Below, one piece after another: positions 1 to 64,000 of a stretch of DNA of 64,000 bases. Made by a program: the position numbers and the translations under genes. Where the stretch lies: positions 124,001 through 188,000 of the forward strand of contig SBEH01000001.1 of assembly GCA_009668945.1 (NCBI GenBank), given 5' to 3'. The notes beneath the pieces were generated by a model. That model had not been told where the DNA came from and ran no database searches. It saw nothing but the letters and a program-made list of their open reading frames with translations. Every line of letters starts with the position of its first letter. Within the stretch, counting starts at the first letter, position 1. Source of the DNA: Actinomycetota bacterium. Lineage in GTDB: Bacteria; Actinomycetota; Coriobacteriia; Anaerosomatales; Anaerosomataceae.

Positions 1-2209
<2,209 letters not shown>

Positions 2210-2256
2210 CTAGATCATCCTCACATCCGTCGGGCGCGTCGTGCCCGAGTATCGTA

Positions 2257-2829
2257 CTAGCCTTCGAGCTTGGCGTGGACTCCGCAGTACTTCGAGCCTT
2301 CCTTCGCCTTGTTCGCGCACTGGGTCCCGTCCGCCTTCACAGCCGCGCACTGGCCCGCGACAGCGGCCGGAGCGGCCTTCTCGGCCTTCGGCTTCGCGGC
2401 CTTCGGTGCGGCTTCCGGGGCCTTCTCGGCCTTCGGTTTCTCAGCCTTCGGTGCCTTGGCTGCCTTGGCGTCCTCGGCCTTAGGCGCCGCCTCTTCCTTC
2501 TTGGCCTTCGCCGGCTTGCCTTCTGTCGCGATGCCGAGGATGCGAACGCTGGTGAGCACCTGACGATGACCCTTCGTGCGCTTGTAACCCTTGCGCTTCT
2601 TGAACTTGAACACGATCTGCTTCTCGCCCTTGAAGTGCTCGAGCACCTCGGCGGTGACGCTTGCGCCTGCAAGCTGCGCCGGAGTGGCGAGCACCTTGTC
2701 CCCGTCGGCGATGAAGAGCACCGGAAGGGTGACCTTGTCGCCCACCTTGGCGTTCAGCTTCTCCACGGCAACAAGCGAGCCTTCCTCGACCTTGGCCTGC
2801 TTGCCGCCGGTGTTCACGACTGCATACAT
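2257..2829 (-). CDS. rplU: 50S ribosomal protein L21 with a long C-terminal extension
   Basis: L21 binds 23S rRNA. Residues 1-103 are an ordinary L21 (MYAVVNTGGKQAKVEEG through RQVLTSVRILGI). The protein then continues for about 87 residues. Residues 104-157 are a low-complexity tail rich in Ala, Lys, Pro and Glu. Residues 160-187 form a compact Cys/His segment with C161, C171, C182 and H185 in the pattern C-x9-C-x10-C-x2-H, resembling a small metal-binding knuckle. The tail is in frame with normal codon use and ends just before L27, so it is probably real. The ATG at 2829 replaces an upstream start that would add 6 unconserved residues. Confidence 0.95.
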   Translation of the reverse strand: MYAVVNTGGKQAKVEEGSLVAVEKLNAKVGDKVTLPVLFIADGDKVLATPAQLAGASVTAEVLEHFKGEKQIVFKFKKRKGYKRTKGHRQVLTSVRILGIATEGKPAKAKKEEAAPKAEDAKAAKAPKAEKPKAEKAPEAAPKAAKPKAEKAAPAAVAGQCAAVKADGTQCANKAKEGSKYCGVHAKLEG

Positions 2830-2942
2830 GGATACCGCTCCAGTCACAAAGGGGATGACGCGCGAGGCGAAATCCTACCAGAATCCGCCCGACACCGTCA
2901 ACGCCACCGGGCGCATCTATCCACTCCTACCTGCGATGATGT

Positions 2943-4430
2943 CTATTCCGCGTCGAGGCCGATCGAGCCGGTCTTGCCCTCGATCAGGATCCGAACTTCA
3001 ATCGGAGCCACGTCGGGATCAGCGATGACACTCAGCTGCTTGCCAGTTTCCGAGCGCAGTAGCGCGATCGCGTTGCGGCCCGGCGCGCTCACCAGCGCGT
3101 ACGTCTCCGGATTGAGGCCCACGAGGTACGCCGAGGAACGGCCGGCTATGAGTATCTCGCGGAGGCGACGCTCCACCGAGATCCGCTTCGTCGCGTCGGA
3201 GAGTACCCTCCCCTCACCGTGGCACACCGGGCAGGGCTCGGTCAGTACACCGTACAGCCCGTCTGTCACGTTCTTGCGGGTGAGTTCCACGAGTCCGAGA
3301 CGCGACATGTCCGAGAGCCTCGTCTTCGTCCGGTCGCCCTCCAACGCTCCTGCGAGACGGTCCATCACCAGCTGCCGGTTCTCGGAACTGGCCATATCGA
3401 TGAAATCGATCACGATGATGCCGCCGATGTCCCTGAGACGGAGCTGTCGCACGGCCTCGGAAGCTGCCTCGAGATTGGTGCGCACAACCGTGTCCTCGAG
3501 GCTCCTGCGTCCCACGTAGCTGCCCGTGTTGACGTCGATCGTCGTGAGAGCCTCGGTCTTGTCGATGGTGATGTGCCCGCCGGACGGCAAGGGCACTTCG
3601 CGCAGAACTGCGGCGTCGATGTCGCGCTGCAGCCCGTAGGATTCGAAGAGCGGGGCCCGGTCCTTGTGGATCTGCACCCGCTTCACGAGCTTCGGCGCCG
3701 TCTTGCGCAGGAAGGACGTGACCTTCTCGGCCACGCGTTTGTCGTCCACCACCAGACGCCGGTATTCCTCGCCGAAAGCGTCACGGACGAGCCGCAGAGC
3801 GACGTCCATCTCCGTGTACACGATCTCCGGCGCCAGCCCTTCGCGCGCCTGATTCTGCACGCGACCCCACAGCCGGAGCAGGAACTCCAGGTCGCCCAGC
3901 AAGTCCGACTTCGAGGCGCCCACCGCCGCCGTGCGAACGATCACGCCGACTCCGTCGGGCACCAGTGGCGAGATCACCCCCTCGAGACGTTCGCGTTCCT
4001 GGGGATCGAGCTTGCGCGACAGGCCGACGAACGGGGAGAACGGCATCAGCACCAGGAAGCGGCCGGGAAGCGTGATCTCCGAGGTGACCCTCGCGCCCTT
4101 CGTGCCCATCGGGTCCTTCAGCACCTGAACCATCAGTTGCTGACCCGGCTTCAACAGGGCCTGGATGTCCCGTTGCGGTGGGCCGGCTTCGCCTTCGGGC
4201 GAGACGACTTCGTCCACGTATAGGAAGGCGTTCTTCTCCAGGCCGATGTCCACGAAGGCGGCCTGCATCCCCGGAAGCACGTCCCGGACCTTGCCGAGGT
4301 AGACGTTCCCGACGACACTGCGCTTGGGTCTCTCGACGTACAGCTCGACGAGGCGACGGTCTTCGACGATCGCCACTCGCGTTTCGTGCGCGTCGTGCGA
4401 GATGAGCATCTCGCGGGTGATGTCGGTCAC
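2943..4430 (-). CDS. rng: Ribonuclease E/G family endoribonuclease
   Basis: This endonuclease processes rRNA precursors and mRNA. The 495 residues include an S1-type RNA-binding region near the N-terminus (RSVVGNVYLGKVRDVLPGMQAAFVDI, split here by description only), the catalytic region with VIDFIDM and a zinc-link type CPVCHGEG motif. The length fits RNase G rather than a full RNase E with its scaffold tail. The GTG start at 4430 follows the upstream stop by 11 bases and is preceded by GGGGA. An ATG at 4409 is the alternative. It belongs to the TIGR03960, TIGR03936, rng, rplU, rpmA run found in many Gram-positive bacteria. Confidence 0.93.
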   Translation of the reverse strand: MTDITREMLISHDAHETRVAIVEDRRLVELYVERPKRSVVGNVYLGKVRDVLPGMQAAFVDIGLEKNAFLYVDEVVSPEGEAGPPQRDIQALLKPGQQLMVQVLKDPMGTKGARVTSEITLPGRFLVLMPFSPFVGLSRKLDPQERERLEGVISPLVPDGVGVIVRTAAVGASKSDLLGDLEFLLRLWGRVQNQAREGLAPEIVYTEMDVALRLVRDAFGEEYRRLVVDDKRVAEKVTSFLRKTAPKLVKRVQIHKDRAPLFESYGLQRDIDAAVLREVPLPSGGHITIDKTEALTTIDVNTGSYVGRRSLEDTVVRTNLEAASEAVRQLRLRDIGGIIVIDFIDMASSENRQLVMDRLAGALEGDRTKTRLSDMSRLGLVELTRKNVTDGLYGVLTEPCPVCHGEGRVLSDATKRISVERRLREILIAGRSSAYLVGLNPETYALVSAPGRNAIALLRSETGKQLSVIADPDVAPIEVRILIEGKTGSIGLDAE

Positions 4431-4441
4431 TCGATTCCCCG

Positions 4442-5113
4442 CTAGAGGGGACGGCGCCAGACTCCCTCGTCTTCGATGAGGAGGTCGGTACGGTTCACCT
4501 CGAGCCGCGCATCCCGGCCGGCTGCGGCCGAGACGAGCACTTCGGGTCTCAGGGATCCGTGCTCCCCCATCCGCACGGTCATGCGGACCAGGACACTCTC
4601 CCCTTCGGACTCCACCTTGGGCTCCTTCGGGAGCGCCGTGGCGAGGTCGAAAACTTTCGGCTTGCCCTTGTGCTCGATGTGTAGCGTACCGGCGTCCATC
4701 AGCGCTCCGAGCGAGCGCTCCAGCTCCTCTGGCGAGATCCCCCCTTCCACATACACGTCGTAGACGGCGATGGTCAGAGCGGAGGCGAGTGACGGCTCCC
4801 CGGGCGACACGTACGCGCACGTGACGGGAGCGATCTCCTCAGCCGTGACCGATGTCAATGCCCCGTGCGCGTCCTCCGGCGCCAGGTACCGTGTCAGCAC
4901 CAGGTCGAGGTACTCTCGCTCCCCGGCCGTCCCGACCGGAAGTGCCGGGCCGAACGAGACACGCATGCGCGGGTTGAATCCCTGGCTCACAGCATACGGC
5001 AATCGCGCACGTCGCGCAGCCCGCTCGCACGCCCGGGCCAGCTCCAGGTGCGACAGGAAGCGTAGTCTCCCGGTCTTCCGGAAGCAGACACGAAGCCGGA
5101 AACCTTCAGACAT
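4442..5113 (-). CDS. TIGR03936 / DUF2344 family protein
   Basis: This 223-residue protein belongs to a family of unknown biochemical role, nearly always placed next to the TIGR03960 radical SAM protein and RNase G. The N-terminus RLRVCFRKTGRLRFLSHLEL and the stretch QGFNPRMRVSFGPALPVG are characteristic. The ATG lies within the end of the upstream radical SAM gene: the octamer ATGTCTGA carries both the start and the previous stop. Constant linkage suggests a shared role with its neighbour in RNA or ribosome modification, but that is inference. Confidence 0.9.
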   Translation of the reverse strand: MSEGFRLRVCFRKTGRLRFLSHLELARACERAARRARLPYAVSQGFNPRMRVSFGPALPVGTAGEREYLDLVLTRYLAPEDAHGALTSVTAEEIAPVTCAYVSPGEPSLASALTIAVYDVYVEGGISPEELERSLGALMDAGTLHIEHKGKPKVFDLATALPKEPKVESEGESVLVRMTVRMGEHGSLRPEVLVSAAAGRDARLEVNRTDLLIEDEGVWRRPL

Positions 5114-6953
5114 GTCGCCCGCCGCCCGCCAGCACCACGTCGAGTGACATCGACGAACAGACGCCGCATCCCGCGCAGTCGCCGAAGGTGCAGTCCGCTG
5201 TGGTCTCGCCCGACTCGGCTCGCCGCCGCTCGGCCGCCAGGAATGCACGCGACAGCCCGCTGTCGATGTGCTCCCACGGCAGCGCACGGTCCTCGGGGCG
5301 CGGCTCCGAGGCCAGCGCCTCGGCATCCACGTCGCACTCCGCGAACGCCTCGAGCCAGGCGCGAAGGCCGAACTGCTCCGTCCACGCGTCGAATCGCGCG
5401 CCCGCGCGCCACGCGGCTTCAACAACGTCCGCGATCCGCCGATCGCCGCTCGCGATGACGGCCTCCAGGAACGAAGTGTCCGCATCATGCCAGGAGAGCT
5501 CCACGCCCTTGCGTGGCATGTGCGCGCACAGGAGAGCCTGGCGTCTCCGGACCTCGGTGCGAGAGGGTTGACCGTCCCACTGGAAGGGCGTGTGGGCCTT
5601 TGGCACGAACGTCGACACGGACACGGCGATACGGACTCCGCCTCGCTCGCCAGGCGGGGTCGCGCCGCGAGCGCTTTCGAGCACCCGAGAGACGAGATCG
5701 CCGATGGCCGCCACGTCCTCGTCGGTCTCCGTCGGCAGACCGAGCATGAAGTACAGCTTGACGCGTCGCCATCCAGCGCCGAACGCGGCATCCACCGTCG
5801 CAAGAAGCTCCTCGGCGGTGACGTTCTTGTTGATCGCATCTCGCAGCCGTTGCGAGCCGGCCTCGGGGGCGAACGTCATGCCCCCCTTGCGGCCTCCGCC
5901 GAGCAACCGGGCGATACCCAGGCTGAACGAGTCGACCCGAATCGAGGGGACTGATATCGCCGTCGCGGTACCTTCGAGCCTCCGCGATAGCCGGCGCAGG
6001 ACCTCCTCGAGCTGCGAGTGATCCGCGGTCGACAGCGACGTGAGCGAGATCTCCTCGTAGCCCGTGCAGGCCAGTGCCGCCAACGCATCACGCACGATCG
6101 TACCGGCCGACCGCTCGCGAACCGGCCGGTACACCATGCCCGCCTGGCAGAAGCGGCAGCCGCGCGAGCAGCCGCGCAGCACCTCCACCGACGCCCGGTC
6201 ATGTACGACGTCCGCATACGGCACGACGGGGCAGGTCGGGCTCGCGTAGACATCCAGGTCCCGCACCACTCGCCGCACCACACGGTCTGGGGCGCCTTCG
6301 GACGCTAGAAGAACGCCGTCGGGTCCAGGCGCGTACAGGCCTGGCACGTACACGCCCCCGATCGTCGCGAGGTCCCGCAGCGTCTCCGCGCGCGATGCGC
6401 CACGATCGCGCGCGGCCCGATGCGCCGCGACGATCTCAAGTACCGCATCCTCGCCGTCGCCGATCAGGATCGCGTCGAAGAATGCGGCTATCGGCTCCGG
6501 GTTGTGCGCCGCGGGTCCGCCGCCGATGACCAGCGGGTCTTGCTCACGGCGCTCGATCGCACGCAACGGAATGCCGGCGAGCGCAAGCCCCTCGAGCACG
6601 TTGGTGCACGCGAGCTCGTGCGGCAGCGTGATGCCCAGAAGGTCGCACTCGGCGACAGGGGCGCACGACTCGAGCGTGAACAGCGGCACTGATTCGGCCC
6701 GCATGAGGGCGGACATGTCTATCCACGGGACGAAGACCCGCTCGCACATAACGTCCGCGAGCGACGCAAGACGCGCCGCAAGCACCTGGAGCGCCTGGTT
6801 CGCCATCCCGACCTCGTAGGTGTCGGGATACATGAGCGCGACGCGGTAGGCTGCATCGGGGCGGTGCGACGCGCCCCACTCCCTGTCAACGTAGCGCGAG
6901 GGGCGTTCGACCTGCGCAAGCAGCGGCGCAACCTGCTGCCATAGATCAGTCAC
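5106..6953 (-). CDS. TIGR03960 family B12-binding-type radical SAM protein
   Basis: The 615 residues contain a Rossmann-like N-terminal region of the B12-binding type (YRVALMYPDTYEVGMANQAL), then a radical SAM core with the cluster motif CSRGCRFC, which binds [4Fe-4S] and SAM. A cysteine-rich tail (CTFGDCAGCGVC) may hold another cluster. The substrate is not known. The GTG at 6953 is preferred over upstream starts because the family begins near here and because the octamer GTGACTGA also holds the stop of the upstream gene. The next gene downstream overlaps by the same 8-base geometry. Confidence 0.92.
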   Translation of the reverse strand: MTDLWQQVAPLLAQVERPSRYVDREWGASHRPDAAYRVALMYPDTYEVGMANQALQVLAARLASLADVMCERVFVPWIDMSALMRAESVPLFTLESCAPVAECDLLGITLPHELACTNVLEGLALAGIPLRAIERREQDPLVIGGGPAAHNPEPIAAFFDAILIGDGEDAVLEIVAAHRAARDRGASRAETLRDLATIGGVYVPGLYAPGPDGVLLASEGAPDRVVRRVVRDLDVYASPTCPVVPYADVVHDRASVEVLRGCSRGCRFCQAGMVYRPVRERSAGTIVRDALAALACTGYEEISLTSLSTADHSQLEEVLRRLSRRLEGTATAISVPSIRVDSFSLGIARLLGGGRKGGMTFAPEAGSQRLRDAINKNVTAEELLATVDAAFGAGWRRVKLYFMLGLPTETDEDVAAIGDLVSRVLESARGATPPGERGGVRIAVSVSTFVPKAHTPFQWDGQPSRTEVRRRQALLCAHMPRKGVELSWHDADTSFLEAVIASGDRRIADVVEAAWRAGARFDAWTEQFGLRAWLEAFAECDVDAEALASEPRPEDRALPWEHIDSGLSRAFLAAERRRAESGETTADCTFGDCAGCGVCSSMSLDVVLAGGGRHV

Positions 6954-7989
6954 CGGCAGGCTCGTCCCCGTTCGGAGGCAGCGGAGGCTGGTCGAGAATG
7001 GGTGTTGCGGCCGGGAAGGCGAACGAGTCGGCGGGCTCGAGCGCGGGCTGTTCGGCCGACGGAAGCGCGGTCTGACCCGCTCTCGGAAGCGCGCGCCTGC
7101 CGTAGGTCGCGCTCGTTCGAATGGCCGCATCGCGGATTCCACGCAAGTAGGCCGTGACCTGACTCAGGTCTGCGCCATCCTCGAAGTAGCGCACCGCGGC
7201 GCGCCCCATCGCCATCGTCCCCGTGTAGCCGATGCCGCCTTTGATCGCCCACCCGAAGACGGGCAACACGACTAGCGCCTGCCGGGCGATCGCACGCAGC
7301 AAGTACCCGCCGCCCACCACGGCGGCGAGCTCCTTGATGCGGTCGATGCCAAGCGCCTGCCCGTAAGCAGCCGCGATCTGGAGCAGCATCTTCACCTGAT
7401 TCGCGGTCATTATGGGCATGTCCGCGCCGGGGATCGGCGTGACCGCGCCGAGCAGCCCGTTCTGCCACGCAGTCGTCTTCACAGCATCCAACGCAACGGC
7501 TTTGCGCATGAACGCGAAGTTGTGCGCAAGCGCAAGACGCTTGCTGCCGAGGTTGTCCGCAAGCCACGCGCCGAGCCGTGCCACGGCGTGATCGGGGTCG
7601 AGGCGCACCGCCAGGTCGCCGGTCGGCTGCAGGAGAGCATCGGCGAGCTCGCCCATCCGGACGTCATCGCCGAGCGCCACGACCACGACCGGGACGTGGA
7701 CGCGCCGTGGCCCGGCAAGCGCTTGCCGGATGCCGAGATTGCCCGAACCCGCGATCGCCACTACGACATCTGTCGCCGGAGCGAGTCCTACAGCGGCTCC
7801 GAGTTCGGCAACCTCGACCTGCAGCGTCACTGCCGCCGTGGCCGGACGGAGCGCCTGCCGCACGGCGCTGATCAGCTCATCCGGCGCATCGACTTCGACG
7901 AAGACCGTGATGCCGAGCGGCTGCGCCCGCTCCTCGGTGAACTTCGCACCCGTCTTCAGCAGGTCGCGTACGTCGACCGGGAGTGCCAT
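6946..7989 (-). CDS. DUF697-type membrane-associated protein without a GTPase domain
   Basis: I recognise the central region, about residues 160-265 (PGADMPIMTANQVKMLLQIA, then VVGGGYLLRAIARQALVVLP and GGIGYTGTMAMGRAA), as the DUF697 domain usually fused to an Era-like GTPase. No P-loop or other G motif is visible in these 347 residues. The N-terminal part (residues 1-150) looks like a nucleotide-free Rossmann-like region with VVVAIAGSGN and VVVVALGDD. Hydrophobic stretches suggest membrane contact. It lies between rodA and the TIGR03960 gene in one transcription unit. Its function is unknown. Confidence 0.75.
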   Translation of the reverse strand: MALPVDVRDLLKTGAKFTEERAQPLGITVFVEVDAPDELISAVRQALRPATAAVTLQVEVAELGAAVGLAPATDVVVAIAGSGNLGIRQALAGPRRVHVPVVVVALGDDVRMGELADALLQPTGDLAVRLDPDHAVARLGAWLADNLGSKRLALAHNFAFMRKAVALDAVKTTAWQNGLLGAVTPIPGADMPIMTANQVKMLLQIAAAYGQALGIDRIKELAAVVGGGYLLRAIARQALVVLPVFGWAIKGGIGYTGTMAMGRAAVRYFEDGADLSQVTAYLRGIRDAAIRTSATYGRRALPRAGQTALPSAEQPALEPADSFAFPAATPILDQPPLPPNGDEPAGD

Positions 7990-8010
7990 TCGCGTGCCCT
8001 CCTCCTACAC

Positions 8011-9162
8011 TCAGGTCCCGTAGCGCCTGGACCACACCGAAAGCAGCAGCCCGACGGCGCAAAGGTTCGTGACCATCGCCGAGCTTCCGAAACTCAAGAA
8101 CGGCAAAGGAATCCCTGTGATAGGCATCATACCCACGGTCATGCCGATGTTCTCCAGAATCTGGAACAGCCACATCCCCAGAACGCCGGCAGCGATCACG
8201 GCACCGTAGAGATCACGCGAGGATGTCGCGATCGCGAGCGCGGTGATCAGCAGCGCGAGGTAGAGGCCCAGGAGCAGAACCACGCCCAGGAAGCCGAGTT
8301 CCTCGCCCAGCACTGAGAAGATGAAGTCCGTATGGCGTTCGGGGATGAAATGGAGGTTGGACTGCGTGCCTTGTCCGAGCCCTTTGCCGGTCAACCCGCC
8401 TGAGCCGACTGCGATCTTCGACTGCGCGAGGTTATAGCCGGCACCCGAAGGATCGAGTCCGGGCTCGACGAACACGAGAAGCCGGTTGAGCTGGTACTCC
8501 TTGAGCGCAACATCCTTGCCGAAGAGCTGATCGAGCGAGGAGTCGATAGCGACGATCCCCACGATGCCGAGCGTGGCGACCAGAAGCATCACCGCGAAGT
8601 AGCGGCCCTTCATCCCACCGGCGATCAGCATGATCAGGGTGATTGCGATGAAGACCAGACCTGTGCCGAGGTCGGGCTGCAGCAGGATGAATCCAACCGC
8701 TCCGCCCAGGTACCCCATTACCTTAAGAGCATGCCTCGGCTCGTCGATCCGTCCTTTGAACGACGAGATGACCGACGCCAGCACGACTATGAAGATGATC
8801 TTCGCCGGCTCCGAGGGCTGGAACAGGCGCACGCCGAACACCGATAGCCATGAGGTGGCACCGCCTGCTTCGTATCCCAACCCCGGAATTCGCGGGCTGA
8901 TGAGCAAGAATGCCCCAAGCGCGATGAGCGGACCTTGCCAGCCGCGGAGCCGGGTGTAGTCGAACATCCACGCAAGCGCGAGTGGCACCAGACCTAGGCC
9001 GAGACCGACAAGGTGCCTGGCGAGCAAGCCGCTCCCGCCGGTCATGCCCGAGGTCGCAGAGGCCACCATCACGGTGCCGTAGCCGACGAGCGCTAGCGTC
9101 CACACCATCAGTGGCACGTTGACCGCGTCGAGGAACTGCTTGGATCGCGTCTTCCTGATCAC
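8011..9162 (-). CDS. rodA: Rod-shape SEDS glycosyltransferase RodA
   Basis: RodA polymerises lipid II into peptidoglycan during cell elongation, together with PBP2. The 383 residues are strongly hydrophobic with about ten membrane segments. Typical SEDS sequences are visible: FQPSEPAKIIFI, LLQPDLGTGLVF, ERHTDFIFSVLGEELGFLG and the C-terminal GIPLPFLSFGSSAMV. It starts at GTG 9162 with GAGGTAG upstream, 4 bases after the PBP2 stop. The mreBCD, mrdA, rodA context makes RodA more likely than FtsW. Confidence 0.95.
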   Translation of the reverse strand: MIRKTRSKQFLDAVNVPLMVWTLALVGYGTVMVASATSGMTGGSGLLARHLVGLGLGLVPLALAWMFDYTRLRGWQGPLIALGAFLLISPRIPGLGYEAGGATSWLSVFGVRLFQPSEPAKIIFIVVLASVISSFKGRIDEPRHALKVMGYLGGAVGFILLQPDLGTGLVFIAITLIMLIAGGMKGRYFAVMLLVATLGIVGIVAIDSSLDQLFGKDVALKEYQLNRLLVFVEPGLDPSGAGYNLAQSKIAVGSGGLTGKGLGQGTQSNLHFIPERHTDFIFSVLGEELGFLGVVLLLGLYLALLITALAIATSSRDLYGAVIAAGVLGMWLFQILENIGMTVGMMPITGIPLPFLSFGSSAMVTNLCAVGLLLSVWSRRYGT

Positions 9163-9166
9163 CGGG

Positions 9167-11089
9167 CTACCTCGACGTGTCCGTTGTCCGAATGGTCCTG
9201 ATCGGTTCCCCGAGAAGTTGCGCGAGGATGTTCCGAGCGGCAGGACCGGTGACCGATCCGCCGTGACCGCCCTGCTCTACGATCACCGCGACCGCATAGC
9301 GCGGGGCGTTCGCCGGAGCGTACGCGCAGAACCACGCGTAGTCATCCTTGCCCTTGACCTCTGCCGTGCCGGTCTTCCCCGCAACGTTCACGCCGAACCC
9401 GGCGAACGCTCCGGCGCCGGTGCCTTGCTCGGTCACGTCGACGAGCGACCGGGTGATCACCCCGAGCGTGTCGCCCGAGACGCCCGTTTCGTGCAAGACC
9501 TCGGGCTGCGTGATCAGCACCGCCGAGCCTGAGCTGTCGAGAACCTCCTTGAGCACGAACGGTTTCATCACCGTACCGCCGTTGGCAAGCCCCGCATACA
9601 CGCACGCCATCTGCAGCGGCGAGGCCAGCATGTCGCCCTGGCCGATGGCCATGTTCACGGTGTCACCCGGAAGCCACATCTGGTACTCGGGGTAGTTCTC
9701 GTTGAACTGCTTCTTCCACGCCGCGTCTGGCACTCGCCCGGAGACCTCGCCTGGAAGATCGATGCCCGTCTTGGACCCGAGCCCGAAGGCGCGTGCACCC
9801 GCCTGCAGCTCCTCCTGCTTGCGCTTGTAGAACTCGTATCCGATCTCGTAGAACACGATGTCGCACGAGTTCTTGATGCCGCTTCGGAGGTTGAGTGTCC
9901 CGTGTCCGGTCCGCTTCCAGCACCACTTCGGCCACTGCTCACCCATGTCGGTCCAACGCCCACCGCACGAGTAGCTCCTGCCCTCGTGCGTGATGCCTGC
10001 CTCCATGCCGGTCGCCGCTGTCACCACCTTGAACGCGGACGCCGGCGGATAGGCGGCCATGATCGCCCGGTCGTTCAGCGGGTACTCGCTCTGTTTGGCG
10101 CTCAGGACCTCCCACTCCTCGGTGCTGATGCCGCCCAGAAAGGCCGCGGGATCGTACGTCGGGGCGCTGGCGAGTGCCAGCACCTCCCCCGTCGCCACGT
10201 CGACGACGACCGCGGCACCCGCCTTCGCGCTGGTGTAGCCCTGCCTCCTCGCCTCCTGGATCGCATCGGCGAGCTGTTCCTCGGTTACTCGCTGCACCTC
10301 GATGTCGATGGTGAGCTTGATGTCGTTGCCAGGACGCGGAGCCTGCTCGTCGACTACGCCTTGTGGTTTGCCGGACGCGTTGACCTCGATGCGGCGCCAG
10401 CCCTTGTCCCCCTGGAGCACGCCTTCGAACTGGCGCTCGGCGCCGGTCTTTCCGACGATGTCGCCGATCTCGTACCCTGCATATTCGTCCGACTGCGCGA
10501 ACTGCTCTTCCGAGATGGCGCCCGTGTAGCCGATCACGTGCGCGGCCAGGTTGCCGTTGGGGTACTCGCGTACGGCGATCTCCTCGACCTCCACCCAGGG
10601 GAAGTCGGCCTGCCGCTCGAGGAGCTGCGCGACCACCTCGAGTGGAGTGTCCAGCGCGACCACCCGAGGCCGAAGCGCTTCCTGGTTGGCGTCCGTGACG
10701 CGCTCAAAGACGTCCTCGGGCGTAGTGCCGATCATCGAGGCGAACTCACCGAACAGCTGCTCCAGCTCCGCCCGTGTCGGGTCGTCCGCGGTGTCCTCGT
10801 TTCGGGCACGCGCCACAAGCTCGTGTACGTCCTCGTGGGTCGGGTCAACGCTCACCGCGAGCGCAGAACGGTTAGTCACGAGCGGAACACCGTTTCGGTC
10901 GTAGATCCAGCCGCGCGGAGCCTCGAGTGAGATCTCTCGAACGCGGTTGTTCTCCGCCTGCGCCGCGTAGGTGTCGCCGTTGAGCACCTGTATGATCCAG
11001 AGCCGGACAAGCAGCGCCGTGAGCACCACCATGATGATGATGCCGAGGGTCGCGAACCGCGACTTCAGTTCCTGACGGTAGGTCGCCAT
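9167..11089 (-). CDS. mrdA: Penicillin-binding protein 2 (elongasome transpeptidase)
   Basis: This class B PBP cross-links peptidoglycan in the elongation complex. The 640 residues have one N-terminal membrane segment (IIIMVVLTALLVRLWIIQVL), a dimerisation domain beginning RVREISLEAPRGWIYDRNG, and a transpeptidase domain. The serine nucleophile lies in SAFK, with S351 and K354, and KTGTAEV is the third motif. The ATG at 11089 begins a typical short cytoplasmic tail; the longer frame would add 36 unconserved residues. It is followed closely by rodA, its functional partner. Confidence 0.95.
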   Translation of the reverse strand: MATYRQELKSRFATLGIIIMVVLTALLVRLWIIQVLNGDTYAAQAENNRVREISLEAPRGWIYDRNGVPLVTNRSALAVSVDPTHEDVHELVARARNEDTADDPTRAELEQLFGEFASMIGTTPEDVFERVTDANQEALRPRVVALDTPLEVVAQLLERQADFPWVEVEEIAVREYPNGNLAAHVIGYTGAISEEQFAQSDEYAGYEIGDIVGKTGAERQFEGVLQGDKGWRRIEVNASGKPQGVVDEQAPRPGNDIKLTIDIEVQRVTEEQLADAIQEARRQGYTSAKAGAAVVVDVATGEVLALASAPTYDPAAFLGGISTEEWEVLSAKQSEYPLNDRAIMAAYPPASAFKVVTAATGMEAGITHEGRSYSCGGRWTDMGEQWPKWCWKRTGHGTLNLRSGIKNSCDIVFYEIGYEFYKRKQEELQAGARAFGLGSKTGIDLPGEVSGRVPDAAWKKQFNENYPEYQMWLPGDTVNMAIGQGDMLASPLQMACVYAGLANGGTVMKPFVLKEVLDSSGSAVLITQPEVLHETGVSGDTLGVITRSLVDVTEQGTGAGAFAGFGVNVAGKTGTAEVKGKDDYAWFCAYAPANAPRYAVAVIVEQGGHGGSVTGPAARNILAQLLGEPIRTIRTTDTSR

Positions 11090-11136
11090 GCGTGTGTGAG
11101 ACTCCAGACGCCGGGTGCGGCGGGCCGCAGATCGCC

Positions 11137-11649
11137 TCAGGCGAGACGGCGGAACGACTTCATGGACTTGTCGGCGCGCAAGAAGCGCGCCAACCACGGA
11201 TACGCCACGATCACGAGAACCGAGTTGTACAGTGCGCGGGGAAGGACGGCTCGCACCAGCGACTCCCAGAACGCAGGACCTACGCCGAGGATCGTCAGCG
11301 CAAGCAGGTACGCGGAGTCAGCCAGCAACGCCGCGACGATGGCAACGGTGACCGGTGCCAGCCACCCCTCGGCGAACAGGTTCTCCTGGAGCATTCCACC
11401 CGTGTAGCCTACCGCCGAGAGAACCAGGGCCCATGCGCCAACCGGTGCTGTTGACAGCAAGTCGAGCAGAAGCCCAGCGACGAATCCCGCTATCGCTCCG
11501 GCGGACGGTCCCTCGACGAAGGACAGCGTGATCACGACGAGCAGCAGGATGTTGGGCGTTACCCCGCCGATCGCAAGATGCGGGGCGAGCATCACCTGCA
11601 GCACCAGCGCGGCCGCGAGTGCGCCGACGGTTGTCCACCAGCGCTTCAC
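11137..11649 (-). CDS. mreD: Rod shape-determining protein MreD
   Basis: MreD is a small membrane protein of the elongasome. The 170 residues form about five membrane segments, and the order after mreC and before mrdA identifies it, because the family is poorly conserved in sequence. The start is GTG at 11649, overlapping the mreC stop in GTGA. A 47-base gap separates it from mrdA. Confidence 0.88.
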   Translation of the reverse strand: MKRWWTTVGALAAALVLQVMLAPHLAIGGVTPNILLLVVITLSFVEGPSAGAIAGFVAGLLLDLLSTAPVGAWALVLSAVGYTGGMLQENLFAEGWLAPVTVAIVAALLADSAYLLALTILGVGPAFWESLVRAVLPRALYNSVLVIVAYPWLARFLRADKSMKSFRRLA

Positions 11650-12503
11650 TCGACCTCAGCCGCCCCGGACGTGATGGCCGTGCCTACAAGAATGAACACT
11701 TCCTCGATCCGATCGACCTGCACACGCGACTCCAACGTCACGCGCGGGTACAGCTCGCCGCGGCGATCGTCGACCAACGTCACGTCCCCGACGACGATCC
11801 CGGTGGGATACACGCCGCCCAGACCGCTCGTGATCACCACGTCCCCGACGATGGGCAGCTGCGCGCGGTCGACGAAGTCCAGCGAGAGCTCTCCGGACAC
11901 CGAACCGCGCACGACGCCGGTCGCCCGTGTCGATTGGATCATCGCGGCAACACCGCTCTGCTGGTCTGTGAGCAGCCGAACGGTACACGAGTTGGGCGAC
12001 ACTTCGGCGACCTGACCGACGAGCCCCTGCGCCGCGATCACCGGCATCCCCGACTCCACGCCGTCGGAGGATCCGCGGTCGAGTTGGATCACGCCCTCCC
12101 AGATGCTGACCGGCCGGCGGGTGACCCGCGCGCCGAGCTTCGCGAGCTTGCGCTCCTCCGCGAATTCCACGAGCGCACGCAGCCGCTCGTTCTCCTGACG
12201 CGCCTCTTCGAGTTCGGCCAGACGCGCACGCAGCTCGTCGTTCTGCGCCTCGAGCGTCTCAAGCCTCTCGCGCGATGCACCGAGTCCCTCGACCCAGACG
12301 GTGAATGCCCTGAAGGGACTTGCGGCGGCCGTACCGAGACGCGCTATCGGCGCGGTGACCTCGAGCGTGACACTTCGCGCGGTGCGAAGCGGGCCGGTGT
12401 CGCCCTCGCGGAAGTACAGAGTGAGCAGCGCCAGTGACAACACCACCAGGATGATGAGCAATCTGGGATTCCCACGCTTCGGCTCGGGCCGCCCTATTCG
12501 CAT
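11646..12503 (-). CDS. mreC: Cell shape-determining protein MreC
   Basis: MreC is a bitopic membrane protein that scaffolds the elongasome in the periplasm or cell-wall zone. The 285 residues have an N-terminal membrane anchor (LLIILVVLSLALLTLYF), a coiled-coil segment rich in Glu, Leu and Arg at about residues 70-110, and a beta-rich domain with PVIAAQGLVGQVAEVSPNS and SGLGGVYPTGIVVG, as in the family. It starts at ATG 12503, 17 bases after mreB. Confidence 0.95.
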   Translation of the reverse strand: MRIGRPEPKRGNPRLLIILVVLSLALLTLYFREGDTGPLRTARSVTLEVTAPIARLGTAAASPFRAFTVWVEGLGASRERLETLEAQNDELRARLAELEEARQENERLRALVEFAEERKLAKLGARVTRRPVSIWEGVIQLDRGSSDGVESGMPVIAAQGLVGQVAEVSPNSCTVRLLTDQQSGVAAMIQSTRATGVVRGSVSGELSLDFVDRAQLPIVGDVVITSGLGGVYPTGIVVGDVTLVDDRRGELYPRVTLESRVQVDRIEEVFILVGTAITSGAAEVE

Positions 12504-12520
12504 GCTTCCGGCCTCCGCCG

Positions 12521-13561
12521 CTACCGTGAGACGGTCAGGACCTTCTTGAGGACGTCGATCTCCTCGAGGGCCTGGGCTGATCCGAGAACCACGTTGCTCA
12601 GCGCATGCTCAGAGACGTGCACGGGCATCCCGGTCTCGTCGCGGAGCCGTTCGTCAAGCGCGCGGAGGAGAGCTCCCCCGCCCGTGAGGACGATGCCGTA
12701 CTCCATGACGTCACTCGACAGCTCGGGAGGCGTCTTCTCGAGAGTGCCTTTGATGGCGCCGATGATGGCAAGCATCGGTTCCTCGATCGCTCCACGAATC
12801 TCCTCCGAAGATACCTGGAACGTCCTCGGCAGGCCGGTCAGGAGGTCGCGCCCACGGACCTCGACATCGAGCTCCTCCTGTAGCGGGAATGCGGAGCCTA
12901 TCTCCATCTTGATCTCCTCGGCCGTACGCTCGCCGACCAAGACGTTGTACTCCTTCTTGATGTGCGCGATGATCGCCTCGTCGAACTCATCGCCGCCGAT
13001 GCGGATCGACTCCGCCACGACGATACCTCCGAGTGAGATGATCGCGACCTCCGTGGTGCCGCCGCCGATGTCGACGACCATGTTCCCCGTTGGCTCCTGG
13101 ATCGGCAGGCCCGCGCCGATCGCGGCGGCCATCGGCTCCTCTATCAGGTAGGCGCTGCGGGCGCCCGCCTGCATCGTGGCTTCGAACACGGCGCGCTTCT
13201 CGACCTCGGTCACGCCAGACGGAACGCACACGACGACGCGTGGCTTCGGCTGCCACGGGAACCGCTTCACCCGTGTCTTGTTGATGAAGTAGCGGAGCAT
13301 CGCCTCGGTGACCTCGAAGTCAGCGATGACGCCGTCCTTGAGCGGCCGGATAGCGACTATCGAGCCCGGCGTCCGGCCGAGCATCCGCTTGGCATCGACG
13401 CCGACCGCGAGCACGCGCTTCGACTCCTTCTCGACCGCCACGACGGAGGGTTCTACCAGGACGATGCCTCGCCCCTTCACGAACACGAGCGTGTTGGCGG
13501 TGCCTAGATCCACCGCCATGTCTCCGCCCCACGAATCGAAGAACATATCTATAAGCGACAA
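12521..13561 (-). CDS. mreB: Actin-like rod shape protein MreB
   Basis: MreB is the bacterial actin that organises lateral wall growth. The 346 residues include [12 protein letters not shown] (phosphate 1), [14 protein letters not shown] (phosphate 2) and the adenosine motif [11 protein letters not shown]. The protein probably begins at the TTG at 13561, because GGGAGAG lies 8 bases upstream of it while the later ATG (residue 6, MFFDSWGGD) has no Shine-Dalgarno sequence. It heads the cell-shape operon. Confidence 0.97.
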
Positions 13562-13642
13562 GTCGCTGCTCTCCCTTCACGCGCACTCGCGTGAGCCTGG
13601 CAACCGCGAAATCTGATCGACGCGCACGACACGGGCGCGCAA

Positions 13643-13659
13643 ACAGGGCGCGGCCCTGT
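13643..13659 (-). promoter_or_regulatory. Hairpin in the mreB leader
   Basis: A perfect 7-base-pair stem, ACAGGGC and GCCCTGT around a GCG loop, lies downstream of the likely mreB start of transcription and about 80 bases before the start codon. Its role is not known. It could stabilise the leader or attenuate transcription. Confidence 0.35.
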
Positions 13660-13674
13660 CCGCACACCCCGTGA

Positions 13675-13683
13675 AGTGTACCA
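13675..13683 (-). promoter_or_regulatory. Possible extended -10 promoter element for mreB
   Basis: On the minus strand TGGTACACT matches an extended -10 element (TGN followed by TACACT). No convincing -35 hexamer lies 16-18 bases upstream. The position, between the radC hairpin and the mreB leader, fits a promoter for the cell-shape operon. Confidence 0.4.
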
Positions 13684-13695
13684 GACTAGGCATCG

Positions 13696-13755
13696 GGCGA
13701 CATCCCGCCCTGCAGTGGTGGGGACGAAACCATGCAGGTAGAGGGCGGTGTCGCC
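13696..13755 (-). terminator. Long composite hairpin at the end of radC
   Basis: Three nested complementary segments fold this region. GGCGACA pairs with TGTCGCC, CCGCCC pairs with GGGCGG, and TGCAGTGGT pairs with AACCATGCA with one bulge. The outer arm reaches the radC stop codon. It is most simply a radC terminator, although it is longer than usual and has no strong T-run. Confidence 0.5.
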
Positions 13756-14417
13756 TACATCAGACCCAGGTCACGGAGGCTGGTATGCAGCCCCGACTCG
13801 CCGATCACGACGTGGTCCATGACCTCGATTCCCAGCACGTCGCCGGCCTTGACCAGGCGACGCGTGAGCTGGATGTCGGCTCCCGAAGGGGTCGGGTCGC
13901 CGCTCGGGTGGTTGTGCACCACGACGATCGACGCCGCTGACAGCCTCACCGCTTCCTTGAACAACTCCCGAGGATGCACGATCGACGCGTTGAGGCTGCC
14001 GACAGAGACCTCGAACACCCTGAGCAGCTGGTTCTTCGTGTTGAGCGCCAGCGCCCAGAAGTGCTCTCGGTCCAGTCCGCGGAACTGGGCGGAGCACAGA
14101 CGCACCACGTCCTCCGCGCACGCGACGAAGGGCTGGCGGGTAGTCCCGCGTACGGCTGCGCGCCTGGACAGCTCGAGCGAGCCCAGGAACCTGGCAGCCG
14201 CGACCGGTCCGATACCGCCGAACTCGCACAGGTCTTCGGCGCTCAGGCGCCACAACCCGTCAGGCATCGGGTAGCGCTCGAGCATCTCCCGGGCAACGGT
14301 GTCCCCGCGGCTGCCCAAGACCAGGGCGATCAGCGCGGCATCTGAGACCGCGCCTGCTTGGCCGCACAGAACCATGTCCCTCGCGTAGTGCCCCTCCGAC
14401 ACCAGGCGTGGCGCCAA
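13755..14417 (-). CDS. radC: RadC / JAB-domain protein
   Basis: This 220-residue protein has a helix-hairpin-helix region (LCEFGGIGPVAAARF) followed by the JAB/MPN metalloprotease-like domain with HNHPSGDPTPSGAD, which carries the metal-binding His-x-His and Asp. RadC proteins were once linked to DNA repair, but their true role is uncertain. The TTG start at 14417 is supported by GGGAGGT 5-6 bases upstream. The gene lies just upstream of the mreB operon, a common arrangement (radC-mreB). Confidence 0.93.
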   Translation of the reverse strand: MAPRLVSEGHYARDMVLCGQAGAVSDAALIALVLGSRGDTVAREMLERYPMPDGLWRLSAEDLCEFGGIGPVAAARFLGSLELSRRAAVRGTTRQPFVACAEDVVRLCSAQFRGLDREHFWALALNTKNQLLRVFEVSVGSLNASIVHPRELFKEAVRLSAASIVVVHNHPSGDPTPSGADIQLTRRLVKAGDVLGIEVMDHVVIGESGLHTSLRDLGLM

Positions 14418-14438
14418 CTCTACCTCCCGGACCGCGTC

Positions 14439-14984
14439 CTACCCTTGCTTCAGACGGGAGATCGGGATCCGGGCAAGATAGCCCACGAGTGCGCCGAGGA
14501 CGAGCGCGACCAGCACGGACGGTGGAGCGATCACGAGAAGGGACGGTGCATCGAGCAGTACGGCCGCCGCAAGGAACTGCGCGAGTACGTGGGCCGCAGA
14601 GCCCGCCGCGGACCAGCCGATGATCGTGGCGCCGCGCAACCACACCGAAACGGCCCACATCACCACAAGAGATGCCGCAGCGCCGGATACGGCAAGTACG
14701 AAGGAGGGTCCCGCAAGCAGCCCGGACGCCAGGCCCACGATCACGAGCCTGCCGGCGCTCACCAGCGCGGCCGTACGGAATCCGTACAGGGCGAGCGAAG
14801 CGACCACTGCGATGTTGGCGAGGCCGAAGCGCAACCATGGGGCGAACGGTATCGAGGGAAGCGATGCTTCGACGAGACCCAGGATGCAGGCTGCCGACAG
14901 CAGCGCCCCCATCGTCGCCACGCGGCGAGACGGAGTCTCGATGCCACGACTGTCAGCGCTAACGCACGCGAGCGTCGAGGCCAT
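14439..14984 (-). CDS. Gx transporter family protein (HepSI-like)
   Basis: The 181 residues form five to six membrane segments. The stretch PFAPWLRFGLANIAVVASL is typical of the Gx transporter family, also annotated as heptaprenyl diphosphate synthase component I. In anaerobes it is regularly paired with a NusG-domain-II protein, as here. The ATG at 14984 has GGGGAGG upstream but overlaps the previous gene by 26 bases; a later ATG at 14912 is possible. Transport substrate unknown. Confidence 0.8.
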   Translation of the reverse strand: MASTLACVSADSRGIETPSRRVATMGALLSAACILGLVEASLPSIPFAPWLRFGLANIAVVASLALYGFRTAALVSAGRLVIVGLASGLLAGPSFVLAVSGAAASLVVMWAVSVWLRGATIIGWSAAGSAAHVLAQFLAAAVLLDAPSLLVIAPPSVLVALVLGALVGYLARIPISRLKQG

Positions 14985-15321
14985 CCGTTGCCTCCCCCCC
15001 TACGCGCACGATCACCCGGTTGGGCACGCACGCGATCACCTCGCCGTGCTCCCGCACTGCACCGGTGTCGATGCACACATGGTCGGGGCATCCCGACTCA
15101 CTCACGCGAACCGCGCCGTCCCGGACGCAGACGATGACAGTGCCTAGCGCCCCGTCGATCTCCAGAACCGCGTCCGAAGCGAGCGGGACCGTCGTATCTC
15201 CCCCGGGCCCGCAGATCACGGCAGCATCACCGCCACCGGCCGCCAGCGCCGAGGCAAGCGGCCATGCGGCCAGCGTGCAAGCGGCAAGTGCGATCAGCAG
15301 CAGGCGGTCGGCGCGGGACAC
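14959..15321 (-). CDS. NusG domain II-containing protein
   Basis: The 120 residues begin with a hydrophobic signal or anchor (LLLIALAACTLAAWPLASAL) followed by a beta-rich NusG domain II. The segment SGCPDHVCIDTGAV, with two cysteines, and VIACVPNRVIVRV are typical of exported NusG-II proteins that sit beside Rnf and Gx-transporter genes. They are not transcription factors. The GTG at 15321 lies 4 bases after the rnfB stop, so it is probably part of the rnf operon. Its role, perhaps in assembly or redox chemistry at the outer face of the membrane, is inferred only. Confidence 0.8.
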   Translation of the reverse strand: MSRADRLLLIALAACTLAAWPLASALAAGGGDAAVICGPGGDTTVPLASDAVLEIDGALGTVIVCVRDGAVRVSESGCPDHVCIDTGAVREHGEVIACVPNRVIVRVGGEATDGLDARVR

Positions 15322-15325
15322 GTGA

Positions 15326-16210
15326 CTACGCCCCCACCTCAAGCTGCTCCGCTGACTCACCCGAACCTGCTCCGTCGGACGCCGCCGCATCGATGCCCTC
15401 GCGCCGCCCGTGATGATCGATGCACCTCTGCGGACACACCTGCACACACGTTCCGCACGCGGTGCACTTGTCGAAGTCGACCACGGCAAGCATGTCGATC
15501 ACATGTATCGCATCGCTCGGACACTCACGCTCGCACTTCTTGCAGGCGATGCAGCACATCGAGCAGTTCGACTTGCGGTCCTTGACCTTGTCGTGCGCGT
15601 TGCAGCGCACCACGACCGCCGCGGTTTCGGGCACCATCTCGAGCAGCGAGATCGATCCGCGCGGGCATTCTCGGACGCAGATGCCACACCCGGTGCAGGC
15701 CTTGAGGTCCACCACGGGCAGGCCGCGTTCGTCCATGCGGATCGCATCGAACGGACATGCCCGCTCGCAGTCGCCGTACCCGATGCAGCCCGCAATGCAG
15801 GCGAGCGGTCCGCCCGCAAGCCGGTTGGCGGCCGCGCACGACCGCACCCCCGCGTACACGTGCGCTCGCACGGCGTTCGTCCCACCTCCGCAGTAGCGGG
15901 CCGAAACGACCGCCTTCACCTCACATGTGCCCTCGCCCATCAGCGCCGCGACCGCATCCGCGACCGCCTGCCCGCCGGCGACACAGGTGTTCACGGGCTT
16001 CTCGCCCGCGGCTATCGCCTCGGCCGCCGCGAAGCACGACGGGTTGCCGCACGCGCCGCAGTTCGAACCCGGGAGCGCCTCGAGGATCGCCTCGATCCGT
16101 GGGTCTACATCCACGTGGAACTTGCGCGACGCGGTTGCCAGCAGCGCCGCAGAGAGAAGCCCGATGAGGCTGAGCGCGCCGACCGCCTTGAGTACGATCA
16201 TGAGATCCAT
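15326..16210 (-). CDS. rnfB: Rnf complex subunit RnfB
   Basis: RnfB is the ferredoxin-accepting Fe-S subunit of the Rnf complex on the cytoplasmic face. The 294 residues have an N-terminal membrane helix, then the four-cysteine Fe-S domain with NCGACGNPSC, then four ferredoxin-type motifs (CIGYGDCERACP, CTGCGICVRECP, CIACKKCERECP and CTACGTCVQVCP). This implies about five [4Fe-4S] clusters, more than in proteobacterial RnfB and like the anaerobe type. It starts at ATG 16210 with AGGAGGG upstream, 12 bases after rnfA. Confidence 0.97.
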   Translation of the reverse strand: MDLMIVLKAVGALSLIGLLSAALLATASRKFHVDVDPRIEAILEALPGSNCGACGNPSCFAAAEAIAAGEKPVNTCVAGGQAVADAVAALMGEGTCEVKAVVSARYCGGGTNAVRAHVYAGVRSCAAANRLAGGPLACIAGCIGYGDCERACPFDAIRMDERGLPVVDLKACTGCGICVRECPRGSISLLEMVPETAAVVVRCNAHDKVKDRKSNCSMCCIACKKCERECPSDAIHVIDMLAVVDFDKCTACGTCVQVCPQRCIDHHGRREGIDAAASDGAGSGESAEQLEVGA

Positions 16211-16222
16211 GCGCCCTCCTCC

Positions 16223-16843
16223 CTACAGCCCGAACCAGCCGGCAAGCCCCACGTATGCAAGAGAGAGCAGGCCGGCGGTGATGAACGACATGGGGTTCCC
16301 CTTCAGCGACTCGGGCACCGGGGCGATATCGAGACGCTCGCGCATCGCTGCGAAGCACAGCAGTGCAAAGCCGTAGCCTGCCGCCACGCCCAGCGTGTAC
16401 ACCAGGCCCTCTCCGAACGTGTAGTTGTACTCGATCGCCATCTTGAAGAAGCCCGGCTTGGCGACTTCGGTGGCCGCGGCGAGCACAGCGCAGTTCGTCG
16501 TGATGAGCGGCAGGTAGATGCCCATTGCGCGGTAGAGCATCGGGCTGTACTTGCGCAAGTACATCTCCACGAACTGCACCAGCGCGGCGATGATCAGAAT
16601 GAATGCCGGGATGTAGAGGAACTCCCCGACGCCTAGCGGGAGCAGCAGGTAGTTCCACACGACCCACGTCGCGGTGGATGCCATCATCATCACGAAGATG
16701 ACGGACAGGCTCATCCCCACCGAAGTCTGCCAGTCGTTGCTGATGCCGATGAACGAGCAGAGCGCGATGAACCGCGTCAGCAGGATGTTGTTGATCAGTG
16801 CGGCGCCGATGAACAGAAGGCCGAGGTTCGCGATCGTATGCAT
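16223..16843 (-). CDS. rnfA: Rnf complex subunit RnfA
   Basis: RnfA is one of two homologous membrane subunits, together with RnfE, that form the ion and electron path. The 206 residues have six membrane segments. Family sequences NNILLTRFIALCSFIG and LPLITTNCAVLAA carry the conserved cysteines thought to bind a shared intramembrane Fe-S cluster with RnfE. The ATG at 16843 lies 2 bases after the rnfE stop. Confidence 0.97.
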   Translation of the reverse strand: MHTIANLGLLFIGAALINNILLTRFIALCSFIGISNDWQTSVGMSLSVIFVMMMASTATWVVWNYLLLPLGVGEFLYIPAFILIIAALVQFVEMYLRKYSPMLYRAMGIYLPLITTNCAVLAAATEVAKPGFFKMAIEYNYTFGEGLVYTLGVAAGYGFALLCFAAMRERLDIAPVPESLKGNPMSFITAGLLSLAYVGLAGWFGL

Positions 16844-16845
16844 GG

Positions 16846-17466
16846 CTACCTCGCCTTCCGCGTCACGTGCTCGTTGTACTTGCGGGACAGGGCCTGAAGC
16901 AAGCCGAAGAGGATGAACGCCCCGGGGAACAGCATCAGGATGCCCGGCGGCTTGTAGCCGCTCGGAAGACTGATCAGCGTTGCGCCGAGAAACATCAGCT
17001 TGCCCGTGCCGAAGAGCTCGCGGAATGTCGCGAGCACAACGATGAGGATCGTGTAGCCCAGTCCCATCCCGAAACCGTCCGCAATGGACAGCCAGACGGT
17101 GTTCGTGTACGCGAAGGCCTCCGCACGACCCAGGATGATGCAGTTGACGACGATCAGCGGGATCCAGATGCCGAGTATCGCGTAGATCGGCGGGAAGAAC
17201 GCCTTCATGAACAGGTCGACGATGGTCACGAACGCCGCGATGATCACGATGAAGATGGGGATCCGCACCTCATCCGGGATGAACTTCCTGAACATGGAGA
17301 TCAGCACGTTGCTCATGACCAGCACGAAGATCACGGCGATCCCCATGAAGAATGATCCCTGCAGCTGGGTGGAGACGGCGAGCGTCGCACACAGGCCGAT
17401 CATGAGGACCGTCAGCGGGTTCTCGATCGAGAGGCCATCCTTGAATACTCGAATCCACTCGCGCAC
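16846..17466 (-). CDS. rnfE: Rnf complex subunit RnfE
   Basis: RnfE is the membrane partner of RnfA. The 206 residues include NPLTVLMIGLCATLAVST and GIWIPLIVVNCIILGRAEAF, with the two conserved cysteines of the NqrD/RnfE family in inverted topology to RnfA. The GTG at 17466 is chosen because it begins the family-length protein, one base after the rnfG stop. The longer frame would run 11 residues into rnfG. Confidence 0.96.
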   Translation of the reverse strand: MREWIRVFKDGLSIENPLTVLMIGLCATLAVSTQLQGSFFMGIAVIFVLVMSNVLISMFRKFIPDEVRIPIFIVIIAAFVTIVDLFMKAFFPPIYAILGIWIPLIVVNCIILGRAEAFAYTNTVWLSIADGFGMGLGYTILIVVLATFRELFGTGKLMFLGATLISLPSGYKPPGILMLFPGAFILFGLLQALSRKYNEHVTRKAR

Positions 17467-17467
17467 G

Positions 17468-18061
17468 TCACTCGCCTCCCTTCGAGAGCACATCGGCATA
17501 GACCGCGCCCGCCGCCGTCACGCCGTTCTTCACGGCCCGCGACGACTTCGTCGCCCCGGAGATACTGTCGACGGCCTTCACGTCCGCTACAGTGAACGCC
17601 TCCGGCAACTCGGAGAACTGGGCAAGGAACTCGACGCTGTCCATGACCTTCGTCCCGAGCCCGGGCGTCTCCGCGTGTGACAAGACGCTAACGCCCGTCA
17701 CTTTCCCGGATGTATCCAAACCTATAACCAGTTGCGCGTATCCGCCGTAACCGCGTGAGCCGACCCGGAGTCCCCAGCCCATTTCGTCGCCGCTCTCATC
17801 GAAGGCAGTGAAGATGCCGTTCACCTTCACGTCGCCTGCGGATGCCTCGGCAGCAGCCAGTGCGTCTTCGTCGGTGACCTGCTCGAAGCTCGCGGCGTCG
17901 GGCATCGCAGCCTTGAGCGACTTCTCCTGGGCGAGCCGGTCCTGTTCGGCGATGCGGTCGGCCGTCACGGCATACGTCGCCGCCAGTCCTGCGGCCGCGA
18001 CCAGGCAGGTCACGACCACCGACATGATCAGCGTGATCGGCTTGGTGGGTGCGTGTGTCAT
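17468..18061 (-). CDS. rnfG: Rnf complex subunit RnfG (covalent FMN)
   Basis: RnfG carries a covalently bound FMN on the outer side of the membrane. The 197 residues have one N-terminal anchor (ITLIMSVVVTCLVAAAGLAA) and an FMN-binding domain with DSISGATKSS. T171 of the SGAT motif is the expected flavin attachment site, made by the ApbE flavin transferase, which is not in this window. The ATG at 18061 overlaps the rnfD stop in ATGA. Confidence 0.96.
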   Translation of the reverse strand: MTHAPTKPITLIMSVVVTCLVAAAGLAATYAVTADRIAEQDRLAQEKSLKAAMPDAASFEQVTDEDALAAAEASAGDVKVNGIFTAFDESGDEMGWGLRVGSRGYGGYAQLVIGLDTSGKVTGVSVLSHAETPGLGTKVMDSVEFLAQFSELPEAFTVADVKAVDSISGATKSSRAVKNGVTAAGAVYADVLSKGGE

Positions 18062-19053
18062 TCGCCCTTCACCCACCCAAAGGTCCTCGGCCGGAACAGC
18101 CGGTCGACAAGCGGTGCCAGACCGTTCATGAACAGGATCGCGTAGGTGGTGACTTCGGGCATCGAACCGAAGAAGCGGCCGACGACGTTGAAGACGCCGC
18201 ACCCGACACCGAACACGAGCCTCGCGTTCTTGTTCATCGGCGACGTGACGTAGTCGGTCGCCATGAAGAACGCGCCGAGCATCACGCCACCTGCAAGTAC
18301 GTTGAAGATCGGGTCGGAGCCGAACGCCCAGCTGAGCAGCCCCATCGTGCCGATGTAGCCGACAGGGATACGCCAGTCGATGATGCCTCTGGCGATGAGC
18401 ACCAGCCCACCGAGAATGAGAAGTGCCGCCGAGACTTCACCGAGCGACCCCTCGAGGTTCCGGAAGAGCAGCGGCTGGTACTGCGCCGCGAGATCGTATC
18501 CGTACGCACCGGACGCGGCGCGGTCGGCAGCCGCCAGCGCCAGGCGTGTGGCACCCGAGATGGCGTCGTACTCGCCGGCGGCGGGCAGCGAAAGCGCCCG
18601 GAACCACCCGAAGTTCGTCTGCGCCGAGATGACGCCGGCCCATGACAGAGTGACGAACGCGCGACCGACGAGGGCGGGGTTGAAGAGGTTCCACCCGAGC
18701 CCGCCGAAGACCATCTTACCGAGCACGATCGCGACGAGTCCCCCAGCCACACTGATCCACCAGGGCGTGCGAGGCGGCATACACATCGCCAGCAGCAAGC
18801 CCGTGAGCAGCGCGCTGCCGTCCATGAGTGTCTGCGGCTTGCGCGCGATCGCGTTCCAGGCCGCTTCGGCGGCGAGTGCCGACGCGATACACGCCACGAG
18901 CGTGATGATCGCGGGCGCGCCCATGCTGACAACCGCCCAGAGAGCTGCAGGCGCAAGCGCCCCGAGGACCCAGAGCATGATGCCCGAGCAGCTGTCCTTG
19001 GCATGGATGTGCGGCGCCGGGCCGACGATCCGCTTCGAAAGGGGCTCGCTCAC
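18058..19053 (-). CDS. rnfD: Rnf complex subunit RnfD (covalent FMN)
   Basis: RnfD is a multi-pass membrane flavoprotein. The 331 residues show eight to ten membrane segments, the conserved GWNLFNPALVGRAFV and a DAISGAT motif in which T169 is the likely covalent FMN site. The GTG at 19053 overlaps the rnfC stop in GTGA, and 331 residues is the normal family length. Confidence 0.96.
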   Translation of the reverse strand: MSEPLSKRIVGPAPHIHAKDSCSGIMLWVLGALAPAALWAVVSMGAPAIITLVACIASALAAEAAWNAIARKPQTLMDGSALLTGLLLAMCMPPRTPWWISVAGGLVAIVLGKMVFGGLGWNLFNPALVGRAFVTLSWAGVISAQTNFGWFRALSLPAAGEYDAISGATRLALAAADRAASGAYGYDLAAQYQPLLFRNLEGSLGEVSAALLILGGLVLIARGIIDWRIPVGYIGTMGLLSWAFGSDPIFNVLAGGVMLGAFFMATDYVTSPMNKNARLVFGVGCGVFNVVGRFFGSMPEVTTYAILFMNGLAPLVDRLFRPRTFGWVKGE

Positions 19054-20351
19054 GCCTTCACCCCCTTCGCCATCGCCGCGGACTTGGCCTGGCGAACGAG
19101 CTGCAGCAGCGGCCGGTTCGTCGGGCATACGTAGGAGCACACGCCACACTCGATGCAATCGAGCGCGTTCCGGCTAGCGGCCGCGTCCCACATGGCGAGG
19201 TGTGCGTAGTTGGCGATCGCGTACGGCTCGAGAGACATCGGGCAACTCTCCGGACAGCGACCGCATCGCATGCAAGGCTGGTCATCGGAGAGTGCGGGAG
19301 CCGCGAGGCCCTTGGGCAGCGCCACGATGCCCGACATCCCTTTGGTCACCGGCACGTCGAGTGACCCGAGCGCCATGCCGGTCATCGGACCGCCCGAGAT
19401 CACGCGCTCCACGTCGTCTGAAAGGCCACCGGCGGCCTCGATGAGTTCACTCACGAGCGTGCCCAGAAGCACCCGATAGTTGCCGGGGCGTCCGACCGCT
19501 CCGGTCACGGTGACGATGCGCTCGGTCAGCGGCTTGCCGTACTCGAGCACGTCGGCGATCGCCACGGCCGTTGCCACGTTGTGGACCAGCGCACCGGTCG
19601 CTGCCGGCAGCTTGCCGTGGGGCACCTCGGTCTTGAGCAGCGCGTAGATGAGCTGCTTCTCAGCGCCCTGGGGGTACCGCACCGGCAGCTCCACGATCTC
19701 GACGCCGTCTCGAGTCGCAGCGCGCAGTGCCGCCGCGGCGTCGGGCTTGTTCTCCTCCAGTGCGATGATCGCGCGCCCGGCGCCGACGAGGGAGCGGATA
19801 TGCACCGCACCGGCTACGACTCGCTCGGGCTGCTCGAGCATGAGGCGGTGATCGCACGTGAGGAACGGCTCGCACTCACAGCCGTTGAGGATGACGGTCT
19901 TGATCTCCATCCCCTTCGGCGGGTTCAGCTTCACCACGCTCGGGAAGGTGGCGCCGCCCATGCCTACGACACCCGCAGCCCGGACACGCGCTTTGCCATC
20001 ACCCTCGTCGGGCACGATGACGAACCCGTCCAGGTCCTGCTGCTCATCGGCATCGATGACGATGGCCCCTACCACCGTCCCGCCGGCGGTGAGCGTCCTG
20101 CCGATCTCGGCTACGGTGCCCGCGACCGGACTGTGTACCGGCGCGGAGACCATCGCGTCCACGTCGCCGATGACCTGGCCTCGCTCGACCCTGTCACCCT
20201 CGGCCACTGTCGCGACGCACGGTGCGCCGAGGTGCTGGCTCAACGGGACCACCAACCGCGAGGGCACCGGTGCCCACGCAACCGGCGATCCCGCGGTCGC
20301 CTCCTTGTGCCCGGGCGGATGCACGCCGCCGCGGAACGCTCTTCGTTCCAC
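19050..20351 (-). CDS. rnfC: Rnf complex subunit RnfC (NADH-side)
   Basis: RnfC carries the NAD- and FMN-binding Complex-I-51-kDa-like domain and two [4Fe-4S] clusters at the cytoplasmic face. The 433 residues begin RAFRGGVHPPGHKEAT, as in the family. They include GMGGATFPSVVKL (nucleotide and flavin region) and two cluster motifs, CMRCGRCPESCP and CIECGVCSYVCP. The start is set at GTG 20351 because GGGGG lies 8 bases upstream; a TTG at 20357 would have no spacing from it. It heads the operon in the order rnfCDGEAB. Confidence 0.97.
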   Translation of the reverse strand: MERRAFRGGVHPPGHKEATAGSPVAWAPVPSRLVVPLSQHLGAPCVATVAEGDRVERGQVIGDVDAMVSAPVHSPVAGTVAEIGRTLTAGGTVVGAIVIDADEQQDLDGFVIVPDEGDGKARVRAAGVVGMGGATFPSVVKLNPPKGMEIKTVILNGCECEPFLTCDHRLMLEQPERVVAGAVHIRSLVGAGRAIIALEENKPDAAAALRAATRDGVEIVELPVRYPQGAEKQLIYALLKTEVPHGKLPAATGALVHNVATAVAIADVLEYGKPLTERIVTVTGAVGRPGNYRVLLGTLVSELIEAAGGLSDDVERVISGGPMTGMALGSLDVPVTKGMSGIVALPKGLAAPALSDDQPCMRCGRCPESCPMSLEPYAIANYAHLAMWDAAASRNALDCIECGVCSYVCPTNRPLLQLVRQAKSAAMAKGVKA

Positions 20352-20369
20352 GCACAACCCCCTTCATGA

Positions 20370-20392
20370 TGCGTTTCTCACGCAACATGCGT
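20370..20392 (-). promoter_or_regulatory. TGCGT/ACGCA repeat cluster upstream of rnfC
   Basis: TGCGT, then ACGCA after five bases, then TGCGT again after three bases, lie 19-41 bases upstream of the rnfC start. The first two form an inverted repeat. This could be a protein-binding operator or a leader hairpin near the rnf promoter. It does not match the Rex consensus well enough to name the regulator. Confidence 0.3.
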
Positions 20393-20477
20393 ATTGAGTG
20401 ACCGGGATTCGGCACCCACACGCGATTCCCTGCACGCCGGTCGCCCGCTCCTTGACGTGGCATGCCGACATGCTCCC

Positions 20478-20500
20478 GCGGCAGCTCCAAGCGCTGCCGC
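20478..20500 (-). terminator. ndk terminator hairpin
   Basis: GCGGCAGC and GCTGCCGC form an 8-base-pair stem around a 7-base loop. It touches the stop codon of ndk, whose transcript it probably ends, separating ndk from the rnf operon. Confidence 0.6.
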
Positions 20501-20904
20501 TACCCTCCGAAGAAGATCGCAATCTCCCGTTCGGCACTTGCAGCCGAGTCCGAACCGTGCACGATGTTGGCGTCAAGTGAGATTCCGAAGTCGCCGCGAA
20601 TCGTGCCGGGCGCGGCTTCCTTCGGATTCGTGACCCCCATCAGCTTCCGCACCACCGCTACGGCATCCGGACCGGCGAGGACCATCTTCACGACCGGACC
20701 CGACGTGATGTACGTGACGAGCCCCTGGTAGAAGGGCTTCCCGGCATGTTCGGCGTAGTTGGCCGCGGCCTGCTCGGGCGTGACCATGCCGAGTTCGAGT
20801 CTCTCGATCTCCAGGCCCACGTCCTCGAAGCGGGCGACGATCCGCCCGACAATGCCACGGGCCACCGCGTCCGGCTTGATCATGCAGTACGTCTTCTCGC
20901 TCAC
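20500..20904 (-). CDS. ndk: Nucleoside diphosphate kinase
   Basis: Ndk moves phosphate from ATP to nucleoside diphosphates through a phosphohistidine. The 134 residues start TYCMIKPDAVARGIVGRI. The active-site histidine lies in NIVHGSDSAASAEREI, near the C-terminus as expected. The GTG at 20904 is preceded by AAGGAG. Length is typical. Confidence 0.98.
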   Translation of the reverse strand: MSEKTYCMIKPDAVARGIVGRIVARFEDVGLEIERLELGMVTPEQAAANYAEHAGKPFYQGLVTYITSGPVVKMVLAGPDAVAVVRKLMGVTNPKEAAPGTIRGDFGISLDANIVHGSDSAASAEREIAIFFGG

Positions 20905-21000
20905 ACACGCTCCTTACTTATCGCACCGTGATTCGGACACTGTGCAGCAACCCGACGCGCCGTGCAACCGACCGGGAATGGACCTTGCCGAAATGTGACG

Positions 21001-22272
21001 TCACACGCCGCCGTCTGTGGAGTTGAAAGACGATGAGACGCCGTTCACCTTCCAGCCAACCCCTTCTCTGGCCAGAGAGATCTCGTACGTGACCACGCCC
21101 CCACGTTCCAGCGTCACTGTGACGTCCACTTTCGACGTCCTCGCCGAGCGCTCGACCCCGCTGATCGTGTAGGAGAGCCATTCGGGCGGCAGGCTGGACA
21201 TCGCCTTGTCGACGTCGGTCGCGGGCACGGCCACCCAGTACGACGACACGTCGTCGCCGTCGGCGTACGCCTCGAGCACGCCGTTCACGGTCATCTGCTG
21301 GGTCGGGTAGCCGATACCGTAGAGGTACGCGGCAACCAGCCCCCCGGCCACCACGATGACCAACCCGACCCACACGCTCGCGCTGATCCAGGCCGGACGC
21401 TTGGGCTGGCGCTCCTTGCGCTCGCGCCTTCGGGCGTCGCGGTCGGCGGCCTTCATCTCGTCCTCGGTGATCGTGAAGAACCGCGACTCCTCCTCCGAGG
21501 AGTCGTCGGGAAACTCGAGAGTGCGCGGTGCGACGGGCTCGATCTCTCCTGTCGTCCAGCCTTCGATGCGGTTCGACGCGTTCCTTGCCGCCAGACTCGC
21601 CTGGTAGGCGGCCTCCATGGACGGCGAGAACGTGTGAGCGAACTCGTCGCGCGCGCGCTCGAAGGACGACACGGCCCGATCGTGCATCCCCAGCGCGGCG
21701 TAGGCCATGCCGAGGTTGCCGGCTGCGCGCCCGCGACCCTTGTACCCCTTGAGCTCGACCGCTGCCCGGTAGGCCTCCACGGCATCTTCAGGCCGCTCGA
21801 GGGCGACGAAGCACAGGCCGAGATTGTTGAGCGCCTTGCCGGGGTCAGGATTCCCGCTGTCTAGCGCCGCCTGACGGTACGCCTCGGCGGATTCCTCGAT
21901 CCTGCCCATCTGGTAGTAGGCTCCGGCGATCCCCTGCAGTGCCTTGTAGCGCGCATCGTATGAGGGGTCGTCAAGCGCAGCCTGAAACGCGCGCGCCGCC
22001 TGGTCATAGACTCCGAGCGAGGCCTTCGCGGTGCCGAGGTTGCAGGACACGGTTGCCCGGTCCGGATAGGAGGCATCCTCTAGCGCACGCTCGTAGACCG
22101 AGGCGGCATCCTCGGTCCTCTTGAGCTTCATGAGCGCGTTTCCGGCGCGATGGAACGCGTACCCGCTGCCCTGTATCTCGCCCGCCGCTGCCCCGAGGTA
22201 CTCACGAGCTGCGGCAGTCCAGTCTCCAGTTGCGTACGCGGCTTCGGCCGCAGCCAGTCGCGTCTGGTCCAA
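21001..22272 (-). CDS. TPR-repeat protein with one membrane segment
   Basis: The 423 residues fall into three parts. About residues 1-200 are five or six tetratricopeptide repeats (for example GNALMKLKRTEDAASVYERA and NLGLCFVALERPEDAVEAYR). A charged linker follows at 230-285, then one membrane helix (VWVGLVIVVAGGLVAAYLYG) at about 293-312, and an exported C-terminal domain of about 110 residues. The domain order suggests cytoplasmic TPRs that bind a partner and an outside domain of unknown function. The start codon is TTG at 22272 with AAGG upstream. I do not recognise a named family. Confidence 0.7.
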   Translation of the reverse strand: MDQTRLAAAEAAYATGDWTAAAREYLGAAAGEIQGSGYAFHRAGNALMKLKRTEDAASVYERALEDASYPDRATVSCNLGTAKASLGVYDQAARAFQAALDDPSYDARYKALQGIAGAYYQMGRIEESAEAYRQAALDSGNPDPGKALNNLGLCFVALERPEDAVEAYRAAVELKGYKGRGRAAGNLGMAYAALGMHDRAVSSFERARDEFAHTFSPSMEAAYQASLAARNASNRIEGWTTGEIEPVAPRTLEFPDDSSEEESRFFTITEDEMKAADRDARRRERKERQPKRPAWISASVWVGLVIVVAGGLVAAYLYGIGYPTQQMTVNGVLEAYADGDDVSSYWVAVPATDVDKAMSSLPPEWLSYTISGVERSARTSKVDVTVTLERGGVVTYEISLAREGVGWKVNGVSSSFNSTDGGV

Positions 22273-22288
22273 TGCCTTGCCCCCTCTG

Positions 22289-22984
22289 CTACGGCCGGAT
22301 GGTCACCGACTCGATGACATCGCCGACTTCGATCGACATGACCACGTCCATACCTTCAGTAACCTTCCCGAACACAGTGTACTGACCGTCGAGTGACGGT
22401 TGCGGCGCGAGGCAGATGTAGAACTGCGACCCAGCCGAATCGACGTCCCGTGCTCGCGCCATCGCCAGCGTGCCCGTCTCGTGCTTGCGCGAGTTGAACT
22501 CGGCCTCTTGTGTCCAGCCCGGCCCGCCGGTTCCCGCGCCGCCGATGCCCGAGCGGATCTGCTCCACCGTCAGGTCACGGGTGAGCGGATCGCCGCCCTG
22601 AACGACGAAACCCGGCACGACCCGGTGGAACTTCAGGCCGTCGTAGAAGCCAGCAGCCGCGAGCTCGATGAAGCAGGCGACTGTGTTGGGTGCGTCGGCA
22701 GGGTAGAACTCCAGCGCGATCGGACCCCTCGAGGTCTCGATCACGGCGGTCTCGGTTCCGGTCACCTGCACGGACGAGACATGCATGGGCTCCTCCTCAT
22801 AGACGGTCACGGGCTCCTCGGTGTCTTCCGAGGATGCCAGCGGCGCGCTGGCGTGCATCTGGTCGGGTACACTCGCCTCGGGAGCGTCCGACGAACAACG
22901 GGACGTGAGCATCACAACGAGTACTGCCAGGAGCGCGACCACCGCGACGGCGAGCATGACCGCGGGGATCTTGCGCTGGTTCAA
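22289..22984 (-). CDS. Cyclophilin-type peptidyl-prolyl isomerase, membrane-anchored
   Basis: This enzyme speeds cis-trans isomerisation of proline bonds and probably works outside the membrane. The 231 residues have an N-terminal signal or anchor (AVMLAVAVVALLAVLVVMLT), a variable linker, and a cyclophilin domain with FYDGLKFHRVVPGFVVQGGD (catalytic Arg), SAGSQFYICLAPQPSLDG and YTVFGKVTEGMDVV. The TTG start at 22984 is set by GGGAGG just upstream; a GTG at 23008 is the alternative. It lies 16 bases before the TPR gene, so the two may be co-transcribed. Confidence 0.92.
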   Translation of the reverse strand: MNQRKIPAVMLAVAVVALLAVLVVMLTSRCSSDAPEASVPDQMHASAPLASSEDTEEPVTVYEEEPMHVSSVQVTGTETAVIETSRGPIALEFYPADAPNTVACFIELAAAGFYDGLKFHRVVPGFVVQGGDPLTRDLTVEQIRSGIGGAGTGGPGWTQEAEFNSRKHETGTLAMARARDVDSAGSQFYICLAPQPSLDGQYTVFGKVTEGMDVVMSIEVGDVIESVTIRP

Positions 22985-23102
22985 TCCGCCTCCCTGAAGC
23001 CGCCACACCGAGGGTCGCGCGCCAAGCGCGACCGCCCCATTCTAACAGTGACTCCCGCGCCCGTCAGTGCCGCCGGAGCCCCCGTTTGCGGCATGTCCCT
23101 TG

Positions 23103-23111
23103 TGCTAGAGT
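23103..23111 (+). promoter_or_regulatory. Possible extended -10 element upstream of the EF-G paralogue
   Basis: TGCTAGAGT fits an extended -10 element, 152 bases before the ATG. The -35 region is weak. It lies in the divergent gap between the cyclophilin and the EF-G paralogue. Confidence 0.33.
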
Positions 23112-23262
23112 GTGCATCACGCCGCCGCCCGAAGGGCGGCCGGCGCACCGCGTGAACCGGGCCTTCGTCGGACCGCCGTCGCGCCTCCAACGCGACGTGA
23201 AGCGCGCCGCCGACCCCGGCCCGTCCGGTATACGTCGCGTGTCGCACGAGGAGGCGGTGCTC

Positions 23263-25326
23263 ATGGGAGCGTTCAGCACGGAGAAGGTCCGCAACGTCGT
23301 CCTGCTGGGCCATGGAGACGCGGGCAAGACATCGCTGGCCGAGGCGATGCTCTTCATGGCGGGACAGACGAAGCGCCTCGGCAGCGTTGCTGAAGGCCAC
23401 TCCAACCTCGACTATGAAGCCGAGGAGACGCGCCGCAAGATCACCCTCAACCTCGCCATGGCGCCGGTGGAGCACGGCGGGATGAAGATCAACATCATCG
23501 ACACGCCCGGCTACGCGGACTTCATCGGCGATGCGATCGCCGGGATGGAGGCCGCCGAGATGGCGCTGTTCGTAGTCGACGCCGTTGCCGGTCCCCAGGT
23601 GCAGACCCGCAAGCTGTGGAGGCTAGCCTCGGAGATGGGCATCGCCAAGGCGATCTTCATCAACCGCATGGACAAGGAACACGCCGACTTCGACGCGGCG
23701 ATGGCCGCGCTGGACCGCGCCTTCGGGCACCGCGTGGGCGCTGTGCAGCTGCCGCTCGGCAAGGAGGCGGGCTTCCGCGGCGTCGTCGACATCATCCGCA
23801 TGAAGGCCTACCACCACGAGGGCGAGAAGGAAGAGATCTTCGACATCCCGGCCGAGATGGCGGATGCCGCCGAGGCCGCGCGCGACAAGCTCTGCGAGCT
23901 GGTGGCCGAAGCCGATGATGAACTCATGGAGAAATACCTCGACGGTGAGCGGCTCACGCAGGAGGAGATCGAGACTCTGCTCGACAAGGCGATCGCGCAG
24001 TCGATCTTCATCCCCGTCTTCGTGGGGTCGGCGCTCACGATGCAGGGCGTCGAGGACTTGATGGACGATATCGTCACGTTCTTCCCACAGCCCACCGCAC
24101 ACGGACCGCTGAAGACCACCGACGGCAAGGAGATCTCCTTCTCCACCTCGGGCGAGGTGGCCGTACACGTGTTCAAGACCCTCTCCGACCCCTACGTCGG
24201 CCGGATCAACTTCGTGAAGGTCGTCTCCGGGACGCTCAAGCCGGGACTCGAACTCGTCAATTCGCGCACTGGCAAGAAGGAGCGCATCGCGCACGTCTTC
24301 AAGATGACGGGCAAGGAAACCGCCGACGTGGACGCCGCGCCCGCCGGTGACATCGCCGTCCTGACGAAGCTGGCCGACACGCTCACCAACGACACCCTCT
24401 CGGCCAAGGGCGGGGTCGCCTTCGCGCCGCTGCCGCTTCCCGAGCCGCTCTACCCTGTCGCGATCGTAGCCAAGACCAAAGCCGACGAGGACAAGCTCGG
24501 AAGCGCGCTCAAGTCGATGGTGGAAGAGGACCCGTCGCTCGTGCTGCGACGCGACGAAGAGACGCACCAGACGGTCATCACCGCCTTCGGAGATGCGGCG
24601 ATCGACGTGCTGATCAACAGACTGCACGACCGCTTCCACGTCGAAGCCGAGCTGATCGACGTACGCATCCCTTACCGCGAGACGATCCGCAAGACCGCAC
24701 AGGCCCAGGGCCGGCACAAGAAGCAGACCGGCGGCAGCGGCCAGTTCGCCGACTGCTGGATGCGGCTGGAACCCAACCCGGGAGCGGGATACGCGTTCGT
24801 CGACGAGATCGTCGGCGGCAAGATCTCCAAGCCGTTCATCGTCGCAATCGACAAGGGCGTCCAGGACACCATGTCCTCCGGCGCCATCGCGGGCTATCCC
24901 GTCGTCGACGTCAAAGTCGCCGTATACGACGGCTCGATGCACTCGGTGGACAGCAACGAGATGGCGTTCAAGACCGCCGCGCGCATCGGTTTTCGCGCCG
25001 GCGTCGAGAAGGCCGATCCGGTCATCCTCGAGCCCATCGCCACGCTTTCCATCGAGGTCCCCGACGAGCATGCCGGAGCCGTGATGGGCGACATCAGCTC
25101 GATCCGCGGCCGTATCCTCGGCATGGATGCCCCCGAGGCCGGCGTCCAGCTCATTCGCGCCCAGGCTCCGTACGCCGAGGTCGTCCACTACTCGCCACAC
25201 CTGCGCTCGATCACGAGCGGCACGGGCACGTACTCGCTATCGATCGAGAGCTACGAGCAGGTGCCCGGTGAGATCCAGAAGAAGCTGGTCGACGAGTTCC
25301 AGAAGGAGAAGGCCGAGGGCCACTAG
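23263..25326 (+). CDS. Elongation factor G-like GTPase (EF-G paralogue)
   Basis: The 687 residues have the EF-G layout. The G domain shows GHGDAGKTS, IIDTPGYADF and NRMD, and is followed by domains II, III, IV and V. The switch I region, EETRRKITLNLA, departs from the RGITI sequence of canonical EF-G. This fits the FusA2/EF-G-like group of Actinomycetota and other bacteria, whose role in translation is unsettled; a ribosome-protection or recycling role is possible. The ATG at 23263 has GAGGAGG upstream. The long open stretch before it is not conserved. Rhythmic G+C at third codon positions is normal. Confidence 0.92.
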   Translation: MGAFSTEKVRNVVLLGHGDAGKTSLAEAMLFMAGQTKRLGSVAEGHSNLDYEAEETRRKITLNLAMAPVEHGGMKINIIDTPGYADFIGDAIAGMEAAEMALFVVDAVAGPQVQTRKLWRLASEMGIAKAIFINRMDKEHADFDAAMAALDRAFGHRVGAVQLPLGKEAGFRGVVDIIRMKAYHHEGEKEEIFDIPAEMADAAEAARDKLCELVAEADDELMEKYLDGERLTQEEIETLLDKAIAQSIFIPVFVGSALTMQGVEDLMDDIVTFFPQPTAHGPLKTTDGKEISFSTSGEVAVHVFKTLSDPYVGRINFVKVVSGTLKPGLELVNSRTGKKERIAHVFKMTGKETADVDAAPAGDIAVLTKLADTLTNDTLSAKGGVAFAPLPLPEPLYPVAIVAKTKADEDKLGSALKSMVEEDPSLVLRRDEETHQTVITAFGDAAIDVLINRLHDRFHVEAELIDVRIPYRETIRKTAQAQGRHKKQTGGSGQFADCWMRLEPNPGAGYAFVDEIVGGKISKPFIVAIDKGVQDTMSSGAIAGYPVVDVKVAVYDGSMHSVDSNEMAFKTAARIGFRAGVEKADPVILEPIATLSIEVPDEHAGAVMGDISSIRGRILGMDAPEAGVQLIRAQAPYAEVVHYSPHLRSITSGTGTYSLSIESYEQVPGEIQKKLVDEFQKEKAEGH

Positions 25327-25335
25327 CAGCGGCTC

Positions 25336-25386
25336 CCGGAACACGAGAGGCCGGCCCCGCGATGGGACCGGCCTCTCGTGTTCCGG
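25336..25386 (+). terminator. Strong terminator after the EF-G paralogue
   Basis: A 19-base-pair perfect stem (CCGGAACACGAGAGGCCGG and its complement) with a 13-base loop starts 9 bases after the stop codon. It is bidirectional in form and also lies just beyond the 3' end of tRNA-Arg on the opposite strand. Confidence 0.8.
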
Positions 25387-25389
25387 CGA

Positions 25390-25465
25390 TGGCGCCCTCT
25401 GCAGGATTCGAACCTGCGACCTTCTGCTCCGGAGGCAGACGCTCTATCCCCTGAGCTAAGAGGGC
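25390..25465 (-). tRNA. tRNA-Arg (CCG)
   Basis: The cloverleaf is complete at 76 bases. The acceptor arm is GCCCTCT with AGAGGGC, the T-arm contains GGTTCGAATCC, and the anticodon stem TCTGC/GCAGA holds the loop CTCCGGA, giving anticodon CCG. The 3' CCA is encoded. Confidence 0.97.
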
Positions 25466-25560
25466 AAGCGGTCGACCGCCCGAGAACAGTAGCACAGCGG
25501 CCTCGCGGTTTCCAAGCCGCGCCGGGCGGGCTATCCTAGCGCCCAAGACCACCCGGCGAA

Positions 25561-26472
25561 ATGGTGAAGCTGATGATCCCCGGCAGGATGCTTCTCATCG
25601 TGAACCCGGCGGCGAAGCACGGCGAGACTGCCACTCTAGTACCCGTGCTGCAGCAGTTGTTCCACAGTGTCCCGCACGAGATGGTTCTCACGACTCATAT
25701 GGGCCACGCCGCCGAGATCGCCGAGTCGGCACGCGACTTCGACGTCTTCGTAGCTGTCGGCGGAGACGGCACCGTCCACGAGGTCTTGAATGGCATCATG
25801 CGGCGCCCCGAGGACGACCGGCCGGCGCTCGCGATCATCCCTACCGGGAGCGGGAATGACACGCGGCGCACGCTCGGCATCCCGACAGACTTGGCTGACG
25901 CCGCACTGGTACTTGCACGCGGAAAGCGGCGCCGGTTCGACATCGGCGTCTGCAACGGCGTCTACTTCAACAACTCGTTCGCCGCCGGTCTTGACGCGCG
26001 AGTCACGGCCAAGGCCGTGGAGTACAAGATCACTACGAAGCGCTCGGGCCTGTGGCTCTACCTGACAGCTCTGATGCACGTGCTCTTCCACGAGCTGTAC
26101 TCGCACAAGATCAGGGTCTCGTGGGATGAAGCGGCCCCGGTCGACGACGATGTGCTGATAGTCGCCGCCGCCATCGGTCCGACCTATGGCGGCGGCTTCT
26201 TCATCACCCCCGACGCGATTCCCGATGACGGCCTGTTCGAGGTCTGCACGATCGCGCCGCTGTCACTGCCCGGCGCACTCGTGCGCCTGCCGTTCGTCAT
26301 CTTCGGCAAGCACACGAAGTTCAAGGTGGTTCGCATGTCGCGCCGCAAGCACATCGTCATCGAGAGCGATGACCCGATGCCCGCCCAGGTGGACGGCGAG
26401 GTCATGGTGTCGAGGCGTTTCGAGATCTCGCTCCTGCCCGGCGCCGTCGAGTGCATAGTGCCCAGGAGCTGA
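25561..26472 (+). CDS. Diacylglycerol/lipid kinase family protein
   Basis: This belongs to the DagK/YegS family, which phosphorylates diacylglycerol or related lipids. The 303 residues begin LLIVNPAAKHGETA and contain the ATP-binding signature VAVGGDGTVHEVLNG and IIPTGSGNDTRRTLGIP. A C-terminal beta domain ends PAQVDGEVM. The ATG at 25561 has no clear Shine-Dalgarno, and ATGs at residues 5 and 9 are alternatives. Pairing with plsY, 5 bases downstream, suggests a role in phospholipid synthesis or recycling. Confidence 0.9.
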   Translation: MVKLMIPGRMLLIVNPAAKHGETATLVPVLQQLFHSVPHEMVLTTHMGHAAEIAESARDFDVFVAVGGDGTVHEVLNGIMRRPEDDRPALAIIPTGSGNDTRRTLGIPTDLADAALVLARGKRRRFDIGVCNGVYFNNSFAAGLDARVTAKAVEYKITTKRSGLWLYLTALMHVLFHELYSHKIRVSWDEAAPVDDDVLIVAAAIGPTYGGGFFITPDAIPDDGLFEVCTIAPLSLPGALVRLPFVIFGKHTKFKVVRMSRRKHIVIESDDPMPAQVDGEVMVSRRFEISLLPGAVECIVPRS

Positions 26473-26477
26473 AGGCA

Positions 26478-27194
26478 GTGAGCGGCGAGATTGGCCACGG
26501 ACCCTCGGCAGTCGCTCTCGCGGCTACGGGATGTCTGGTCATCGCCTACATGATCGGCTCGATCCCCTGGGCGTACATCATCGTCCGCCTGGTGGCCCAC
26601 GAGGACGTCACCGAACACGGCTCGGGCAACATCGGCGCCATGAATGTGCGGCGTACGACGGGGTCATGGAGCTGGTTCGTCGTGGCCATGGTCGCGGACG
26701 CACTCAAGGGCGTGCTGCCGGTCGCGCTGGCGAAGTGGATGGCGCTCGGTGGACTGATCACCCCCCTTGGCGTCGCGATGTCCCGCGCCGGGGATCGGGC
26801 GCTCGCGATCGTACCGATGGCCGCGGTCGCGGGGGCGGTGCTCGGCCACAACTACTCGTGCTGGATGACGCTCATCAAGCGGCGGTTCTCGCGCACCGGC
26901 AAGGGTCTCGCCACCGGTGCGGGCGCGCTGTTGGCCTACGACTGGCGGTACTTCGCCGCCGTAGTGGTGGTAGGCCTCGCAACCATCGCTATCACCCGCT
27001 ACATGATGGCGGGACAGGTAGCGGCATCACTGACCTTGCCGGTCGCTGCGATCGTCCTCCGATCGCCTGACTGGGCGTTCGCGCTGGCGATGGGCGCGCT
27101 GGTGTACGGGGCACACCACAAGCGCTTCGTGGGGCTCCTGAAGGGCAAGGAGCCGAAGTTCTACATCCACGATCGCGGAGGACCTCGAGGCTGA
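26478..27194 (+). CDS. plsY: Glycerol-3-phosphate acyltransferase PlsY
   Basis: PlsY is a membrane enzyme that moves an acyl group from acyl-phosphate to glycerol-3-phosphate. The 238 residues have five or more membrane segments and the family motifs GSIPWAYII, GSGNIGAMNVRRT (substrate-binding) and GHNYSCW. Residues between them are longer than in typical PlsY of about 200 residues. The GTG at 26478 is chosen because AGGAG precedes it and it lies 5 bases after the kinase stop; an earlier GTG at 26451 would overlap the kinase gene. Confidence 0.9.
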   Translation: MSGEIGHGPSAVALAATGCLVIAYMIGSIPWAYIIVRLVAHEDVTEHGSGNIGAMNVRRTTGSWSWFVVAMVADALKGVLPVALAKWMALGGLITPLGVAMSRAGDRALAIVPMAAVAGAVLGHNYSCWMTLIKRRFSRTGKGLATGAGALLAYDWRYFAAVVVVGLATIAITRYMMAGQVAASLTLPVAAIVLRSPDWAFALAMGALVYGAHHKRFVGLLKGKEPKFYIHDRGGPRG

Positions 27195-27226
27195 ATCTGC
27201 CTCGGTATCACGCCCTCGAACGACGA

Positions 27227-27252
27227 AGGCCGGACCCACTCGGGCCCGGCCT
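27227..27252. terminator. Terminator between convergent plsY and ferredoxin
   Basis: AGGCCGG and CCGGCCT form the outer stem of an imperfect hairpin between the two convergent genes. It can serve transcripts from either side. Confidence 0.6.
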
Positions 27253-27275
27253 CGTGCTTGAAGTGCGTTCGCGCG

Positions 27276-27452
27276 CTACTTGAGCTCGATAGCCTCGTTC
27301 GGGCAGACGTCCGCGCACGTACCGCACTCGGTGCAGTCGTCCGGACGCGCCAGAACCGCGGTGTCCTCAAGGTCCAGCGAGCTCGTCGGGCACTCGTCCA
27401 CGCAAATGCCGCAGGCGGTGCACAGATCGGGGTCGACAACCGGCTTGCCCAT
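27276..27452 (-). CDS. 2x[4Fe-4S] ferredoxin
   Basis: The 58-residue protein has two classic cluster motifs, CTACGICVDECP and CTECGTCADVCP, and the pseudo-two-fold layout of clostridial-type ferredoxins. It is a low-potential electron carrier and a plausible partner of the Rnf complex encoded at 15326-20351. The ATG at 27452 begins MGKPVVDPDLC. The gene stands alone between two convergent or upstream units. Confidence 0.95.
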   Translation of the reverse strand: MGKPVVDPDLCTACGICVDECPTSSLDLEDTAVLARPDDCTECGTCADVCPNEAIELK

Positions 27453-27532
27453 GGTGTGAGTCCTCTCTTCCACGTGACGGTAGTACCGCACCCGTCACGG
27501 GGCGGTGCCGTACATGATAGCACCAGGGCGGG

Positions 27533-29083
27533 TCAGCGCACGCGCCTGGCTACCTCGCACGGATCGAACAGGCAGAACGCGTACGTCCGATCCGCGAGGA
27601 CGGCATGCTCGTCCCGTTCGGCCCTCAGCCGCTCGAGGAGTGCCTCGACCTCTAGCCGGGCGGGTTCGAGCGCGTCGCTGAGCTCCTCGTTGATCTTGCG
27701 GATGAACTGACCGAGGACCTTCTTGTCCGCGCCCGGAAGCGCGATCGCCGCCACTGCATCCGCTTTCTGCCTGGCCAGTTCCTCCGCGACCGCACGCCGC
27801 CCCGGAATCTCGTCGTCGAGCCTGTCGAGTAGAGTGTCCGGGTTGTGCTCGAACAGCCGGAGCCTCTCCTCCGCCTGGGTCACGTCGGCATCGGTCACAA
27901 TGTGGGATACGAGCGGCAGCCTCATTGTCAGTGTCGCAACAGCGTACGCGGGCGGATCGATGCCGTAGTACGCCGAGATGACGCCGTCTGTGATCTCATC
28001 GTAGCGGCCGCCGCCCGTGCCGTGCACGAACAGATCGGCCACGAACAGCCGCTCGAAGAGTGTGAGCGTGAGCGCCCTGGGCACGAGCGCAAGGTCGTGC
28101 TCCGCCAACGCGGCGGCCGCGCTCTCCTCCGTCGAGCCGAGTTCCGCGATCCGCTCGCCGCCGGCATACAGCACACCGGCGTCTCCAACACTCGCCGCCA
28201 CGCGCCTCCCGCCGCGCAGCAGCCAGAACGGCACCTCGATACCGTCGTCCCCGGCGCCCAGGTCCGGGAACGGCTGCGCGGCCGAGCGCGCCCCCGTACG
28301 CGCGCGGAATGCCGCTAGCGCTGAATTCGTCACCTCGCGGAAGTGCTGCGCATCCGCCAGCACCGACGCCGCGAACGCGCGGAACGAGGCCGTCCGCGCT
28401 TGCGAAGATGCCAGGACCTCAAGGTAGTCGGTGTCCGCCGGCGCCTCGTACCGCCGCCGCGCGCCCACCATCAGCTCCGCGGGGGCAGCGGCACCTGTCG
28501 CGGCGCACTCGAGCGCATCGCAGAACGCGATGAAGTGCCGGCGGAGAGCAGGCACGTGCAGCGCCTGTACCACCTCGGCGCCAACCTCGCGGAATGAGGC
28601 GCGCACCGCCGCATCCGGCAATGCGACCTGCGCGTACGCCGCCTCCGGCTGAGCGGCGATCAGGACCACCTGACGCACCGACGGCGAATCGTCCACGACC
28701 GGCACGCGCAGCACGACCCCGTCACACGCATCGGTGTCGACCACCACGTCGATGCCCAGCGCGCCCGTCTCCTCGGCGAAGCGCTGCACAAGGAAGTCCT
28801 TCGCCCACACGCCCGGGTGGTACAACTCGGGCTGATGGCCGGTCATGACGATGAGTCCGTCGCTGCCGGCGGCCGAAGCGCTCACACCGAGACCGGCGGT
28901 GAAACCGCGGGCGAGTGTCGCCGTCTCAGTGCGAGCACGCTCCCGCAGCTCGCGAAGCGGCTGCGGCCAGTCGCGGACTGCAGCGGCGTTCGCTTCGGCG
29001 AGGAGGCGCCACTCCTCGAAAGGAGGCGAGCACTCCGGAGCCTCGTGCGCTCCGATCGGTGTGCCGGAACAGTCAGCGTCCAC
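27533..29083 (-). CDS. Uncharacterised protein, possibly BshC-like
   Basis: I cannot name this 516-residue protein with confidence. Near residue 80 it has MTGHQPELYHPGVWAKDF, which recalls the TGQQxxL motif near the start of BshC, the cysteine-adding enzyme of bacillithiol synthesis. The C-terminal third has a long charged coiled-coil-like region with AEELARQKADAVAAIALPG, also seen in BshC proteins. It follows a BshB1-type deacetylase by 9 bases in the same operon. The GTG at 29083 has AGGAG upstream. A role in making a small thiol is inferred from motif and neighbour, not shown. Confidence 0.45.
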   Translation of the reverse strand: MDADCSGTPIGAHEAPECSPPFEEWRLLAEANAAAVRDWPQPLRELRERARTETATLARGFTAGLGVSASAAGSDGLIVMTGHQPELYHPGVWAKDFLVQRFAEETGALGIDVVVDTDACDGVVLRVPVVDDSPSVRQVVLIAAQPEAAYAQVALPDAAVRASFREVGAEVVQALHVPALRRHFIAFCDALECAATGAAAPAELMVGARRRYEAPADTDYLEVLASSQARTASFRAFAASVLADAQHFREVTNSALAAFRARTGARSAAQPFPDLGAGDDGIEVPFWLLRGGRRVAASVGDAGVLYAGGERIAELGSTEESAAAALAEHDLALVPRALTLTLFERLFVADLFVHGTGGGRYDEITDGVISAYYGIDPPAYAVATLTMRLPLVSHIVTDADVTQAEERLRLFEHNPDTLLDRLDDEIPGRRAVAEELARQKADAVAAIALPGADKKVLGQFIRKINEELSDALEPARLEVEALLERLRAERDEHAVLADRTYAFCLFDPCEVARRVR

Positions 29084-29092
29084 CGGGAGCTC

Positions 29093-29776
29093 CTAGAGGA
29101 GCTCGAGGACGGATCGCACGACCGGCGGCTCGAGCGCGAAGAACGGCTCCGCGGCGCCGACACGCCCTATTCCGCCCCACATGCGCGCTGTTTGCTCCAT
29201 CAGGCCGATTATTCCCGCGTTCGCGTCGTTGTCCTCGAACTGCGAGCGGTACGCGCCAAGCGCCGCCAGCTTCGCGGGCAGGGTGGATGAGATATCGCAC
29301 AGAAACGACGGCTCGCGCACGAGCCGCAGATGCACGGCCATATAGCGGTACACCCGCGCGGCATAGTGCGGCTCACCGCGCATGTCGGTCTTTGTGAGCT
29401 TCGCGTAGAAGCGCGCGGCCTCGGTGATACGCGACGCCGCAAGATGATCGGGATGGGCATCCTCGGGATACGGCGAGAAGAGCACCGTGGGACGCTCGTC
29501 GCGCAGCACCTCCGCTAGCGCCGTCCGAGACTCGGCGCAGTCGAACAGGTAGCGATTCGGCAAGTCGAGGGTCACGCGCCTGCAGCCCAGGAGCCGCGAC
29601 GCTTCGGAGGCTTCCATCATGCGCTGCTCGTGCGTGCCGCGCGGGGTCGGTTCGCCGTCGGTGAGGTCGACGATGAGCACGTCCGCACCACGCGACGTGA
29701 GGGCGGCAACCGTGCCGCCCATCCCGATCTCGACGTCGTCGGGATGCGCCCCGACACACACCACGTCCGCCATCAT
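29093..29776 (-). CDS. PIG-L/LmbE deacetylase, BshB1-like
   Basis: This 227-residue zinc-dependent deacetylase opens VVCVGAHPDDVEIGMGGT, with the metal-binding His and Asp pair, followed by VDLTDGEPTPRGT and YPEDAHPDH (third metal ligand). The AHPDDVEIGMGGT and LTDGExxxRGT sequences fit the BshB1 group, which removes acetyl from GlcNAc-malate. Other PIG-L deacetylases remain possible. The ATG at 29776 overlaps the upstream glycosyltransferase stop in ATGA. It is followed by the BshC-like gene. Confidence 0.82.
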   Translation of the reverse strand: MMADVVCVGAHPDDVEIGMGGTVAALTSRGADVLIVDLTDGEPTPRGTHEQRMMEASEASRLLGCRRVTLDLPNRYLFDCAESRTALAEVLRDERPTVLFSPYPEDAHPDHLAASRITEAARFYAKLTKTDMRGEPHYAARVYRYMAVHLRLVREPSFLCDISSTLPAKLAALGAYRSQFEDNDANAGIIGLMEQTARMWGGIGRVGAAEPFFALEPPVVRSVLELL

Positions 29777-30480
29777 GACCGCCTTCCGAGCGCGTGTTCC
29801 CACACGCGGAGATAGTACCCGAGGCGGTGTTCGGGATCGTCGAGTTCCTGGCCGAAGGAGCGGTCGCCGTCGAAGTAGATGCGCGTCACCGGGAGTTCGA
29901 CCACGCACAGACCCGTCCGGTACGCTTCCGCCCACAGCTCGAGCGGCATTGCATAGCCCGGCTCGCTCAAGCGCATCTGCTCGAGCGCGCTTGCGCGGTA
30001 CGCCTTGAAGCCGCAGAAAGCGTCGGTGAGCGACCACCCTGTCGCGGCATTGATGACCGAGGTGACGGTGCGGTTCACGTCCTGACGCGACGGCGGCGCC
30101 TCACCGGCCACTTCGCTCGTCGGCAGGTAGCGGCTGCCAGAGGCGATGTCGCAGTCGCGCAACGCGGCCAGGAACTCGGGGATGTGCATGGGCTCGTGCT
30201 GCCCGTCGCAGTCCATCGTCACGACCGCGCCAGCGCCGGTCGCGAGAGCGTGCGCGAAACCGTCGATCATCGAGCGCCCATATCCGGCGTTCGCAGCGTG
30301 CGTGATGACCTCCACGTCGTCCCGCAGTGTGAGAGCGTCGGCGGTTCCATCGGACGAACCGTCGTCCACGACTGCGATCCGGCCCCGCCAGACCCGGCGC
30401 ACCGCATCGAGGACGCACGCGACGGTCCCGGCCTCGTTGTACACCGGCAGCAGTACGAGCCCATTCGAGATGTGCCCCAC
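29773..30480 (-). CDS. Family 2 glycosyltransferase
   Basis: The 235 residues have the GT-A fold of dolichyl-phosphate-mannose-synthase-like enzymes: LLPVYNEAGTVACVLDA, AVVDDGSSDGTADAL, GAVVTMDCDGQHEPMHIPEF (DxD-type metal site) and FCGFKAYRA. No membrane segment is apparent. The GTG start at 30480 directly abuts the osmC stop. The tight overlap with the BshB1-like gene suggests a shared pathway, although the known bacillithiol glycosyltransferase BshA is a GT4 enzyme and this one is not. Confidence 0.85.
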   Translation of the reverse strand: MGHISNGLVLLPVYNEAGTVACVLDAVRRVWRGRIAVVDDGSSDGTADALTLRDDVEVITHAANAGYGRSMIDGFAHALATGAGAVVTMDCDGQHEPMHIPEFLAALRDCDIASGSRYLPTSEVAGEAPPSRQDVNRTVTSVINAATGWSLTDAFCGFKAYRASALEQMRLSEPGYAMPLELWAEAYRTGLCVVELPVTRIYFDGDRSFGQELDDPEHRLGYYLRVWEHALGRRS

Positions 30481-30909
30481 CTACAGCTCCGCCTCGTGAA
30501 CGCTGAAGCTCGTAGATACCTGCACCTGCGGTCCGAACATGCCCTTGACCGAGCAGTACTTCTCCTCGGAGAGCTCGACCGCACGCGCTACCGACTCGGG
30601 CTTCACGCCCACACCCGTGACCCGGTACTCCACTTCGATCCGCACGTATGAGTGCGGGTAGTCGCTCTCGCGCTGCGTCCCGCGCACGGCCAGCTCGAGG
30701 TCCGTCACCGTCTCTCGCTTCTTCTCCAGAATCGAGATCACGTCCATCGCCGTACAACCCGCGAGCGCGTACAGGACCAGCTCTATGGGACGCAAGCCGC
30801 TCCCGTCGCCACCGCCCTCTCGGGTCGCGTCCATGACCAGGCCGTGACCGGCTTCGTCCCACCCGACGAACCGACGCCTGCCGTTCCACTTGACTCTGAC
30901 CGTGTCCAT
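30481..30909 (-). CDS. OsmC family peroxidase-like protein
   Basis: OsmC proteins reduce organic hydroperoxides with a cysteine pair. The 142 residues contain both expected cysteines, one in YALAGCTAMDV and one in SEEKYCSVKGM, with RPIELVLYAL before the first. The ATG at 30909 is the only sensible start. It leads the osmC, glycosyltransferase, deacetylase, BshC-like run, which adds weight to a thiol or redox theme for the operon. Confidence 0.9.
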   Translation of the reverse strand: MDTVRVKWNGRRRFVGWDEAGHGLVMDATREGGGDGSGLRPIELVLYALAGCTAMDVISILEKKRETVTDLELAVRGTQRESDYPHSYVRIEVEYRVTGVGVKPESVARAVELSEEKYCSVKGMFGPQVQVSTSFSVHEAEL

Positions 30910-30931
30910 GCTTGCCTCTCTCGGAAAGCGC

Positions 30932-30960
30932 GCGGGCGGGTCTCGGATGAGCCCGCCCGC
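30932..30960 (-). terminator. pilT terminator
   Basis: GCGGGCGGG and CCCGCCCGC pair across a 11-base loop between the pilT-like gene and osmC. A short T-run follows a few bases later on the minus strand. It probably separates the two transcripts. Confidence 0.65.
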
Positions 30961-30985
30961 CGTTTGTGCGCAAACTTCACCTTGG

Positions 30986-32650
30986 CTAGATCTTGCGGCC
31001 CACCATCTGCGCGAGCTCCCTGGGCTCCTTGGCCTTCTGGATCGCCTCTTCGTACGTGATCTTGCCGGCCTGCAGAAGCACCTTCAGGTGCTGGTCCAGG
31101 GTCTGCATACCCATCGAGGAGCCGCCTTGGATGATCGTGGCCATCTGATGCGTCTTGCCCTCACGGATCAGGTTGCTGATCGCCGGGATGCCCAGCATGA
31201 TCTCCATCGCCATAACGCGCGACTTGCCGTCGGTCGAGCGCAGCAGCGTCTGCGACAGGACGCCCTCGAGGGTCGTGGAGAGCTGCATTCGCACCTGCTG
31301 CTGCTGGTGGGGCGGGAAGACGTCGATGATTCGGTCGACAGTCTCCGGCCCACCAGTCGTGTGGAGGGTGGCGAGGACAAGGTGGCCGGTCTCGGCTGCA
31401 GTGAGCGCGGCCGCGATGGTCTCGAGATCGCGCATCTCGCCGACGAGGATGACGTCGGGGTCCTGGCGCAGCACGCGCTTGAGTGCGGACGTGAAGGAGT
31501 GCGTGTCCTCTCCCACCTCGCGCTGGTTCACGAACGCCTTCTTGTTCTTGTGCATGAACTCGATCGGGTCTTCCATGGTGATGATGTGCACCATGCGCGT
31601 GTCGTTTATGTGGTCGATCATGGCAGCCAGCGTGGTCGACTTGCCGGAGCCGGTCGGCCCGGTAACGAGCACGAGACCGCGGGGCCGCTCGGCCAGGAAC
31701 TTGCACACGCGCGGGAGTTGCAGGTCCTCGAGCGTTGGAATGCGCAGCGGGATGACACGGAAGACCGCACCCATGGAGTTCCGCTGCTGGAAGACGTTCG
31801 TCCTGAATCGGGACAGGCCAGGGATGCTGTAGGCGAAGTCCAACTCGAGTTCCGTCTCGAAGCGCTTGCGCTGCTCCTCGGACAGCAGGCTGAGCAGCAT
31901 CTGCTGGGTGTCCTTCGGCGTGAGGGTCTTCGCGTTCTCGACCCTTGTGATCTCACCCCGGACGCGGATGCCCGGAGGGCTGCCGACCGTGATATGCAGG
32001 TCCGATCCGCCGAGATCGATCATCAGGCGCAACAGGTCGTCCACGTGCGGGACGTCGTCGCCTGTGGTGGGTCCGCCCGCTCCCCCTGCGACCGCTTCAG
32101 TCGCCGGCGCGCCATAGCCCGGCGGCAGCTCTTGCGGAGCTCCGTACGATGCCGATCCGACCGGCTCGGCGACCGCGGAGGCTACTCCCTGCGGATCGAC
32201 GACGGCTTCAGAGGGTGCAGGCGCACCGGCAACCGCCACGTCTGGCGCACCGGAACCGGCCGCCGGCGCAGCAGCAGCCGCCCCGGTCAGCGCAAGCACC
32301 TTCTGCACTAGGGTCACAGTCTCGATCGTCGCAGGTAGGTGGCTTGCGGCGCCCGCCTGCCGGGCCTTCAGGGCCGTGGCGTCGGTGGGATCGTTTGCGA
32401 CGATGAGCACGGGTATCGACGCAAGCTCGGAGTCGGACTTCAACTCGGACGTGAAGGCGTATCCGTCCATGCCCTCGAGGTCCCCGTCGGCGATGATCAC
32501 GTCGGGACGGTGTTGCCGCGCCATTCCCAGTGCGCGAGGTCCCGAGATGGCACCCACGACCTCGCAGTCCGGACATGCCGCCGCGAGTCCCGCCTTGGTG
32601 TTCTCGAAGAAGCCGGGATCGTCGTGAACGATGAGTACCGTGGTAGCCAC
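30986..32650 (-). CDS. PilT-type retraction ATPase fused to a degenerate receiver domain
   Basis: PilT ATPases drive type IV pilus retraction. The 554 residues have three parts. Residues 1-115 look like a response-regulator receiver, with LIVHDDPGFF and a possible phospho-acceptor in IIADGDLEG. Residues 120-200 are an Ala/Pro/Gly-rich linker. The rest is a full PilT with GPTGSGKST (Walker A), ITMEDPIEF, DPDVILVGEMRDLET (Walker B) and ATLHTTG. The receiver lacks the usual Thr/Ser and Lys of the phosphorylation site, so it may bind a partner without being phosphorylated. The GTG at 32650 has AGGAGGT upstream. No other pilus gene is nearby. Confidence 0.9.
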   Translation of the reverse strand: MATTVLIVHDDPGFFENTKAGLAAACPDCEVVGAISGPRALGMARQHRPDVIIADGDLEGMDGYAFTSELKSDSELASIPVLIVANDPTDATALKARQAGAASHLPATIETVTLVQKVLALTGAAAAAPAAGSGAPDVAVAGAPAPSEAVVDPQGVASAVAEPVGSASYGAPQELPPGYGAPATEAVAGGAGGPTTGDDVPHVDDLLRLMIDLGGSDLHITVGSPPGIRVRGEITRVENAKTLTPKDTQQMLLSLLSEEQRKRFETELELDFAYSIPGLSRFRTNVFQQRNSMGAVFRVIPLRIPTLEDLQLPRVCKFLAERPRGLVLVTGPTGSGKSTTLAAMIDHINDTRMVHIITMEDPIEFMHKNKKAFVNQREVGEDTHSFTSALKRVLRQDPDVILVGEMRDLETIAAALTAAETGHLVLATLHTTGGPETVDRIIDVFPPHQQQQVRMQLSTTLEGVLSQTLLRSTDGKSRVMAMEIMLGIPAISNLIREGKTHQMATIIQGGSSMGMQTLDQHLKVLLQAGKITYEEAIQKAKEPRELAQMVGRKI

Positions 32651-32806
32651 CTGATGGTACCTCCTAGTCGACACGCCGGATGCGGCTGACACTTCGGCTG
32701 TACCCCGCACTTGGTCACGCGCAAACAGATATCGGAATCGCCGGCATCAGTCTGAACCGCGCCACCGGACTGCCGCTATGATTGTGCCCAACTGCGGAGG
32801 GACGCG

Positions 32807-34108
32807 ATGGACGGCGCACGGGTGACCATTCAGAGCCTAGCACACGGCGGCGAGGGCGTGGGCAGGTTGCCCGACGGACCGACCGTCTTCGTGCCGTTCA
32901 CCTGCCCGGGCGACGAGGTCACCGTCAGCCTCACTGAAGACCATGGCCGCTGGGCGCGAGGGCGGGTGCTGAGTATCGACAGCCCTTCGCACGATCGCGC
33001 CGACCCGGTATGCCCGTACTTCGGCGAGTGCGGCGGCTGTCAGTGGCAGCACGTCAGCTATGGTGTGCAGACACAAGCCAAGCGCCAATCGCTCGTAGAC
33101 GCCCTCGTGCGTATCGGCGGACTGCCGGACCCGGAGGTCGCAGAGACGGTCGCCTCACCCCATCAGCTCGGCTACCGCAACAAGGTCGAGCTCACCGCCC
33201 AGGCCGCCCCGGACGGACTGGCCGTCGGCTTCGCGCGGGCGCACACCAACGAGATCCTGCGGATCGACTCCTGCGCATTGCTCCCGAAGCGCGCGGCCCG
33301 ACTGCCGAAGGCCCTCGGCGGCGCCGTCCGCTTCCTGCACAGCCGGGGCGCCACGGGGATCCTGCGCGTGAACCTGCGGGTATCCGCGGCCGGTGAGACG
33401 GCGGTCGATCTCTGGACGCACACAGGTTCCTTCCCGAGAGCGGCGGCCGCGAGAGTCATCGCCGATTCCGTCAAGGCCAGCACGGTCACGCGGACCCTCG
33501 TGCGCGATGCCGAGCACCGCGAGATCTCCCAGGTCGAGGTCCTGCATGGGAGCGGCGCGTGGCATGAGCGGCTGGACGCCGACGAGTACTCGGTGTCCGC
33601 GCCGTCCTTCTTTCAGGTGAACACCACTGCCGCCATCTTGCTGCGCACGATCGTGCTCGACTTGCTCTCACCGGACGGCACTATGCGAATCGCCGACCTC
33701 TACGCCGGTGCCGGCACCTTCACACTCCCTCTCGCGAGACAGGCAGGCGAAGTGGTGGCTATCGAGTCCTCGAGGTTCGCGCTCGGCGACTTGAGGGCGA
33801 ATCTGGCGGCCGCCGATCTCGACGCGGACGTCGTGCCCGGCGATGCCGCCTACGCACTGCCCGACCTAGGCATCTTCGATGCCGCAGTCGTCGACCCGCC
33901 GCGTTCGGGGATCACCGAGAAGGCGATGCGTGCGCTCGTGAGCGCACGCATCAAGCGAATCGTATACGTCTCCTGCGGTCCCGCGACCCTGGCACGGGAC
34001 GTCGCCCGGCTTGCCGCCGCCGGCTACGCTGCAAGGCGCTTCGTGCCGGTGGACCTGTTCCCGCAGACCTACCACCTCGAGACGGCCGCGCTTCTCGAGC
34101 TTCCCTAG
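32807..34108 (+). CDS. rlmD: 23S rRNA (uracil-5-)-methyltransferase, RlmD/TrmA family
   Basis: This enzyme methylates C5 of a uracil in RNA, most often U1939 or U747 of 23S rRNA. The 433 residues begin with a TRAM domain (VTIQSLAHGGEGVGRLPDG), then Fe-S cysteines in CPYFGECGGCQWQH and C at CALLPK, then a SAM domain with YAGAGTFTLPLA, DPPRSG and the catalytic cysteine in YVSCGPATLARD. The ATG at 32807 has GGAGG upstream. The exact target (RlmD, RlmC or TrmA-like) cannot be settled by sequence reading. The stop is shared with the convergent gene in CTAG. Confidence 0.9.
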   Translation: MDGARVTIQSLAHGGEGVGRLPDGPTVFVPFTCPGDEVTVSLTEDHGRWARGRVLSIDSPSHDRADPVCPYFGECGGCQWQHVSYGVQTQAKRQSLVDALVRIGGLPDPEVAETVASPHQLGYRNKVELTAQAAPDGLAVGFARAHTNEILRIDSCALLPKRAARLPKALGGAVRFLHSRGATGILRVNLRVSAAGETAVDLWTHTGSFPRAAAARVIADSVKASTVTRTLVRDAEHREISQVEVLHGSGAWHERLDADEYSVSAPSFFQVNTTAAILLRTIVLDLLSPDGTMRIADLYAGAGTFTLPLARQAGEVVAIESSRFALGDLRANLAAADLDADVVPGDAAYALPDLGIFDAAVVDPPRSGITEKAMRALVSARIKRIVYVSCGPATLARDVARLAAAGYAARRFVPVDLFPQTYHLETAALLELP

Positions 34109-34332
34109 ACGAGAGTCCCGACCACCGGGAAGTCCACCACGTGAACATCGTGCGGGGCGTCGTCATGCGCAGCGGTGAGATCCTCGCCCGCGTAGTGAGT
34201 GCCCATGTGGTCGCCGTCTTCCCACATCGCGCTATCGGTCACGTCGTAGACCGTTCCCTTGTATGCGACGTATGCCGGACCGCCATTGCGTCCGTCGAAC
34301 TCCTTGAGTTCGACGGTGGTGAACTCCCGCAT
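34105..34332 (-). CDS. Small cytochrome b5-like heme-binding protein
   Basis: The 75-residue protein matches the bacterial cytochrome b5-like domain: EFTTVELKEFDGRNGGPAYV, then GTVYDVTDSAMW and GDHMGTHYAGEDLTAAHDDA. The two histidines within the last stretch are candidate axial heme ligands. No membrane segment or signal peptide is visible. The ATG at 34332 has GAGGGAG upstream. It converges with rlmD, and the two stop codons share the palindrome CTAG. Confidence 0.85.
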   Translation of the reverse strand: MREFTTVELKEFDGRNGGPAYVAYKGTVYDVTDSAMWEDGDHMGTHYAGEDLTAAHDDAPHDVHVVDFPVVGTLV

Positions 34333-34419
34333 GGATGCTCCCTCCATCGGCCGGGCTGCCAGGACGTTCATACCCCCTGGCGACGCAGGAATCTCCTCCC
34401 GCGATCCGTCTCGGAAGGA

Positions 34420-35139
34420 CTACTGGTCGCGTTCCACCAAGTCGCGCAGCCCGAAGAGGTCGACCACGATCTTGCGGCCCTTGGTGGCCACGATGCCGTC
34501 GTGGCACAGGTTCGAGATGACGCGGCTGGCCGTCTCCCGTGAGGTTCCGGCCAGCGTCGCGATCTCGTAGTGGGTGAGACCCTCGATCACCGGCACCCCT
34601 CGGGCTTCGTACGAGGCCGTTGCGACGTTGAGCAGCACACGCATGACGCGGTGGGTCGCATCATGGAAGGCCATGCCCTCGAGGCGTGCGATCAGCTCGC
34701 GGAGTCTGCGAGACATGGTGCCCACGAGCGCGATCGCCAGCTCTGGCCGGATGCTGAACACGTACGCCAGGTCTTTGGCCTCGACGCTCAGGACCTCCAC
34801 CTCGGTCATCGCGATCACATCCGCGGTGCGCGGCGCACCCTCGAGTGCACCCATCTCGCCGAAGTACGATGGGGCATCCAGGTAGCTCAATGCGAGTTCC
34901 TTGCCTTCGGGCGACGCGATCGACACCTTGACCCGGCCCGACAGCAGCAGGTACATCACGGAACTCTGGTCGTTTCGCGTGATGAGGAACGAACCCTTCG
35001 GGAACTCGCGGTACCCCATCGCGGTGGCAAGCGCATGCATATCCGCTTCGCTCAGGCTGGCGAACAGCGGATCCTTGCGCAGGTGCGAGACTATGGCATC
35101 TCTCGAAGCGACCATTCCCATGGTTCCTGTAATCGGCAT
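34420..35139 (-). CDS. Crp/Fnr family transcriptional regulator
   Basis: The 239 residues have a cyclic-nucleotide-binding fold (ITRNDQSSVMYLLLSGRVKV, YFGEMGALEGAPRTADVIA) and a C-terminal winged helix with THYEIATLAGTSRETASRVI as the recognition region. There is no N-terminal Fe-S cysteine cluster, so it is Crp-like rather than Fnr. Residues that bind cAMP are partly kept. Two later ATGs (35121 and 35115) are possible starts. It lies head to head with a HAD gene and about 1.7 kb from the hydrogenase operon, so regulation of that operon is possible but not shown. Confidence 0.92.
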   Translation of the reverse strand: MPITGTMGMVASRDAIVSHLRKDPLFASLSEADMHALATAMGYREFPKGSFLITRNDQSSVMYLLLSGRVKVSIASPEGKELALSYLDAPSYFGEMGALEGAPRTADVIAMTEVEVLSVEAKDLAYVFSIRPELAIALVGTMSRRLRELIARLEGMAFHDATHRVMRVLLNVATASYEARGVPVIEGLTHYEIATLAGTSRETASRVISNLCHDGIVATKGRKIVVDLFGLRDLVERDQ

Positions 35140-35265
35140 GAACGCGCACGTCCTGAACAGTGAATCATGCGTGCGCGTGCGCGTCCATGCCGCGTCGCGC
35201 CATGAGACGAGGTGCCGGCATGACCGTGCTATCATTCCCGAGCATCTCTACCGAGGAGCCCCTAC

Positions 35266-35964
35266 ATGATTCGTGCGATCCTGCTGGACCTGGACGGAAC
35301 GTTGCTGGACTTGGACCTGCGCGCATTCCTCGACCGCTACTTCGCGGCGCTCGACCTAGCGTCGGCGCCTCTAGCTGCCCGCGCGTCCGACCCTGCGTCT
35401 TTCATGCGTAGCCTTCACGACGCGGTCGGGGCGATGATGCAGCCACATCCCGGCGCGGTGAACCGCGACGTGTTCTACCGTCACCTCCTCGAGCACACCG
35501 GCATCGACCTCGCGTTCGAGTGGCAGGTCTACGAACGCTTCTACGCCGAGGTGTTCCCGACCCTCCGGGACACGGCGAAACCTGCCGCGGGCGCGAGGCG
35601 CGTCGTGACGGTCGCCGCAGAACTCGGGCTGAAGACGGCGGTTGCGACGAATCCAATCTTCCCGAGGATCGCCATAGACCACCGCATAGCGTGGGCGGGC
35701 CTGGACGATCTTGCGTTCGGCGCAGTCACTTCCTATGAGGAGATGGCCGCGTGCAAACCGCACGCGGACTACTTCCGCCAGACTGCGGACATGTTGGACG
35801 TGGCTCCGGAGGACTGCATCATGGTCGGCGATGACCGAGTCCTGGACATGTCTGCCGCCGACGTCGGGATGGGCACGTACTACGTCGGCGATGACGCGGA
35901 TGCTCCGGCCGACATGCGCGGTAGCCTGGACGAACTGGCCGATCTGCTGCCGCGACTCGTCTAG
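35266..35964 (+). CDS. HAD superfamily hydrolase
   Basis: The 232 residues begin AILLDLDGTLLDLD, the HAD nucleophile motif, and include AVATNPIFP (motif II), a lysine in AACKPHADYF (motif III) and MVGDDRVLDMSAA (motif IV). A helical cap lies between. The substrate is unknown; small phosphate esters are usual. The ATG at 35266 is preceded by GAGGAGC. It ends in a CTAG palindrome shared with the convergent DUF2249 gene. Confidence 0.9.
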   Translation: MIRAILLDLDGTLLDLDLRAFLDRYFAALDLASAPLAARASDPASFMRSLHDAVGAMMQPHPGAVNRDVFYRHLLEHTGIDLAFEWQVYERFYAEVFPTLRDTAKPAAGARRVVTVAAELGLKTAVATNPIFPRIAIDHRIAWAGLDDLAFGAVTSYEEMAACKPHADYFRQTADMLDVAPEDCIMVGDDRVLDMSAADVGMGTYYVGDDADAPADMRGSLDELADLLPRLV

Positions 35965-36221
35965 CCGATCCGCCTGCGAATCAACGCTACCCAGGCGCCG
36001 TCAAGCCTCTGGTCGCAATCGAACTCGAACATGCCCCGCGATTCGCGTCGCAGATCGAGTTGATAGCCCAAGCCCGAAGGATCGTGGTCGCAGATGACGA
36101 CGATGCTGTCGTGGCAGTCGATGTCGACCATGCGGTCCACGATGGCGAACACCAGCGGTCGACGCATCGCGGGGGTGACCCCCCGTACGTCCACAACCAT
36201 GCCATTCGCGGCCTGTGCCAT
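35961..36221 (-). CDS. DUF2249 domain protein
   Basis: The 86 residues match the DUF2249 family, which is TusA-like in fold: VVDVRGVTPAMRRPLVFAIV and ICDHDPSGLGYQLDLRR are typical. These proteins are often found near nitric-oxide, heme and respiratory genes. Their function is unknown. The ATG at 36221 is the only start, with GGGAG 9 bases upstream. It converges with the HAD gene and diverges from the hydrogenase operon. Confidence 0.82.
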   Translation of the reverse strand: MAQAANGMVVDVRGVTPAMRRPLVFAIVDRMVDIDCHDSIVVICDHDPSGLGYQLDLRRESRGMFEFDCDQRLDGAWVALIRRRIG

Positions 36222-36818
36222 CCTGGGCGCACTCCCGTTGTCTCATGGGCCAGCCCTCTGCGACATAGATTAGGCGCCTCGGGCCCGATTCCTGCTCACG
36301 CGGCGGACCGGGTCCGGACCGCCGCTCGCCATGGTCTTTCCGCGATTCTTCTCGTGGACGCGTTCGGGGTGCTTCAAGTATGCTATCTCGAAGGATTTCC
36401 CGCCGTCATCCGAGGGGTCGATGGACAGCAGTCCGGCTTCGCGTCCCGGTATGCAACACCGGCAGGCTCCGTGCGCGATCGGAGTTGGTCTCCGCGCCCT
36501 CGGTTCGTCTCCCACCAACAGGACATATCTGCATTCCTCGGTGAGACTCCACCCCGCTCATTGATGGCCCGCCGGGGCAGGTCTGCCCCGCACGACGTCG
36601 AATACAATCCGCATTCCAGTAGCCGCAACGGCAACCGCGAAGGCCACGCGTCCGGCACCCGGCGCCTCACGTCATGGTGCCGTCGCGCGTTTCTGGCATC
36701 AGGAATCCGTGCGCTTCTGACGAGAGGAGGAGGGGGTCGCGCACGCCGGGTGTCCGACCCGGGAAGGGGTTTGACTGCTCTTTGTTGGCTTCGTACAGAC
36801 ACCAAGGAGGTGTATGGC
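36222..36818. other. 597-base non-coding region upstream of the hydrogenase operon
   Basis: I see no convincing gene here. It holds several perfect short palindromes: GCGGCGG with CCGCCGC at 36300-36325, CGGGGCAG with CTGCCCCG at 36573-36590, and CCGGGT with ACCCGG at 36746-36762. It also holds a possible promoter at 36771-36799. The length is unusual for this tightly packed window, so the region may carry control sites for the divergent DUF2249 and hydrogenase genes. Confidence 0.6.
36771..36799 (+). promoter_or_regulatory. Possible promoter of the hydrogenase operon
   Basis: TTGACT and TACAGA are separated by exactly 17 bases, a good housekeeping-type match. Transcription would then begin near 36806, giving a leader of only about 13 bases that still keeps GGAGG. 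Such a short leader is unusual, so this is a moderate call. Confidence 0.4.
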
Positions 36819-38051
36819 ATGGCGCAAGAGGCGCACGGTGCGATCTACGACCTGCTTGCGGTCCGCGGCGTAAGCCGTCGTGACTTCCTCAAGTACTGCA
36901 GCTACATCGCTGCAACGCTTGGGCTGTCAGAGGCCGCAGCACCACAGATCGCCGCCGCGCTGGAGAAGGGCGCGAAGCTCAAGCCCGCACTCTGGCTCAA
37001 CGGCGGTTCGTGCACCGGCTGCACGGAGTCGATGGCTCAGGTCGATACTCCTGACGTCGCCACGATCGTCCTCGAACTGCTGTCCTTCAACTACTTCGAG
37101 ACGATCATGGCCGCCGCCGGCAAGCAGGCGGAGGACAACATCGCCGAGACCATCAAGGAAGGCAACTTCATCCTCGTTTACGAGGGCTCCGTCATGACGG
37201 GCCAGGACGGCAACACACTCATCGTCGGCAACAAGGAAGATGGCTCGCCCAAGAAGGGTACCGAGATCCTCGCCGAGGCTGCTACAGCGGCCCAGGCGGT
37301 CATCTCGGTCGGCGCGTGCGCAGTCGACGGCGGCTGGGTCGCTGCGTATCCGAACCCCGCAGGCGCGATGGGCGTTCAGGCCTTCCTCGACAAGGAAGGC
37401 ATCGCGACACCGGTCGTGAACATCCCCTGCTGCCCCATGAACCCCGAGTGGGTCGTGGCTATGGTCGTCCAGTGGCTGCTCGTGGCCGATGACGATCCGG
37501 CTGTCTTCCTCGAGAAGACCGCGCTGCTCACCAAGACCTATAAGGACGGCATCACCGGCGCGGATGTCACGCTCAACTACCCCGAATACGTCGTCGGCTC
37601 GACGATCCACGACAACTGCCCGCGTCGTGGCCACTTCGAGAACGGCGAGTTCGTCTCCGAGTTCGGCAGCGCCGAAGAGGCGATGGGCTACTGCCTCTAC
37701 AAGGTCGGCTGCAAGGGTCCGCAGACCTTCACACAGTGCCCGGTCACACGCTGGAACCGCTCGGTCAGCTGGTGCGTCAACTCCGGCGCCCCTTGCATCG
37801 GCTGTGGCGGCTTGAACTGGGTGGACAACAACGCCCCGTTCTTCAAGCGTCTGTCGAGCATGCAGATGGGTGGTTCGCTCGGCAACGTCCAGCCTGGCAG
37901 CGTCGCGGCTGTCGTCGGCGGCGTTGCGGCTGCCGCCCTTGTCGCCCACGGCCTCGGCATGAAGGCTGCCGGCCGCATCGGCGACGGTCCTCCGATGGAG
38001 ACCGCGAAGAAGTACGACCGCAAGCGGATGGCGAAGGGAGGCGATAAGTAA
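36819..38051 (+). CDS. hyaA: [NiFe(Se)] hydrogenase small subunit
   Basis: This subunit carries the Fe-S relay from the active site. The 410 residues begin with a Tat signal (RRDFLK at 20-25), so the folded heterodimer is exported. The proximal-cluster motif is GGSCTGC (C65, C68), with later ligands in VGACAVDG, PCCPMNPEW and CPRRGHFENGEF. In the segment WCVNSGAPCIGC, C319 replaces the proline usual in [NiFe] enzymes, which predicts a medial [4Fe-4S] instead of [3Fe-4S] cluster, as in [NiFeSe] enzymes. A C-terminal hydrophobic segment (VAAVVGGVAAAALVAHGLG) anchors it. The ATG at 36819 has AAGGAGGT. The stop overlaps the hyaB start in TAATG. Confidence 0.95.
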   Translation: MAQEAHGAIYDLLAVRGVSRRDFLKYCSYIAATLGLSEAAAPQIAAALEKGAKLKPALWLNGGSCTGCTESMAQVDTPDVATIVLELLSFNYFETIMAAAGKQAEDNIAETIKEGNFILVYEGSVMTGQDGNTLIVGNKEDGSPKKGTEILAEAATAAQAVISVGACAVDGGWVAAYPNPAGAMGVQAFLDKEGIATPVVNIPCCPMNPEWVVAMVVQWLLVADDDPAVFLEKTALLTKTYKDGITGADVTLNYPEYVVGSTIHDNCPRRGHFENGEFVSEFGSAEEAMGYCLYKVGCKGPQTFTQCPVTRWNRSVSWCVNSGAPCIGCGGLNWVDNNAPFFKRLSSMQMGGSLGNVQPGSVAAVVGGVAAAALVAHGLGMKAAGRIGDGPPMETAKKYDRKRMAKGGDK

Positions 38052-39718
38052 TGGCACGCACCGTCATCGATCCGGTCACCCGTATCGAGGGTCATATGCG
38101 GGTTGAGGTCGAGGTCAAGGACAACGAAGTCGTTGACGCCTGGGTATCCGGTACTCTGTACCGCGGCATGGAGACGGTCCTGTTGGACCGTAGCCCCGAG
38201 GATGCGTTCTACGTCTCCCAGCGCATCTGCGGCGTTTGCCCGATCTCGCATAGCCACGCGTCGGCCCAGGCGACTGAGTCGGCACTGGGCATCACGATTC
38301 CAGAGGGCGGACGTCTCGTCCGCAACATCCTCGAGTGCGCCCAGTACCTGCACAGCCACATCCTGTGGTTCTACAACCTGACCGGCCTCGACTACGTCAG
38401 CCCGGTCAACGCCCTCAAGGCGAACATCGCTGACACGTATGCGCTTGCCGATGCCGCTGGCACCCGTCAGGCGGACTTCGGCGCCATCGCGAAGCGCCTC
38501 ACTGCATTCGCCGAGAACGGCCAGCTCTCCATCCTCTCCGGCCACTACTGGGACCACCCCGGCTACGCACTTCCGCCGGAGCTCGACCTTATCGCCACCT
38601 CGCACTATCTCGAGGCTCTCGAGATGCAGGCCGTGGCCAACGAGGTCGTCGCCATCGTGGCCGGCAAGTTCTCGCACCCGATGACGTCGGTCCCCGGCGG
38701 CACCGCATTCGTGCCGACCGTTGACAAGCTCGACGACATCCTCTTCCGCCTCGTGCGGGTCAAGGAGTTCATCGACACGGCGCTCATCCCCGACACGCTC
38801 GCCATCGCTCCGTTCATCCTGGACGCGGCGACGTACGGCGGCGGCACGGGCAACTTCCTGAGCTGGGGTGTGTTCGAGAAGAGCGATCTCGTTCCTGAGA
38901 ACCGCTACCTGCCCCGCGGCTTCGCCCAGGGTCTCAAGCTCGACGCCGGTGTCAGCCCGGACGACGTCACCGAGTACACGGCTCACTCGTGGTACGAGTC
39001 GCCGACCGGTCTCAATCCCGCCCAGGGCGAGACCAAGGCGAACTTCACCGAGTACAACACCGACGAGAAGTACTCGTACGGCAAGGCCGCCCGCTGCAAG
39101 GACAAGTCCTCTGAGGTCGGCCCGCTCGCCCGTATGGTCGTCGCGTACCTCGCCGAGAAGGGCGGCATGGACGTCGCCGGCGGCGCGGACGTTCGTACAC
39201 CTGCCAAGCTCATCGACGGCACCCTGAAGGCCCTCGGCCTCGAGGGCAAGCCCGAGGTGCTGGTCTCTCTGCTCGGCCGCGTCGCTGCCCGGAACCTCGA
39301 AGCCGCGTACATTGCCGACATCGCGCTCGTGTTCGTGAACGAGCTGATCGCCGCGCTCAAGGGCGGCGAGGCCAAGTTCTGGCAGGCAGCCGAGACCGAC
39401 AAGGGCGCCGGCGTGGGCGCGTGGGAAGCCCCGCGTGGCTCGGTCGCCCACTGGATCGGCGTTAACGGTGGCAAGATCGATCACTATCAGATCGTCGCCC
39501 CGACCACCTGGCTCATCGCTCCGCGTGACGACAATGGCGTCCGCGGTCCGATGGAAGAGGGTTTCGTGGGTGTCCCGGTGGCCGATACTGAGAAGCCGCT
39601 CGAGCTGCTGCGAGTAGCGCACAGCTTCGATCCTTGAATCGGGTGCGCGGTTCACGTGTTTGAACCGGCAACCGGCAAGGAAGCGACTATCATGTCTTCC
39701 CCGCTGGGGGTGATGTAG
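38051..39718 (+). CDS. hyaB: [NiFeSe] hydrogenase large subunit, selenocysteine at an in-frame TGA
   Basis: This subunit holds the nickel-iron site that oxidises H2. The first motif, RICGVC, has C60 and C63. The frame reaches TGA at 39635-39637 right after SFDP, where the second motif needs D-P-C-x-x-C-x-x-H. Reading the TGA as selenocysteine (residue 529) gives D-P-U-I-G-C-A-V-H, with C532 and H535, then a 20-residue tail ending at TAG 39716-39718. The tail would be removed after H535 by the protease. The full product is 555 residues. If read as a stop, the 528-residue product would lack two nickel ligands. A SECIS-like hairpin follows the TGA. The start of hyaC directly abuts the true stop. 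Confidence 0.9.
39641..39673 (+). promoter_or_regulatory. Bacterial SECIS-like hairpin in hyaB
   Basis: CGGTTCA (39648-39654) pairs with TGAACCG (39661-39667) around the loop CGTGTT. The stem extends by TGC with GCA past a bulged G at 39647, then by two GC pairs after one mismatch. The loop starts 17 bases after the TGA and has G as its second base, which meets the known bacterial rules for SelB binding (16-37 bases, G within the first two loop positions). It lies inside the coding frame. Confidence 0.8.
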
Positions 39719-40351
39719 ATGGCAGGGCAGCCGCATTATCGTGAGGCGCACCCGCTGGTGTTCGTGATGACACACTGGGTCAACCTCATCTGCATGATCA
39801 TGCTCGCCTTCTCGGGCTTCTACATCCATTTCCCGTTCTTCCCCGGGTTCATGGGCGTAGCCCGCGGCATGCACTTCTTCGCGATGTACGTGATCATCAT
39901 CAACCTCACCTTCCGTATCGTCGCCGCCTTCACGGTGAAGACGGCCACCGACCTCGGAAGCCGCGAGGTGGACACGGACATCAAGAACTGGCTGCCGCAG
40001 GAGAAGAACAAGCACCAGTTCTTCGAGACGGTGAAGTACTACCTGTTCCTGCGCAAGGAAGGCGTCATCTCGGCCAAGTACGGCTCGCTCCAGAAGATGG
40101 CGTATCTGGCTACGATCCCGCTCACGTACCTGCAGGCGTACACCGGTTTCGCGATATACGGCCCGACCATGAAGGGCGGGTTCTTCGCAGCCGGCACGAC
40201 TCTGGTGGGCGGCCCGATGAACATGCGGATCATCCACTACTTCATCATGTGGGTGTTCATCGTGTTCACGATGATCCACGCCTACCTCGCGAACATCTAC
40301 AACTTCAATCCGAGCAAGATCATCTTTGCTTGGAAGGAGACGGACCACTAG
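39719..40351 (+). CDS. hyaC: Hydrogenase b-type cytochrome subunit
   Basis: This membrane subunit passes electrons from the hydrogenase to the quinone pool. The 210 residues have four membrane segments with histidines placed for two b hemes: HPLVFVMTHWVNLICMIML, GMHFFAMYVIIINLTFRIV, and RIIHYFIMWVFIVFTMIHAYL near the C-terminus. It begins at the base after the hyaB stop codon, so it is translated only if ribosomes reach that point or start anew; GGGGGTGATG lies upstream. Confidence 0.93.
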   Translation: MAGQPHYREAHPLVFVMTHWVNLICMIMLAFSGFYIHFPFFPGFMGVARGMHFFAMYVIIINLTFRIVAAFTVKTATDLGSREVDTDIKNWLPQEKNKHQFFETVKYYLFLRKEGVISAKYGSLQKMAYLATIPLTYLQAYTGFAIYGPTMKGGFFAAGTTLVGGPMNMRIIHYFIMWVFIVFTMIHAYLANIYNFNPSKIIFAWKETDH

Positions 40352-40395
40352 TCTCCGGCTACGGGCGACCGTCATACTGTCGTCCGTGAGCAGAC

Positions 40396-40425
40396 CGGGC
40401 CCCGGGGCACACGCTCCGGGGCCCG
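40396..40425 (+). terminator. Hairpin between hyaC and hyaD
   Basis: CGGGCCCCGG and CCGGGGCCCG form a perfect 10-base-pair stem with a 10-base loop. There is no T-run, so it may reduce rather than stop transcription into hyaD. Confidence 0.5.
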
Positions 40426-40465
40426 AGTCATGACCCGCAGGGCTCGCCCGGAAGGGAACGCACGC

Positions 40466-41053
40466 GTGATGGAAGCGACTCCGAGGATCCTGGTGCTCGG
40501 CATCGGCAACATCCTCATGATGGACGAGGGCGTCGGCAATCGCGTCGCCGTCGAACTCGAGCGCAACTTCGCCTTTCCGGAGGACGTACGCGTCATGGAC
40601 GCGGGCACGATGGGCCTCGGGATGATGCACCTCTTCCGCGGCGTCGAGTTCCTGCTCGTGGTCGATGCTGTCGACGGCACCGGGCATCCCGCCGGGACCG
40701 TTGTCCGCGTCTCACCCGACGACTTCGCGCCGAATCAGGTACTCCACTCACTCCACGACGTGCGTTTCGTCGACGTGCTGCAGGCCGCCAAGCTCATCGG
40801 CATCATGCCGGAGGCCGACTGCATCGGCATCCAGGTGGAGAACATGAGCCCGCCCGAGCTGCATATCGGGCTCACCGAGGTCGTCGAGGCGGCAATCCCG
40901 CGCGCGCTAGCGGCAGTCCTCTACGTGCTCGAGGAACGCGGCGTCGAGGCCGAACCGCTCGTAGGCGGAGATGCCGACGCGGCGTTCCAGGCGTCGGTCG
41001 CCGAGGCGAAGGCGGACGTCGAGCGACGGCAGAAGCAGGCTGAAAGACCCTAG
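40466..41053 (+). CDS. hyaD: Hydrogenase maturation endopeptidase
   Basis: This protease removes the C-terminal tail of the large subunit after nickel insertion. The 195 residues contain LVLGIGNILMMDEGVGNRV, with the acidic metal ligand, VVDAVDGTG with a second one, and SLHDV with the histidine ligand. Its presence fits the 20-residue tail predicted after H535 of HyaB. GTG at 40466 has AGGGA 8 bases upstream; ATG at 40469 is equally possible. The stop shares the CTAG palindrome with the convergent transketolase gene. Confidence 0.92.
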   Translation: MMEATPRILVLGIGNILMMDEGVGNRVAVELERNFAFPEDVRVMDAGTMGLGMMHLFRGVEFLLVVDAVDGTGHPAGTVVRVSPDDFAPNQVLHSLHDVRFVDVLQAAKLIGIMPEADCIGIQVENMSPPELHIGLTEVVEAAIPRALAAVLYVLEERGVEAEPLVGGDADAAFQASVAEAKADVERRQKQAERP

Positions 41054-42972
41054 TCTGCGGTGTCTGAAAGTAGACGGACGAGCTTCGCGATCCCGTCGGA
41101 GTCCAGACCGGCCCGTGCCAGCAGCTCCGCCGCGTCCCCCGAGCTCTCGTACCCGGTCACGCCGAGCGATGCCAGCCGTACGCCGATGCCTCGGGATGCG
41201 ATCCATTCGGCCGCAGACGCCCACAGGCCCGTGCGAGACGCGTGGTCCTCTGCAACAAGCACCCATGGAGCCGACACCGCGCGCTCCATCGCGATACCGT
41301 CGAGATCCAGGGGAGCTGACACCACGCACACACCGACCGCGAGCCCGTGACCCGCGACGAGATCGGCAGCCTCGACCGCTGCCCCGGCGACGGTCCCCAT
41401 CGTGAGAATCACGCCGTCGTCGCCCTCACGCGCCCAATCGGCCCGGCCGTACTCGAACGCGTAGTCGCCGGCGAAGAGCGGCTCGCCTGTCGAGTCGAGG
41501 AGCACCGGCAGCTTTGAGCGACCCATCGCTATCGCCACGCAGCCGGGTATCCCGGGCATCGCTCGTACGGCGCGATCCGTCTGGTTCGGGTCGGCCGGGA
41601 CGATCACCCTCCACCCGAACATCGAGCGGAACGCTCCGATGTAGTCGATGCACTGGTGCGTCTTGCCGTCCTCGCCGACGTCGAGACCGCAATGCGTTAG
41701 CGCGAGCTTCACGGACGCCTCGTTGATGTCGTTCAGGCGCTGCTGGTTGTACACCTCGTCGACGCCGAACACGCCGAAGTCGGAGAAGAAGGTGAGCACG
41801 TCGGAAACGGACAGTGCTCCGGCAACAGTCGCAGCGTTGTGCTCGCCAACGCCACACTGGACGAATCCTGCCGGCCGGATCCGGGCGAACTCGCCGGTCT
41901 TCACCGAGGCGGCCAGGTCGCAGTCGAGTACGGCGATCGGGACCTCGGGACTCGCCACAGCGATATCGGTGAGCGCACTCCCCCAGGCAGAGCGGTTGTC
42001 CGAGTGCCTATCGCGCGTGTAGGTGCGCGGACTACCCGCGTCCAGCTCGAAGCCGCGCCGCCGGACGTGGAGGGCCGGTGTCATGCAGACGCCCCGGCGA
42101 CGTTCGCGCGCACCGTCGAGACCGGGCTCGCAGCCCAGTTCCACCATCGCCCGTCCGTATTCCTCGAGTGTCAGACCGCGCCCGTGAAACTCGGCCCGCC
42201 CCTCCATGAACGACACGCCCTTGCCGATGACGGTGTGGGCGATGACAGCTACCGGCCGCGAGGTGTCGGCAACCGCCGAGGCGACCGCCGCGTAGACTGC
42301 GCGTACGTCGTGTCCGTCCACTTCCAGAACGCCCCAACCGTCGGCGGCGAAGCCCGCGGCGACATCCACCGGCATGACGTCGGTCGTGGCGCCGGAGATC
42401 TGGATGCCGTTGAGGTCTACGACGACGTTCAGGTCGTGCAGCCGGTGACGGACGGCCAGACGACGTGCCTCTGCGACCTGCCCCTTGTGCTGCTCGCCGT
42501 CGCTCATCGCCACGAATGTCCGGTGCGAACGGCCGGTCAGCCGCGATGCGAGGGCGAAGCCCACGCCCGCCGAGAGGCCCTGCCCGAGATTGCCGGTGCC
42601 CCACTCCACACCGGGGACCGAGCGCTCCACATGCCCCTCAAAGACGCTTCCCACCTGCCGAAAGTGCGCCACGGCGTCCTCGAGCCCGAAGAAGCCCGCG
42701 TCTGCAAGCGCACAGTACACTCCGGGAGAGGTGTGTCCGTGGCTGACCGCGATGCGGTCGCGGTCCTCCCAGTGCGGTCGCGCGGGATCCAGGTTCGCGA
42801 AGTGGTAGAGCACGAGGTAGATCTCGAGCGAGGACATCGACCCACCGGGATGCCCGGACGCCGCGAGTGTCGTCATCGTGAGAATCGCGCCTCGCAGCAC
42901 GCGAGCGCGCTCCTCGAGTTCGGCGGCGGACGCGTCGTCTAGCACGGGTGAGGCGAAACCCCGCTCGAGCAT
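41050..42972 (-). CDS. tkt: Transketolase
   Basis: Transketolase moves two-carbon units in the pentose phosphate pathway using thiamine diphosphate. The 640 residues are a single chain with all three domains. The cofactor-binding region reads SDGEQHKGQVAEARRLA, with S where most enzymes have G. SHGHTSPGVYCALAD, GTGNLGQGLSAGVG and later LTHCGLDVGEDGKTHQ are family sequences. It is full length, unlike the split transketolase halves of many anaerobes. It starts at ATG 42972 with no immediate partner. Confidence 0.9.
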   Translation of the reverse strand: MLERGFASPVLDDASAAELEERARVLRGAILTMTTLAASGHPGGSMSSLEIYLVLYHFANLDPARPHWEDRDRIAVSHGHTSPGVYCALADAGFFGLEDAVAHFRQVGSVFEGHVERSVPGVEWGTGNLGQGLSAGVGFALASRLTGRSHRTFVAMSDGEQHKGQVAEARRLAVRHRLHDLNVVVDLNGIQISGATTDVMPVDVAAGFAADGWGVLEVDGHDVRAVYAAVASAVADTSRPVAVIAHTVIGKGVSFMEGRAEFHGRGLTLEEYGRAMVELGCEPGLDGARERRRGVCMTPALHVRRRGFELDAGSPRTYTRDRHSDNRSAWGSALTDIAVASPEVPIAVLDCDLAASVKTGEFARIRPAGFVQCGVGEHNAATVAGALSVSDVLTFFSDFGVFGVDEVYNQQRLNDINEASVKLALTHCGLDVGEDGKTHQCIDYIGAFRSMFGWRVIVPADPNQTDRAVRAMPGIPGCVAIAMGRSKLPVLLDSTGEPLFAGDYAFEYGRADWAREGDDGVILTMGTVAGAAVEAADLVAGHGLAVGVCVVSAPLDLDGIAMERAVSAPWVLVAEDHASRTGLWASAAEWIASRGIGVRLASLGVTGYESSGDAAELLARAGLDSDGIAKLVRLLSDTAD

Positions 42973-43065
42973 TCGGCCTCCTCAAGTCGCCGAAGCGCGC
43001 GCACGCAAGCGCGTCGCACGGTTACACTGAGCATACCCAAACCCACCGTCCGAAGGAGTCGCCGC

Positions 43066-43878
43066 GTGGATCTGCGCGCCATCGCCGAGGCCGCTGCGCG
43101 AGCCGGTGCCGACGTCCTCCGTCGGCAGGCCGGGCGCGTGACGGGCCTGCGCACGAAGTCGGGCAGCCAGGACCTCGTGAGCGCCGCCGACGTAGCATCC
43201 GGTGTCGCGATCGTGACCGCGATCGCCTCCGCAGCGCCAGGCGCCCGGTTCGTGGTGGAGGAGCCGGAGGTCTACGACCTGGCCGGCGTCGCGCGGGGAG
43301 ACCTCGGCGATGACGAGGTGTGGGTGATCGACCCGCTCGACGGCACGACGTCGTTCGTGCATACGTACCCGTGCTGGTCGGTGAGCATTGCGTGTCTGCG
43401 CGGGGGATTCCCGGTGGCCGCGGCGGTGTACAACGTGCCCGCCGATGAGCTCTACTCGGCGGCGCGCGGCGCGGGCGCGACTCTGAACGGCGCGCCACTC
43501 GCCTGCGCGGGATCCGCGACCCTCGAGGGCGCGCTGCTCGGCACCGGATTCCCGTACGACCGCGGTGAGCCGCTCGACCGGCAGCTCCAGATCCTCGCCC
43601 GGCTGTTGCGCCCGGCACATGACGTGCGCCGCGACGGTTCGGCGGCCGTCGACCTCTGTCATGTGGCGGCGAACCGGACCGACGGCTTCTGGGAGACCGC
43701 ACTCAGGCCCTGGGACATGGCCGCAGGAGTGCTCGTCGTGCAGGAGGCGGGCGGTGTCGCAACCGCACTCGACGGTGGGCCCTGGACCACACAAACATGC
43801 GACGTCCTTGCCGCCAATCCCGCCCTGCACGCGGTGCTGCGAGATGCGGTGGCCGAAACCGGCGGCGACCGGGCGTAG
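43066..43878 (+). CDS. Inositol monophosphatase family protein
   Basis: The 270 residues have the metal-binding sequences VVEEPEVYDL, WVIDPLDGTTSFVH and LRPWDMAAGVLVVQEAGG, as in inositol-phosphate, histidinol-phosphate and related phosphatases. The sequence cannot tell the substrate. GTG at 43066 has GAAGGAG upstream. The gene diverges from transketolase and ends 40 bases before the convergent heme gene. Confidence 0.88.
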   Translation: MDLRAIAEAAARAGADVLRRQAGRVTGLRTKSGSQDLVSAADVASGVAIVTAIASAAPGARFVVEEPEVYDLAGVARGDLGDDEVWVIDPLDGTTSFVHTYPCWSVSIACLRGGFPVAAAVYNVPADELYSAARGAGATLNGAPLACAGSATLEGALLGTGFPYDRGEPLDRQLQILARLLRPAHDVRRDGSAAVDLCHVAANRTDGFWETALRPWDMAAGVLVVQEAGGVATALDGGPWTTQTCDVLAANPALHAVLRDAVAETGGDRA

Positions 43879-43918
43879 CACCCCGCCGCGTCCGCCCGGC
43901 TACAGCACCCTGGTGCGT

Positions 43919-45427
43919 CTACCGCTCCCGCGCCGGCGCGGCGGTGTCTTCGGCGTACTCGATCCCGAGGTCGCCGAGGACTTTCGAGACCGCGGCCTCG
44001 CCGCTCTCGATGCAGTTCGGGATGCCGACACCACGGTAGGCACCGCCCGCGAGTGCGAGACCGCGGATGTCGCTGCAGCGCCGCTCGATCTCGTCCACGC
44101 GGTCAAGGTGACCGAGGGTGTACTGCGGCATGCCGCCCACCCAGCGGTAGACGCTTGCGATCACGGGCTGCGCATCGCCCTTCATGCCCAGAAGCTCGAC
44201 GATCTGCGCGCGCACCATCTCGATGAGGTCCTCATCACTCGCTTCCAGCATGCGCTGGTTCTGCGGCCCGCCGACGAAGCCCCGGAGCAGCACGCGGCCC
44301 TCCGGCGACCGGTCCGGCCACTTCGAGGACGACAGCGTCACCGCGAGGATCGGGCGCTTCTCCACCTGCGGTGAGAGGATGCCGAACCACGCGAGGTCTG
44401 CCGGGCAGTCCTCGGTGCGAAACGCCATCGGCACGGTCGCGGACGACGAGCACGGGATCGATGCGAGCAGGTCCGCTACGTCGTCATCGATCTCGCGCAT
44501 GAGCCGCGTGGCCGCCCACGCCTCAGTCGCGACGATCACGGCGTCCGCGTCAAGCGTCTCGCCTGATGCCAGCGTAACGCGCCAGCCCTCGGAGATGCGC
44601 TCCAGCGACGCCACCTCGGCGCCGGTGCGGATGCGCTTGGCCCCAACGGCGCCCGCGATGCCGTCGGTGAGCTGCTGCATGCCGCGGCGGAACGTGTTGA
44701 AGAACGCCCACGGCTTGGCGCCCGGCTTGGGCGGGTACTTCCGGCGCATCTCCTCGCGCTTCTTGCGCTCGGCCAAGAACCCCTTGATCAGCGAGCCGGA
44801 CTGCTGCTCCATTTCGAGGAAGTTCGGGAAGGTCGCCGCGAGCGACATCTCCTTCGGATCCGACGCGTGCACTCCGCCTACAAGCGGCTCGGCGAGGCGG
44901 TCGAGCGACTCGCGGCCCATGCGTCGCACGACGAAGCTCTCGAGAGTCTCGTCGTGGTCCTGCGCGGTCTCCCCTTCGGCCCACCGCACCTTCGGCGGCA
45001 TGAACCAATCGAGGGCCATGCGGAACTTCGCGGGCCAGGAGTACAGAGGCGTCGTGGCGAGCGGGACGAGCTTCGTGGGCGCGAACATCATGATGCCATC
45101 GGGAAGCTCGATGAGGCGCTTTCCCTTCACGATGAGCGTCTTCTTGTTCTCCTCGCGCGCCGGCACCATCTCCTCGGCTATGCCGAGCATGCGGGCGATT
45201 CGACCGATCGCAGGCTTCCCGGAGATGAATGCATCGCTGCCGCCGTCGATCACGTACTCGCCGCCCTCGGCGTCGCGCACGATGTCGGTGGCGAGCTTGC
45301 CGCCGAGACGTGTGTCCTTCTCGAGCAGCACGCAGTCCACGTCACAGCCCGCCTCGGCCGCTCTGCGGATCTTGTACGCAGCGCCCAGCCCGGCCGCGCC
45401 GCCTCCGATGACGATGACTCGCTTCAC
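43919..45427 (-). CDS. HemY/CgoX-type porphyrinogen oxidase, copy 2
   Basis: This FAD enzyme oxidises coproporphyrinogen III (CgoX) or protoporphyrinogen IX (HemY). The 502 residues start VKRVIVIGGGAAGLGAAYKI, the dinucleotide-binding fold, and end with the FAD site LALAGGAYRGVGIPNCIESGE. The neighbouring copy has the same length and a very similar layout, including PKPGAK and MPQYTLGHLDRVD, so one arose from the other by tandem duplication. The start GTG at 45427 has AAGGGCG upstream. Which copy does the canonical step is unclear. Confidence 0.88.
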   Translation of the reverse strand: MKRVIVIGGGAAGLGAAYKIRRAAEAGCDVDCVLLEKDTRLGGKLATDIVRDAEGGEYVIDGGSDAFISGKPAIGRIARMLGIAEEMVPAREENKKTLIVKGKRLIELPDGIMMFAPTKLVPLATTPLYSWPAKFRMALDWFMPPKVRWAEGETAQDHDETLESFVVRRMGRESLDRLAEPLVGGVHASDPKEMSLAATFPNFLEMEQQSGSLIKGFLAERKKREEMRRKYPPKPGAKPWAFFNTFRRGMQQLTDGIAGAVGAKRIRTGAEVASLERISEGWRVTLASGETLDADAVIVATEAWAATRLMREIDDDVADLLASIPCSSSATVPMAFRTEDCPADLAWFGILSPQVEKRPILAVTLSSSKWPDRSPEGRVLLRGFVGGPQNQRMLEASDEDLIEMVRAQIVELLGMKGDAQPVIASVYRWVGGMPQYTLGHLDRVDEIERRCSDIRGLALAGGAYRGVGIPNCIESGEAAVSKVLGDLGIEYAEDTAAPARER

Positions 45428-45458
45428 CCGCACGCCCTTCCTCGCGTCCGCCGTTAGG

Positions 45459-46967
45459 CTAGTAGACGCGCTTCTCTTCGGCATCGTCCTCGTCGAGCGT
45501 GATGCCGAGGTCGCCGAGAACCTTCGACACGGCGTTCTCGCCGCTCTCAAGCGCATTCGGCACACCCACACCGCGATACGCGTTGCCCGCCAGCGCAAAG
45601 CCCGCAAGCGCGCCCTGAAGCCGTTCGATCCCGTCGACCCGGTCGAGGTGGCCTAGCGTGTACTGCGGCATACCCTTCTCCCAGCGAAAGAGCTTCTTGT
45701 ACCGGGGTCTGGCATCCGGCCGCACGCCGACGAGCTCGGCGAGCTGCGCGTGCGCGAGCGCGAGCAGCTCGTCGTCCGAACGCTCTAGCACGGCCTCGTC
45801 GCGCGGTCCTCCGAGGAACCCGCGAAACAGCACCCTGCCTTCCGGCGCCCGGTGCGGCCACTTCGAGGACATCAGCGTCACGCCGGTGAGCGGACGCCGC
45901 TCCACCGACGGCGTAAGGATGCCGTGCCAGCGCAGGTCCGGCGGGCAGTCGCCCGAGTCGTACGCCAGCAGTGCGGTCGCACACGACGAACACGGGATCG
46001 TCTCGAGCGAACCCGCCAGCTCCGGCGCAACAGTCGCACAGAGACCCGCAGCCGCCCAGACCTCGGTGGCGAGCACGACCGCGTCGCCCTCGAGCGCCTC
46101 ACCGTCTGAGAGCGTCACGCGCCAGCCCACACCCGCGCGCTCGATCGCTGTTGCGGAAACGCCGGTCCGGATGTTCTCGCGCCCGACGGCGTCTGCCATC
46201 TTCTCGCAGATGAACTGCAGGCCGCCGTTGAACGACGAGAACATGGTGCGCCGCTTCGCACCGGGCTTCGGCGGGTACTTCTTGCGCATCCTCTCCACGC
46301 GCCTGCGCTGCTCGAGAAAGCCGAGTACGAGCGAGCCGTGCTTCTGCTCCATCTCGAGAAGCATCGGGTAGCGTGCAGCCACCGACATCTCGGACGCGAG
46401 ATCGCCGTTCACTCCCGCGGCGAGCGGCTCAGCCAGGCGGTCGAGGCACTCGCGCCCGAGCCGCCGGACCACAAGGCTCTCGAGCGTTTCGTCGTGCTGT
46501 TGCGCGGTCTCCCCTTGATCCCACCGCTCCTTGCGGGGAATGAGGACGTCTGCGAGCATCCGAAACTTCGCGGGCCACGAGTAGAGATGCGAGGCTGCAA
46601 GCGGAACGATGCGCGTAGGCGCGAACATCATCATGCCGTCGGGCATCTCGACAAGACGCCCGTCTTTCACGATGAACGTCCGCTTGTTCTCCTCGAGCGT
46701 GCCGGTCTCTTCGTCGAACACGCCGAGGAGGCGGGCCACGCGATGGACCGCGGTCTTGTCCGTCAGGAACGAGTCGCTGCCGCCGTCGGCGACGTACACT
46801 CCGCCTTCGGGGTCCTCGGCCGTATCCGTCCAGATCTTGCCGCCGATCCGGTCGTCTCGTTCGAGCAGCGTGAAGTCCACGTCATGGCCGGCGTCGGCCG
46901 CCCGCCGCAGTTTGTACGCCGCACCGAGTCCCGCGATACCGCCGCCGATGATGATGATCCGCGCCAT
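45459..46967 (-). CDS. HemY/CgoX-type porphyrinogen oxidase, copy 1
   Basis: The 502 residues begin ARIIIIGGGIAGLGAAYKL (FAD-binding) and end FALAGNAYRGVGVPNALESGE, as in the HemY/CgoX family. It lies between hemH and the second copy. The ATG at 46967 is clear because all sequence before it is out of register with the family. In Actinomycetota the usual product route is coproporphyrin (CgoX, CpfC, ChdC), but no chdC is in this window, so protoporphyrin use cannot be excluded. Confidence 0.9.
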   Translation of the reverse strand: MARIIIIGGGIAGLGAAYKLRRAADAGHDVDFTLLERDDRIGGKIWTDTAEDPEGGVYVADGGSDSFLTDKTAVHRVARLLGVFDEETGTLEENKRTFIVKDGRLVEMPDGMMMFAPTRIVPLAASHLYSWPAKFRMLADVLIPRKERWDQGETAQQHDETLESLVVRRLGRECLDRLAEPLAAGVNGDLASEMSVAARYPMLLEMEQKHGSLVLGFLEQRRRVERMRKKYPPKPGAKRRTMFSSFNGGLQFICEKMADAVGRENIRTGVSATAIERAGVGWRVTLSDGEALEGDAVVLATEVWAAAGLCATVAPELAGSLETIPCSSCATALLAYDSGDCPPDLRWHGILTPSVERRPLTGVTLMSSKWPHRAPEGRVLFRGFLGGPRDEAVLERSDDELLALAHAQLAELVGVRPDARPRYKKLFRWEKGMPQYTLGHLDRVDGIERLQGALAGFALAGNAYRGVGVPNALESGENAVSKVLGDLGITLDEDDAEEKRVY

Positions 46968-47023
46968 CTTCCTCCCGTGTGTCGCGCGGTGCCGGCCGCG
47001 GTCGCCTCTCCCAACCAGGTCCG

Positions 47024-47998
47024 CTACAGGAGCGGCTCCACTGCCCACACCAGCGCCTCGATGAAGTCGTCGTCTGTGTTGGGCACCGCAGTGCGCAGGA
47101 ACTCGATCCCTGCTTCGCCGGCGTGCCCGGCCGCCTCGATGTCGAGGTCCCACAGCGTCTCCATGTGGTCGACAGCAAAGCCGATGGGCACGACGACGAG
47201 TCCGTTGAAGTCCGCAGCAGCAGCCGCATCCGTCACTTCCGCCAGATCCGGCCCGAGCCACGCTCCGGGCCGCGCGCCCTTCGACTGGTACGCGAGGAGC
47301 CACGGTGCCACTCCTCCGGGCGAGCCGAAGGCCGCGATCCCCGGCAGTCGCTCGTCGCCGTCGAACTCAGCTCCCTCGGCGAGACCGGCTATCGCCGCTA
47401 CCGCGTCGGCCACCTCCCGCAGCCCGGCCGGGTACGGGTCGTCCTCCACGAGGTCCGAGACCGGCAGGCTGTGTGCGGTCATCACGACGAGCGGACGTTC
47501 CGCATTCATGTGCTCCAACGCGTGTGCGCAAGCATACCCGAAGAAGTCGCGGTACTGCCGTGCCCGGTGAAGCGCCGGCGCCTCGCGTACGTCATTGATC
47601 TCAAGCCCGTCCGCAGCCTCGAGCGCGCAAGAACGGAACGCCTCGCACGTGACCCGGGACTCGAATGCCGAGAGCGAAGCCGTGACCACGCGCGCTGCAC
47701 CTTGCTCACGAAGCTCGCGAAGGGCCGAGGATATCGATGGTTCCCAGTACCGCATGCCGGCACGGACGACGACGTCGTGCCCCCGCCGCACCAGATGCGC
47801 TTCGAGAGCGGCGGCGACTTCGGCAGCTACCGCAGGCAGCGGCGATGCGCCGCCTATCGCCGCGTACTTGCGCCGCGCGGCCGCGACGGCCTCCGGCGAC
47901 GGGTCGCAACCCATGAACCGCGCCATGAACGGCCCGACCGACTCCAGCGAGTCCGGTCCGCCGAATGCCATGAGTAGGACGCCGGTGCGCTGCGCCAA
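47024..47998 (-). CDS. hemH: Ferrochelatase, HemH/CpfC type
   Basis: This enzyme inserts ferrous iron into a porphyrin; in Actinomycetota the substrate is usually coproporphyrin III. The 324 residues include VLLMAFGGPDSLESV, the substrate loop RKYAAIGGASPL, MTAHSLPVSD with the catalytic histidine and VVVPIGFAVDHMETLWDLD with His and Glu metal ligands. The TTG start at 47998 has AGGGAG upstream. It lies 12 bases after hemE. Confidence 0.93.
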   Translation of the reverse strand: MAQRTGVLLMAFGGPDSLESVGPFMARFMGCDPSPEAVAAARRKYAAIGGASPLPAVAAEVAAALEAHLVRRGHDVVVRAGMRYWEPSISSALRELREQGAARVVTASLSAFESRVTCEAFRSCALEAADGLEINDVREAPALHRARQYRDFFGYACAHALEHMNAERPLVVMTAHSLPVSDLVEDDPYPAGLREVADAVAAIAGLAEGAEFDGDERLPGIAAFGSPGGVAPWLLAYQSKGARPGAWLGPDLAEVTDAAAAADFNGLVVVPIGFAVDHMETLWDLDIEAAGHAGEAGIEFLRTAVPNTDDDFIEALVWAVEPLL

Positions 47999-48010
47999 AG
48001 ACGCTCCCTG

Positions 48011-49081
48011 CTACCGTCCGCTGCGGATGCGTGCGGAGTGCTCGTGGACGAACCGGATCATCGTGCGCGCCTTCTCTGGATCGCTGGTCTTGTGGATGCC
48101 GTGGCCGAGGTTGAAGATATGCCCCGGCCTGGTGCCCACGGCCTCGAGGATCTCCACGACCATGCGCTCCAGCTCCGCCTCGGGAGCGAAGAGTGCCACC
48201 GGATCGATGTTGCCCTGGATCGCGAAGCGCGGGTCGACCTGCTCGACCACGCGGCGCATGTCGAGTCGCCAGTCCACGCCCAGGACGTCGCCACCGGCGC
48301 ACTGCGCGAGATCGAGCATAGAGGTCGCGCCGTTCGGGAAGTGGATGATCGGCACCCCCTCGGGCACGACCTTCTTCCCGTGCTCGGTGAGTGCCTCGAT
48401 GACACGCTTCGTGTACGGCAGGACGGAGCGCTCGTAGTCACGCGGCGCCATGTAGCCCACCCAGCTGTCGAACACCTGAATCGCCTGCGCGCCCGCGTCG
48501 ATCTGTGCCGAAAGGTACGCGATCACCGTATCGGTGATCTTCGTCATCAGCTCGTCCCAGGCCGCGGGCTCGCTCCACATGAGCGCCTTGGTGAACTCGT
48601 AGTCACGCGTGCCGTGCCCCTCGATCATGTAGCTTGCCAGCGTGAACGGCGCACCGCCGAAGCCGATGAGAGGGACCTTGTGCTCCAGTTCGCGGCGGAG
48701 GATCTTTATGGCCTCCATGACGTACCCGGTGTCCGTCAGCGGGTCGGACACGCGCAGATTCCGCACGTCATCCAGTGTACGCACCGGATTGTGGATGACC
48801 GGGCCCTCGCCCTTCGCGAACTCGAGGTCCAGACCCATGCCGGGGAACACCACGAGGATGTCGCTGAACAGGATCGCAGCATCGACGCCCACGAGGTCGA
48901 CCGGCTGCATCGTCACCTCGACGGCGAGTTCCGGGGTACGACACATCTCCAGGAAGCCGTGCTTGGCCCGGATATCGCGGTACTCCTGCATGTAGCGGCC
49001 GGCCTGGCGCATCATCCAGACGGGCGTGCTCTCGGTGGCTTCTCTGCGCGCGGCGCGCAGGAACAGGTCGTTGTACGCCAT
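48011..49081 (-). CDS. hemE: Uroporphyrinogen decarboxylase
   Basis: HemE removes four carboxyl groups from uroporphyrinogen III. The 356 residues contain WMMRQAGRYMQEYRDIRAKH (substrate arginines), AILFSDILVVFPGMGLDLEF, GFGGAPFTLASYMIEG and a C-terminal FNLGHGIHKTSDPE. The ATG at 49081 has GGAGGAC upstream. It leads the hemE-hemH-hemY-hemY run, with at most 57 bases between genes, which looks like one operon. Confidence 0.96.
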   Translation of the reverse strand: MAYNDLFLRAARREATESTPVWMMRQAGRYMQEYRDIRAKHGFLEMCRTPELAVEVTMQPVDLVGVDAAILFSDILVVFPGMGLDLEFAKGEGPVIHNPVRTLDDVRNLRVSDPLTDTGYVMEAIKILRRELEHKVPLIGFGGAPFTLASYMIEGHGTRDYEFTKALMWSEPAAWDELMTKITDTVIAYLSAQIDAGAQAIQVFDSWVGYMAPRDYERSVLPYTKRVIEALTEHGKKVVPEGVPIIHFPNGATSMLDLAQCAGGDVLGVDWRLDMRRVVEQVDPRFAIQGNIDPVALFAPEAELERMVVEILEAVGTRPGHIFNLGHGIHKTSDPEKARTMIRFVHEHSARIRSGR

Positions 49082-49152
49082 CGGGGGTGAGTCCTCCAGT
49101 TGCGGGGGTGGTCGAAAGAGCCGAAGTGCATACTACCATGCCCGAAACGCGA

Positions 49153-49183
49153 ACGGACCCCGCACGCACCGTGCGGGGTCCGT
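49153..49183 (-). terminator. acs terminator
   Basis: ACGGACCCCGCAC and GTGCGGGGTCCGT pair perfectly over 13 bases around a 5-base loop, 16 bases after the acs stop. It separates acs from the heme operon. Confidence 0.75.
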
Positions 49184-49199
49184 CACAAGCCGGGTGCGC

Positions 49200-51194
49200 C
49201 TAGCCGGCCTTCGGCGCCGTGTCGACGATGGTCTTCACGATCGAGGGATCGGCGAGCGTCGAGATGTCGCCGAAGGCCTCCATGTCCCGGTCGCCTGCGG
49301 CGATCTTGCGCAGGATGCGGCGCATGATCTTGCCCGAGCGGGTCTTCGGAAGCTCGGGCACTATGTGCACGTAGTCCGGGCTCGCGATCGGGCCGATCTC
49401 CTCGCGAACGTGGCCGCGCAGGATCTTCTCGATGCCATCCGGAATCTCGATGCCGGTCTTCAGGATGACGTAGGCGTAGATGCCTTCGCCCTTGATCTCG
49501 TGCGGGTAACCGACGACCGCCGCCTCAGCTACGACGGCGTGGCTCACGAGCGCGCTCTCGACCTCGGCAGTACCCATCCGGTGTCCGGAGACGTTGATGA
49601 CGTCGTCTACCCGGCCGAGCAGCCAGTAGTAGCCGTCTTCGTCCTTGCGCGCGCCATCTCCGGTGAAGTACTTGCCGGGGAAGGCCGTGAAGTAGACCTC
49701 CTTGATGCGCGCGTTCTCGGGGTCGCCCCAGGTGCCGCGGAGAATGCCCGGCCACGGCTTGGTGATGCACAGCCGGCCGCCCGACCCGACAGGTGTCGGT
49801 GTCCCGTCCTCGTTCACGACCTCCGGCACGACGCCGAAGAACGGCTTCGTGGCCGAGCCCGGCTTCATCGGCGTGATCCCCGGCAAGTTGGTGATGATGT
49901 GGCCGCCGGTCTCGGTCTGCCAGTAGGTGTCGACGATCGGGCAGTTCTCCCGGGCGATGTTCCTGTAGTACCACATCCACGCCTCGGGGTTGATCGGCTC
50001 GCCCACCGTGCCCAATACGCGCAGCGTCGAGAGATCGTACTTGGCCGGCCACTCCTCGCCCGACTTCATGAGTGCGCGGATGGCGGTCGGTGCCGTGTAG
50101 AACTGGTTGACGCCGTGCTTCTCGATGATCTCCCAGAACCGGCCCGGGTCCGGGTACGTCGGAACGCCCTCGAACATGAGCGAGGTCGCGCCGACCGCGA
50201 GCGGGCCGTAGACGATGTAGCTGTGGCCGGTAACCCAGCCGATGTCGGCGGTGCACCAGAATACGTCCTCGTCGTGATAGTCGAACACATAGCGGAACGT
50301 GGTGGCAGCGTAGAGCAGGTACCCGCCTGTGGTGTGCAGCACGCCCTTCGGCTTACCGGTGGAACCCGAGGTGTACAGGATGAAGAGCGGGTCCTCTGCG
50401 TCCACCCACTCGATGTCGCAGTGCTGACTGATGTCTTCGGCGCGAGTCTCCTCGTGGTACCAGTAGTCGCGCCCCGGCTCCATGTCCACGCGGGTCCGGG
50501 CACGGGAGACGACGATGACCGACTCGATCGTCGGGCACTCGAGCAGCGCGGCGTCGGCCTCGGCCTTCAGCGGCACGACACGGCCGCCGCGGATTCCCTC
50601 GTCGGCGGTGATGAGCAGCTTGGCGCCGCAGTCCTGAATGCGGTCGCGCAGCGCGTTGCTGCTGAACCCGCCGAACACCACCGAGTGGATCGCGCCGATG
50701 CGCGCGCAGGCGAGCATCGCGAACGCGAGCTCGGGAATCATCGGCATGTACAGTGCGACTCGGTCGCCCTTCGTCACGCCGTGCTTCTTCAGGACGTTGG
50801 CGAACTTGCACACCCTGTAGTAGAGCGACTGATACGTGTACATCTTCGTGCGGCCCTCATCGGACTCCCAGATGATGGCCGCCTTGTTGCGCCGCCAGCC
50901 CTTGAGGTGCCGGTCGACGCAGTTGTAGGTCACATTCAGCGTGCCGCCTTCGAACCACTTGACGTACGGCTTGGTGAAGTCGTAGTCGAGCACCTTGTCC
51001 CAGGTGGAGTTCCAGTGGAGCATCTCTGTGGCCATGTCGCCCCAGAAGCCCTCCGGATCCGCGACGGAGCGCTCGTACATCTCGTCGTACTCTTCCATCT
51101 TCTGGAGATGAGCCCTCTCAGTCACCCACGCGGGCGGCTGAACGACCCGGTACTCCTGCGACAGTGACTCGATAGCTTTGGATTCCTCAGTCAT
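49200..51194 (-). CDS. acs: Acetyl-CoA synthetase (AMP-forming)
   Basis: Acs makes acetyl-CoA from acetate, ATP and CoA by way of acetyl-AMP. The 664 residues contain [18 protein letters not shown] (adenylate-forming P-loop), [50 protein letters not shown] and the acetylation-type lysine in [13 protein letters not shown]. Length is that of the family. The ATG at 51194 has GGGAAGTGG upstream. The preceding 440 bases contain a structured region. Confidence 0.96.
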
Positions 51195-51455
51195 CGGTCC
51201 ACTTCCCCTCTCGTCTGTCTGCCGGTCCTGCCTACCGCCGGTCTTCGGACCGACGCAACATGCTGATCGCGCGCCTGACGTGCCGCGTATTGGCTCATGG
51301 TATCCGCTAGCGGCGCCGCATGGGGAAGCACGACCGGCCAAACGGCTGCCGTTGGTCGGTAGGCGGCGTCGCTGTGCCCATTCAAGGCCGTTCATCTGTA
51401 ACAACTGTTGCAATCTACGATCGTTCGGCGTAGGTTGTTCACGTTGGCAGGTTTC

Positions 51456-51584
51456 CCTTCCCTAACATGCGGTGTCGCGGGGAATCCGCCCCACCGCGGT
51501 TGCGGCCTCATCGGTGACCGGCATCCCGATGACCAGCGCTCAGCTGGGACGTGCCGCCTGAGGACTCAGGGGTAGCAGGGAAGG
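51456..51584. other. Structured segment, candidate leader RNA or small RNA
   Basis: CCTTCCCT at 51456 pairs with AGGGAAGG at 51577 to close a branched fold. Inside are GCGGTG with CACCGC (51469-51497), TCATCGG with CCGATGA (51508-51532), CCAGC with GCTGG (51533-51547) and CCTGA with TCAGG (51557-51570). Either strand could fold. On the minus strand it would be an acs leader starting after the degV terminator. On the plus strand it is followed at once by a terminator hairpin and would be a free RNA. It did not match a riboswitch class I know well. Confidence 0.4.
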
Positions 51585-51588
51585 ACTA

Positions 51589-51620
51589 GAACGGCTCCGG
51601 CTCGAAGGCCGGAGCCGTTC
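51589..51620 (-). terminator. degV terminator
   Basis: GAACGGCTCCGG and CCGGAGCCGTTC form a perfect 12-base-pair stem with an 8-base loop, 14 bases after the degV stop. It can serve either strand. Confidence 0.75.
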
Positions 51621-51634
51621 CCGTTTCCGGATGC

Positions 51635-52486
51635 TCAGTCCAGCTCGACGCCGGTGAGGCCCCACCCGGTACCCGTGTGGGTCGCGATCACCGGACCCGT
51701 CTCGATCACGGCGAGCTCGGCCACGTTGAACCGCGCCCGCACCGCCGCTTCGAGCCACTCGGCCTTGTCCGGAGACTCAGCGTGCAGTATGCCGAACGCC
51801 GCCCGCTTCGTACTGCTCACCTGTTCGGCAAGCCAGTCGACGCTGGCCTGCATGGCGGCCTTTGCACCTCTGGCGCGGGCGACCGGCTCGAACGTCCCTT
51901 CTTGCCCTACGGTGAATATCACCTTCAGGTTGAGCATGCCGCCGAACAGCGCCGATACCTTGCCGATGCGGCCGCCTTTGGCCAGGTTCTCCAGCGTGTC
52001 CAGCCCGACGATCATGTGCATCCGCTCGCGCGCCTGTTCGAAGGCGTGCTTCACCTCCGCGAGTGACGCTCCGGCCGCAGCGGCTTTGGCGGCGGCGACC
52101 ACCTGGAAGCCCTCACCCCAGGAGAGGTTCAAGCTGTCGAGCACGTGAACGCGGTCGCCGAGGCTTCGCGCCGCCTCCCTCGCCGACTCGATGGTGCCCG
52201 AGAGCCCGCCGGAGATGTTGATGCACACGACTTCGCGGCAGCGTTGGAGGCACTCCTCGAACGCCTCCGCGAACACGCCGACCGCCGGCGCGGAGGTCTT
52301 TGGAAGCTCCTTCGACGCGTTCATGCGGCGGAAGAACTCGGCCAGCGTGATGTCGCCGTCGACGAAGGACTCCCCGTCTATCGTGAAGCACAGCGGGATG
52401 ACCTTGATTCCCAGCTCCTCCTGCACCGCCTTGGGGATATCGGCTGTTGAATCGGTGACCACGCAGACGTCGCGGCTCTCGGCCAT
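51635..52486 (-). CDS. DegV family fatty-acid-binding protein
   Basis: DegV (FakB-like) proteins bind a fatty acid and may hand it to a fatty-acid kinase. The 283 residues have VVTDSTADIPKAVQEELGI and SGGLSGTIESAREAA (acyl-binding serine region), with later FAKB-like FETGPVIATHTG-type sequence ending IETGPVIATHTGTG. The ATG at 52486 has GGGGAGG upstream. It is last in the rnd, xseA, xseB, HIT, degV run and ends at a strong hairpin. Confidence 0.92.
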   Translation of the reverse strand: MAESRDVCVVTDSTADIPKAVQEELGIKVIPLCFTIDGESFVDGDITLAEFFRRMNASKELPKTSAPAVGVFAEAFEECLQRCREVVCINISGGLSGTIESAREAARSLGDRVHVLDSLNLSWGEGFQVVAAAKAAAAGASLAEVKHAFEQARERMHMIVGLDTLENLAKGGRIGKVSALFGGMLNLKVIFTVGQEGTFEPVARARGAKAAMQASVDWLAEQVSSTKRAAFGILHAESPDKAEWLEAAVRARFNVAELAVIETGPVIATHTGTGWGLTGVELD

Positions 52487-52490
52487 TGGT

Positions 52491-52847
52491 TTACCTCCCC
52501 CTGGAGAAGTGGACCATTCCCTCGGACATAGCCCGACCGCCCATCAGGTGGACGTGAAGGTGATGCACGGTCTGTTGGGCGTCCGGACCGGTGTTGATGA
52601 TGACGCGGTAGCCCGACTCCGCAAGGCCCTTGGCTTCGGCGACTTTCGGAATCGCGGCGAAGACGGCGACGGCCACGTCGGTCGGGACATCATCGCCGAT
52701 GTGCGCGTAGTGTCCCCGGGGGATGATGAGCGTGTGAACGGGCGCCTGCGGCGACATGTCGTCGAACGCCATCACGAGATCATCCGAGTAGACCGCCTTC
52801 GCGGGAATGTCGCCCCGGGCGATCATGCAGAAGACACAGTCCTTCAT
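52491..52847 (-). CDS. HIT family nucleotide-binding hydrolase
   Basis: The 118-residue protein has the zinc-type start CVFCMIARGDIPAKAVY and the histidine triad HHLHVHLMGGR used to cleave nucleotide-phosphate bonds, as in Hint-type adenosine phosphoramidases. It starts at ATG 52847, directly at the end of xseB, and ends 4 bases before degV. Confidence 0.93.
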   Translation of the reverse strand: MKDCVFCMIARGDIPAKAVYSDDLVMAFDDMSPQAPVHTLIIPRGHYAHIGDDVPTDVAVAVFAAIPKVAEAKGLAESGYRVIINTGPDAQQTVHHLHVHLMGGRAMSEGMVHFSRGR

Positions 52848-53102
52848 CTACTCTGCACCCTCCTCGTCACCTTCGGTCGCCTGCGCATCGCCCTCGAGTT
52901 CGCCGATGAGCATGGTCACCTTCTGCTTGGCTTGCGCAAGCTTCTCCTGGCATGCGCGAAGGAGCGCCACGCCCCGCTCGTAGCGCGCCAGCCCGTCCTC
53001 AAGCTCGAGCTGACCGTCCTCGAGCGCCCGTACGATCTGCTCGAGCTCGGCGAGCGCCGCCCCGAACGACATCTCCTCGGGCAGGGTGACTTCCGAAGCC
53101 AT
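52848..53102 (-). CDS. xseB: Exodeoxyribonuclease VII small subunit
   Basis: XseB is a small helical partner of XseA. The 84 residues contain SFGAALAELEQIVRALEDGQ and LELEDGLARYERGVALLRAC, the family core, and an acidic tail. The ATG at 53102 abuts the xseA stop, and the stop abuts the HIT start. Confidence 0.95.
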   Translation of the reverse strand: MASEVTLPEEMSFGAALAELEQIVRALEDGQLELEDGLARYERGVALLRACQEKLAQAKQKVTMLIGELEGDAQATEGDEEGAE

Positions 53103-54440
53103 CTACGCCTCCTCGTGCGCCGTTTCTACAATGCAACCCAGATTCCCGCGGGCCAGCCTGACCCGCACGCGCTCGCCTGCCGAGACGTCTGAGACGGACC
53201 GGACAACGGCACCCTCTGCTCCGTAACATACCGCGTAGCCGCGCCCGAGTATCGCAAGCGGCGACAAGTCGTCCAGACGAGCGGCCGCGGTCGCGACATC
53301 GCGTTCTGCCGACGCTATCAGCTCGCGCCCGGTTGCTCCGACGCGTTCGGCTGCCCGAGCCAAGCCCTGCTCGTGCGCAACGGCAAGACGCGCCCCCAGG
53401 CGCAGGAGGGCACCTGACGCGAGAGTCACAGCCTGGCGCTCGCCCCTGATGCGCTCGGGGAGCGCCCGGGCAAGCCCATCAGAGAGCACGTCGAGGGTCT
53501 GCAAGCGCGCACCGAGCAGCGCATTCGGATCGCGGAACACCGAGCGCTGCGCCAGCAGTCCGAGCCGGTGAGCACCGGCGGTGACCAGGTGCGCCAATCC
53601 CCTGCCGAGAAGCCGCCGTTCCGCCCCGAGCCTGCGGGACACCTCGGCGGCCTCCGGCGCCGCCGCCTCCGCCGCGGCGGTGGGCGTGGAGGCGCGCATA
53701 TCGGCGACCATGTCGGCGATGCTGTTGTCGGGCTCGTGACCGATGCCGGTCACGACAGGCACGGGGCAGGCAACGATCGCCCGCGCTACCTCTTCCGAGT
53801 TGAAGGGCATCATGTCCTCGTAGGTTCCGCCACCCCGGCCCAGGATAACGACGTCGATGCCCGGCTCGACCGAAATCGCGGAAAGCCCGCGGACGATCTC
53901 GGCAACGGCCCCCTCGCCCTCCACCTGGACTCCCGCGACGACGATCTCGGCGAGCGGGTATCTGCGGCCGAGCGTGCGGAGGACATCGTGCACGGCCTTG
54001 CCACGAGGCGAGGTCACCACGCCGATCCTCTCCGGGAAGGCCGGCAGCGGCCGCTTGCGCTCGGAGCGCATCAGTCCCTCGGTCTCAAGGCGCCTGGCGA
54101 GCTGTGCCACCTGGAGACGGAGCATGCCCTCGCCTGCGAGGACGACCTGCCGGACCTGGAACTGCAGGCTCCCCTTTGCGGGATACGCACTGAAGCCCCC
54201 CGCGACCTCCGCGAGCTGACCGTCGGCGAGCTGCACGCCGCAGGCGGTGTAGGCGTCGCGCCACATCAGGCAGGGCATCACCGAGGAGCCGTCCTTCAAG
54301 TTGAAGTACACGGCCTTGTATCCCGGTTTGTCACTGACGCCCGAGACCTCGCCTACGACGCGAAGCCGTAGCGTCTCGAGAGCGCCCTTGGCCAGGGCCA
54401 TCGCGTCGGAGACGCTGATCGCGCGCTCAGGCGTCGCCAT
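53103..54440 (-). CDS. xseA: Exodeoxyribonuclease VII large subunit
   Basis: XseA degrades single-stranded DNA with XseB. The 445 residues begin with an OB fold (LRVVGEVSGVSDKPGYKAVY), then the nuclease core with IGVVTSPRGKAVHDVLRTLG, DVVILGRGGGTYEDMMPFNS and VVTGIGHEPDNSIADMVAD, then a coiled coil. The ATG at 54440 lies 14 bases inside the end of rnd, so the two are coupled. Confidence 0.96.
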   Translation of the reverse strand: MATPERAISVSDAMALAKGALETLRLRVVGEVSGVSDKPGYKAVYFNLKDGSSVMPCLMWRDAYTACGVQLADGQLAEVAGGFSAYPAKGSLQFQVRQVVLAGEGMLRLQVAQLARRLETEGLMRSERKRPLPAFPERIGVVTSPRGKAVHDVLRTLGRRYPLAEIVVAGVQVEGEGAVAEIVRGLSAISVEPGIDVVILGRGGGTYEDMMPFNSEEVARAIVACPVPVVTGIGHEPDNSIADMVADMRASTPTAAAEAAAPEAAEVSRRLGAERRLLGRGLAHLVTAGAHRLGLLAQRSVFRDPNALLGARLQTLDVLSDGLARALPERIRGERQAVTLASGALLRLGARLAVAHEQGLARAAERVGATGRELIASAERDVATAAARLDDLSPLAILGRGYAVCYGAEGAVVRSVSDVSAGERVRVRLARGNLGCIVETAHEEA

Positions 54441-55596
54441 CGTCCCGCCGCACTCTCGCGCTGGTCACCACGCGCCCGGAATCGACGGCAACGCCGATAG
54501 CCCCGTCGAGGATCGCCTCGAGTTCTGCGCCGACGAGCGTGTGGCGCCACCCCTCCGACAGCGGGTGCCCTTCCCGATCGCCTCCGGCGAACCGTTCCAA
54601 CTCCTCCCGCGAGCTCAGTAGCGACGGAGCGACGCCGTGTTCGACCGCACGGATCCGCACGACCGCCGAGAGCAAGTCGGCGAGAGGCTGGACGTCCCTA
54701 GGCACGCGCGTGCGCTTGGGAAGCCGCGGCAGATCGTCTTCGGCGACCGCGGTGCCTGTCCGGACGGCCTCGAGGATACCCGCGCCGAAGCGTGTCGCCG
54801 TTCGATCGCTGACGCCGCGGATTCCTGCGAGTTCGTCCACCGATGCCGGTCGGCGTCTGGCGATCTCCACGAGACTCTCGTCCGAGACGAGCCACCGCCG
54901 AGGCATGTCCCGGCGCTGTGCCTCGGCCTCGCGCCACGCCGCGACCTCACGCAGCACGCCAAGGCTCCGCCGGTCCAGTGTCGACGCCCGCTTGACGCGA
55001 AGGTACAGCGATGCAGGGTCCGCCGCGTACGTCGACGGATCCGCGAGCCGATCGAAGTCCTCGGTCAGCCAGTCGAGCCTCCCCTGGCGCTCCAGGCGCT
55101 CGCGGAGCAGCGCGTAGATGGGAATCAGGTGCTCGACATCGGCGGCCGCGTACGACAGCTGCGCATCGGTCAGCGGGCGTGCAGCCCAATCGGTGAACGT
55201 GTCTCCCTTGTCGATCGTCGCGCCCAAGAGGTCCTTCGCGAGTTGCGCGTAGCCGACCTGCGTCGGGAACCCCGCCAGTGTGGCGGCGACCTGCGTGTCG
55301 AAGACGGGTGACGGAGTCGCGCCGGTCGCCCGAAGCAGGACCTCGATGTCCTGCGACCCCGCGTGGAAGACCTTCAGTGCGGTGCCCGAGGTCAGCACGG
55401 CAGCCAGCTTCTCGAGTCCGTCGCCTATTGTGAGGGCATCGATCAGGTAGACGTCGTCGGCGGTCGCGATCTGCACGAGGCAGAGCCTGGCGTAGTAGGT
55501 GCGCTCGCGCATGAACTCGGTATCGATTGCGACAACCGGTGACGCGCTGATGACCGCGATCGCGGCGTCAAGGGCTTCGATGTCGCAGATGTACAA
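54427..55596 (-). CDS. rnd: Ribonuclease D
   Basis: RNase D is a 3'-5' exonuclease that trims tRNA and other stable RNA. The 389 residues have VVAIDTEFMRERTYYARLCL (DEDD exonuclease motif I), KVFHAGSQDIEVL (motif II), and YAAADVEHLIPIYALL (motif III), followed by two HRDC domains. The TTG start at 55596 has GGAGG 4 bases upstream. It diverges from the second lipid kinase gene. Confidence 0.94.
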   Translation of the reverse strand: MYICDIEALDAAIAVISASPVVAIDTEFMRERTYYARLCLVQIATADDVYLIDALTIGDGLEKLAAVLTSGTALKVFHAGSQDIEVLLRATGATPSPVFDTQVAATLAGFPTQVGYAQLAKDLLGATIDKGDTFTDWAARPLTDAQLSYAAADVEHLIPIYALLRERLERQGRLDWLTEDFDRLADPSTYAADPASLYLRVKRASTLDRRSLGVLREVAAWREAEAQRRDMPRRWLVSDESLVEIARRRPASVDELAGIRGVSDRTATRFGAGILEAVRTGTAVAEDDLPRLPKRTRVPRDVQPLADLLSAVVRIRAVEHGVAPSLLSSREELERFAGGDREGHPLSEGWRHTLVGAELEAILDGAIGVAVDSGRVVTSARVRRDDGDA

Positions 55597-55686
55597 TGAA
55601 CCTCCGGGGCAAGATCGGTCGGACACGGCCCGTCGTGTCGCCGTTCGAGTGTAGCCGAAGCGCGTGAGCGGCACGAGGAGACCCGC

Positions 55687-56640
55687 GTGAACGTCCTCAT
55701 GGTCACTAACCTGAGATCCGGATTCGGCGATTCGGGCCTGTACGAGTACGTTCGCGAGCTCGGGTCACACCGGGTCGAAGTGACGATGCGCTTCCTGGAC
55801 GACGGCGCCGACCTGCACCACCTTCTCCGGGACGCAAGCGCCTACGCGCGCGTGGTGGCCGCAGGCGGAGACGGCACTGTGTCCGCTGTCGCCTACGCCC
55901 TCAGAGACACCGGCATCCCGGTACTTGCCTACCCGGCCGGCACTGCGAACCTGCTCGCGCGGAACCTCAGGCTGCCCGTCGACCCGATCGACCTTGCGGT
56001 AGCGACGATTGCCGGCCGCACTGTCACGATCGACCTCGGAGAGCTCACACTCCCCGCACGCGACGGGCGCACCGGGCGTCGGCGGGGCTTCTCGATAGCG
56101 GCCGGCGCGGGCTTCGACGCGAAGCTGATCGAGGCCGCCCAGCCGCTGAAGGCCAGCCTCGGCGAAGGCGCGTACATCATCGGAGCGATGCAGAACCTCG
56201 TACCCACGGTCTCCAAGTTCACGCTCACCCTCGACGGCAAGGTCGTCGAGACCGAGGGCATCGCCGTGATGCTGATGAACCTCGCCCGCATCCAGTTCGA
56301 CCTGGCAGTCACCCACGGCTCGGATGCACAGGACGGGCTGCTAGAGGTCGTGATCGTGAAGCCGGCATCGCCCGCCGCGCTCCTCCCGACCGTGTGGGCC
56401 GCGTTGCTCGATCGCCTCACGGAACACCCGAAGCGGCCGGGCCTCGAGATACACACGGCATCGGCCGTGGAGGTGGTGGCGCAGCCGCGCCTGCCCATCG
56501 AGTACGACGGCGAGATGCTCGATGCGACCACACCGTTCTCCGCCCGGGTCCTGCCGCGCGCAGCCACGATGATCGTCTCTGAGGAGAGTCCGTTGCCGAG
56601 AGATGAGATAAGGCTCGACCGCGACGGCGAAGTCGGCTAG
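55687..56640 (+). CDS. Second diacylglycerol/lipid kinase family protein
   Basis: The 317 residues begin with the fold MNVLMVTNLRSGFGDSG and have VVAAGGDGTVSAVAYAL and AYPAGTANLLARNLRLP, the kinase signature. The second motif departs from the first kinase, which has GSGNDTRRTLG, so the two probably act on different lipids. The GTG at 55687 has GAGGAGA upstream. The terminator at 56699 ends its transcript. Confidence 0.88.
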   Translation: MNVLMVTNLRSGFGDSGLYEYVRELGSHRVEVTMRFLDDGADLHHLLRDASAYARVVAAGGDGTVSAVAYALRDTGIPVLAYPAGTANLLARNLRLPVDPIDLAVATIAGRTVTIDLGELTLPARDGRTGRRRGFSIAAGAGFDAKLIEAAQPLKASLGEGAYIIGAMQNLVPTVSKFTLTLDGKVVETEGIAVMLMNLARIQFDLAVTHGSDAQDGLLEVVIVKPASPAALLPTVWAALLDRLTEHPKRPGLEIHTASAVEVVAQPRLPIEYDGEMLDATTPFSARVLPRAATMIVSEESPLPRDEIRLDRDGEVG

Positions 56641-56698
56641 CGCCCGCCGTCGTTCGTCGGCAGGCGCCGATCCGGAGGTTGCGCGGCGAGACACGTGA

Positions 56699-56728
56699 AG
56701 AGGCCCCGACTCATGCGTCGGGGCCTCT
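56699..56728. terminator. Terminator between the lipid kinase and tRNA-Val
   Basis: AGAGGCCCCGAC and GTCGGGGCCTCT form a perfect 12-base-pair stem with a 6-base loop. It can end transcripts of the plus-strand kinase and of the minus-strand tRNA-Val. Confidence 0.75.
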
Positions 56729-56737
56729 GCTGTTCCA

Positions 56738-56812
56738 TGGTGGGCGCTAGAGGATTTGAACCTCTGACCCCTTCCGCGTCAAGGAAGTGCTCTCCCCCTG
56801 AGCTAAGCGCCC
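56738..56812 (-). tRNA. tRNA-Val (GAC)
   Basis: The cloverleaf is complete at 75 bases. The acceptor arm is GGGCGCT with AGCGCCC, and the anticodon stem CTTCC/GGAAG holds the loop TTGACGC, giving anticodon GAC. The 3' CCA is encoded. Confidence 0.97.
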
Positions 56813-56836
56813 GTGGCTGCCAGCGCAGCGACGACT

Positions 56837-56845
56837 ATTGTAGCA
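56837..56845 (-). promoter_or_regulatory. Extended -10 promoter of tRNA-Val
   Basis: TGCTACAAT on the minus strand is a near-perfect extended -10 element 25 bases upstream of the tRNA 5' end. The -35 region is weak, as expected for an extended -10 promoter. Confidence 0.6.
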
Positions 56846-56948
56846 GGCGAAAGCAGCCGCGCTACCCCCGACTTGGCATGGCCGGAAGACGCGCCCCGGA
56901 GCCCTCCAACACGTCTTCTGGCAGGTCCCGCGCAGCGTCAGAACCTTG

Positions 56949-56978
56949 TTGCACCGCCCGAAGAACGCGTGGTAGTCT
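56949..56978 (+). promoter_or_regulatory. Promoter of tRNA-Gly and tRNA-Cys
   Basis: TTGCAC and TAGTCT are separated by 18 bases, ending 11 bases before the tRNA-Gly 5' end. Transcription would begin close to the mature tRNA end. Confidence 0.5.
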
Positions 56979-56989
56979 ACCCCTTGCGC

Positions 56990-57065
56990 GCGGACGTGGC
57001 TCAGCTGGTAGAGCACAACCTTGCCAAGGTTGGGGTCGCGGGTTCGAATCCCGTCGTCCGCTCCA
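56990..57065 (+). tRNA. tRNA-Gly (GCC)
   Basis: The cloverleaf is complete at 76 bases. The acceptor arm is GCGGACG with CGTCCGC, and the anticodon stem CAACC/GGTTG holds the loop TTGCCAA, giving anticodon GCC. The 3' CCA is encoded. Confidence 0.97.
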
Positions 57066-57156
57066 TCGACACTCCGGAGGTCGGCCTCTTCAGGGCAGTG
57101 AAGCCGCCCGATCGGCCGGCCTTCATTGATAGTGAAGCGTGAGCGCTTCCAATAGA

Positions 57157-57230
57157 GGCGACGTCGCCAAGTGGCAAGGCAGAGGCCTGCAAAGCCTTTA
57201 TCCCCGGTTCGAATCCGGGCGTCGCCTCCA
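57157..57230 (+). tRNA. tRNA-Cys (GCA)
   Basis: The cloverleaf is complete at 74 bases. The acceptor arm is GGCGACG with CGTCGCC, and the anticodon loop CTGCAAA gives anticodon GCA. The 3' CCA is encoded. It lies 91 bases after tRNA-Gly and is probably co-transcribed with it. Confidence 0.97.
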
Positions 57231-57241
57231 ACACGACAGAC

Positions 57242-57276
57242 CGAAAGCCCGCCTCCGTAATGGAGGCGGGCTTTCG
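57242..57276 (+). terminator. tRNA-Cys terminator
   Basis: CGAAAGCCCGCCTCC and GGAGGCGGGCTTTCG form a perfect 15-base-pair stem with a 5-base loop, 12 bases after tRNA-Cys. The stem contains its own T-run. Confidence 0.85.
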
Positions 57277-57375
57277 TCGTGTGCGGGGCATGCGCGTAGG
57301 GTGTGTGCGTTCGGTCGTGCGCGCATGAACCGCCCGCGCCCACAAGGCGCGGGTCACGACAGGGAACAGGGCGGA

Positions 57376-57528
57376 TCAGACGCCGTACTTCAGCTGGATG
57401 CGCTTCGCCTGATCCAGACGGAACAGCCCGCGCTCGAGGTCCTTGGGATCGGAGATGTTCTCGATCGCCCACTTGAGGATCTCGCGGGGCACCAGGGGGT
57501 AGCGCTTGCGCGCTTCGGCGACGGTCAT
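57376..57528 (-). CDS. 50-residue protein of unknown function
   Basis: I do not recognise a family. The 50 residues start MTVAEARKRYPLVPREILKW and continue with AIENISDPKDLERGLFRLDQ, a charged, mostly helical sequence with no cysteines, signal or membrane segment. Support for a real gene comes from AAGGAG upstream of the ATG at 57528 and from a good promoter at 57592-57621. It may be a small DNA- or RNA-binding or regulatory protein, but nothing shows this. Confidence 0.6.
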   Translation of the reverse strand: MTVAEARKRYPLVPREILKWAIENISDPKDLERGLFRLDQAKRIQLKYGV

Positions 57529-57591
57529 GGCTCGGCTCCTTCTACGACTAGTGCTGCGACTGGTGTGACTGGTATGACCCGTCATGCTCGG

Positions 57592-57621
57592 ATTGTGCGC
57601 CTTCGGCACCCTAACCGTCAA
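57592..57621 (-). promoter_or_regulatory. Promoter of the 50-residue protein
   Basis: TTGACG and CACAAT on the minus strand are separated by 18 bases, one of the best promoter matches in the window. The leader of about 55 bases holds a direct repeat of ACCAGTC, of unknown meaning. Confidence 0.6.
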
Positions 57622-57654
57622 GTCCGGCTTGAGGTTGAGGAGTACACGCCGACA

Positions 57655-58248
57655 TCACGAGCGCCACCTTGGATAGAGCTCGTGCTCGACAGCGAGCAGA
57701 TCCAGCACCTTCCCGACGACGAAGTTGACCATGTCGTCCACGGATGTAGGGCGCTGATAGAACGCCGGCATGGCTGGCGCGACTACTGCACCCGCCTCGG
57801 CCAGCGTCGTGAGGTTGCGAAGGTGGATGAGATTGAGGGGCGTCTCCCGGGGCACCACCACCAGGGTGCGTCGCTCCTTGAGCGCAACGTCTGCCGTGCG
57901 CTCGGCGAGACCCGAGGCAAGCCCTGAGGCGAGCGATCCGATGAAGCCCATCGATGCGGGCGCGACGACCACCGCATCGAAGCGGCTCGAGCCCGAGGCC
58001 ACGGCATCGAACAGATCGTCTTCCGCGGCGACGCGAAGAGGGAGGTCCGCGGGCAGTTCGAGGTAGCGGAGCACTGCTTCCTTGGCGCCTTCAGCGGGAA
58101 CGACCAGACCCAGCTCGTACGCGGTGACCTCCGCCCCGGTCTTCGTGAAGATGAGCGTGACCTCGCCCACCTCGAGAAGCTGCTCGACGAGACGCAGACC
58201 GTACGCCGCTCCCGAGACGCCCGTGACCGCGATGACGTAGCGTTTCAA
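57655..58248 (-). CDS. ubiX: Flavin prenyltransferase UbiX
   Basis: UbiX attaches a dimethylallyl group to FMN to make the prenyl-FMN cofactor of UbiD decarboxylases. The 197 residues start YVIAVTGVSGAAYGLRLVEQ, contain VVVAPASMGFIGSLASGLA and VVPRETPLNLIHLRNLTTLA, and end as in the family. The TTG at 58248 has AAGGGGG upstream and gives the normal length; an ATG at 58281 is less likely. No UbiD-type gene is in the window. Confidence 0.94.
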   Translation of the reverse strand: MKRYVIAVTGVSGAAYGLRLVEQLLEVGEVTLIFTKTGAEVTAYELGLVVPAEGAKEAVLRYLELPADLPLRVAAEDDLFDAVASGSSRFDAVVVAPASMGFIGSLASGLASGLAERTADVALKERRTLVVVPRETPLNLIHLRNLTTLAEAGAVVAPAMPAFYQRPTSVDDMVNFVVGKVLDLLAVEHELYPRWRS

Positions 58249-58315
58249 GCCGATCCCCCTTCCCGGGTAGGCAACGCACATGACTCTACCGCCATGTCTT
58301 GCGCGCTCCAAGGTG

Positions 58316-59023
58316 CTACATGCCGAGCGCCGCCTCGGCGTCGTCAAGCGAACGGATCGGCTTCGCCTCCGCATCGGCCGTGCCATGCCGATCGATCAAG
58401 ACCGCGCGCATCCCTATCGCGCTCGCCCCGAGGATGTCCGCGTAGTGGTGATCCCCGATGTGGCCGGCCTCGACCGGCTCGACACCAAGACGCTCGCACG
58501 CAAGCAGGAAGATCCGCGGATCGGGCTTGTGGAGTCCCACGTCCGCCGAAGAGACGATGTCGTCTAGAAGCTCACCGAAGCCGAGGCCCTCGAGCAGGCT
58601 CACCAACCGCGAGTCCCAGTTCGAGATGATCCCGGTCTTCAGGCCCCGGGCCTTCATGCGCTCGAACGCGGGGCGCACGTCGTCGTAGGCCGCCCACCGG
58701 TCGGGCCGGCCGAACTCATCGTACACGCGCCGGGCGATCTCGACCGCTTCGTCTTCGATTCCGAGACGACGGCACAGCATCGAGTACATGCCGACCCAGA
58801 CCGACGATGTCCGGTCCTCGTCCGTCCAGAACGCGTCATCCTCGGCGTAGCGCTCCTCGTAGTACGCGTCCACCAGCGGCATGAGGGAGTCGATGGCGTG
58901 AAGATCGCGCACGTGGCCAGCCTCGGCGAGAATCTGACGGCACACCTCGGAGACGCTCGGTTCCGCGTACAACAGCGTGTTGCCCACGTCGAAGAAGACC
59001 GCGCGGAGGCGCACTTCCGTCAC
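58316..59023 (-). CDS. HAD-type hydrolase
   Basis: The 235 residues begin LRAVFFDVGNTLLYAEPS, a HAD motif I with Asn in the usual Gly position of DxDGT (DVGNT), and include TGIISNWDSRL (motif II), KPDPRIFLLACERL (motif III lysine) and HIGDHHYADILGA (motif IV). The form resembles HDHD3-like phosphatases of unknown substrate. The GTG at 59023 overlaps the nitroreductase stop in GTGA. Confidence 0.88.
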   Translation of the reverse strand: MTEVRLRAVFFDVGNTLLYAEPSVSEVCRQILAEAGHVRDLHAIDSLMPLVDAYYEERYAEDDAFWTDEDRTSSVWVGMYSMLCRRLGIEDEAVEIARRVYDEFGRPDRWAAYDDVRPAFERMKARGLKTGIISNWDSRLVSLLEGLGFGELLDDIVSSADVGLHKPDPRIFLLACERLGVEPVEAGHIGDHHYADILGASAIGMRAVLIDRHGTADAEAKPIRSLDDAEAALGM

Positions 59024-59586
59024 TTCAGGTACGTCGCGACGTCTGTGTGCCGGTCCTTCTCGCGCGGGACCTCGTCAGCGTAGCCGACGACGATCATCGA
59101 CCTGAGCTCCGAGCCCTCGGGGATCTCGAACACCTGCGCGAGCTGCGACCTGACCCACGCCGGCGCACTCAGGCTACAGGTCGCCAGCCCGAGGGAGGTC
59201 GCCGCAAGCAAGAAGTTCTCGAGCGCAGCGCCCACGGACACCGCATCGTCCATGGCATCGTAGCGGTCGTCCGCGAGCGGCGACGATATGCCGATGACGA
59301 CGGGCGCGCGGCCGAGGTCTGCGTAGAAGCGCGCTGCGTACTCGACCATCTCGGGACCCATCGAGGCCAGCGCCTCTTCCACATACTGCGTGTTCATCGC
59401 CATCGTCTCCGCGACCCGACGACGAGCATCATTGGTGGCGATGTGGAAGTGCCAGGGCTGGATGTTCCATCGCGAGGGGGCATAAGTGGCGGCCTCGACC
59501 AACCGATCGATCAGTGCCGGATCCACCGGCCGGCCGTCGAAGACACGGATCGAGCGGCGTTGTCGTATGGCATCCAAGAGTTCCAT
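59020..59586 (-). CDS. Nitroreductase family FMN protein
   Basis: The 188 residues start LLDAIRQRRSIRVFDGRPVD, the FMN-binding beginning of the family, and contain YAPSRWNIQPWHFHIATN and ATSLGLATCSLSAP. These flavoproteins reduce nitro compounds, quinones or act in dehalogenation. The natural substrate is unknown. The ATG at 59586 has GGGAAGG upstream. It is translationally linked to the HAD gene downstream. Confidence 0.9.
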   Translation of the reverse strand: MELLDAIRQRRSIRVFDGRPVDPALIDRLVEAATYAPSRWNIQPWHFHIATNDARRRVAETMAMNTQYVEEALASMGPEMVEYAARFYADLGRAPVVIGISSPLADDRYDAMDDAVSVGAALENFLLAATSLGLATCSLSAPAWVRSQLAQVFEIPEGSELRSMIVVGYADEVPREKDRHTDVATYLK

Positions 59587-59643
59587 CACGGACCTTCCCT
59601 CGAACGATCCCCCTATCGAAGATACCGCTCGGCGACCCGCCAA

Positions 59644-60450
59644 TCACGCCTGAGTAGGCGTTCGCTCGGCACTTGTCGTTGTGCCGAGGTGCTTTATGAG
59701 CGTCACGGCCGTGCCGCCGCCAGACAGACGTTCGAAGTCGACGTGGTCCATGAGCGCCCGCATGAACATGACACCCCGACCCGACGACGCATACGGATCG
59801 CCGTCGGCAGCCGCATCGCCGCTGAAGCCGCTCCCGCAGTCGGAAACGACCAGAACGACGCGGTCGCTGTACGCCGTGATGCCGACGGTCACGCTGTCCA
59901 CGTCCCCACGCGGAGACCCGTGCCGGATCGCGTTGGACAGCGCCTCTCCCACCGCCACCCGGATATCGAACTGAGTCGCCTCGGGAACCCCGAGCGGACC
60001 GAGTGCGTCGCACACATCCGCACGCATCCGGGCGAGCGACTCTGTCGCAGCCGGAAGCTGCAGCGTCTGCTGCCATAGCGGTGGCTGGTGTGGTTCGGCC
60101 AGCATGAGCCCCGCCACGGCATCACGGGCGTCCGTGGCTGCAGAGACCGTGGGGGCTGCACCCACGAGTCCCGACAGTTCGAGGATTCGCGACACGTCGC
60201 GCGAAGCGCCAGCAAGGACGAGCCGCCCGTTCCTGGGTTGGAGTTCCCGATTGAGCGTGACGATAAGCCCGAGCGCCGAGCTGTCCGCGTAGGTCACACG
60301 CTCGAGATCGATCACGAGGTTCAGACAACCACGGTGGATCGCGCTCTCCAGAGCAACCTCCAGTTCGGGCGCGGTTGCAGCATCGATCTCACCCTCGACG
60401 CTCACGACACACACGCGAGCATCGTGCTCGAGATCGGCCTGTATCCTCAT
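59644..60450 (-). CDS. STAS antagonist fused to an RsbW-type serine kinase domain
   Basis: The 268 residues join two parts of a partner-switching system. Residues 1-110 are a STAS domain (VVSVEGEIDAATAPELEVAL, and the phospho-serine site YADSSALGLIV). Residues 125-260 are an RsbW-like HATPase with VGEALSNAIRHGSP (N box), VVSDCGSGFSG (G1) and GRGVMFMRALMDHV (G2). In the classical RsbV/RsbW pair these are separate proteins. The ATG at 60450 has GGAGG upstream. It lies 37 bases after the phosphatase gene, which would act on its STAS serine. Confidence 0.88.
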   Translation of the reverse strand: MRIQADLEHDARVCVVSVEGEIDAATAPELEVALESAIHRGCLNLVIDLERVTYADSSALGLIVTLNRELQPRNGRLVLAGASRDVSRILELSGLVGAAPTVSAATDARDAVAGLMLAEPHQPPLWQQTLQLPAATESLARMRADVCDALGPLGVPEATQFDIRVAVGEALSNAIRHGSPRGDVDSVTVGITAYSDRVVLVVSDCGSGFSGDAAADGDPYASSGRGVMFMRALMDHVDFERLSGGGTAVTLIKHLGTTTSAERTPTQA

Positions 60451-60487
60451 CCGTCGCCTCCGCAGGATCGGCGCTTCTCCGCTTCGT

Positions 60488-63400
60488 TCACTTTCCACTG
60501 TCGCGCCCGGACGTAACGCCGTCGGTGACCGGCGCTTCATCTCTCCTGTAGCCGACAGCGAGTATCGCGGCATCGTCACGCAACTCCCCGGGTGCGAACC
60601 TCTGCACCTGGCCTAGCAGCCGTTGGGTCACTGCCGACGGAGACCCGCCTGCGCGAAGCGCTCGGTGGACGCGGCCCTCGCCGAAGAACCGCCCGCCGCT
60701 TCGAGCCTCGGTCACGCCGTCTGTGTACAGCAGCAGCAGGGAGCCTGCCTCCAGCGGCATCTCCTCCTGCCCCCATTCGATGTCCGGCACGGCACCCAGG
60801 AGAGCACCCGTGGTCGCCAACCGTTCGATCCGACCGTCGGAGGGACGCAGGAGCAGGCCCGGAGGGTGTCCACCATCGGCGTAGCTGAGCAGCCCGGCTT
60901 GCACGTCGATGCATCCCAGCCAGAGCGTGACGATGCTGGTGGCGTCGCCGGCTTCCAGAAGCATCGCGTTCAGCTCCTGAAGCATCCGCGCAGGCTCCAG
61001 GCCCGATACAGCCATGCCGCGAAGCGCGTGCCTGATCATCGACGTCCTGGTCGCGGCGGCCACGCCCTTGCCGCACACGTCACCGATCGACACCACCACG
61101 CGGCCGTCGGGCATCGAGAACAGGTCGTAGTAGTCGCCGCCGATCTCCGCGTCCGTCCCGGCAGGCAGGTACACGCTGCTCGCGGTGATGCCAGGGATGT
61201 GCGGCAGCCGGGTCGGCAGGATGCTCTCCTGAAGGATCGTCGCGACGTTGTGCTCACGGCTGAACATGTCGGCGGTGTCGATGGCCAGTGCGGCCTGCGA
61301 CGCGAAGGTTCGCAGCAGATCGAGATCGTCGGTGGTGAACGCCGAAGGTTCCCGTGCAAAGACCACGAGCACGCCGATACTTCGGCCGCGCGCGAGCAGA
61401 GGCACAGCCAGGAGCGATTCCAGCCCTTGCTCCGCTGCCGAGTTCAACAGCCGCGTGTCGGACGATGAGATCCGGTCGTATCGTTCGGGCTCTCGCGTCT
61501 CGAAGACCCTTCCCGGAACATCCTCGCCGGGCCTGAACGTCGCTTCGAGCATGTCCCGGTGAAGTATGCCCCGCGCCATCGGCACCGCGATCTGCTTCCG
61601 CTGCGAGTCGTACGTCATCAGCATCACCGCGTCCGCCGCCAGGATCTTCTGGACGACGTCGAGCACGCGGTTGAGCACGATACGGCTCTGCAGCGACGAG
61701 CCCACCGCATGACTGATGCGGAAGATGGTCTCCAGGTTGTCGGCTCGCCGCTTGGCCTGCTGGTAGAGGTATGCGTTCTCAAGCGCCAGTGACGCCTGCT
61801 TTCCGACCGTACCCGCGAGCACGAGTTTCTGCTCCGAAGGGACTCCCGCTCGCGACAGCGCCGCCAGCACCATAAGCCCCGCGAATCCCGACGCGCGGTG
61901 CAGCGGTGTCAGCAGCGCGCCCTCTGCCCGGCGACCGCGCAGGGCATCTGCAATCCCCGGCGTCGACTGCGATGCCTGCACGTACAACGGCCCGGCGGTC
62001 TCCGCCGCGTCCTGAGAGACCGCCTTCCACAGTGCGAGCCACGAACGGTCACCGACCGGGTCTTCGGACGCCTGCAGACCGTACGCGGAACGGTCGACCA
62101 GTATCACGTGCGGCACGCCGAACCCGACGAGCTCCGCCTGCATCCGCGCGACGTCGTAGAGCACCTCCTCGATGTCGCCTGGAGCAGCTGCGCGTTCAGC
62201 GATGGCCCGGAGAGACTCCGCTTCTTTGCGCGAGCGCCGCTCGTCTTCGAACAGCCGGGAGTTCTGGAGCGCCACGGAGGCCTGCGCGGCGAAACTGCGT
62301 ACCGTTTCCGCCTCTGCCTCGGTGAACGTCTTGCCACCGTGACGCACGACTACAGCAACGCCGATGGTATCCTGGCCCGCCTGCAGCGGGGCGGCGAGCG
62401 CGGAAGAAGCGTCGGTGCCGTGAAGGTGGAGATACGGATCACGCCGCCCCGCGGGCGCCTCGGCCGGGCGACCTTCCTCTATGGCCTCCGCGATCCACGG
62501 CACTTCGGACATCACGACCGTGACGTCCTGCCGTCCGGAGAGCACTCCTTCGGCAGCGACGAGATCCAACCTGCCGTCGTCACCGAGGAGGAGCACCTCT
62601 GCATCGACGGCCCCTAGCATGTGCGATATGGCGGAGTTGATGCCCGCAAGCATCAGGCCGCGGTCCGACGCTCTCGCCAGCAGTTCGGCGATGTCCTGCA
62701 TGCGGTTCAACCGCCGTCCGATCGAGTTCAGCGCCTCGACGAGCCTGCCGACCTCGTCCTTCTCGCCGGCTGTCCCGTGCTCGATCGCCGTTTCGGGATC
62801 GAACGCCGCGCCTGATGCCAGCGCCCGTGCGCGCGTCTCAAGATGCTTCAGCGGCTGCACCACCCTGCTGACCACCGCGAGCGAAGCGATCAGCGCCGCT
62901 GCAAGCGCCGCCAACCAGCCGAGGACTCCCGGCATCAGGGCGGCCGACGTTTCCCGCCAGACGACCGACGGTGACTCGAGGACGGCGACCGTCCAGCCGA
63001 GTCCCTCGGGTGACGCGACGCTCACGTACGGCCCGGCCAGCGAGACGTCGCCCTCAAGACGAACCATGCCGACCGATGACTGCTCCGCGTCAGCCACGAA
63101 CTGCACGGTCGGCGCTGCCGCGAAGGGAAGACCCTCGCTCCGATACAGGATGTGACCATCGCCGTCGAACAGGACCGTCGTCGGTTCACCGGGAAGCGTT
63201 GCCACGTTCTCTAGGGCACGCTCGACGAACTCGGTCCGAATCCGCCCCATCAGCAAGCGCGGCGACCCTCCGGGCACATCGACGGTCGCGAGCGCCCACA
63301 GGACTCCCGCCGTGCTGTCGCCGTCCGGCTCCACCCAGATGTAGGGCTCCACCGCAACCGATGTCTCGGTCGCACCCAGCTCCTCAGGCGTCGAGCCGCC

Positions 63401-63775
63401 GAGCGTCTCGGGCGGCCATGACTCTAGCACCGTTCCGTCACCGTCGAGCAGCACCATGCCCTCGAAGTACTGCGCGCCCTCGATCGCGGAGTTCGAGAGG
63501 CACTGCCGGTATTCGCCGGGGTCGTTGCCGCGGAGGGCGGGCTGCTCGGCTGCGACGCGCAGCCTCTCGAATGCGCCGTCCAGCCCTCCGCCGATCTCTG
63601 CGGACAAGATGTCGCGATACGCCGACTGCCGCGCGACTTCGAGGCGCTTCGCCATCTCGTACACGCCAGCCGCCGACGTGGCGGCGACAAGCAGAGTCGT
63701 TACGACGACGATGAGCGCCGACAGAAGCAGAAGTCTGTTGGTGAGCGTCAGACCCACGCGCTCGCGACGTTGCAT
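60488..63775 (-). CDS. Membrane sensor with HAMP, GAF domains and PP2C/SpoIIE phosphatase
   Basis: The 1095 residues hold, in order, a membrane segment (12-35), an extracytoplasmic Cache-like sensor (36-275), a second membrane segment (278-305), a HAMP region (306-365), three GAF-type domains (about 375-520, 540-680 and 705-850) and an RsbU-like phosphatase (880-1080). The phosphatase shows GGDYYDLF and VVSIGDVCGKGVAAA. The ATG at 63775 starts MQRRERVGLTLTNRL. It would dephosphorylate STAS proteins, such as the fusion encoded next, in response to an outside or redox signal. Confidence 0.9.
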   Translation of the reverse strand: MQRRERVGLTLTNRLLLLSALIVVVTTLLVAATSAAGVYEMAKRLEVARQSAYRDILSAEIGGGLDGAFERLRVAAEQPALRGNDPGEYRQCLSNSAIEGAQYFEGMVLLDGDGTVLESWPPETLGGSTPEELGATETSVAVEPYIWVEPDGDSTAGVLWALATVDVPGGSPRLLMGRIRTEFVERALENVATLPGEPTTVLFDGDGHILYRSEGLPFAAAPTVQFVADAEQSSVGMVRLEGDVSLAGPYVSVASPEGLGWTVAVLESPSVVWRETSAALMPGVLGWLAALAAALIASLAVVSRVVQPLKHLETRARALASGAAFDPETAIEHGTAGEKDEVGRLVEALNSIGRRLNRMQDIAELLARASDRGLMLAGINSAISHMLGAVDAEVLLLGDDGRLDLVAAEGVLSGRQDVTVVMSEVPWIAEAIEEGRPAEAPAGRRDPYLHLHGTDASSALAAPLQAGQDTIGVAVVVRHGGKTFTEAEAETVRSFAAQASVALQNSRLFEDERRSRKEAESLRAIAERAAAPGDIEEVLYDVARMQAELVGFGVPHVILVDRSAYGLQASEDPVGDRSWLALWKAVSQDAAETAGPLYVQASQSTPGIADALRGRRAEGALLTPLHRASGFAGLMVLAALSRAGVPSEQKLVLAGTVGKQASLALENAYLYQQAKRRADNLETIFRISHAVGSSLQSRIVLNRVLDVVQKILAADAVMLMTYDSQRKQIAVPMARGILHRDMLEATFRPGEDVPGRVFETREPERYDRISSSDTRLLNSAAEQGLESLLAVPLLARGRSIGVLVVFAREPSAFTTDDLDLLRTFASQAALAIDTADMFSREHNVATILQESILPTRLPHIPGITASSVYLPAGTDAEIGGDYYDLFSMPDGRVVVSIGDVCGKGVAAATRTSMIRHALRGMAVSGLEPARMLQELNAMLLEAGDATSIVTLWLGCIDVQAGLLSYADGGHPPGLLLRPSDGRIERLATTGALLGAVPDIEWGQEEMPLEAGSLLLLYTDGVTEARSGGRFFGEGRVHRALRAGGSPSAVTQRLLGQVQRFAPGELRDDAAILAVGYRRDEAPVTDGVTSGRDSGK

Positions 63776-63853
63776 GCCGCACCTGCCCGGACCGTGAACT
63801 GGACGTCTCTCGCAGCAATCGTAGTTCACGGCCCGCAGACGGGCAAAACCGCT

Positions 63854-64000
63854 CTAGCCACCGATCTTCGGGATTACAGCGGACAGCAGTCCGACTACCG
63901 GACCGATCCAGTCGGTGAGGATCAGCACGCCCAGGAGTATGAGTACGATCCCCGCAACCCGGTTGATCGCCAGCGCGTGGCGGTTGAGCCACCGCAGCAT
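63854..64000 (-). CDS. C-terminal end of a CcdA-like membrane protein (partial)
   Basis: The last 48 residues of a gene that starts beyond the window are visible, ending TAG at 63854. They read LRWLNRHALAINRVAGIVLI, then a second hydrophobic stretch GVLILTDWIGPVVGLLSAVI. This looks like the end of the CcdA family, which moves electrons to thiol-disulfide partners for cytochrome c maturation. The fragment is short, so the call is moderate. Confidence 0.5.
   Translation of the reverse strand: MLRWLNRHALAINRVAGIVLILLGVLILTDWIGPVVGLLSAVIPKIGG

Follow-up and report, generated by a model that had tools for sequence, protein, structure and literature searches.

A probable cytochrome b-linked [NiFeSe] uptake hydrogenase lineage in Coriobacteriia, with an in-frame UGA predicted to encode the terminal nickel ligand

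Does the TGA inside a hydrogenase large-subunit gene of an Actinomycetota genome end the protein, or does it encode one of its metal ligands? In the window, by which we mean the whole 64,000-nucleotide stretch of DNA analysed here, the frame runs from an ATG at 38051 to a TAG at 39716-39718 and contains a single internal stop, a TGA at codon 529 of 556. Standard ORF calling yields a product of 528 amino acids, the short protein that an earlier note on this DNA had expected from standard annotation. The elements of the gene are these:

38051 to 39718, + strand: hydrogenase large subunit, 555 amino acids with selenocysteine as residue 529 (PF00374, 491 bits across the TGA)
38228 to 38239, + strand: N-terminal nickel motif C60-G-V-C63 (RICGVC), invariant in the alignment
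39635 to 39637, + strand: TGA codon taken to encode selenocysteine as terminal ligand of nickel (DP-U-xxC)
39656 to 39715, + strand: C-terminal extension, 20 residues after the conserved His, delimited by sequence and tail comparison

As the earlier note had read them, S-F-D-P precedes the TGA, and I-G-C-A-V-H, a 20-residue tail and TAG follow. The codon stands at the first nickel cysteine of the second nickel motif (DP-U-IGC-AVH). At the equivalent position of the alignment, a metal ligand, solved [NiFe] homologues have Cys. A genome search found no full-length group 1 large subunit in the source genome other than this gene. Two marks of [NiFeSe] hydrogenases, a UGA in frame where the C-terminal DPCxxCxxH motif has its first Cys and selenocysteine (Sec) decoding machinery in the genome, were both found. 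We propose that this is the large-subunit gene of a [NiFeSe] uptake hydrogenase bound to the membrane and that its UGA is decoded as Sec529, and we are close to certain of this explanation as a whole.

If the TGA were a true stop, the gene would be a decayed or truncated hydrogenase, and a standard ORF finder does end the frame at this codon. We searched for homologues in 61 genomes, the source genome and 60 relatives, and found a large-subunit homologue with one internal TGA in 55. Two of these (G014 and G018) have a second, Cys-type copy besides the Sec copy, and another genome (G040) has a Cys-type copy only. A collection scan added 80 further named loci. Direct reading placed the TGA at the DPU position in 56 Sec-type loci with 39 distinct downstream sequences, at the same codon in every one of them, which is far more than chance would give. 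Both the TGA and the frame after it are kept across genera, down to 55-60% protein identity, while differences in the tail are silent or conservative and the remainder of the frame is intact. Moreover, Cys paralogues of the same order show the same continuation after a Cys codon, and Cys also occupies the TGA position in Eggerthella, Slackia, Gordonibacter, Adlercreutzia and others sampled. These observations make a true stop extremely improbable.

The same survey bears on a sequencing or assembly error in which TGC was read as TGA, an outcome that the earlier note regarded as fatal to a selenocysteine reading. A single base separates TGA from a Cys codon. However, dozens of independent assemblies have this TGA too, among them a 1.84-Mb scaffold of EMTCatB1 (L079); this refutes the explanation and leaves it with a vanishingly small probability. 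The TGA loci also include Anaerosomatales bacterium Yes46-06, which falls in the window's family; judging by the named relatives, this family probably belongs to Anaerosomatales (OPB41) within Coriobacteriia.

The same order also contains distant large subunits (L050-L062) that end right after CIACAVH, with TAG or TAA, and have no protease-removed extension. We considered UAG recoding in these other hydrogenases and rejected it, TAG being an ordinary stop right after CIACAVH.

The earlier note held that a genome without any selenocysteine machinery would contradict its reading. The source genome (1.92 Mb, 99% complete) encodes selA, selB, selD and a tRNASec with anticodon UCA, which lie together:

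L017:2243-7289 (G000, contig C21): cluster of selD, a YedF-like frame, selA, selB and tRNASec

The matches are strong for selB (371 bits, cut-off 242), selD (377 bits, cut-off 125) and selA (526 bits); the YedF-like gene was assigned by reading its translation alone. At its active site selD, too, contains an in-frame TGA, as is common in this gene, and it provides a second example of Sec use in the source genome. TGA is also an ordinary stop in this organism, because prfB (RF2) is present and TGA ends 17 of the 38 longest non-overlapping ORFs of the window (mechanical ORFs). This is relevant to the idea that another residue, such as Trp or Cys, enters at the TGA through a variant code or general read-through. 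A lone in-frame TGA does not tell which residue is inserted, and to that extent the idea is reasonable. Against it stand RF2 and the many ORFs that end in TGA, the presence of tRNASec(UCA) and selB, the need for a metal ligand at this position and a SECIS-type hairpin after the TGA that is missing in Cys relatives. We give it hardly any credence and favour selenocysteine as residue 529.

The hairpin lies directly behind the codon:

39639 to 39675, + strand: SECIS-like stem-loop, supported by folding, covariation and a codon-preserving null

Its robust upper stem has 7 bp (39648-39654 paired with 39661-39667) and closes a 6-nt loop, CGUGUU (39655-39660). The loop begins 17 nt after the TGA, where the earlier note had placed it. 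In the folded model, the lower stem reaches 39639/39675 and so begins 1 base after the TGA rather than 4, as that note had it. Published limits for bacterial SECIS elements are a loop of 3-9 nt, a stem of 4-16 bp, a G in the first two loop positions, a spacing of 16-37 nt and an MFE of -7.5 kcal/mol or lower (PMC13188914), and the window hairpin lies within every one of them. An Rfam scan of the region returned no family matching the hairpin.

With an MFE of -19.2 kcal/mol over 45 nt, the window hairpin beats 99.5% of 2000 redraws in which the protein was kept and synonymous codons were redrawn (z -2.5, p 0.0055). Under this null the mean z was -1.67 in the 39 distinct Sec sequences versus +0.20 in 73 Cys sequences. 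The hairpin is therefore no by-product of the protein sequence. Pairing tells the same story: 94.5% of the upper-stem pair cells are formed across the 39 Sec sequences, a count favoured by the gap that we placed by hand, to fit the structure, in the one-base-shorter loop of the VHVVDT hairpin subtype, whereas 49% of the same pairs are formed in the 73 Cys sequences. Three of the seven upper-stem pairs vary, each with changes on both sides, and together they give 31 cells changed on both sides, versus at most 17 in 1000 shuffles. Slid alignments of the hairpin gave at most 9 such cells and 49% pairing. The limits, the covariation and the absence of the structure from Cys relatives uphold the earlier proposal of a bacterial SECIS-like hairpin behind the TGA. 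Together with the Sec machinery and the conserved TGA, the covarying hairpin supports the selenocysteine reading of that note.

The neighbouring genes indicate what kind of enzyme the large subunit belongs to:

36819 to 38051, + strand: hydrogenase small subunit, 410 amino acids (PF14720, 102 bits; PF01058, 86 bits)
39719 to 40351, + strand: b-type cytochrome subunit, 210 amino acids (PF01292, 83 bits, above cut-off)
40430 to 41053, + strand: hydrogenase maturation endopeptidase of the HyaD/HupD family (PF01750, 88 bits; TIGR00072, 117 bits, above cut-off)

The small-subunit gene starts behind an RBS-like AAGGAGG and its stop overlaps the large-subunit start by 1 nt. The protein has a Tat motif (SRRDFLK) and a hydrophobic C-terminal anchor (residues 362-380). 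The cytochrome subunit scores 101 bits against TIGR02125, under that model's cut-off of 121.5. Its ATG follows directly on the read-through TAG at 39716-39718, and its RBS-like GGGGGTG sits in the last codons of the 20-residue tail; were the TGA the end of the large subunit, a gap of 81 nt would precede the cytochrome gene. The Tat signal, the anchor, the b-type cytochrome gene and the maturation protease gene, the hyaD whose presence the earlier note had recorded, are together those of a respiratory uptake hydrogenase with cytochrome b. The small-subunit medial-cluster motif, SWCV..GAPCIGC, has Cys where [3Fe-4S] enzymes have Pro, and from this ligand a [4Fe-4S] medial cluster is expected. 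We dropped this Cys as a marker of [NiFeSe] enzymes: it is common to the Cys-type relatives and thus not diagnostic.

We infer the following course of events. SelB carrying Sec-tRNASec would bind the hairpin just 3' of the UGA at 39635-39637, placing selenocysteine at residue 529 as the terminal ligand of nickel; the ribosome would then continue via Cys532 and His535 to the TAG. After nickel insertion, the HyaD-type protease is expected to cut off the 20-residue tail. The heterodimer would be exported by means of the small-subunit Tat signal, and electrons would pass from H2 to the b-type cytochrome and on to quinone.

Could the enzyme encode selenocysteine and yet be a classical [NiFeSe] enzyme of the Desulfovibrio HysA type, gained by transfer? 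The Sec position is the same, the hairpin is similarly placed and both are group 1 large subunits. However, in an unrooted tree of 116 rows the window clade, made up of 26 Sec rows and a single Cys row (L094), has as its sister the Cys-type clade of Coriobacteriia that holds Eggerthella and Slackia, with support of 100* for both together. HysA-like Desulfobacterota enzymes and a second actinobacterial Sec clade fall elsewhere. The AU test rejects one clade of the window enzymes with the HysA-like rows (p = 1e-4), these rows being Desulfobacterota matches chosen for their TGA. Grouping with the second actinobacterial Sec clade is likewise rejected (p = 3e-4). The window enzyme scores 474 against a cut-off of 600 in one NCBI [NiFeSe] model and 407 against 780 in the HysA model (NF045518), so that automatic naming as HysA is not warranted; the Cys relatives are below cut-off as well, and the models are therefore uninformative on Sec. 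The window enzyme thus reaches neither the NF045518 cut-off nor a common clade with HysA-like enzymes, and its operon has a dedicated cytochrome b. Acquisition of a HysA-type gene is very improbable: the window enzyme is not classical HysA-type but belongs to a separate, cytochrome-b-linked [NiFeSe] lineage.

How did this lineage come to use selenocysteine? Change in either direction is conceivable at the base of the window clade in the unrooted tree; a separate gain is the simpler interpretation, since Cys-type enzymes predominate among the nearest outgroups. The Cys-type row nested in the Sec clade (L094, JAIRWZ010000155.1) keeps the G of UxGC (CVGC) and has no hairpin, and it is likely a Sec-to-Cys reversal. 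We think it rather probable that Sec in the Coriobacteriia respiratory hydrogenase arose independently of the HysA lineage and that a quinone-linked [NiFeSe] enzyme is the standard H2-uptake enzyme of Anaerosomatales. If so, selenium is required for growth on hydrogen by organisms that are neither sulfate reducers nor methanogens.

The second Sec clade (DPUMACxVH; L063, L067-L069, L169, L171, L172, L174-L180) occurs in other Actinomycetota and in some genomes of the same order. In three of its members the medial-cluster motif of the small subunit contains Pro (SWPV); these are predicted to combine a [3Fe-4S] cluster with Sec, unlike known [NiFeSe] enzymes.

A different use of TGA appeared in some Desulfobacterota group 1 large subunits (L189-L193, L204, L208-L210, L216, L218, L219). 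Here the N-terminal RxCGxC motif has an in-frame TGA in place of its second Cys (CxxU), in the contexts RSCGV-U-TYTH and RICGV-U-TTVH, and the C-terminal DPCxxC is normal. It was read in nine genomes (G134, G145, G155, G184, G197, G564, G586, G669, G724). A strong hairpin follows in two distinct sequence types, CTGTCCTC-GGT-GAGGGCAG or CAGCTC-CGTGA-GAGCTG, and close Cys relatives have no hairpin at this place. By homology to [NiFe] structures, we take this second Cys to bridge Ni and Fe, and judging from these sequences the N-terminal TGA would be a natural bridging selenocysteine. Sec has been engineered into E. coli Hyd-2 at each of the four Cys positions, and all the resulting enzymes were active (PMC11212049), which makes a natural bridging Sec plausible on chemical grounds. 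We found no description of bridging Sec in hydrogenases in the papers searched.

What is new about the window enzyme is its context: this [NiFeSe] hydrogenase is respiratory, membrane-bound and linked to a cytochrome b, and it comes from Coriobacteriia. A 2026 review describes [NiFeSe] hydrogenases as exclusive to sulfate reducers and methanogens (PMC13188914), and a 2016 paper ties the genes to few sulfate-reducing deltaproteobacteria (PMC4730141). A search for literature on NiFeSe in Coriobacteria or Actinobacteria and on group 1i with selenocysteine, which covered few subscription papers, turned up nothing contrary. [NiFeSe] hydrogenases are valued for fast H2 production and oxygen tolerance, but those described so far are from a small number of sulfate reducers and methanogens; any oxygen protection of the window enzyme is putative. 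With the window clade, dozens of new natural sequences join this set; their membrane partner is a different one, and they have close sisters with Cys. Genomes with Sec and Cys paralogues side by side (G014, G018) provide a natural experiment on the role of selenium. Standard gene calling also cuts short the enzyme by which a widespread subsurface lineage mainly oxidises H2.

Known systems share different parts of this design. HysAB of Desulfovibrio and Desulfomicrobium (HydDB group 1a variants; PDB 5jsu, 1cc1) resembles the window enzyme in having Sec as the terminal Ni ligand in DPUxxCxxH, a SECIS hairpin right behind the codon, a C-terminal tail and Cys as the fourth medial-cluster ligand. 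It differs in that HysAB scores 285-308 bits to the window enzyme, versus 395 for plain [NiFe] enzymes of Desulfovibrio, and forms a separate clade by the AU test, and in that the window operon has a b-type cytochrome and a membrane anchor and comes from Actinomycetota. The second actinobacterial Sec clade has Sec at the same ligand and the same GGTTCACGTGATTGAACC hairpin, but is ~45% identical, lies in a separate clade and includes the three members whose medial-cluster motif contains Pro.

In the HydDB table, only groups 1a, 3a and 3c have [NiFeSe] variants, and group 1i is entered as Coriobacteria-type with an undetermined role (PMC5037454). The group 1i enzymes of Anaerosoma tenue and Parvivirga hydrogeniphila, compared here through their published description alone, have the same four components (large subunit, small subunit, cytochrome b, protease) and are probably of the same order, but were published as [NiFe]; the paper describing Anaerosomatales presents the four-gene cluster as Group 1i [NiFe] and mentions no Sec in it (PMC9686372). 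Published Group 1i [NiFe] labels in Anaerosomatales should be reconsidered. The group 1i [NiFe] enzymes of Eggerthella, Slackia and Gordonibacter form the sister clade and share the small-subunit SWC motif and a cytochrome b-like start directly downstream. The window enzyme thus groups with group 1i by tree placement (sister clade, branch 100*), but it lacks the all-cysteine nickel site of Eggerthella and Slackia: all sampled enzymes of that type have Cys, no hairpin and CxAC, whereas the window clade has Sec and UxGC.
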